Below are positions 1 through 38,262 of a stretch of 38,262 nt of DNA, piece after piece. Source of the stretch: Gonapodya prolifera JEL478. Lineage: Eukaryota; Monoblepharomycota; Monoblepharidomycetes; Monoblepharidales; Gonapodyaceae. Under the pieces are notes generated by a model. It searched no databases and was not told where the DNA came from. It worked only from the letters and a program-made list of their open reading frames with translations. Position 1 is the stretch's first letter. The number at the start of each line of letters is the position of its first letter. The stretch is taken from assembly GCA_001574975.1 (NCBI GenBank), contig KQ965772.1:23964-62225 (forward strand), in the 5' to 3' direction. The position numbers and the translations under genes are program-made.

Positions 1-48
1 ACCAAAATCCAAAGGCTCATATAATGTCTATTTATCTTGCACATTTAA

Positions 49-3000
49 TCAAGGGTATAGCTCCGACATCATCAAAAGAACTAAGGAGCTCCATCCTGTG
101 AACGGCCGACTTCTTTGACCTTGCCCAGTGCTGCCCGAGTATTGCTCCCAAAGGAATCCAGTCCGTTCGTACTCTCGATATAGGTTATTAATGAGGGTAC
201 TTCTCAGTGCGTCGTAAGTCTCCTTTGCGAGTTCTGAATATGGTCCCTTCGGTTCTGCATAATTCTGGAAGAGGAAAGGTGTGAGGAAGATACAAAGCAC
301 TACGAGTCTCGCTCCAATGAAAGTACCTTTTTCAGAGAGGTTAAAATCATATAGTTCATGTTGATCCAAATTGGACCCCTCCAATAATTCTCATCCATTC
401 CAAACAACGGATCTGAAATTGAGAGAGAACGGATACCAAAGCTAGATTCCAAAGGGATAAGAACGAAAGCGTTTTAAGAGATGACCCATTTTCAGTAAAC
501 TCACTCCGACCATAGATGATTCGGGTCTCGGAGGTATTCGAGAACACTCCCAAGACGCTCTGAGTCATGCGGTATGAGGCCAAGCATAAGCGGAAAGAGG
601 GAAACGTAACCAATCCTCTTCTCAAAAATAAGCTTCCCTAACAGGGGGATGGCGCGACGTAAGCGTTAAGTACTACGGGTCAACCTCGAAACAAAAGACG
701 AGGGTTGCGATTGGAACGTACCTCCTTCGTTAATACTGAAATCGTAGTATAGACCGGTATCAGGGTCCCAATGCAGATCTAAATTCAAAAAATGAAGATG
801 GTGTAGAAGGTGTTGATTCTAACGCGTGGGTGCAGCACAAACCATGTAAAGATTGCTCCATCACACTTTGCAAATCAGAGAAATGCGTAGCATCCTTATC
901 CTCGCCCAGGAACATCGCCAGACGCTTTAAGCTTTGTGCATAAACGGCCATCCAACAAAGGAGATCTAAGTGGGCTTCCCCATCGCTAGGTGGCCAGGAC
1001 CTGGGATAATCATCCAAGCCTGTGATAAAACCGGTACCTTATTAGTACATCGAAGCTCCGCGTCTAGTGCAAACATCGAACCTGACGCCATAGTGTGGTT
1101 ATCCGTTCGGCCCCACCAGCGGTATACCTCTTTATTAGTCCTGCCCCAGGTACTCTGTTGTGTTCGCTTAAACCAAAAAAAGTTTCGCTTCAAAGGAGTA
1201 TAAAGGTCACGAAGAATAGATCGGGCAAGATTCGGATCCTTTAAATGACGATGTCGGAGGTATTCGATGTCGTCTGTCGCAGCAAGGCCTTGCAACACAC
1301 AAGAAGGAGTACACGTGCATGAAGCAAAGAGAACGATCGGGGATTTCACACCTGGCGTTCCTTGTTGAGTGTCGAATTCTTGTTCTTGTGATTGGACTCG
1401 ATCCAAAAGTGACAACAACGGCAGAACCAAGGTTGGTGGGTTTGCAATCATTGGATGCTGAGGAATAAAGCGCTCAGGTACCTGTACTCGATGTGAATCA
1501 CTTCAGGGAACAAACTTGCAGTGAGACTTAGCCGAGTTTCACTCACTCTGCTTCGTGCCTCTGCGCCCAAGATTTGCTCCCGACCAACCCAGCCATTTTC
1601 GTCAAATAGAGACACCCAATGCTGAAGGATATCCAAACTATACAACGCAAACAAGTGCGTGAGGTGTGTTAAGAAGTGAGACGGGATATTAAAGGGCACT
1701 CATGCAGACCTCAAACTAGTGTCCCACGCCTGGATGAGGAGAAGATGGAAACCTTCGTCCCAAAGAAAGCCTCGAGGGAAGAACGGTCGACAGGGAACGG
1801 CAGTGAACAGTTCGCGGGTTTCGGCGCGAACAAGTGCTTCTTGGGGTGGATCGACTCCGAATCCTTCCCGTATGTTGATACTGTCGCCATGGAAGTAGCC
1901 GATACCACCAAGAAGATTCGAGAGAGAATATTGAGCAAACTTGAGGTGACTTTGCCGGATATCTAGAGGTAACTGGAACACGGTTCTGAACTTCCGATTA
2001 AAAGCAAGCTTTCGTTTGTCCATGAGACTGGGAATAAGTTTTCGGCGAGAGATTGCTGTAAGCGACTTTGTAGGTATTTTGATACGATGAATGTAGTGGA
2101 CAAAAGGTGATTACCAGTTTCTGCTGATCTTTCAACTGCCGAGGGTCCATTTAGTAAAACTGCATTCAGCTTTCAAAACATCAATCACTTATTTGAAGCA
2201 AAGAGATTGAAATAGAAAAAGGTTTCACCTCGAATGGAGCTTTGACGGTGATCTGGAAAAAATAAATGTTGGCTCCCTCTTCTTCGGTGTCCGGAAGGGA
2301 AAGGAGAAATCCTGGTTGCGGTGGCTTCGACTCCGATGTGAGTGACATTCCCGAAAGAATGGATTGTGCATTATCTGCAAGTTCTTGCTGCGCGAAACCT
2401 TCGTGTTGCATGAACGCCAGAGGGTGAGTCTTGATCATCAATTTTTCGGGGTATGTGTCAAACATCACTCGCTTCGAGCTTCCCAGGCAGCGGCAGGATC
2501 AATCCTCTTCCCTAGAAAATGGGCTTGATTAATATCCGGAAGATCCGCGGATTCGTCTTGATCGGATTCCGCTTCGTAGGGGGGTTGGTTGTCGATGCCT
2601 TAATGGCCAGGGATATTTAGTTAAACGTACGAAGGAGACCTGTTCATTCGAAATTAGCACGCACTATCGAAGATCGAAAGAGTGAATGAGCCCAGAGTGG
2701 GCGTCACGCCTTCAAACACAGCTGGAACCTCAGGATCCTTATAGAGCTTGTCTTATGATCACACCTGCACCAGCGTTCGAAATTGACGTACTTGCTGAAA
2801 GTCCTTGCTTTGAAGTCGCAAAGTCCCTTCCCCTTCCAAGGCGACGTAGTATATTACAGAAACTTTTGCTTCTTCTATTGATGCCCACCATCAGCCAATG
2901 GACGAGTTCAGACGCAACAATGAAACAACACACCAGAAGGTCTAATATTGCTGCCGGTAATGCGAGCGCCCCAGTCCCCAGCTATCGTGAAATCGTGTTA

Positions 3001-3599
3001 CGGAGGTTGCGAAAGGTCGATATAAGGAATCGTCCCACTCTGGCCGGACTCGTGAAACTTCACAAAATCTGTTCGAAGCTTGGCATTGTTTTCATGGTCG
3101 TCCATCCATTGCGACCCAAACGTTCTTCCATCATGCAATTCCCAACCATAGGATCCTCTCTTGTCATCTTGCTCTGAAGTATGGCGGATATCTACCCCAG
3201 AGTCAACGAAGGTCACCGAGTACCAACAGAATTCAGTCGAAAGACCATGAACTACTCACTGTGAAGCCCGTTGTAGTTCCCCTCCCCAACCCCAAACCAC
3301 ATCAACCCAGTCCGAACACCATTCGCCACGCGAGACTTCGTTCCGAAGTACTTCAGGAACCGGGAGGTAGTTTCGCCATCGATTGTTTCATTGAACTGCC
3401 GTATACCCCGTCAACTCACAAGATTCGGCAAGTACGTCCCATGCAACAAGGATCGATTGTGAGCAGGGAGTGCTGGGTCAATCGGCGTAGAAAATCCATC
3501 ACAAGCCCCTAAAATGATGAATATCAGAGCTGCAATGCCGCCCAAGCGCCGATGGCGGGTAGTTGGGGACATCGACATGCTGGCAGTGCAACGCATCAC
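49..3599 (-). CDS. CWH41: Mannosyl-oligosaccharide glucosidase (ER alpha-glucosidase I, GH63), multi-exon
   Basis: Trims the outermost glucose from the Glc3Man9GlcNAc2 N-glycan in the ER lumen. The first exon (3599 downwards) gives a short N-terminus, a hydrophobic signal-anchor ([14 protein letters not shown]) and then [13 protein letters not shown], the usual start of the luminal domain. Next come [16 protein letters not shown] (about 3260-3330), [13 protein letters not shown] (about 3090-3150), GDWGARITG (about 2960), [12 protein letters not shown] and [20 protein letters not shown] (1720-1930), [15 protein letters not shown] (about 1560), [15 protein letters not shown] (about 1100), [11 protein letters not shown] (about 1000) and a C-terminal [15 protein letters not shown] (about 130-170). 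The Asp/Glu of DDYPR and WEQY match the conserved GH63 catalytic segments. Exons are joined by short introns; for example the GTGAGT donor after NL (about 3415) joins YFGTKSRV. One join near 2465 appears to need a frameshift. Family assignment is secure; exon boundaries are partly inferred. Confidence 0.93.
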
Positions 3600-3883
3600 T
3601 GTTGATCAAGACTTGAAGTCTTTACAACCACCAAATTGCACCGAGAATACATTGGGACGATCTTCTGACATTCTAAAAATGCACTTGTGAATGTCAAGAC
3701 AGTCAAGGTCTCCCAAAACTCGCGAATTTCATTTCTGGTTCATTCAACGCATAATGAACAGCGAACGACAACCGCAACATTGATCTACTAGATAGCTAAC
3801 ATTAAGAGGAGAAAACCAGTGGCAAGAGTAGCAGTGTCAGGGCGCGCCATTCACGGATTCTTCAATATTGCAGAAACATACCA

Positions 3884-4376
3884 TTACTCCTGGTGGAACT
3901 CCAAGGACTTCAACTTCGCATCTCTAGCCCTCAGCGCCTCCTTTTCCGCCTCTGAAATAGGTCTGAAAGAATAGAAGAAAGGGTCAGTTAGGCAATGAGA
4001 GAAATCCATTCACATCTCCAGATAAGAGGATCACTCATGAGACGCCTTTCCACCCAAGCTAATGTGCTTTGTTCCCAAACTCATTTCTCCTTGTCCCACC
4101 GGAACATCTGGCCAGGAGAAGAACTCACGTCGCCTGGAAGGTGTACGACATGAACCAGCCGAACGGAACAAGCCACCAAAGTCCTTTGTAGGGCCAGTTT
4201 ACGAAAAGAGCATCGTAGATTTCACCGACGGTGGTTTGGGTGTCGAAGGGTCGTTTAAGAGAAGGCAGGAATCCGGGAGTGTCAGTCCTGTAGCCACGTC
4301 GGGCCACAACCGTTCGAGCTCCTGCGCGCAAGGATGGCGCAAGTGCGCGGGCTGCTCCAAGGGGAAGGCGCTGCAT
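3884..4376 (-). CDS. Small putative mitochondrial inner-membrane protein, two exons
   Basis: About 108 residues. Exon 1 runs from the ATG at 4376 to about 4132 and exon 2 from about 3962 to the stop at 3884-3886. A GTGAGT donor and a TTTCAG acceptor join QA-T to PISEAEKEAL. The N-terminus is Arg/Ala-rich, lacks acidic residues and ends in RRGYRT, as expected of a mitochondrial presequence. One predicted membrane helix follows (GLWWLVPFGWFMSYTF), then a charged C-terminal helix ending KLKSLEFHQE. Size and layout recall accessory subunits of respiratory complexes, but I do not recognise the family. An in-frame ATG at 4448 would add 24 residues; 4376 is preferred because it puts the presequence at the N-terminus. 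The gene lies between glucosidase I and an LCL2-like gene on the same strand. Confidence 0.6.
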
Positions 4377-4475
4377 GATGACTCGAGTTGGAGGGACGAA
4401 CCAGTGCGGAAAAACTTTGCGCACAAATTCTATGGCATAATCTGCCAAACCACCATACCACTTCTTAAAAATTCT

Positions 4476-5054
4476 TCACGTTACAGGACATTCACTACCG
4501 CCTCTCACGCAAACAAAATGGTCCGCGCCAATCATGCACTTTCGGTACAACGCATTCTTGCACTAGAAATCGATAAACGGTTATTATGGTTGCGGCTGTT
4601 CCTTTTCTGCTGGCGTGTACGTTTAAGTACTTACGGGGCAGTCCTTTCACATGTCGAAGTGTTAGTGGACACTTGCACTTTTCAATATCTTTTGCATTCG
4701 AACCACCCACCTTAGGAAAGTCCACGCAGATCTTAGTGTCTTTGCAGAGATACCCCAGGCAGTCTGAATTTTGGTTTCAGAGGTTCTCAGAAGGGTTTTG
4801 AAGTAGTTGAATCGAAAACTTTCACCCACCCCCATTCGCTGGTCTGTCGGTTCCACTTGACTCTTCCCGGTGCTCTTCCCCGCGTTGGCCTTCCTGGAAA
4901 AACTTTAACGTTGGACCAGGGGTAACGGAAAGTAAGGATCGTGGATTGAAGTGTCAATTGAGAACGTATCATGCACCTGCTCGAAGAAAGCTTGCGCAGC
5001 AATCGAAAGTGTTAGAGCCAAGAGAATTGTGAGCGCTAATCGGACAAGTTTCAT
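4476..5054 (-). CDS. LCL2: LCL2-like small cysteine-rich secretory-pathway protein
   Basis: Reconstructed as about 96 residues in five exons. Exon 1 encodes a signal peptide (MKLVRLALTILLALTLSIAA) followed by QAFFEQ. A short acidic exon follows, then DCLGYLCKDTKICVDFPK, a tiny exon adding DCP, and a last exon CKNALYRKC...FVCVRGGSECPVT ending at 4476-4478. All joins keep frame with GTGCAT, GTGGGT, GTGGGT and GTAAGT donors and AG acceptors. The signal peptide, an FFEQ after cleavage, a C-x4-YLC-x-DT-x2-CV-x2-P-x2-CPC core and a closing KC...VC pair match fungal LCL2 proteins, which are thought to act in ER-associated degradation (known of family). The start is 108 bp from the divergently transcribed CFAP52. 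Exon calls are inferred from frame and splice consensus. Confidence 0.72.
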
Positions 5055-5162
5055 CTGCGGTGCAATATCGGGGGGTGGATACTTCACAAGCGATGTTGGC
5101 AAACTGAAAGTTCCCTCCCGATCAACACGGTCCAACTGATTGTTCATCACGTTCCTTCCGAG
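5055..5162. promoter_or_regulatory. Short bidirectional promoter between LCL2-like gene and CFAP52
   Basis: Only 108 bp separate the two divergent start codons (5054 on -, 5163 on +), so both genes must share this region for their upstream control and 5' leaders. No TATA box is evident. The inference rests on gene arrangement alone. Confidence 0.5.
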
Positions 5163-7504
5163 ATGGCGGCTTCCGCAACAACATCGAACCCTCCGGTATC
5201 ACTGAAGCTTAAATCGACTGTCGCGTTTGGAGGAACGGTCCCCGGGGGATTCATCAAAGTGAGACCACGCAGATTGGAAATCCCCGCGACACAGATACCC
5301 CGATCTCATAACGGAATCTGTGATAGCATCCTGATGGCGTTCACCTCATTTATTCCGTGGGAGCGAATGTGGTTCTGGAGAAGGACAGTAAGCCGAACTC
5401 GCAAGAGTTTCTACAGGTCGGTGATCACCATATTGTTGAATACAAACGCGAAGTCTGGTTCAGAGCTCATCTTTCGATATTGCAGGGGCACACGAATCAA
5501 ATCAGCTGCGTTACTGTGTCCAGAAGTGGGAGACTCATCGCGAGTGGACAGGTGACACACATGGGATTCCAGGTTCGACTTTCTCTCCGAAGCCATAACT
5601 TTCACAGTCATTCAAGTAATGGATCGATAGGCTGATATTATCATATGGGACTTTGCAACCCGGAAGCTTCTCAAGCGCTTGAGCCTCCACAAGGTCAAAG
5701 TTCAAAAGATCGCCTTCTCTCCCCACGAGAAGTATCTCGTATCGCTTGGAGGAGAGGATGACAACACTCTCATTGCGTGGGATGTCGAAAGAGGTGCCGC
5801 AGTTTGCGGCGCAGTCGCCTCCAAAGAAACATCGGGAGTTACAACTGCGTTAGCATACCTCAACAACTCCGACACAACGTTCGTATCAGGTGGTCATGGT
5901 ACTCTCAGGGTATGGGAACTGGATACGCAGAAGCGCAAAATGCATCCAACAGACTGCCAACTTGGACAATTGAAACGTATTGTGAAGTCAATCACCATTG
6001 ATTCGTCTGACGAGTCGATGTATTGCGGGACGACAACTGGGGACTTGCTGCAGCTTTCACTCAAGACAAAGCTTTTCAAGCAGTCTGGCCCGCCAAAAGA
6101 AAAGGTTCCCGTCGAAAGAAACTCTTGTCGTGTTGATATGAAATCCAACCAAACCTTTCTCGTCCCAATTTCCTTTCGCAACCGTTTAGGACCTCTTTAG
6201 CTTGGGCATAACATCGATCGCACTTCGCCCGTCTGGTGAGACAATCTTGGTTGGCTGTGGAGATGGCACAATTGCGGCTCTTAGATTGGGAAAATTCAAC
6301 ATTCTCAAGTGAGTCCAAACTTTGAGGTTTTTCACTGATGAGTTCCAATCACCTTCATGTGCTCTAAGAACAACGAAGGTCGAAGGAGCAGTAACGTCAC
6401 TCACCTTTGTCGACAACGATCACCTGTACGCTGGTACTTCACTGTCGAATATCTACCAGCTGAATGCAAACGATTTTGCGGTTAAGCTCAAACGCACTTG
6501 TCACTATAATGCCGTGAATGACGTTTGCTTCCCCGAGTGAGCCTTCTATTTCACTATTTTGGTTATCTCACGCGATTAATGCAAGTGCTGGAATAGGGAG
6601 TCTTCGGAAGTTTTTGCCACAGCATCAGACCAAATTCGTCTTTGGAATGCGAGCACATCACAAGAGCTTCTTCGTATCGCCGTCCCGAATCTCGAGTGCA
6701 AATGCATCGTTTTCAAGAAAGACGGAAGCAGCCTTGTATCGGGATGGACTGATGGGAAGATTCGTGCTTTTGGTCCGCAAACTGGGCGACTGCAATTTGA
6801 GATCAACGACGCGCATAAGGGTGGGGTAACAACTCTTGCTGTGACGGACGCGTTCAACAGCCTCGGTGACTATCGAATCGTGTCGGGTGGGAATGATGGT
6901 CAAGTTCGTGTATGGAAAGTGACGCGACAGGTCCAATCTCTGGAGCAGTCCATGAAAGAACATAAGGGAACGGTGACGTGCATCAAAATACGACGCAACA
7001 ACCTCGAGTGTGTCAGCTCAAGCCAAGACGGATCATGTATTGTGTGGGATCTCACTCGCTTTGTGCGAAACCAAGTTCTCTTTGCTCCAAGCTTCTTCAA
7101 AGCTGTTGTATACTTTCCCGATGAATCACAACTTCTTACCAGCGGCACGGATAGGAAGGTTTGTCCTTTTCATGGGTACAACGTATTGAAAATTTTCAAG
7201 GGCAATTGCTGATTCACAGGTTGCTTACTGGGAAGCATTTGATGGCTCACTTATTCGTGAAATCGAAGCGTCCCAATCAGATGCCATCAACGGTCTGGAT
7301 ATTTCTTCTGATGGGCGGCTCTTCGTCGTTGGTGGTTCCGACAAACTTGTAAAGGTATACGGATATGAGGAGGGTGCAGTCATAGGAGTCGGAATCGGGC
7401 ATTCGGCTGATATATTGAAAGTTCGCATCAGCCCAGATCAGAAAACGGTGCTTACCGTGAGCGCCGAGGGTGCCGTTTACAGGTGGAGGATGCCAGGTAT
7501 TTAG
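5163..7504 (+). CDS. CFAP52: CFAP52/WDR16-like WD40 protein of motile flagella, multi-exon
   Basis: Axonemal WD-repeat protein; CFAP52 is a microtubule inner protein of doublet microtubules and is found in organisms with motile cilia. The ATG at 5163 opens with VSLKLKSTVAFGGTVPGGF, matching the CFAP52 N-terminus. Next come FLQVGDHHIVEY, GHTNQISCVTVSRSGRLIAS and GQVTHMGFQ (5330-5575). An intron then leads into ADIIIWDFATRKLLKRLSLH (about 5631), LVSLGGEDDNTLIAWD, GTLRVWELD and GQLKRIVKSITIDS (about 5955), then CGTTTGDLLQLSLKTKL. Later blades are SGGNDGQVRVWKV (about 6880), SSSQDGSCIVWDL (about 7020) and the last propeller to VYRWRMPGI, with the stop at 7502-7504. Introns lie near 5575, 6150-6205, 6310, 6535 and 7160-7220. 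Residue-level similarity to CFAP52 is strong, so this is not a generic WD40 call. The 3' end is 100 bp from the convergent RTT106-like gene. Confidence 0.93.
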
Positions 7505-7604
7505 ATCGAATGTTTGATTGTCACTTATTAGAAGCATGTATATGCAATCGTTGGTATTATAAAATCATCAAGCACAAAGCCGCCAATCACTTCATCGACC
7601 GTGA

Positions 7605-9290
7605 TCAACCATCCACCAGTTCATTAACGTCTTCTTCTGTGTCGGACATCGCCTCGTCACTTACAGCGTCACTCTCTTCACCATTTTCAACTTCGCTCTC
7701 ACTACCAGTCCCGCTACTTTCATCTTCACTTGAATCCGAGTCCAAATTTTCGTCGCTTTTCCCATCGTCTGGAAGTTCTTGCAAAGCACTACCCTTGGCT
7801 CGCGATCGCGTCATTCTTCTGGATCCGCGCACAGTTTTCTCCTCACTGGATTCCGTGGACATGTAGTCCTCATCATCTTCGTCACTGCTCCCGTCGGCCA
7901 CGTCCTCTGCCCCTTCGTCCTCGTTTGAATCGGTAGTGCGAGCTTCCCCGTCGACTCGCTCGGTAATGACGCCCGTAGATAGGGTATCCCATCCTGATTT
8001 TTGTTCTCGAATGTACGACATAATACCTAAGCGCAATTACGAATATCGGTAGAAAGAAACACCAGCTGCAAGCGAGAAAGAAGTCCAACCTTCATATTCC
8101 TCGTGATCTATCATAGAGAACTCTAGCGTGGTACTTCCGCTTGCCGAAGGCTTGGGAAGAAAACCAGGTGCTGTTATTACTTCAGTGCTAACCGTCAGGT
8201 CCAAGTTGAAGGTTCGAGATGTCTAAAGGCAGTACGTTGTGTTAGTTAGGAATTGCCCCAACAATTATTACTAGCCACCCACAATTGACGACAACTTCAT
8301 GCTCTTAATCTAGAAGGAATGCTCAGCACCGAAAATAGGATTTCAAGTACTGAAAATGTTACTCACATTTTGCACAGGCACGAACAAGAAAGGCTTCCTC
8401 AATCCCACAAAGACACCATCAGCAAGAGGAAAAAGGAAAGATTCTTTTGCCCCGAGGTATACGGATGCAAAATACTTCGGTCCTCTGTGCGTCACACCTG
8501 ACGCCGTCGCCTTTCGAGAAGATTGGAAAGAGCCAACGTCAGGTTCAACAACAGAGCAATGCAAATGTTGTGAGAGTGTGCGAAGAAAGTGCGCCTTCTT
8601 AAGACTCGTGGAGTTGGCCGAACTCGAAGAATCGACTACATTCAAGGGTTTATCGTCGAGCGTGAACACAAGCGGCTCCACCTGTGAAGCGGGCCCTATT
8701 TGACTCGATGGTTCTCCTGATTCGGCACCGAAAAAAATCGCGACTGTAAAATGTCCTTCCTTTGCTTTGTCGGGAGTTGGAACGCAGAGAACCTTCCTGT
8801 CACGCTTGCTGAGTGCAAGATCAAGCTCTGATGTCCCCCCCTTTCCAAGAAGTCTGAGGCCGTTTTGCCCAATGACAAGGTCGAGCTTCTTGCGGACGGG
8901 ACTCTGGAAAGAAACCTCGCGGGCAGTGAACAAGGGCTGAAATGAGAGAAATTCCATGTGGGGTTTCTTTTGCAGCGACCCGCTTTGAGCCAGGCCACCG
9001 TTCAGCAATTCTTCGGCCTTCAAATGCTCTTCCGCCTCCTCCACGGTCCGTTTCCCATTCCCGATCAAGATTTCTGAAGGTGGGACGCCGACAAAGTGGG
9101 CAATGATTCGCCCAATCAATGGAGCTGATTGAGGATTGGATCCCACAAAATTTTCCACGTCGACGCGGAGAATCGGGTCGTGAATTGCTGCTAGCCTGAA
9201 GAGACGGCGCGGGTTGAAATCAAAAACCCACCCGTCAGTTGATGGTCGAACGATGCCAGCCAGGTTGACCGAAAGAAACGGTGAGGTCAA
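7605..9290 (-). CDS. RTT106: RTT106-like histone H3-H4 chaperone
   Basis: Nuclear chaperone that delivers newly made H3-H4 for replication-coupled nucleosome assembly (known of family). The first exon (9290 to 8343) covers an N-terminal region and the first PH-like domain, including RKVLCVPTPDKAKEGHFTVA and a PLVFTLDDKPL stretch. The second PH-like domain contains VYLGAKESFLFPLADGVFVG and RKPFLFVPVQNVSNI. The next exon reads SRTFNLDLTV...LEFSMIDHEEYEG (8090-8225), the diagnostic Rtt106 segment, and the last reads IMSYIREQ before a long Asp/Glu/Ser tail (about 7610-7960) ending DTEEDVNELVDG. The acidic C-tail is typical of histone chaperones and is what separates this call from FACT Pob3/SSRP1, together with the short length. 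Introns lie near 8040-8085 and 8225-8340. The ATG at 9290 is the first in the frame. Confidence 0.85.
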
Positions 9291-9916
9291 TTACCAGAGG
9301 AACGAACGTGGATTTGCGACATACATTGATCCGGTGTGTCACTCACTTCCAGTTCTGTGGTCTTTCAGAAATAATTGAAGGAACAACTGAAAATGTACCT
9401 ACAAAATTCACTCGCGGGATACAGAATATCCAAATTTCTTTCAGTACACTTGAAATTTACATAAAAATAAGCACCAATGTGGTTCAGCTAACGTTAGTGT
9501 CCAGAGAGCAGACTGACGACATGGAACAAGACCAGAAATCGTTCTTCCCCTGGTATGTCTTGAGATTTTGAGAACCACCTTCACGTGAGCTTCGACCCCG
9601 CGGAGGATTGTGTGGGTGATGGGTCATGTGAGTGTCATGGAAAGCAAAAGAGAAAAAAAGCAAGAAGGTAATCCGCTGATGTAGTGTTAACGTGGTTGGT
9701 GGAAAAGTTGGAAAAGGGGGTGGTATCCTGTCATCGTCTGCATGCAGTCGTGCATGGTTGCTTAAAAAGGGAGTTGAAAGTTACTGAAAAGTGTCCCGGC
9801 AGTAGTGTTGTCCAGCTGCTTGCGGGTATAAGGGGCATCATGTGGGCTGCTAAGTGTTGATCTCCGTGGTGTGGCCACCGGACTCCAGAGGATACTGTGC
9901 CGAAACGACTACACTC
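9291..9916. other. Intergenic: RTT106-like promoter and 3' flank of the RRM gene
   Basis: About 626 bp between two minus-strand genes. It should hold the RTT106-like promoter and the RRM gene's 3' UTR. No convincing ORF, RNA gene or repeat was seen. Confidence 0.5.
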
Positions 9917-11616
9917 TCAATTTCCAACCCTGGCGCCTTCGTTGAGCTTCCCACTCTCCAGCAAGAGTTTCTCCACAGAGCTACTGAGGAGTTCTGCGCT
10001 CGCCAAACTGTCCAGGTCGGCAGAACTTGATCCACTCAGCGTCCTTCCGTTGTGAGAGCTCACTCTCGTCGCGTCCCGCTCCAGAAGGTATTCCGCGTAT
10101 CCACTCAGAGAGTCTGAACTTGACCCGTAACCGCGATATGAGCCCCCGACGCGTGCGTTGTAGGGCGCCCCACGATCCCCACCCGAGCCGGAGCTGCCGA
10201 GGGAGGCGAGGGGAGTCAACGGCGCATACTGGGATGCGTCAATGGTCGAGATATCGCGTTCAGAAATAGAACGAGGGAACGAACGGTGGCCCAGTTGTGA
10301 GCCGAGGTTTGAGCCGTAACCTCTGTAGGACCTTAGCTGATGGACTTCATATGAACCAAACTGGTCCACTGCATCAGCGGAAAGTGATCCCATATCCGAA
10401 GATGGACTTGGCAGGTGGGACGCAGCAAGCGCTGCAAGCCCTCCTGGGTCTCGATTTGGAGCCGGCCCGGAGCTCGCTGATCGAGTGAGAATGGGGGAAA
10501 GGTCGGGGAAGGACCGTCCCCGTCGGTGCATATCAGGAGGTTCAGCGGCCACAGGAAGTTGTGGAGAGAACGGGGGTCGCGAAGGAGGTTTGCCGATGAA
10601 AGCTCCTGGGTATGAGAGATCTTGTTCGGACAAGTACGATTGTTGTGACAGAGGGCTCATCGATCCCGGCTGATTTTGGAGTGCGTACTGCCTTGGTGCT
10701 GCTCCCGAGCGGTCAGCGTGCGGCTGGAAGGGAACGTGGCCCGCTGGGTATTGGAATCGCATCTGGGCGGGGTTGACGTGAAGTGGACTGTTGTACCGCT
10801 TTGCGTAGTGTTGAACGTGTGTGGCGTAGGAATAGTTGCTGCTTGGTGCGTAATCGATGGTAAGTCCTCGTCTGGTATGGAGGTTCTTCCGCGCAAGGTC
10901 CGCTTTGAGGGTGGAGCCACGATGTGCGTCCACCTGAGCGATTCAAGAGGGCGGGATAAGGGCAGAATAAGTCACACAATACGCAGAAGCTATTGTTCGG
11001 TAGAGATGGAAATCACCTTTCGACCCGTTAATATATCTCTCGCCTCCAATGCATCCTGTTTTGTGCGGAACTTGACGAACCCAATCTGTCCGAAACGCGA
11101 AAACGCGGTCAGCAAGTACACTCTTGGTTACTACCAGCGAAAAGAGAGAGATTGCGGCGAAAGGAAGAACTCACAATCTGTCGCCTCATGACCGGATCTT
11201 CCTCCTCCGGTTTCTTCAGGGCCGCCGCCTCGAATCCCGGGCTGAAAATGAACTACAAGAGCATCCGGAGAGATTCCCGCGAGATCATGTGCGCAAGCGA
11301 GTGCGGCGTGCGAGAGCGGGTCGGTGAGAGGCGAGGACTTTTTTTAGGACGGAGCACAAACACCACCGACCATGTTTTGGAACTCTCGCTCCTGTATGTC
11401 CTCCGGAAAGCCCACGACGAAGAGCGTGCATATCTGCGCTCCGCCAGGAATAGTCGGAAAAGGAGAAATTGGAGACGCAAGATTGCGACAGAGGAGCGTC
11501 GTGGCGTTGGACACCGAGCGAGGACAAAGGGGAACGGCTGAGCGACAGACGCAGCAGAAGGTGAAACCATCCAAGACGATTCTCACTTCTTCGTCCTCGC
11601 GTCCGAATACCGCCAT
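9917..11616 (-). CDS. RBPMS/Whi3/scw1-type RRM RNA-binding protein with long disordered tail
   Basis: N-terminal RRM followed by about 300 low-complexity residues. RNP2 is CTLFVVGFPEDIQEREFQNM (about 11380-11440). The second exon gives SPGFEAAALKKPEEEDPVMR (about 11190-11250), the third FGQIGFVKFRTKQDALEARD (RNP1, about 11040-11100), and a GTGATT donor after LTGRK joins VDAHRGSTLKADLARKNL (about 10880-10935). This order (FVxGFP, PGFE, GFVxF, LKxxLARxN) is that of the RBPMS/Whi3/Nrd1-like RRM, which binds mRNAs and in fungi affects cell-size control, morphogenesis or wall integrity. The tail is rich in Ser, Gly, Tyr and Gln, with repeated SYRGYGS boxes (two copies, about 10110-10140 and 10310-10335), and ends near LLLESGKLNEGARVGN. 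The start is uncertain: 11616 is the nearest upstream in-frame ATG, and an upstream intron could move it. Confidence 0.82.
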
Positions 11617-12249
11617 GAATGTAAAATGAGGGGTATCAATTGGCCGGATTGGAGGCTTGCACGGGTGCGGCCGAAAGTCAATGCACATGCCGAGTCCCCA
11701 TCGAGGATTCACGACGAATATAACAAGGAACGGAGACGATCTTTCACGCTCTTAAGTAACAATTTTTCTGTTTAGCCTTTGCGAGTGCCTCACGTCTGTT
11801 GGGAGTCGTACACTCGTGTCTAGAACTTCGTAGGGTTAATACATGAAAAATAACATTTAGCAATATCGTGTCTGTTTAGTGAGCAACACATGGAGAAAAA
11901 CACGTGAGGGAGCGGAACTGTTCGTGATCGTGCTTGCCTGCAAATCCTAAAGTCAGGGACTAACAACATGCAATTGCCGGTCCGTCTTTCGAGGGTAAGC
12001 ATTTCACTCATGAACTTCTTGTTCTTGAACTTTCTGTTGGATATTTCGTAGTTTATCCCCATTTTCGGTATATACGAAGAATCGGGCAGGCTAGGTTCGG
12101 TGCAAGTTCGGCGAAGGTGGGATCAATCCACTCCTATCGATGTTGTTGCGAAGACAGCCATGTCGTCAGATAAAAAGATTTTGGCTGCGATAGACTCCAA
12201 TAAGACTGGAGCGAGCTCTTACTCTGCTAGGGATTCGATCCAGTGGTTC
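11617..12249. other. Intergenic, no gene recognised
   Basis: About 630 bp upstream of the minus-strand RRM gene and of the decayed SDR locus. It probably contains the RRM promoter. A short ATG frame near 12160 (MSSDKKILAAIDSNKTG) might be a remnant 5' exon of the SDR pseudogene but shows no Rossmann motif. Confidence 0.35.
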
Positions 12250-13699
12250 GGACCACGTTAAGAGGGAATTGGGCGAGCCATATCACTTGCCTTTGCCAGA
12301 GAGGGAGCCCACGTCGCCGTAAGCAATCTTCCGAAACGGAAGCAGGAAAAGGTGAGGCCACGTCTGGTGATGGGAGTTGTGGATGAGATATCGGTGTCCG
12401 CGGGTCAGAATCGAATTGAATCGTCATGCCACCCATTCCCATCCGGCCTCCCGATCAACAGAGATCGCTTCCATCACTGAAAAAACTGGAGGTAAAGCTA
12501 TTTGGGTGCCCCTGTGCGTCTGTCCCCACAATCTTTCCTCGGAACTGACGTTTTGATATCCATCCCGCCCGTTGCACCGCAGAGATGTTCGACATGAGGA
12601 GCCCTGGGCCTGGGACTTCGCTCTGAAAGTGTGAGTTAGCGTGAATGTGCTTAATGTGTGGCTTGATATTGATAATTCCGTTGGGTTCAAGTAGTGTGGA
12701 AGCACGCCAGTGAGCCATGATTTTTCATCGTTGAGAACCTCTCCCCGTGCTCACACCATTTGCTTCCGAAACCAGCGGGGTTCTTGATATTCTGGTACGC
12801 TTTCCTGCATTGTCATCTGACGTTCAAATGGCACGTCGTCAGGTCAACAACACCAGAGGTGACCTTTCTCCTGAAGGGGCAAAAGGCGGCCACCTGATAT
12901 TACTCTGGAGGATTGGAGGATCAACCAGTCCATTAAGACTGAAGGGACTTTTAAAAGGTAGAGTGATATACTTTGGGCAAAGTCGTGTTCCTGATCGTGA
13001 TTGACATTCAAGTATGGTGCGCCAACGTATTATATCCACACAGCAAGGGCCTCTTAAAGCATCCGTTTCCTTCATCGTACTCGATCTCATTCGCACTCAG
13101 GTATTCACTCCATGATGAAGAACTGATGCCCTCCCAACGTCATTTAAACCCACCCACACACGCTTTCTATGGGGTCTGATTGGTCTTCTATCATCACCCT
13201 CTCTTCGACAATCGGAATGGGAGCCGCGGGAGGTATGCTCTCTTAAAGCTCATCCAAGTGGGCTGTGCGGGGGTTCTCAAAGGGCTTTGCGGACTTGTGC
13301 GCGCAGAAGGGGTACAGGGTGAGGTGCAATGCTATCTGTGAGTTGTGAGCAGCTTGCAAAGTGTTGGGTGAGATGGTGCGGTTTCTGAAAAAGTCCTCTT
13401 TGAACGTTCAAAATGGGATTACTTCGGATCGACCCCAATGCAGTTCCAAGTAAGTTTGTCATATCTTTCTACACTTGCATAAATTTGACGAGACTCTGTT
13501 CTTCGTTCTCACTGAAACCACAAAGACCGTGCGGGAAATGGCGCCGGAGGCCTATAAACAATTTGAGCAGCTTAACATACTGAAGCGGGCCGCCGATCCC
13601 TCTGAAGTGACCTCCTTTGCGGTGCTTTTGGCCTCGGATGAGGAGAGCTTCGTCACGGGTGGGGAGCATGTGGTGGACGGAGGGAAGCCTGGGCCGTAA
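12250..13699 (+). pseudogene. Short-chain dehydrogenase/reductase (SDR) pseudogene
   Basis: Blocks of a classical SDR appear in order on the plus strand. They are GIGRAISLAFAREGAHVAVS (about 12260-12325, the glycine-rich NAD(P) motif, with an in-frame TAA just upstream), EIASITEKTGGKAIWVP (about 12450), DVRHEEPWAWDFALKV (about 12585), ITLEDWRINQSIKTEGTFK (about 12900), SIITLSSTIGMGAAGG (about 13185, catalytic Ser strand), SSSKWAVRGFSKGFADL (about 13247), RVRCNAI (about 13320) and the C-terminal ILKRAADPSEVTSFAVLLAS with FVTGGEHVVDGG, stop about 13697. The YxxxK catalytic tyrosine codon is TAA (13244-13246), exactly where Tyr belongs before SSSK. Some gaps may be true introns, but the stop in the active site, the poor NAG motif and the damaged first block argue for a dead copy. 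Substrate cannot be inferred. Confidence 0.7.
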
Positions 13700-13839
13700 T
13701 GGATGGCGAAGTAAACCACCCGATTTATGTTGTTGGGCCCAATGTCGGGCTTTTGGATGCAGTCTGATGTGTATCGGAGTGTGCAATTGCTGAGACGAAG
13801 ATGAGGGCCAGATTTTGCTCTTCGACAAAAGCCGGCATT

Positions 13840-14335
13840 TCTTGCGTGGACTGTTCCCAACTCGCCCACCCCGTTTAGCACTAACGATGGATGTCGTGGC
13901 ATCAGGATCCTCATCGCGAATGCCTGCCTTCGCGCTTCTACGTCTTCCTACCGAAATCATCACTCTTATTGGGGCCTTCTGCCCGCACAGACTGTGGGGT
14001 GGGAAAGAGTTGTATCGGAATATCTCGCATTCCCCTATGCTGCGCCCTTAGAACTGGATATGGGGGGTTGTTGGAGAAGACATGCACGATTGACAATCCG
14101 CATCCAGAAGGAACCACATTCCGTGCTTTGAAAGAAGAATCTTCAAAGTAATGTCAGTTCAACGAAACTACCCTGCTACGTTTCTGGAAATATTTCTCTC
14201 GCACGGAGTATCAGTCAACTGTAGGAGTAGTATGTCACTCAAGCTCGCCTCAAAGATGTCACGGGTTAGAAGCGCGCTCCACTTCTTTTTAGAGCGGGGT
14301 GGGAACCCGTGGACTGTTGACCTTGACAAATGACA
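13840..14335 (+). pseudogene. F-box / ankyrin-repeat protein remnant
   Basis: An ATG at about 13887 opens a frame with an F-box-like start, FALLRLPTEIITLIGAFCPH. It is followed, in a different frame (14151-14333), by an ankyrin-like pair: FLEIFLSHGVSVNC...LKLASKMSRVRSALHFFLERGGNP. This is the helix-turn-helix and HG/GGNP pattern of chytrid F-box-ankyrin proteins. Some frame changes may be introns, but only one and a half ankyrin units remain and there is no continuous reading frame, so a decayed or truncated gene is most likely. Confidence 0.4.
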
Positions 14336-15182
14336 ACAGCAACTGTGATCACGAGATGGTGATTTTTTATAGAGAAAGGACGTGGATAGGATTCTGTGTT
14401 CGATCCGACGGAAAGATGAAGAAGTGCCGGGACTGACGGGATGCAAAGCAGTATGAGAGCTGGCGAAGAGAGCTTCGGGTCAACTTTTGGCGTCATCAAT
14501 GTGGAGATCTAGCTAGACTGTGTGTGTGATCACAAATCGAACAATGAGCTACCGCAGCGTCGGTTATAACCCTATCGTTTTTGTCTTGATCGTTGATGGC
14601 TGTTCCAAGGAAGATTATCATTCTGGAATTGTGGATTTTTATATAGTTCTTGGCCATGTGGGATTACTGGCTGACCAAAGAAAGGTCATATCACGACCAG
14701 TCCGAGAGAGTTACACAATGCTGTCGAGCACGATCGACGAACGAGGAAATGACTGCGACGATAATGTTCCAAAAGTAGAAGTATGACTTGCACCCGATAC
14801 CTGACATGCGAAGAAGATTAATGGTAGTATCTGCAAACACTATATCGAATCAGATATCCGGTTTTTCTCCGTCTCGGGAGAATGCCAGTTCAGGCTTGCC
14901 CACAGAATGTCACCCGGCCACAGCAAGGGACTTTGTTTTCGACAACCGTTTCGTTCGCGGTTCCACTCCGCCAAGACGCACATGGACGAGCCGGAAAACG
15001 CGAATTCCGCGAGTCTGCCGCCGTCGCAAGGTGACTAGCGATTTCACCGCGACCGCGCATATAATTCCTTATATGGTGAACGCACGTCTGAACGCGAAAC
15101 ACTCACGCACGCTGCCTCGCCTGCAGGCCTCTCGCGATCCTTCTCCACGCGTCGCTCCGGTCCGCCTCCGGTCCGCCGGGTC
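14336..15182. other. Mostly non-coding stretch before the RING gene
   Basis: About 850 bp. An open frame at 14520-14786 (88 codons, opening MCVITNRTMSYRSVGYNP) shows no recognisable domain. Another at 14788-15222 has the base composition of the following proline-rich gene but no domain. The RING gene's promoter presumably lies here. Nothing else was recognised. Confidence 0.3.
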
Positions 15183-17013
15183 ATGTCGCCTCTGTTGCGT
15201 CAGCCCCCAACACTCCCTGTAGCCAGACCCGCTCCACCAACACACCGTCGCCTGTCATCGGGATCTTTATCATCTCACCCGCAGTACCGCTCATTGCCGC
15301 GTGTTCCTCCACCTCCACCACCCGCACGCGTCGTCCCACCGCCACTTCCGACACGTTTTCCCGATCGCCGCAGCGGCGGCTCTCTGGGGGAGTCTCTCCC
15401 TTCCCCTCCAATAAGCGAAGTGAATGTACCGTTCATCTCGGACCAGCAGTCTGCTCCACCGAGTCCTGTACCTGAGGCAACGTCAACACCTCTGGCGAGC
15501 GCCACACATCCACCTTCGTATATACAACAAGAAATGAACAACATCACTCGGGCGACCCCTCCTCCTCCTCCACCAGTTCGGTCAGGAGTCATCTCTCCTC
15601 CAACTCACGCCATTCGACCAAGTGGCGTCATACCCCCTCCACCTCCCCCACCGCCGCTGCGTTTTCGAAGGTCATCCATCATCGCGTCGAGGGTATCACC
15701 GCCACTCTCTCCTGTTCTTGGAAGCGGCGTGGTTCCACCACCACCAGCGCAGCCCACATCTCGTGGGAGCAGCGTCATTCCTCCCCCACCACCGCAGCCC
15801 GTATCACGGAACATCGATCGACACACTCGCGTCGCTGATATCCTGGAAAATTGGTTGCGTACGGGAGTCAACGACATTCCCCCTCCTCCACCCCAGCCCG
15901 TTCCTCGGAACTTGGTCGTTCCACAACCCGAACCTGCATCTGAATCATCTTTCCCAGTGTGGCGTTCCATATCTCCCACTCATCCATCAAACCTCTCTTC
16001 TGTATCTGACATGTTTGGATATTGGCTGAACCCGGGAGTCTTCGACGGGATGGACAGGTCGATCCCACCTCCACCTCCACCTCCACCTCCACCCCGGCCA
16101 CCCCCCACTCGTCGGTCAAACCAATCTCCTATAGCTGCCGTGCTGGAAGCTTGGTTGCACACGGGAGTTGAAGACTTGCCCAGGTCCAACATCCCACCAC
16201 CACCCCCGCCACCCGCGATTCGCCAGGTCCGCTTCATGCCCACGCCCTCCAGCCCGCCTCAGATACCGCCACCCCCGCACTCGGGCTTCTCATTCTGGTC
16301 CAACCACTTGCACCACACGGGCTCACATGTACCCACCCCCTTTCCCGACCGTATGCCCACCAACTCCCCCACACCCCTCGCCTCGGTCCTCTCCGGCCCC
16401 GTCGGCGAAGTCTGCATGATCATGGACTGGCCTCCATCCCGGGTCCTCGCCGTCGCCGAGTCGCTTTCTCCGGGGAATCACGCGGCGCTCGACGTCCAGC
16501 TGCTTCTCGAGGCCGCACTTGCGAGGGCGGCGGAGGAGGCAACAGAGATGGATGGTGTGGATGCAGAGCAAGAGTTGCCAGTAGCAAGTGGAAGTGGAAG
16601 TGGCGGTGGAGAAGGGGTAAGCCCTGCGAGAGGGAACGAGCATTGTGTGAGTGTCGACATCCGACGTTTTAGTGTTTTGATCAATAATGAAGTCAACGCT
16701 TCGGTTTAGGTCGTTTGCTTCGACCGTCCGAAGCAAGCCGTACTCGTGCCATGGTGAGATGATCTCAAGAGTTTCACTCATCTGTCCTCGAGAGCTGAAC
16801 GTGAACGTATGCGTTTCTTTCCAGTGGCCACATCGCCCTGTGCACGCTCTGCGCCACGAACCTCCACTATAAGCGTGAGAAGTGCCCTATATGCAGGAAA
16901 TACATCAATCAGGTTGTGAGTACTCTTGTTGCTCGTTTGTGAATGCTCGTGTGTCGATGTGACGTGGCTCTCCAATCGGAATGTCTGTTCAGGTGAGAAC
17001 CTTCTATGCGTAA
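15183..17013 (+). CDS. Proline-rich protein with C-terminal XIAP-type RING finger (putative E3 ligase)
   Basis: The first exon (15183 to about 16647) encodes nearly 490 residues dominated by polyproline tracts of 5 to 11 residues, which could bind SH3, WW, EVH1 or profilin partners. Between tracts a short motif recurs: VADILENWLRTGVND (about 15828), VSDMFGYWLNPGVFD (about 15998), IAAVLEAWLHTGVED (about 16128). The exon ends NEHC at a GTGAGT donor. The next exon gives VVCFDRPKQAVLVP, and a GTGAGA donor at about 16755 joins CGHIALCTLCATNLHY and KREKCPICRKYINQV. A last GTGAGT intron adds VRTFYA and TAA at 17011-17013. Together this is C-x2-C-x11-C-x-H-x3-C-x2-C-x10-C-x2-C, a complete C3HC4 RING with the short C-terminal tail typical of XIAP-type RINGs that bind E2 and dimerise. 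The start is the first ATG in the long frame; an upstream exon is possible. Confidence 0.8.
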
Positions 17014-17466
17014 ACTGGCCAGGAGAGACTGCATTTCAAGTTCAAGCATTATCGCCGACGCTATAACCCTCTTGCTACCTGCTTTCACCGGAGGAGTTGC
17101 AACCACCCTCTGACAGAAAACAAGCATTCGCCTTGATAGCACCGCCATCGCTATTCCCCCATCATTCCCCATCCGATATTGCAATTTGCAATCGCCTTTG
17201 CCTCTGCAAAAGCTTCAATACGAGTGATAATTGTCGTATCTTATTTTGCTTTTTCCTTTTTTTGCCTTTTGGAGACGCATTCGAGTTGATCGAAATCCAG
17301 AAATACATTGAAAAGTAGTGCTGAATAACGCCCACGTATCTGTCGGATCCATCATAGTGCCAATTGAATGCCCGATATATCACCAACACTATCAATTGCA
17401 AGCGCGCGGTATCATCTATGAGAGTGTTCCTATGTACAAAATGATCACGTCTTCTCACCACCACGA
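17014..17466. other. Convergent intergenic region
   Basis: About 450 bp between the 3' ends of the RING gene (+) and the ENP2-like gene (-). AT-richer than its flanks, with a pyrimidine-rich run near 17240-17270. No gene recognised. Confidence 0.5.
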
Positions 17467-20135
17467 TCACCGTCCCCTTCCCCTGCCGCCGCCCCTCCCT
17501 CCTCCCCTTCCACCACCTCGTCCACCCCCTCTTCCACCTCCCCTTCCACCTCGTCCGCCCCCTCTTCCGCCCCTCCACACCCCACCACTCCCCCCACTCA
17601 ATTTCAACGCTCTCACACCCCTCTTTTGCCTGCGCTCCTCACCACCATCTTCACCCTCATCCTTGTCCCTTTCAAAACGGCCCCGCTTGCCCTGCGGCAT
17701 GAACCGCATCTCCCTCTCGCCCGACCGCGACCCGTTCCAGCCGGCGCGGTCATCACGCGGTCGGCCCTCTGTGCGTGCACGCTCGGCGAATGGAGCAGAG
17801 GAGGTGGACGAGCCGGGACGGACGGGGACGAGGCGGGGTGGGCGGCGGGTGGATGCTGGTCGAGGTGAAAAGGAGGGAGGTGGGTTGGGTACAGCGAAGG
17901 GTGCTGCACTGTGAAGACGTACCGGGTTTCGCGATTGGTCTTCGCCTCGAGTCCTCCTCACTCGCACTCCCACTCTCATCCTCATCCTCCGCACTGCCCT
18001 CTTCCTCGCTTCCACTTTCCTCATCGCTTTCATTGTCGCTCTCCACGCCCCTCTTCGCGACCCGCTTCGCCTCGCGAGCTTCAGGGTGGTGCAAGATATA
18101 CTCTGCCGACTCCTCGTCCACCTGGAACTCCTCGTCCTCAAACAGGGCCTTGAACCGCGCGTCCGAAAGCGCAGTAGCCGAGGGCGCGGCGGCGGGGACG
18201 TCCCCAGCCGCATCCCGTTGCTCGGTGGCTGGTGCCTTCCCATCTTCCCCTTCCGCAAGCTTCCCGGCCGCCTTCCTCGCGGCCTTCTTCTCCTCCCTCA
18301 ACATACGCTCCGCAAGCTTCCTGTTTACTTTGGGGAGTCCCTTCAAGTCGGGCCGGGAGATTCGTGTGGTCTTCTCCTTGGCCAGACGCTCCTCGACCTG
18401 TTTGCGGCGGTACTCGTCAAAGGCGAATGGGTTGGCGATGGATTTGGCGCGTTGGTAGAGGCGAAGGTCCACGAAGAAGCCGTGCATGTAGGCCCGCAGG
18501 ACGGGTGTGCCGATGAGGTGGTCCAGGCCCAGGCTTCATGGCGTTCGAATAAAATAGGTTCGGTAGGTTAGGTTCACCTGGACCCGGTAGGTACACAACA
18601 ACAAGCGAACAACTCACTCTGCCAACTCTTTCCTCGTAACAAACTTATAATCGTCATACCCAACACCGCCATGATGCACCTCCTCCATCTCCTCCGTCAA
18701 GTTCTCCAAGAACGACGCCCACCGCGGAGCGGGCCCCAACTCGGGGACATAAAACGTCTCGACATACTGAGATTCAGTCGCGGCCAGAATCATCCCACAC
18801 GTGTCGTCGAACAGCGCCGCGTCGTTCACGCGGTATTCCGGCTCGATCGTCGCGAGGGGTTTGCCCGAGTCGCGGTTCCACACCTTGACGGCACGCCGGC
18901 ACGACGAGACCACCGAGGAGGACCCCCCGTGCCACGAGATGGAGGTGATGGGTTCGGAGTAGCCGTGGTCTTTGATGAGGCGAGGGGATGGGTTGCGAAG
19001 GTCGAAGAGGAGTATGGTTCCTGTGGAGGTTCCGACGGCCATGTGCAGGCCGTCGTGGTCGAAGGAGAGGGCGGTTATGGAAGGCGGAGCGGGGGGAACG
19101 TAGGCGGGGCTGGATGGGTCCAATGAGGTAAGGGTGGGGAGGATATACTGGGCGACGTGGGGTGTGATGTCCAACGAGGCAACACGTTGTCGCGCCCTGG
19201 GGTCCCAGAACTCGGCCTTGAGTTCCTCCCCACCCATACCAACGAGGCCGTGGCGCGGGTTGACCTGGATCGCGTTGATGCCCGTGGTGGCAGTTTCGAA
19301 TGGGGGGAGGAAGGTGCCGCGGTTGAGGTTGAGCCGGTAGACGGAGGGTGAGGAGGAGGAAATGAAGAGGTCACAGCTGGGTTGGTGGTAGGCGAGGTCA
19401 CGGCCGAACTGATGCGGGTGGGTTGGGAGGTGTTATCGTGATGCACCAGGTGAAAGACACGTGACAGACTTACCTTGGGGATTCGAGTTTTGTAGTGTAT
19501 TCCTCCTTGTCCGTGGAATTCCAGCGTGCGGTCCGATTGAAGAAGGACGGATTTTGTCCAGTCGTCCGACAGGAGCTGAAGATGGAGTTATGCGCGTGAG
19601 CAGATGTGTTGGAGTCCTTTCCCCCCTCACCCCAGCAAAAAAGAAAAGACCCACTTCAAACTGGATTGTGTCACAGTCCGTATGTCGTTCAAACTTGAGG
19701 GACAGGTCCGAGAGCTCCCAGACACGCATTTGGGGTTTGTAGACCCCTTGTGGGAGGGTTCGTAGGATAGCGTCGTCGGAGCGAAGGCGGGAAGGAGCGT
19801 ACCTGTTCCGACGATGTGCTTTCCATCTCTTGTGGGTTTTATTCGCACGCAAGCTTCGGGAAACCCAAAGTCCTGAATGAGCTCCACCCGGTTTCGCCAT
19901 TCTGAATGACGGCAACAGAGCGAGCAGCGAGACAATTACATGTGATGATTGACATCAGAAAATAGCGTAAGTAGGAAGGAGAATAAAGCGGGAGAGCAGT
20001 GGACTCACCTGGATCGTACCGCAGTCTCTTGTTCTGCTTAGCGAGCCAATCGGGCAGCGCCGTCCTCTGATTAGTCGTGAGTTTGTAGACCTTCGTCTGC
20101 GAGTGCAGCACCTGCAGCGGCGCAGTCTCCGCCAT
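17467..20135 (-). CDS. ENP2: ENP2/NOL10 nucleolar WD40 protein for 18S rRNA maturation
   Basis: Component of the small-subunit processome in the nucleolus. The ATG at 20135 opens with LQVLHSQTKVYKLT...LPDWLAKQNKRLRYDP. Next exons: NRVELIQDFGFPEACVRIKP (about 19860), YKPQMRVWELSDLSLKFERH (about 19690), a GIHYKTRIPK segment (about 19480) and YHQPSCDLF (about 19385). From 19237 down: GGEELKAEFWDPRARQRVAS, GTSTGTILLFDLRNPSPRLI, VKVWNRDSGKPLATIEPEYR and LGPAPRWASFLENLTEEMEE with YDDYKFVTRKELAE. After an intron near 18550-18615: GLDHLIGTPVLRAYMHGFFV, then NPFAFDEYRRKQVEERLAKE, LKGLPKVNRKLAERML and an acidic region. A last intron (about 17855-17920) leads to GEREMRFMPQGKRGRF and an RGG/GRG-rich tail ending at 17467. 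Segment order matches NOL10 throughout. The RGG tail is consistent with RNA binding and arginine methylation. An in-frame ATG upstream (20198) is less likely. Confidence 0.95.
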
Positions 20136-20472
20136 CGCGTGATCGCAGAGCTGACTTGGTTTGCTTTGGTGCTTTGGTCCAAGGTTGGAGAAAAGCACAC
20201 GGACTGATTATCAGGCAAAGACCAATGCCGAATGGGTCCCGAATCTCTCACCTCAGGAAATTTTGCATGATGGAGAAGGTGCTTTTTGTCTGAATGACTT
20301 GAGAGGTGGTTGGGACCGCATGGCCACCCGTTAACCACACTTGATGTCCGCTTATCCACAGTTTACCACCACAGCGATGGAGTAGTCACTTCACTTTTAT
20401 TTCACCTATAAGTACGTCAGCATCAAAAATTCCAAGTACAAAATCACGCTCGCCCTCGTCTCAATTATAATT
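20136..20472. other. Intergenic: ENP2 promoter and 3' flank of the cysteine-rich gene
   Basis: About 337 bp. It includes the left edge of the duplicated block (from about 20385, CACTTTTATTTCACCT, found again near 23718). No gene recognised. Confidence 0.5.
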
Positions 20473-22514
20473 TCAAGAACAGATGTTGTGACCGTTGTGG
20501 ATACAGTTCCCGCCTGTTCCACCCTTATTTTTAACACACTTGCAGTTGTTGGCGCTAGCGCAGTCCTGACTGTCTGCAGTAGCTTTGGCGGCCTGATCGT
20601 GACAGGAAATGGAAAGAACACGATCAGGAATTTCCAACAAAACAAAATCGGAAATTATAGGCATCACTCACAATTTCGCACTCTGCGGCAACATGGAAGC
20701 CTACGAAAGGGAAACCCTCCTCAAGGGTGAGAGCCCCGGCTATGTAGCCGGCCATTGGACAAAGAAGGATTTCTCCCAGCTCCCTGAAAGGTGCAACGTG
20801 TCGATTGTAGAATTGGAAGACATTTCTCAGCGCAAGATTCAGTCATGTGGCAACAGTGGACACACTCACGCAAAGAAACACTTGGCATCTTTATAACATG
20901 CGTAAGCGAATGCACCCGGATCGGTGGGATCTGTATCTGGAGGATTCCTGCCCTCGCATTGCTGGATTGGGGTTGGTGTTCCAGTTCCTCCTCCTCCGCC
21001 ACCACCGCCACCGCCAGGTGGTGGCGGAGGAGGAGGTGGTGGTACTCCGCTGTAGCACGTTGATGGATCCCTGTGTGCGACGAAGGCGGTATTCGTTAAG
21101 GATTATGCACATCTCGCTTCTACCTAAGTTTGACACCAGCTCACCTGCACGTGTACAATCCAACATACCCATACGGCCAGCAGCACACCGAGTTGGGGTT
21201 CGCGCAGCCGGGTCCGTCGGGACTGCATGATTGTCCGTCGCCCACAAGATCGCCGCCTCCCCCTCCGCCACCGCCTCCACCGCCTCCACCGGAGCAACCT
21301 GAAAGTAAACATTTCGTGTGAGCGAGGGGCTGAAGTTCAGGGAGGGAACATAACCCCACGCACCATCACCATTCGGTCTTGAAGGTGCAAGTGACCGCAC
21401 ACAAATGCAACGTCAAACAAACCGCAACGTGACTAAGCCCCACTACAAAAGCCATACCTGCACGTGTACTTGCCACCATCACCATCAGCGATGCAGCACT
21501 GGGACGCCGAGTTTGAGCACCAGGTCGACCCTGGGTAGCACGTTGCCCAATCGGGGATTCCGTTGCTGGGAGGAGGAGGAGGTGGTGGATTCGATGGTGG
21601 AGGTGGAGGCGATGATCCACCGCAGTCTGGGTTGTGAAGTTGCGCAACGGCCTTAGAAATACTTCGGAACGTCAGTTGAAGGAGGGGAAGTCATACCTTG
21701 ACCATACGGCCTTGAGCGTAAAACTGTGAGCTCGATTGCAAGTCCCTTTGAATGAAATGCAAACGACCCACCTGCACGTGTACTTATTCCCATCCCCATT
21801 CGCGATACAGCACTGGGAGGCTGAATTGGCGCACCAGGTCGATCCAGGGTAGCATGTTTGCCAGTCGGCAACACCGCTGCTCGGAGGTGGTGGCGGCGGG
21901 GGCGGTGGTGGGGTCGATGGAGGCGGTGGCGGCGGGGTTGACGATGAAGCACAGTCTTTGGAAGAGGGATAAATAAGCTTGGTGAGGTCCTTGTGGAGTC
22001 GATAATCGGTATGATACTGCCTCACCTTGGCCGTAGGGTCTTTCAAGTCGAGGTGATGTGAATGCAAATGGAGGTTGTTAAATAAGAACGAGGCTTTCAA
22101 CGCTACTGAGCGCCCTCACCTGCAAGTGCGCTTCCCCGAGCTTGCGTCTGCCTTAGCGACGCAGCACGTGTCAAACTGTGCAGAGCAGTACGTCTGGCCG
22201 TTCACTTGACAGGTGACCCATTCCTTGGTGGCGGTTCCAGCACAGGCTGCCGACGTGAATAAAGCATACATTACATCAGAGAGCACCTGGGACGCGACAG
22301 GAACCAACTCACAGTCCGCGTTAGGCCGGCAGGTGAACTTGTTCGCTGACACGTCGGCTTTAGCAACACAGCAGACGGCATTAGACGAGGCGCAGTAGTC
22401 GAGTCCGGGGTTGCAGGTCTGCCAGTCTGCAATCCCATTATGCGCGGCGGCGTGTGGGACGAGCGTGAGTGCGATCGCGACCGCGAAGACTGCAATCGTA
22501 GCTCGTCCCCGCAT
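20473..22514 (-). CDS. Secreted multidomain protein with five six-cysteine modules and Pro/Gly linkers (novel family)
   Basis: Reconstructed in frame as about 440 residues. A signal peptide (RGRATIAVFAVAIALTLVP, cut near AHN) leads to five modules of C-x6/7-C-x6-CC-x10/12-C-x5/6-C. Module 1 (DWQTCNPGLDYC...NAVCC) is at about 22310-22440 and module 2 (WVTCQVNGQTYC) at about 22120-22230. Modules 3 (about 21773-21860) and 4 (about 21459-21545) share CYPGSTWC and KYTC; module 5 (SCSPDGPGC...NSVCC) is at about 21145-21225. Linkers are polyproline before modules 3 and 4 and polyglycine before 5; a P9-G10 linker leads to a C-terminal Cys-rich domain (LGEILLCPMAGYIAGALTLE, DCASANNCKC, NGHNICS). In modules 2, 3 and 4 a 14-nt microexon (RPYGQ or RPNGD) between two introns links cysteines 5 and 6. 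The cysteine order resembles knottins, but no family is recognised; extracellular or wall-associated binding is only a guess. Confidence 0.75.
20987..21036. repeat. 20-bp perfect inverted repeat inside coding sequence
   Basis: The arms 20987-21006 and 21017-21036 are exact reverse complements, separated by 10 nt. On the minus strand they encode the consecutive polyproline (9) and polyglycine (10) of the cysteine-rich protein, because CCN and GGN codons are complementary. The DNA or mRNA could form a strong hairpin. Confidence 0.85.
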
Positions 22515-23792
22515 TGTGGCACCGCATCGTCCGCATCAGGTGCTTTATATCGGCGCGGCCCCTTGGATTATCACCGTCCGCCACCTGCCCTTTGTGTGGG
22601 TCGGGGTTCAAGGTAGTGAGAAGCCTCATGTGGCGATGAACCCGACGCCAGACAAATACGGATTGCGAGCGTTCTCGGGCCTCAGATTTTAAAGCTGAAT
22701 ACCCAGCGTGGTCGGAATCTTGAAGAATGCAAGTACATCCAAATTTGAGAGTGTTTCGTCAAACTTCCCGGAAACGTGTGAGTTCGTGTGCCAAGACTCT
22801 CGCTCCGCCACCAAGTCTCGGGAGGCTCGGGGTTCTTTTTTCGGAGAGATGCAAAAAACGGTAAGATCTACCTGATAGAAACTGATCTTTATGTCTCCGC
22901 TCCATCCATTGTTTGTTGTGGAGTAGACCATCTTCCTCAGGTACGTTTGTGAACTGTCAACGCAAAAGGCCCCCACCTCCTTTCCCTTTCTACATCGATA
23001 TACGAATGCTGGCGCCGACGGAGGAGACGGACCTACCTTGCCCAGTCAACGGGACCGCTCACCCGTCTCAGAGGAGCTGCCGGGATGTCAAAATGGATTC
23101 CCTGTTCTTCAAGGAGCAGAATGAAAACTCAAGAAGCTTGTCGACGGCAATTCCCACCGAATCCACTTAAGTGCTTACGTCCGTATTGTCGCAGGGAGGA
23201 ATTGAGGAAGAGGGTAGTGTTTGGTGGAGTTCGTTGCGGGTCAAGGTGAGTCAACCCTAGGTTGGAATGTTTGGCGTCCCGTCCACACCTATCGATGTAT
23301 CTCCTTCCTTTGGGTGTGTGAGGACCACTTAGGGAACACCAACCGGTCACATTTTAAGTACTACAGACTTGAATGGCGTGAAAATTGTTACCATGTGCAA
23401 TTCCAAGGAACGACGTGGGCATTTACGCGTAAGAGGGCACTCTTGAAGCAAGGAGAGGTCGGAAGCTTGAATGCAAATCAATGCAAACGAGCAAGTCTTC
23501 GTATAGCACCTGTGAAAAACCATGTTAGAGACATCAAAGCTTTGCTCAAGGTCGGCGAGAGGTAATGGCATTACGATCGTCAGCGTGAGCGCCGAGCAGA
23601 CCTTGACCCTTCTTCATCATATTTTGCAGTGTTAGTGGGAATGTTATGACATCATCGTCTTCAACTTCCCACGTTGTCAGAATCTGCTCGGGCAGTAATG
23701 GACAGCTAGTCAGTTCACTTTTATTTCACCTCTGAATATACCAACATCAAAACTTCCAAATACAAAGATACACTCGCCCCCAGCTCGTTTAT
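22515..23792. other. Intergenic region between the duplicated cysteine-rich genes
   Basis: About 1.28 kb holding the promoter of the intact cysteine-rich gene and the 3' flank of the broken copy. A TTTATAT element (about 22543) lies about 30 bp upstream of the ATG, and the equivalent TTATAAA is found before the second copy (about 24983), so a TATA-type promoter is plausible. No further gene recognised. Confidence 0.45.
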
Positions 23793-25620
23793 TCAAGCAC
23801 AGATGTTGTGACCGTTTTGGTTACAGTTCCCATCCGTGCCATACCTGCACGTGTACTTGCCCCCATCACCATCAGCGATGCAGCACGATGCAGCACTGGG
23901 ACGCCGAGTTTGAGCACCAGGTCGACCCTGGGTAGCACGTTGCCCAATCGGGGATTCCGTTGCTGGGAGGAGGAGGAGGTGGTGGATTCGATGGTGGAGG
24001 TGGAGGCGATGATCCACCGCAGTCTGGGTTGTGAAGTTGGGCCCGGCCTTAGAAATACTTCGGAACGTCAGTTGAAGGAGAAAAGAATGCATACCTTGAG
24101 CGTATGGCCTTGAGCATCAAACAGTGTTGAGTTCGAGTGAACATTGCTTTGAATGAAATGCAAACACCCACCTGCACGTGTACTTGTTACCATCCCCATT
24201 CGCGATACAGCACTGAGAGGCTGAGTTCGCACACCACGTTGATCCAGGGTAGCATGTTTGCCAATCGGCAACACCGCTACTGGGAGGTGGCGGAGGCGGG
24301 GCCGGCGGGGGCCACCGGTGTTGGAGGTGGAGTCGATGGAGGCGGCGGTGGAATTGACGATCAAGCACAGTCTTTGGAAGTGGTGGTTTCGGAGATGGAA
24401 AGGTTCGGTGAGAACTTTTTTTGAATCGAAGAGTGATATGAATGATGACTTACCTTGGCCGTAGGGTCTTTCAAGGTCGAGGTCACGTGTAAATGCAAAT
24501 GAAGGTTGTTAGTTAGGTACCGGGCTTGCAACGCTGCCGAGCGCTCTCACCTGCACGTGCGTTTCCCCGAGCTTGCGTCCGCCTGGGCGACACAGCACGT
24601 GTCAAACTGTGCCGAGCAGTACGTTTGGCCGTTCACTTGGCACGTGACTTGGTGGCGGTTCCAGCACAGGCTGCCGACGTGGATGGATGACGCATGTAAT
24701 ACATTAGAAATTAGACCACACCAGAGAGGAAGACTCATTGCCCAACTCGCAGTCCGCGTTGGGTCGACAGGTGAACTTGTTCTCCGACACGCTGGCTTTC
24801 GCCACACAGCAGACGGCATTAGACGAGGCGCAGTAGTGGAGTCCAAGGTTGTATGTCTGCCAGTTTGCGATGCCGTTATGCGCGGTGGCGGTTGGGACGA
24901 GTGTGAGTGCGATCGCGGCCGCGAAGACAGCAATCGCTGCCCGAATTGTCCGCATTGTGGCAGGGCATCATCCGCATCAGATGTTATAAAGGCGCGGCTC
25001 CCTTACATAAATTGCCTTCCGCCACCTGCCCTGTAGTTCGGAGGTATGTGTATCGGAAACCTGGACATCCCGACACCAGATATGATGTATTGCGAGGTTT
25101 CAAGGGCCTCAGATTTCCGACAGAGTACCCAGCACGGTGGCGGCATTGATGAATGCAAACATATCATGATTTGACATTGTTTGGTCCAACTGGCCGGAAA
25201 CGTCTGCCAAGACTCGGGAGACTCGGGGTTCATTTTTCGGAGAGATGGGGCAAAACCGTCATGTACACCTACCTGATAGCACTTGATTTTATTGCTCCGC
25301 TCCGTCTCGGTTCCGTCTTCAGCTCGTTCCGAAGTGTCAATCTCAACAAGGTTGTCGGTAATTCCCACCTCAACTTCAGCCCTTACATTCTCATTATATC
25401 GCTTGCTTTCATCACAGGTGAGATTTCAGTAGAGGCGTATGTAAATGGAGACGAATAGAATTTTACGTAGGAGTGAGGATGGCCCAATGCATATGAGGGC
25501 AGCGGTCCGTACATAACTCTGCACGTTGGGCGCGCCAAATCTGGGTTGGAACGTTTAGCATCCTGTCCTCACCTGATCTCCTTCCTTTAGGTGTGCAAGA
25601 ACGAGGGAAACTGAATGGCA
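23710..25620. repeat. Segmental duplication, copy 2
   Basis: Second copy of the block described at 20385-23330, in the same orientation. It is shorter, because the region between module 4 and the C-terminal tail (module 5, the P9-G10 linker and the C-terminal domain exons, about 0.85 kb) is missing, and its upstream flank has diverged and contracted. Confidence 0.7.
23793..24955 (-). pseudogene. Disrupted paralogue of the cysteine-rich modular gene
   Basis: Starts with a good signal peptide (RAAIAVFAAAIALTLVP) and module 1, where the first cysteine is replaced (TYNLG instead of TCNPG). Module 2 (about 24550-24650) and its 14-nt microexon (ACCCTACGGCCAAG) are intact. The module 3 exon opens GAC TGT GCT TGA, where the intact copy has TCA: a premature stop at about 24357. 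The proline linker that follows is also out of frame with CYPGSTWC. In module 4 a 10-nt tandem duplication (GATGCAGCAC twice, about 23877-23896) shifts the frame after QCCI. The tail runs directly from KYTCR into GNCNQNGHNICA, so module 5 and the C-terminal domain are lost. High nucleotide identity in module 4 means the duplication or a conversion event is recent. A truncated product of the first two modules could still be secreted. Confidence 0.75.
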
Positions 25621-25979
25621 ATGTCGTTAGGATCTGGGAATGGAAGTAGCCATCCGGCAGCCATAAAAGAGGACTCGCAACGCAAGCTCGAGAGGTCGGG
25701 AAGCTGGGTAGTGGTTTTCAACGAATCAAAGTATTAATTTTCTTGAGAATCTGCAGTGTCAGCTTTGACCACAGTTCACATTGTTGAAACATTCCATGTG
25801 GAGAAGCAATAATAGAGGTAAACGGAGAAGATAATTGAATCCTATTAACTTTTACTTAAACACTTTGAAATCTAATTCTATTTGCCTTTGATTCTCCAAT
25901 CCTTGCGGATCGAATATTTCAACAGATTAAGAGTCTCGACTACCGCACATCTACGTACCTCAACTCATCAAAGGCGCAG
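24956..25979. other. Intergenic, diverged flank of the duplication
   Basis: About 1 kb. The left half matches the 5' flank of the intact cysteine-rich gene; the right half is AT-rich (about 25720-25900) and leads into the gag remnant. An open frame at 25153-25458 shows no recognisable domain. Confidence 0.4.
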
Positions 25980-26530
25980 ATGGAATCGAAGGACCGTCTA
26001 CCTTCATGGCAGATGTGGAAATGGGACCCCGACAACGCTCAGAAAATCCATGCCTACCTCGAAAACCTTGAAGACCACCACGACTGTTTGGATTACATCA
26101 ACGGCAATATTGAGGAGCCTATCAAGCGAGACGAGGAGGATGCGGATGCTTTCGAGAAGCGCGCTAAGGAATGGAAGACCGGAAACAGTAAAGCACTCAT
26201 CATGCTGAAATCGTCATTAAGTGATGAAGCGCTAAACCGTTTCCAACACCTACTAAAGAAACGCAGCTCCGGAAGGCGTCCAGCGGCCTCTGAGATGTAT
26301 CAAGCGATCTTGGCCAACTTCTCCCCAATCTCGCCGACTCTGTGGGCCTGCAGAAACAACTTATCGATCGCAGGATGCGGAGCGACGAAACTGTATCGCA
26401 ATTTCACACGGCACTTGCTCAGGTCGGACGAGAATGGAAAGGGATCAGGAACCAGGAATTCACCTTCGAAGAGGAGCTAGACTGGGTCAGGACCAACATT
26501 CTACCCGCACTTTTCCCCGCCTCCACACAC
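25980..26530 (+). mobile_element. Copia-type LTR retrotransposon gag remnant
   Basis: The frame from 25980 reads LPSWQMWKWDPDNAQKIHAY, LDYINGNIEEP, then KALIMLKSSLSDEALNRFQ and SEMYQAILANFS, the layout of a Ty1/Copia gag (UBN2-type) N-terminal domain. After about 26322 the similarity moves to another frame (LADSVGLQKQLIDRRMRSDE, VSQFHTALAQVGREW, FTFEEELDWV), which fits a one-base change in the CCCC run at 26322-26325. No zinc knuckle, protease, integrase or reverse transcriptase follows, and no LTRs were found. The remnant stops just before the PRPP synthetase start codon at 26538. An exapted gag is possible but the frameshift argues for decay. Confidence 0.65.
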
Positions 26531-26537
26531 CCCAGCG

Positions 26538-28525
26538 ATGGCGCAGACGAACGTGCTCGCAGGCCATGGATCGACAACAAACTCAATCAAGATTTTCGCG
26601 GGAAACTCGCATCTGCAGCTGGCGAAACTCGTCGCAAAGTATGTCTTCTCTTTCTTGCCTCTTATCCGCCAAAGGTCCCTCAATCACTTTCTTCTACACT
26701 CTCCTTATCTTCAATCACACTGCATCGATCTTTTTGTTCTCTTTCCCTTGGTACTCTCTCTCCCCTCGCCTCCAGACGATTAGGCCTCGTGAGTCAAGCT
26801 TTCCCCACTCTCCAAATCCCCCTCTACCACCTCTCACTTTCCTCCCTTCTATTTCGTTGCCATCCTGCTACGGTCACATCCTCCCATCAAGGACCTCGCC
26901 CGCGTCGCCGTCCTGAAATACAGCAACCAGGAAACATCCGTCACCGTCGGCGAGAGTGTCAGAGACGAGGATGTGTTCATCATACAGACTGGAGCTGGAG
27001 AAATAAATGACGCTCTCATGGTGAGTCGGGGTATTGCTTTCGTGGGGGTGCCATGGTTTGACAAATTACCGCGCCTCTCAACATTCCCTCCCCGCCAAAC
27101 TCACACCACTCACTTCGCGCCTGTTTTGCCTCATACACAGGAACTCCTTATCATGATCAACGCCTGTCGCTCCGCGTCCGCCCGACGCATCACCGCCGTC
27201 GTACCCAGCTACCCTTACGCTCGTCAGGTGGGTGTGCTTCGAGTTCCAGATGTCTTTACGGAAGAGAGACACTCGGATATGCGGCGTGATGCTGGATAGA
27301 TGAGTTGATGACATGGATACTTGGAGGAGGGGGACAAGTGGGAACTTTCGCGGAGTGAAATAACGAATAAACGAGTATGGGTGACCAGACGCTGGATAGA
27401 AACGCCTATCCCGTGCGCATGAATGGACATGGAACGCAGATTAGAAAGGCATGCGTCGAGAAACGAAGTCGTAAGCTCCAGCTGTATTGTTAGGTGTTCA
27501 TGTGTGACTTGACGAATGCATGGACACCTGCCGAGACTACTGAAGACCCACAGAGTATGCAGACCCAGGCGTGCGCCCGTCTGCCCCACGACCCATGGTT
27601 CCACGAAACAAACTCTGACCGCTCACTCACCCTCACAGGACCGCAAAGACAAATCCCGCGCCCCCATCACGGGCAAACTCGTCGCCAACATGCTCACCAA
27701 AGCCGGGTGCGACCACCTGATCACGATGGACCTGCACGCGTCTCAGATCCAGGGGTTCTTCGACATCCCCGTCGACAACCTGTTCGCCGAGCCTATGATG
27801 TGCAAGTGGGTCAGAGATAATGTCCCCGAGTGCAAGAATTTGGATTGCATTATCGTAAGTCCGGATGCGGGCGGCGCCAAACGGTGGGTGGATTTCTTCG
27901 TTGTTTGCCAGCCCCTGCCTCCATCCTTACCCTACCACCACAGCGCCGCCGCCATGGCCGACAAACTCGGTGTAGACTTTGCGCTGATCCACAAAGAACG
28001 CAAAAAGGCCAACGAGGTGTCAAAAATGATCCTGGTCGGGGACGTTCGGGGGAAGGTGGCGGTCTTGGTGGACGATATGGCAGATACGTGTGGCACGCTT
28101 GGAAAGGCCGCCGAGGTGCTGATTGAGAACGGAGCGACGAAGGTGTATGCTGCTGTGACCCACGGTGGGTTGCTGGCTGGGAGTTTCGGCTTGGCATGAT
28201 TTGGATTGTCAACACATCCTGCCTCATTCGCGCCATTCCGGTCCCTCGCCTCCCTCCTTTTTATTTACACCACCAACGCCCTCTTTCGACAGGCGTCCTC
28301 TCCGGCAAAGCGACTTCCATCATCAACTCCTCCCCTCTAACCAAACTCGTAATGACCAACTCGATCCCGCACGAGGACAAGGCCCTGCTGTGTCCCAAGA
28401 TCGAAACCATCGACATCTCCATGACCCTCGCTGAAGCCATCCGTCGCACGCATAACGGGGAGAGCGTGTCGTATTTGTTTGGAAACGTGCCGGATGGAAT
28501 GGGCGAGTTGGATGTCGTGGGCTGA
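26538..28525 (+). CDS. PRS: Ribose-phosphate pyrophosphokinase (PRPP synthetase), seven exons
   Basis: Makes PRPP from ribose-5-phosphate and ATP for nucleotide, His and Trp synthesis. Exons: 26538-26638 ([20 protein letters not shown]), 26776-26788 (a 13-nt microexon encoding RLGL), 26892-27020 ([30 protein letters not shown]), 27141-27227 ([17 protein letters not shown]), 27639-27883 ([39 protein letters not shown]), 27944-28164 ([16 protein letters not shown], the PRPP-binding loop [16 protein letters not shown]) and 28293-28525 ([17 protein letters not shown] to GELDVVG). All joins keep frame and use GTRNGT donors. About 321 residues, the normal length for the catalytic enzyme, without the long insertion of yeast Prs1/Prs5 types. 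The ATG at 26538 adds a few residues before TNSIKIF. Intron 4 (27228-27638) is unusually long, and nothing is recognised in it. Upstream is a gag remnant rather than an ordinary promoter. Confidence 0.95.
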
Positions 28526-28880
28526 TTGCGTAGTTGGTCGAGCAGTGGGGGACTTTGGTGCAGGAGGTGGATTGGTTGGATGGTGTATTATAATTACAAA
28601 GTGCATTTGAGCCTGTTAATATGAAATAGACCGTCGTTCCCTGAATCTAGTTTAGTTTCAGATCTCTGAGATCTACAGTGTGGCGAATGCGACGAGCCTT
28701 CGCAATAGAAGTAAACATGAGCCAATGGGCGCATGTATAAATGCCTGGGACACGACCAACGAATTTCACTCGTCTCATTTGCCGAATCGAACGAAGTCTC
28801 ATTGCCGTACCTTGGGTGACAACAGTTGGGCCGCAGCCTTCGATCCATTCCTTGTGAACTCTCCGCAATCACTGCAAGCA
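28526..28880. other. Intergenic between PRS and the F-box gene
   Basis: About 355 bp containing the PRS 3' UTR (AATTACAAAG near 28595) and the promoter of the next gene. No ORF with a recognisable domain. Confidence 0.5.
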
Positions 28881-30341
28881 TGAGACCGACCCGCAAAGCG
28901 GCATCGAAAGCGTCGGAGCTCATCAGCTTCCAGTTGGCGGGAGAGAGTCACACGAAGAAAGCCAGCAGTGAACGTGAGCCCTTGTTCTCCACGCCTATGA
29001 TAATTTGTCTCTGATCAGATACTGCAAAACAGAATCAGTTGCAGACGCACACGAGACCGACATCTCTTCGGCAGCACCAAAGCGGCGATTGAGTAACGAT
29101 CAGGAGCTCGAAACGACGGTGAGAACGAGTCACCTCCCAAGCGGCAACGAAGAGCAACGACAAGAAGGAGATCAAAGGGCCCGTAAACTTTGATGACTTA
29201 CCGCTGGAAGTTCTTGAACGGATCGTGATGTGAATCGGGGCAGGGAGAATCATGTTTTCGTATCATCGTGCTGCTAGTGACATCATCCCCAAACTGTCAA
29301 AAGGAATTTGAAACTCTGTCCCAATGCCGTCGCCCGCCTGGCTCTTGCAAACACAAAGCTGCATTGTTTGGTTGGCGGGCTGGATTTCTGGAGGGAGGTC
29401 GCCACCGTAAGTATCCCACGTCATCCACCACCTGCATCCCATGTGGCTTCACGAGACGTTCTTCGACCAGAAACTCAACTTGTCGGTCCCTAACTCGAGA
29501 GCTCGAAAGTACCGAACTTGGTTTGCGATTGTTGGGAGGAAAGGGTGAGTGCGGATGGAAGTTCGAGCTAATGACCAACTTCATGGAGCTCTTTGTCTCC
29601 GCTCAGCGAATCTATGCCACGGGTGCTTAGAAATTGTCCCCAAGAACGACTTGTTCACCTTTGGTCCCGAACAATGCTTCGCCCGTCTCTGCCCGACTTG
29701 CCGGGGGCGCAAGTGGCAGGCTGAAAAGGTCAAGTTGGCAGTCGCAGCGGCAGCAGGAGCAGTAGCAGGACCGCTTCCGACTCCACGAGTGCCGGGCAAA
29801 AACCACAAGTCGGGAAAGATTAACAAGGGCGACTCAAAGCACTACTACCTCATTTCTGATGCGGACTTGATGAAACTCGTGAGTTGCTCGACGGACGGGT
29901 GAGATGCGAATTGAGATACGACGCGCGGTAACAGATTATCGTCTTTGATAGCAAAGCCATGTGTGAAGGTCTGGCACCAGTCTGGCCGAGGGTACACGAA
30001 GCACGATTGGGAGGTGGTGAGTCGATGCCGGAGCTCGTCATCCCGCCACACGAGTTCGTCCTCCAAATCCTTCATCTATATTTTCAAGTACCTATACAAC
30101 CACGCTCAAGTGCTCGAATGCGTAAGGAGGAAATGGTGCGGCGATGACTGGATACCAGTGAGCAAACATTTTGCGTCATAGTTACGCTGATTTTATGTTC
30201 TCTGACGACCTTCGGAACAAGATAAAGGCACGAGAAGACCCCCTCGATGGAAGTTCCAGCGACAGGGTAGCGAGGCAGGAGGAGAGTGCGCCAAATGAAA
30301 TCGCGAATGGAGGCGCAGAATTGGAGACAGTGAACACGTAA
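28881..30341 (+). CDS. F-box domain protein, multi-exon
   Basis: Likely substrate adaptor of an SCF ubiquitin ligase. The first exon starts at 28881 (basic: RPTRKAASKASELISFQLAG). A later exon carries the F-box start, VNFDDLPLEVLERIVM (about 29187-29232), then ARLALANTKLHCLVGGLDFW with REVAT before a GTAAGT donor (about 29325-29407). The C-terminal part has a Cys-rich stretch, LCHGCLEIVPKNDLFTFGPE with RLCPTCRGRKW (about 29613-29716), the probable Zn site seen after the F-box in many basidiomycete and chytrid F-box proteins. It continues with YYLISDADLMKL (donor GTGAGT at 29880), IIVFDSKAMCEG, and ends FMFSDDLRNKIKARED...LETVNT at 30339-30341. Exons near 28974-29190 and 29930-30180 could not be fully phased, so internal structure is tentative. 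Confidence 0.6.
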
Positions 30342-30571
30342 AGGTGCTGAAGGAATATCATTAGATTTGGGAAGTAAGCCGGTGTCAATATGTCATGACA
30401 GATGTATGTAACCGTAGAATAATGGGACTCGTTTACTTTAAAGCCAATGCTCAGGGTATGCGGGAGTTTTAGTGTACATACTGAGGATGTTCAACACGGT
30501 CCATTTATCCCAAAGCAAAAATTTCCATCTAGATCTCATAATGTATTCATGCTCTCTATTGATGTGTAATG

Positions 30572-31750
30572 CTACTTTGTTTGTTTGTTATTCCACCAGT
30601 CGAAAGCCATCCTCTCCACCTCCAAACTCGCGAGTACGAAAGCTGACTCTCCCAACAAACTGTTCGGCACAATTGGCCTCGTAGTATAGTACTGATACGT
30701 TGCGGTAGAGTTCAGACTATTCACAGCGACGGTGCCGTTGTAGCCCAAAGTACCGTTCCCGTAATGAACGACAAAATTCTTTGCCACGTAGGAGTATGCT
30801 TTCAGCGCCTTGCTGATGTGGTCCCACGAAGGCTCTACAATTTGCAGGCGCGATGCTTTGAGGATGCTGAAGATGTAAAGCGCCGTTGAAGAGCTTTCTA
30901 GGAAGTTTCCTTCGCGCCCAGGAAACGTTGGTAGTTGCCACCAGACACCCGTCGAGTTGTCTGCGAGGTCAATCAGTACCGGAATGATAGTCTTTAGCGT
31001 GTTGCGGATGAACGTCTGCACCGTTTGGGGGACGCAGGGGTATGCCTCAACCAAGCCCATCAGAAACCAACCCATCGAACGACCCCAAACGAACGGGCTT
31101 CCGCCAGTGCTGTTGTTCGCCCACACCGCCGTTTTAGATGCGTCGTAGCCGTGCACCAGCAACCCTGACTGGTGTGCGCAGTGTGTCTCGAGGAGGTGAA
31201 GCTGCAGGAGCATTTCGGTATCGCTCCAGCCCGTTTTGGCCATGAAGGGGAGGAAGCTAACCGTGCCGTCGAGGTAAGACCAATTGGCGTAGATGTAGTA
31301 CCAGAACCCCCCCTCGGGAGTGCGGGGTTGGAGTGCAAGGGATCCGTTGAGGATGCTGAGCACGGCCGACTCGTTGGCGGACAGGGGGCGGTGGAGGTTG
31401 AGAAGCGCGTATCCTAGGGTAAGTCTGTCCATTGGAAGTTTGGTTGACGCGTTCGCGGACTTGAACGAGGGCAGTGTGGCGTCCAGCACCGCGTCAAGGT
31501 AACTGGAGAAGTTTTTGCCCTCGGGGCACCACGAGTACAGGTCGACCCAGGACCGGAGTGCGTGGGAGAGGATGCCAGCTTCGAGTGTGCTGGTGGGCGC
31601 TCCCGAGGAAACGATGCCCTGCCTGCGAGATATCACGGAGTCGAGCATTTGGGTTGATAGCGGCCGGAACGCTTCCGGGCTTGGGAATGCATCGGTGTGA
31701 GCAGCAACTGCTGTCAAGATGAGTACGGGGAGGACGGCTATCGCTCTCAT
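30572..31750 (-). CDS. GH105 unsaturated rhamnogalacturonyl/glucuronyl hydrolase, secreted, intronless
   Basis: A single open frame of 392 residues from the ATG at 31750. A signal peptide (RAIAVLPVLILTAVAAHTDA) is followed by an (alpha/alpha)6-barrel family signature: LTLGYALLNL, GGFWYYIYANWSYLDGTVSF, ETHCAHQSGLLVHGYDASKT, SPFVWGRSMGWFLMGLVEAY and SSTALYIFSILKAS. GH88/GH105 enzymes act on the unsaturated uronyl residue left by pectin or rhamnogalacturonan lyases, using a conserved Asp; the Asp of SYLDGTV is the likely candidate (family knowledge plus position). Many N-x-S/T sequons (for example NWS, NNST, NGT, NST) suit an N-glycosylated secreted enzyme. The in-frame ATG at 31852 would place the signal peptide inside the protein, so 31750 is preferred. 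Being intronless beside intron-rich neighbours is unusual here. The role is scavenging of plant pectin side chains. Confidence 0.88.
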   Translation of the reverse strand: MRAIAVLPVLILTAVAAHTDAFPSPEAFRPLSTQMLDSVISRRQGIVSSGAPTSTLEAGILSHALRSWVDLYSWCPEGKNFSSYLDAVLDATLPSFKSANASTKLPMDRLTLGYALLNLHRPLSANESAVLSILNGSLALQPRTPEGGFWYYIYANWSYLDGTVSFLPFMAKTGWSDTEMLLQLHLLETHCAHQSGLLVHGYDASKTAVWANNSTGGSPFVWGRSMGWFLMGLVEAYPCVPQTVQTFIRNTLKTIIPVLIDLADNSTGVWWQLPTFPGREGNFLESSSTALYIFSILKASRLQIVEPSWDHISKALKAYSYVAKNFVVHYGNGTLGYNGTVAVNSLNSTATYQYYTTRPIVPNSLLGESAFVLASLEVERMAFDWWNNKQTK

Positions 31751-32059
31751 GTTGAGGTCGACTTGATAAGAGGGAAGAAAAACGTACTGAAGGGTTTTCG
31801 TTGAGTTGACAGGGTGGGTACCTGAATTCAGGTCGACGCCAAGACGGGACAAGAAGAGTGGCGCTTGAGACGGTCCCGTGTTAATCCGTTGCCATGCAAC
31901 ATGGCTGGGTGCAGTTGGAGGGGAGAATGCGTTCCCGCTGGAGTGAAACGTAAAAGGAAGGAGGCACCGTCTCCCTCCCTCGGTCGCACCTTAGAATCCC
32001 ACCCACACTTTGCTGCTTGCTCGGTTAATACGACTCAAAAGCTGGAGCGAACGGACGGC
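31751..32059. other. Divergent promoter region of the GH105 gene
   Basis: About 310 bp between the GH105 start and the next plus-strand coding fragment. A 31865-32227 open frame crosses it but shows no domain. No clear motif seen. Confidence 0.35.
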
Positions 32060-32792
32060 AATCCACTAATCACGATGAGCATCGCTGAAGGTATGTCGCA
32101 CTTGGGTTTCCAGCTCACGATTCGACGTGGCGTACACGAGATCGCGTTATCGTCCCGGCCGGCAGGTAACGCAAATCGTCGCGACACCAGAGCTGAAGAT
32201 GGTACGTACGACAGGTCTCATGAGTGACGTAGTCCGATTCTGACCGCCCAACGAACGATCCACTTTCTTCTCCCCCGCGTGCTTCAGCAGGAAGAGCTCC
32301 TCTGGTTCAACCATCAGGCCACATTCAAGCCAAACAAGGACTGTACTGCCCTCTCTAGCGCGATTGGGCTCCAGATATTTGGTCAAAGCTCTTCTCGATG
32401 GCGCAATTCCTGCGATGATGGTTGCTTTCGAAAGTTTATCGCTCTGCATCGTCCAGAGCTGAGGGCACGTCAGCATTCCAGAATCAGCCTTGAGCTAACT
32501 TTTCATTGCACCTCGTCTCCACCAGGCAATACCCATCATTCGTACAATTCTGTTCTTTTACGGCACGTTCTATTCTTTGGAAGGCATTTCACCTCCCACC
32601 TGTGACCGTGACATCATGCAAACTTTTATTGACTTCAGACTTGACATCTTTGTTCCAGGATTCTTTTTGGCGATGCTTCTGAGTTGGAGAGAAAACGGAA
32701 TCGGATCTGCGCTGGGACTCTGGGCACTAGCACAACAGGCACTCAGTGAGTGGAATGAGAAATCTCCAGTGAAGGTCTTGGGTGGTAGCTAA
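32060..32792 (+). CDS. Small putative multi-pass membrane protein (tentative)
   Basis: An ATG at about 32076 (ATGAGCATCGCTGAAG followed by GTATGT) may start the gene. The best coding evidence is at the end. After a CACCAG acceptor at about 32524 the frame reads IPIIRTILFFYGTFYSLEGI, then IDFRLDIFVPGFFLAMLLSW and RENGIGSALGLWALAQQALS, ending VKVLGGS at about 32790. This gives two or three membrane helices with a short loop between them, the layout of small fungal and bacterial four-helix membrane proteins. Upstream, RYLVKALLDGAIPAMMVAFE (about 32370-32430) in another frame could be an earlier helix. Neither the exon structure nor a family could be settled. Confidence 0.35.
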
Positions 32793-33108
32793 AACCACTC
32801 ATCAAAAGTAACCACAAGCGTATTCGCGATTGGGTGTTTTTATACTATCACAAGGGACGGGTTCTTAGCGAAGCACTGTAATTACAGCACTAGTTTGTTA
32901 TTTTTTAACGCGGAATAATGAATACATTCTCTCGGAGTATATCTTCCAGAATTCAGAAGACGGAGCTATGTGCAGACACAAAACTGGGCGTAAAAATACT
33001 TGGGTGGACCTGTTTAGGCGTCATTTTCCCGCCCATCCGAAGATACAATAAAATGCACCACCGTCTGCTGTCACACTTCCCGTCTATCCAGAGTGTTGGA
33101 AACCGCGC

Positions 33109-34480
33109 TTGTCTGACTTGTTCAAGATGGGCCACAATGGTTCAAGCGGATGGGCCGACCTCAGCAACCTGCACTATCGTTGCGATAATGCCCGAGACAC
33201 TCCCATGGAAACGACCGGAACTCCCTCCCTCCACCCAGAAGAACGATGGGGTGAGTGGCCGGTGCTCAGTTCCTGCAAACAGTTCGGTTCATTCATATTC
33301 TTCCTGAACGCCGCAACAGACTTTGATGAACATGTACGATGTCAGAAAGACACTTGCGTACGTCACCGAGGACACGGGAAACGCCAATAAGTGAGTCGTC
33401 ATACCCTCAAATCGTGGTTCCGCACATCAGCACTTACTTCATCAACCCTCGACGGCCCAATTTCAGCGTCTACATGCTCTATTACATCACCACCACCACA
33501 GGCCTCAAGTTTCACGTCAACACCAACCCCCGGCGTGCGGGGATCCAAGCATGTGGGCACCTTTTTGGCGGTCAACGACTTGCAGACCATGCAAGCCAGG
33601 GGCGCATTGACCCTCGTTCCGGGCTCTGCCCGATATGATCTTCTCAGCATCAAGAGCGCTCCTCAGTCGGCCACGATGCCCGAGGGAGGTGATGGATGGA
33701 CCAACGCGCTCATGGAGCTGAATTTCTTGGATGTGAAGCTGGCCGCAAGGATTCAGCCCACGGGGAAAAACTTCTACTACGGCGGAGGCGGCGGGCGGGA
33801 TTCAGCTCTTGCCGTCGTCGCACGACCCGGGCGTGGTGATCTCACCACACGGATGGTCGTGGTGCTAGGTGAGTGGAAATTATTTGCTCTTATCGTCTTT
33901 GAAATTATCCCACACAACCTTCACTCACGGTTCACTTCCAACACCGACACAGGCGAGCCCAACTTGTCTCCTCACCGGTACAATCTCCGTTGACGGTGCG
34001 ACGCACGAGTTCGACACGGCTAACTCTTTCGCCCTATTCGAGCGCAAATGGGGCAACTTCACCTGCCTTCCCGTACACTGGGCGCTGTGGTTCTTCCTCG
34101 AGACCGGCGAGGTCATCATCTCGTGGGCTCTGGGTCCGTCCACCCGGGAAGGGCGCACCGAGACATTGTTTGCCTCGGCATGGCACCCGACCGAGCGGCA
34201 CGAGATGCTCCCCGTGGGCGAGGTCACGCGGGGCAACGACCCGTCCGTGAGTTCCGAAAACGGCTTCGTGTACTGGAACCATTACGTGCTGGACTTGCCC
34301 GCGAGGAACGCCAGGTTCGAGGCCAAGAAATGGTTCAGAGACGCTGGTTTGACGGCAATGCCTGCTGGAAGCAGGTACATTGATATTTCGGAGAGTTATT
34401 GCGAAAGCATGGCGCTGTGGGAACTGAAGGAGGTCAAGTTCTTCGGGCACCTCGAGCAGTACAGCGATGTCAGGCCGTGA
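33109..34480 (+). pseudogene. CrtC/AttH-like lipocalin-fold protein (kievitone hydratase-like), apparently disrupted
   Basis: The 3' part is clear. KHVGTFLAVNDLQTMQARGA, ALMELNFLDVKLAARIQPTG with KNFYYGGGG (about 33545-33790), then after an intron (about 33868-33952) CLLTGTISVDGATHEFDTAN, SFALFERKWGNFTCL, WALWFFLETGEVIISWAL, FASAWHPTERHEMLPVGEV and ALWELKEVKFFGHLEQYSDV to the stop at 34478-34480. Order and motifs match the fungal AttH/CrtC-like lipocalins that include kievitone hydratase and hydroxyneurosporene synthase-like enzymes, which hydrate or isomerise hydrophobic substrates. Two defects are visible. One extra base near 33786-33793 breaks the frame between YYGGGG and LLPSSHDPGVVISPHGWSWC. 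A TAG then sits at the exon end in the frame that continues into CLLTG. Sequencing error or an unusual splice could rescue it. The 5' end (33109-33440) is not resolved. Confidence 0.55.
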
Positions 34481-35174
34481 GGTGGATGGCGCAAGGCGTT
34501 GGCCGGTTGTAAGGGAATCTTTTTAGCATTCAAGCGATTAGGAGAGAAATCGAAAAAGCAACAATTGAAATAAATGCAGCATTGACAGGTGCGAAAATGG
34601 AAGAGATTGGAGATTCGGCCACTTTGCCACTTGCAAATTTAGCCGGCCTTTTTATCGAGTGGCGGCTGCATTTTCGATCGCCACCGCATCACAGACAAAC
34701 ACATCCCGCCACCGGGAATCTCCAATTCAAATCCGCAAAGACGTACGCGAATCTGCTGTGAGTCACCCCACGACTGCGATTGCGGCGTGTCACGTTGACC
34801 CACCCCAACTCGTGTTTTCCACCCATTTCCACCCATTTCCACCCATCGCCAGTTACTCCGCCCAGTATGTCCATTTTCCATTTGTCTGCCGTCAAAGCAT
34901 CGTCTCACCCTGCTTTCCTTCAATCTTTTCCCCCAATCCGCCATCGGCCCCACCTCAATCGCTCCCTCGTCTCAGCAACCACGTAAGCACACAATCCACA
35001 TCGTTCTCTCCATCGATCGCCAACATCTCACTGTCTACTCTCTCACAATCTGATCCCGCCTATGCCTCTAACGACACAGCACCGCGGTAACATCAGAGGC
35101 CCTAAACCGCGCGCACATTGATTTTCACTAGACACACACCGTCACCTCTCTTCTTTCAAGCCAAATATCATCAA
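34481..35174. promoter_or_regulatory. INO1 upstream region with a small tandem repeat
   Basis: About 690 bp upstream of INO1. It contains three perfect copies of the 10-mer TTTCCACCCA (34816-34845) and a C/T-rich region up to the start. No obvious protein gene. In fungi INO1 is often inositol- and choline-regulated through bHLH sites; I found no convincing CATGTGAAAT-type element. Confidence 0.4.
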
Positions 35175-37393
35175 ATGTCCCCCAACGCCCTTGCCAGTCC
35201 CACAAACGGGCATTCAAACGGCCACGCCAACGGGCACACAAACGGCACCGGTACCAATGCCGGCGCACGTCCCACTTTTATCGTCAACTCACCCTACGTC
35301 GAGTACTCTGACGAGGCCATTCTCAGCGAGTACACGTACCAGAACACACTTGTCGAGACCCAGGCCGATGGCACGCTCAAAGCCACGCCGATTGAGACCG
35401 TGTACAACTTCAAGGTCGAGCGCAAGGTCCCCAAACTCGGCCTCATGATGGTCGGGTGGGGAGGCAACGTACGTTTCCTTTCTCTCAAAATTTTTACTAC
35501 TCTGTCATCCAAGCTGACCCTGTTTGCAATTTGTGCCACCCCTCCCCCAGAACGGCTCGACGGTCACCGCCGCCATCATCGCCAACCGCCGTCACCTGAC
35601 CTTCCGGACCAAATTTGGCCCTCAGCCGTCCACCTATTACGGTTCCATCACACAGGCGTCCACCGTCAAGCTCGGCGTGGACAAGCACGGGGCCGAAGTC
35701 TACGTGCCCCTTTCCTCCATGCTCCCCATGGTGCACCCGGACAACATGGTCCTTGGCGGATGGGACATCTCGGGCGTGGACCTCGCCCACGCCATGGAGC
35801 GCGCGCAGGTGCTTGAACCCGACCTCCAGAGCCAGGTGTGGGAGGAGATGGAGAAGCTCAAGCCGCTGCCCGGAGTGTACTACCCGGACTTTGTGGCGGC
35901 GAATCAGGAGGAGAGGGCGGATAATGTCCTCAAGGGGACCAAGCAGGAGCATTTGGACAAGATCAGGAAGGATATCCGGTATGTGTTGAATCTTTGTTGG
36001 TGGCTGCGGTGGAATCGTCTTGACAACGTCACCCCACACCCTCAGCGACTTCAAGGCGGCCAATGGCGTCGACAAGATCGTTGTTGTCTGGACCGCGACC
36101 ACCGAGCGTTACTCCGACGTGGGTAACCGTTGACTTTCCCAGTCATAATTATCCTCCCGCCTCACCTCGCACCATTGCACCCTTACCGTACCATACACAG
36201 ATCATCACCGGCGTGAACGACACCTCCACCTCGCTCCTGAACGCCATCGCCACCTCACACTCCGAGGTCAGCCCGTCAACCCTGTACGCCGTGGCGGCGA
36301 TTCTCGAGGGCGTTCCATTCATCAACGGTGCGCCCCAAAACGCGCTCGTGCCCGGCGTGGTGGCCCTTGCCGAGGAGAAGGGCGTGCATGTCGGCGGAGA
36401 CGACTTCAAAAGTGGCCAGACTAAGCTCAAGTCCGTCCTTGTGGATTTCTTGGTCGGAGCCGGGATCAAGCCGTTGGGGATTACGAGTTATAATCACTTG
36501 GGTGAGGAGGGGTGGTTGGTGTGTTTGTTGGGTGTGGTCTAATGGGGCGGCTTTGGCGTCATAGGGAACAACGACGGCAGGAACCTGTCCGCGCCTCAGC
36601 AGTTCCGGTCAAAGGAGATCTCCAAGTCGAGCGTCGTCGGTGAGACTATTTCGTTGCGTTTCGTAGCTCCCCCTTCTAGTTCTCACTCCCCGTAACCACC
36701 ACCCTGTGCCATTTGACAATGAAGACGACATGGTGGCGTCCAACTCGATCCTGTATAAGAAGGGTGAGCACCCGGACCATACCGTGGTTATCAAGTACGT
36801 CCCGAGCGTGAGCGATGGGAAGAGGGCGTTGGATGAGTACTACTCGGAGATTTTTATGGGGTGAGCTATTGGCGTCTCGCGCGATGATAAGAACATCCCT
36901 CAAAATGCCGGCACCTTACCCATCCCGATAATTTTAGTGGTCGCTCCTCCATTTCGATCTACAACGTCTGCGAGGACTCTCTCCTCGCCGCGCCGCTCAT
37001 TCTCGACCTCGCCATTATCACCGAGCTCATGACCCGCATCACGTACCGCGTCCCGGCCGAGCACGAGGACTTCCGTTCCTTCCACGCCGTGCTGTCCATC
37101 CTCAGCTACATGCTCAAAGCCCCCGTCGTTCCCGACGGCACCCCCGTCGTCAACGCGCTGGCGAGGCAGAGAGCGGCGATTGAGAACCTTTTGAGGGCGT
37201 GTGTGGCGTTGGTGAGTTGGCGGTGGTGGCCGTTTTTGATTGTTTCGTGTGCTGAATGTGACGGTCGTGGTGTTCTACAGCCCCCGAATAACGAGATGCT
37301 TTTGGAGCACAAGGTGGGTTGTTGTTGCCGAGTGCTGTTCGAGCGAGGTCTAACCTATTTCACATTTTTCTTCAACTGTAGGCCTTCCACTAG
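35175..37393 (+). CDS. INO1: Myo-inositol-1-phosphate synthase, nine exons
   Basis: Converts glucose-6-phosphate to inositol-3-phosphate with NAD+, the first step of inositol and phosphatidylinositol synthesis, in the cytosol. Exons: 35175-35468, 35551-35978, 36046-36118, 36201-36501, 36565-36639, 36725-36860, 36938-37211, 37281-37313, 37382-37393. Each join keeps frame; donors are GTACGT, GTATGT, GTGGGT, GTGAGG, GTGAGA, GTGAGC, GTGAGT and GTGGGT. Signatures: the N-terminal glycine loop [20 protein letters not shown] (NAD binding, split by intron 1), [104 protein letters not shown] (catalytic lysines) and the terminal LLEHK-AFH. An N-terminal Gly/Asn/His/Thr-rich stretch ([20 protein letters not shown]) is low complexity. 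The ATG at 35175 is chosen over an in-frame 35118 because MSPN plus the linker is the usual length. Confidence 0.97.
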
Positions 37394-37851
37394 ACGACTA
37401 TCACGTCTAAAGCTGAATGTACGGAGTGTTGTCGTGGGTTGATGCAACATGTAGCTCGAGGGGAAGAGGGACAATAAATAAAGGAGTTTGCAAATCATAA
37501 CCACACAGTTCGAGTTTTGAGAATAGAAAGACCTCAGATAGGGAGTCGGTATTTTTGTACGGTTCTGATTGTGAGTATGCCAGACAAACCCTCAGCTAAT
37601 TTTCAAATTTTTGTACTCGAATCCAGTCTTCGGAATGCCACCCGACGACTCGATCGCAGTCACAAAGAGCAATGAAACCCTCTGCGTGTCCGCTTTCCCT
37701 CCCCCGTCTGACTCCAAAGCGGCATGTTAATGAGACAAAAGCACATCATGCATGTTGGGCGTTTTGGGACAAATAAATTCTTTTCAAATACTGTCAAATA
37801 AAAGCAACAAAAGTCGAACTCTCCCAATCAAACACACGCCCATCTGAGCTC
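37394..37851. other. Convergent intergenic region between INO1 and the catalase-peroxidase
   Basis: About 458 bp holding the two 3' UTRs (AATAAATAAAG near 37473 for INO1; on the other strand, TTTATT near 37796-37801). No gene recognised. Confidence 0.5.

Positions 37852-38262
<411 letters not shown>

Follow-up and report, generated by a model that had tools for sequence, protein, structure and literature searches.

Putative carbohydrate-binding, knottin-like six-cysteine modules occur in tandem arrays and ahead of GH5 domains in Gonapodya prolifera

A gene in a 38,262-nucleotide stretch of the genome of Gonapodya prolifera JEL478 (the window, part of contig C42) probably encodes a secreted, multivalent carbohydrate-binding protein, a putative assignment drawn from sequence. 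Its five six-cysteine modules belong to a genome-wide family that we regard as a new, knottin-like, putative carbohydrate-binding module (CBM) family. At three loci a pair of these modules precedes a glycoside hydrolase family 5 (GH5) domain, for which a carbohydrate-binding role is the best explanation. We are evenly divided on whether the modules found a new CBM family, cystine-knot-like in its six-cysteine fold, which this lineage uses to aim GH5 enzymes and also free as lectin-like arrays of up to five, its last loop often encoded by a 14-nt microexon that has a fixed position and has persisted as modules duplicated (8 of 12 loci).

The window gene lies on the minus strand, from an ATG at 22514 to the end of a TGA at 20473, exactly the limits proposed in a sequence-only reading of the window. 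That reading had also joined a dozen exons in frame. The splice model does join into a single frame of 1311 nt, but with 11 exons, three of them 14-nt microexons that the earlier count had included without comment. All 10 introns are GT-AG and 61–86 nt long. Behind a signal-type stretch, modules 1 and 2 adjoin one another; Pro-rich linkers flank module 3 on both sides, a Gly-rich one joins module 4 to module 5, and a Pro/Gly linker connects module 5 with the Cys-rich C-terminal domain. The spliced translation thereby bears out the earlier description of a signal peptide, five modules of C-x6/7-C-x6-CC-x10/12-C-x5/6-C, Pro/Gly linkers and a Cys-rich C-terminal domain. The features are as follows, with A and B denoting the two intron sites defined below.

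20473–22514, minus strand: whole gene; 11 exons, 436 aa, from the GT-AG spliced model and the exon/intron contrast with C63
22514–22313, 22246–22120, 22039–22026, 21955–21772, minus strand: exons 1–4
21710–21697, 21626–21458, 21377–21364, 21298–21145, minus strand: exons 5–8
21070–20870, 20783–20672, 20592–20473, minus strand: exons 9–11
22443–22514, minus strand: probable signal peptide; 24 aa, hydrophobic core, AAA end before HNG, read by eye
22242–22439, minus strand: module 1; long x12 loop, sixth Cys in exon 2, intron at site B only
21951–22235, minus strand: module 2; x7 first loop and x12 loop, 14-nt microexon 22039–22026
21879–21950, minus strand: Pro-rich linker between modules 2 and 3, from translation
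21622–21878, minus strand: module 3; x10 loop, 14-nt microexon 21710–21697
21565–21621, minus strand: Pro-rich linker between modules 3 and 4, from translation
21294–21564, minus strand: module 4; x10 loop, 14-nt microexon 21377–21364
21252–21293, minus strand: Gly-rich linker between modules 4 and 5, from translation
21055–21251, minus strand: module 5; divergent, final C-x5-C, intron at site A only
20473–20963, minus strand: C-terminal Cys-rich domain; part of exon 9 and exons 10–11
23793–24955, minus strand: broken, shortened tandem copy of the gene, from genome search and translation

Comparison with a paralogue, C63 (locus L001), supports the exon model. Between the two genes, exons are 78–100% identical and introns 36–78%, and all 10 corresponding C63 introns start with GT and finish with AG. 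Over the five modules dN/dS is 0.088 (synonymous 0.367, nonsynonymous 0.032); between window modules 3 and 4 it is 0.05, with synonymous change near saturation. In the C63 copy the reading frame shifts within one linker and a stop codon takes the place of the fifth Cys in module 5; this copy may now be broken or misassembled, in which case the constraint is that of its past. C63 also holds the only other match in this genome to the C-terminal Cys-rich domain of the window protein. Judged from sequence, the module pattern is not a product of chance, given a genome-wide family and a dN/dS of about 0.09.

The tandem copy beside the window gene has lost the first Cys codon of module 1. A short stretch within its module 4 is duplicated, and neither module 5 nor the greater part of the C-terminal domain is present. 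Elsewhere in the window, 30572–31990 on the minus strand encodes a glycoside hydrolase (PF07470, Glyco_hydro_88, E 1.8e-37), a family whose enzymes act on pectin side chains. Open frames at 25869–27007 on the plus strand look gag-like (retroelement) by eye and have no Pfam match at E ≤ 0.001.

The family extends well beyond the window. A 37-aa module query returned 30 genome matches at E ≤ 0.001 including itself (best non-self 8e-20), and additional queries brought in the C5, C44 and C8 loci. We examined 12 loci with 38 module ends, counting the window gene and leaving aside its broken copy and C63 module 5. Repeat proteins are encoded at C42, C63 and C54, and also at C90 and C91, where they end in a different C-terminal domain; the C91 modules fall into two groups and may represent two genes. 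C5 encodes four modules with a stop right behind the last one, at C32, C44 and C8 one or two modules precede Cys-rich tails, and C104, C39 and C9 are the GH5 loci. Purifying selection shows between the C90 and C91 modules too, with a dN/dS of 0.21; one of the three pairs reaches 0.485, a point against the carbohydrate-binding reading set out below. Outside this genome, 9 stretches in prokaryote genomes and 24 in viral contigs fit a module pattern, and none in either set was confirmed.

Some of these loci show further features of their own. The C90 and C91 arrays (L004, L005) end in a conserved domain of ~110 aa (NVVTCAYKTL...) with a between-copy dN/dS of 0.13. At E ≤ 1, the Cys-rich tail CLFNKPCFEKC... 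turns up at just two loci of the genome, C32 (L008) and C44 (L013). Module 5 of C54 (L002) contains an in-frame TAG amid family-like exons, possibly marking a broken gene.

We tabulated cysteine spacing for the 28 modules in which a resolved splice or an open reading supplies the sixth Cys, excluding C44 and C54 module 1 here and from the aromatic counts. The form C-x6-C-x6-CC-x10-C-x6-C accounts for 15 of the 28, with x6 taken as the terminal spacing of C90 module 1 and C91 b1, where either x5 or x6 is possible. Six modules have an x12 loop, three an x7 first loop together with x12, two a final x5, one an x9 loop, and one (C5) a 14-residue first loop. Six cysteines in the order C-C-CC-C-C are invariant in all 15 aligned spliced modules. 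Across the 38 ends, the sixth Cys stands where expected in 33 (the 28 tabulated plus C54 module 2, C32 module 1 and C5 modules 2–4); leaving out C90 module 2 and C39 module 1, it was not found at the expected place in C54 module 1, C44 and C8, although C44 and C8 do have the microexon. Aromatic residues recur at defined points: at the W position of DWxTC in 25 of 28 modules, before T-C5 in 23 of 28 (His included), and immediately before C2 in 15 of 28. These positions are not universal, and window module 5 has G instead of W.

Two fixed intron sites separate Cys 5 from Cys 6. Site A (phase 2) lies within the codon following the fifth Cys, and site B (phase 1) in the codon preceding the sixth. 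Where both are used, they delimit the 14-nt microexon, which encodes RPxGx or similar and whose skipping shifts the frame. The microexon is present in 17 of 38 module ends, 15 found by script and two (C5 module 2 and C54 module 4) read otherwise, at the loci C42, C63, C54, C9, C32, C5, C44 and C8. The other 21 ends comprise ten with site A only, seven with site B only (five of them first modules), C54 module 5, which reads openly straight through both sites, and C90 module 2, C39 module 1 and C54 module 1, assigned to no intron class. Modules as unlike as those of C5 and C42 have these sites in common, which argues for common descent and against a chance pattern of cysteines.

A module tree bears on how the arrays arose. 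It holds 30 of the 38 module ends over 40 columns, with many forks unresolved, and omits C54 module 2, C90 module 2, C39 module 1, C32 module 1, C5 modules 2–4, C8, C63 module 5 and the broken window copy; the rows for C44 (last Cys entered by analogy) and C54 module 1 (last Cys from intron read-through) are faulty in the final residue. C42 and C63 modules pair by position (module 1, 92/77; module 2, 100/99; module 4, 100/98), and the fifth modules of C42 and C54 group together. Since paralogues group by position, the array is probably older than the C42/C63/C54 gene duplications. The long-loop window modules 1 and 2 group with the GH5-linked modules at a weak fork (87/91, drawn open). We infer a history in which an N-terminal module pair was common to the enzymes and the repeat proteins before the arrays grew, the family presumably spreading by duplication of whole modules along with their intron sites. 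Gene model, tree and genome-wide family thus agree with the earlier proposal that the protein was built by module duplication.

Profile searches connect the modules to no established family. Among 22 single modules, Pfam gave two weak matches, one module each (PF10530, E 0.029; Gallidermin, E 0.25), in scans whose HMMER filters discard most matches above E ~0.1; the Gallidermin match was dismissed. As the sequence-only reading had held, hevein/CBM18, WSC, EGF and CFEM domains are absent from the Pfam matches of these 22 modules, as is CBM1. The whole window protein and its single modules against Pfam and NCBIfam, and the C-terminal domain against Pfam, yielded nothing but PUA_4 on module 4 (E 0.15; 12.7 bits against a cut-off of 23.9; 15 residues, 223–237), a chance match. 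Neither a single module nor the C-terminal domain matched a PDB entry by sequence at E ≤ 10. No description of such a module was found in the literature searched, whose coverage leaves out most subscription journals.

Two fungal module types offer the closest comparison in kind. CBM1 is a small Cys-rich module attached by linkers to wall-degrading enzymes of fungi. The present modules resemble CBM1 (PF00734) in being small, Cys-rich units of secreted proteins that can be attached to a wall-degrading enzyme, but they differ in Cys order, have no CGGxG or NPYYSQC motif, and occur up to five per protein; hhalign against seven CBM1 rows from the same genome gave a probability of 0.3% over 4 columns. 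The hevein/CBM18 proteins of Batrachochytrium carry tandem arrays in secreted proteins, with a Cys spacing unlike that of these modules. They are described as an expanded family of small Cys-rich modules (PMC3569864), and in this the Gonapodya family, likewise expanded in a fungus, is similar.

The strongest guide to function is the fusion to GH5. At 3 of the 12 loci (C104, C39 and C9), the module pair is N-terminal to a GH5 mannanase-like domain, which unites noncatalytic modules and a carbohydrate-active enzyme in one polypeptide. The joining, read from open frame and splice signals, is direct: at all three, the sixth Cys of module 2 and the start of GH5 share one exon in frame, across a short linker that is Thr-rich in C104 and C39 and Pro-rich in C9. 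The C104 catalytic exon scores 26.2 bits against PF00150 (cut-off 23.5) and matches the endo-beta-mannanase 4qp0 at 2.9e-7 over residues 6–181, the first half, where the NE motifs line up; an EE motif does occur further on, and the second catalytic Glu is placed by motif only, the 4qp0 alignment there scoring -3.3 bits. The top PDB rows for this exon, 8prj and relatives, were set aside as 22-residue repeat matches with no stretch passing alone. Used as a genome query (E ≤ 0.01), the exon found three loci, all with modules upstream. The PF00150 profile gave 12 matches over the genome and none at these three, so that the family search misses weak members which a direct protein search recovers. 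In C39 the GH5 domain was matched piecewise in different frames and the first module lacks one Cys; the domain looks broken, or interrupted by introns absent from C104.

These loci suggest how the modules might work. Each would form a small, three-disulfide unit resembling a cystine knot and bind polysaccharide, probably via exposed aromatics, candidates being the W in DWxTC, the W/Y ahead of the second Cys and the Y ahead of the fifth. At the GH5 loci, the pair would keep the catalytic domain on its substrate, by analogy with CBM1 in other fungi; a CBM1–GH5 combination is named in PMC6690862. The window protein, in which no catalytic domain was recognised, could gain avidity from its five modules and act as a lectin-like cross-linker or anchor, from cell surface to substrate or inside the organism's own wall, in which case it would resemble in its mode of action the arrayed wall lectins of amoebae described below. 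The genome's CBM1 matches, at least 24, fit an organism working on plant walls. Against a carbohydrate-binding reading, a recognised catalytic domain is present at only 3 of 12 loci over the stretches read, and no sequence match links the modules to a catalogued CBM. GH5 attachment is the only strong functional clue, and one function for all family members is an assumption, because the C-terminal domains of C90 and C54 have no Pfam match and the C32/C44 tail lay outside the scan. The earlier description of an extracellular "binding or structural" protein is nonetheless supported, and the GH5 loci sharpen it to probably carbohydrate-binding.

The best surviving alternative, to which we give a minor share of belief, is a structural wall or adhesive protein, in which rigid disulfide beads on Pro/Gly arms cross-link or space other components without specific sugar binding. 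Long Pro and Gly linkers, five modules and a window protein without a Pfam family all suit it. There is also precedent in the Jacob (6-Cys) and Leo (8-Cys) lectins of Entamoeba and Acanthamoeba, which are described as Cys-rich wall proteins with lineage-specific polysaccharide-binding domains in tandem, some with low-complexity spacers (PMC2907411, PMC6541295). Those spaced arrays are wall components, though ones that bind chitin or cellulose, and the likeness is one of description: the organisms are unrelated, and the spacers are rich in Ser/Thr or Thr/Lys/His (PMC2907411, PMC6541295). A structural role leaves unexplained why the module pair stands before GH5 at each of the three loci where this type of enzyme was found.

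The fold is likely knottin-like, as judged from predicted structure. The AlphaFold query was a read-through of module 1 in which intron bases complete the codon of the last Cys, one residue nearer than in the spliced form; from a seven-row alignment, the best of five models reached pLDDT 77.7 (the others 57.8–61.1). Foldseek returned 13 matches (best E 1.3), nine of which we take to be cystine-knot peptides, the others including Dickkopf, IGFBP-5, a defensin and an antibody complex. By VIA-align, Z rose to 4.4, below a telling level, and IGFBP-5, no knottin, scored 4.1. Of the earlier knottin-like assignment, then, the C-C-CC-C-C order stands, and the model leans weakly (E ≥ 1.3, Z ≤ 4.4) to cystine-knot peptides. 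The modules share with inhibitor cystine knots this order and the C-x6-C-x6-CC start, and the folds nearest to the model in the PDB are mostly of that kind, but they differ in their longer C4–C5 loop (mostly 10–12), their Pro/Gly-linked arrays and their fusion to a glycoside hydrolase.

Cys order and predicted fold recall cystine-knot miniproteins, and the modules could in principle be knottin weapons or inhibitors (antimicrobial, protease-inhibiting or channel-active) released from a multi-module precursor. The one solved structure that the module profile matched by sequence is Xt3a (E 0.011 without the sixth Cys, 0.1 with the longer profile that includes it), which we set down as a hint and not as homology, and PF10530, touched by one module of 22, is an inhibitor cystine knot toxin family. 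We nevertheless find this role very unlikely: the sole dibasic pair in the 436 aa sits within module 2, leaving no such release sites between modules, the structural matches are weak and the fold is common to many functions, and the GH5 fusion points elsewhere. There is only a slim chance that the modules are dockerin-like protein–protein docking units assembling a surface complex, which would suit small, repeated, Cys-rich units attached to enzymes at some loci, but no partner domain was identified and no dockerin family appears in the Pfam matches of the 22 modules.

Carbohydrate binding, our preferred reading, would carry consequences for genomes of this kind. If the modules bind polysaccharide, they represent an uncatalogued CBM type that could be missed, having no profile match here and, in many modules, a microexon; a 14-nt exon inside many modules would probably mislead ordinary gene prediction. 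The fixed pair of intron sites lets the history of module duplication be read. Were the reading true, more wall-active proteins would be counted in such genomes, and a small binding unit would be on offer.
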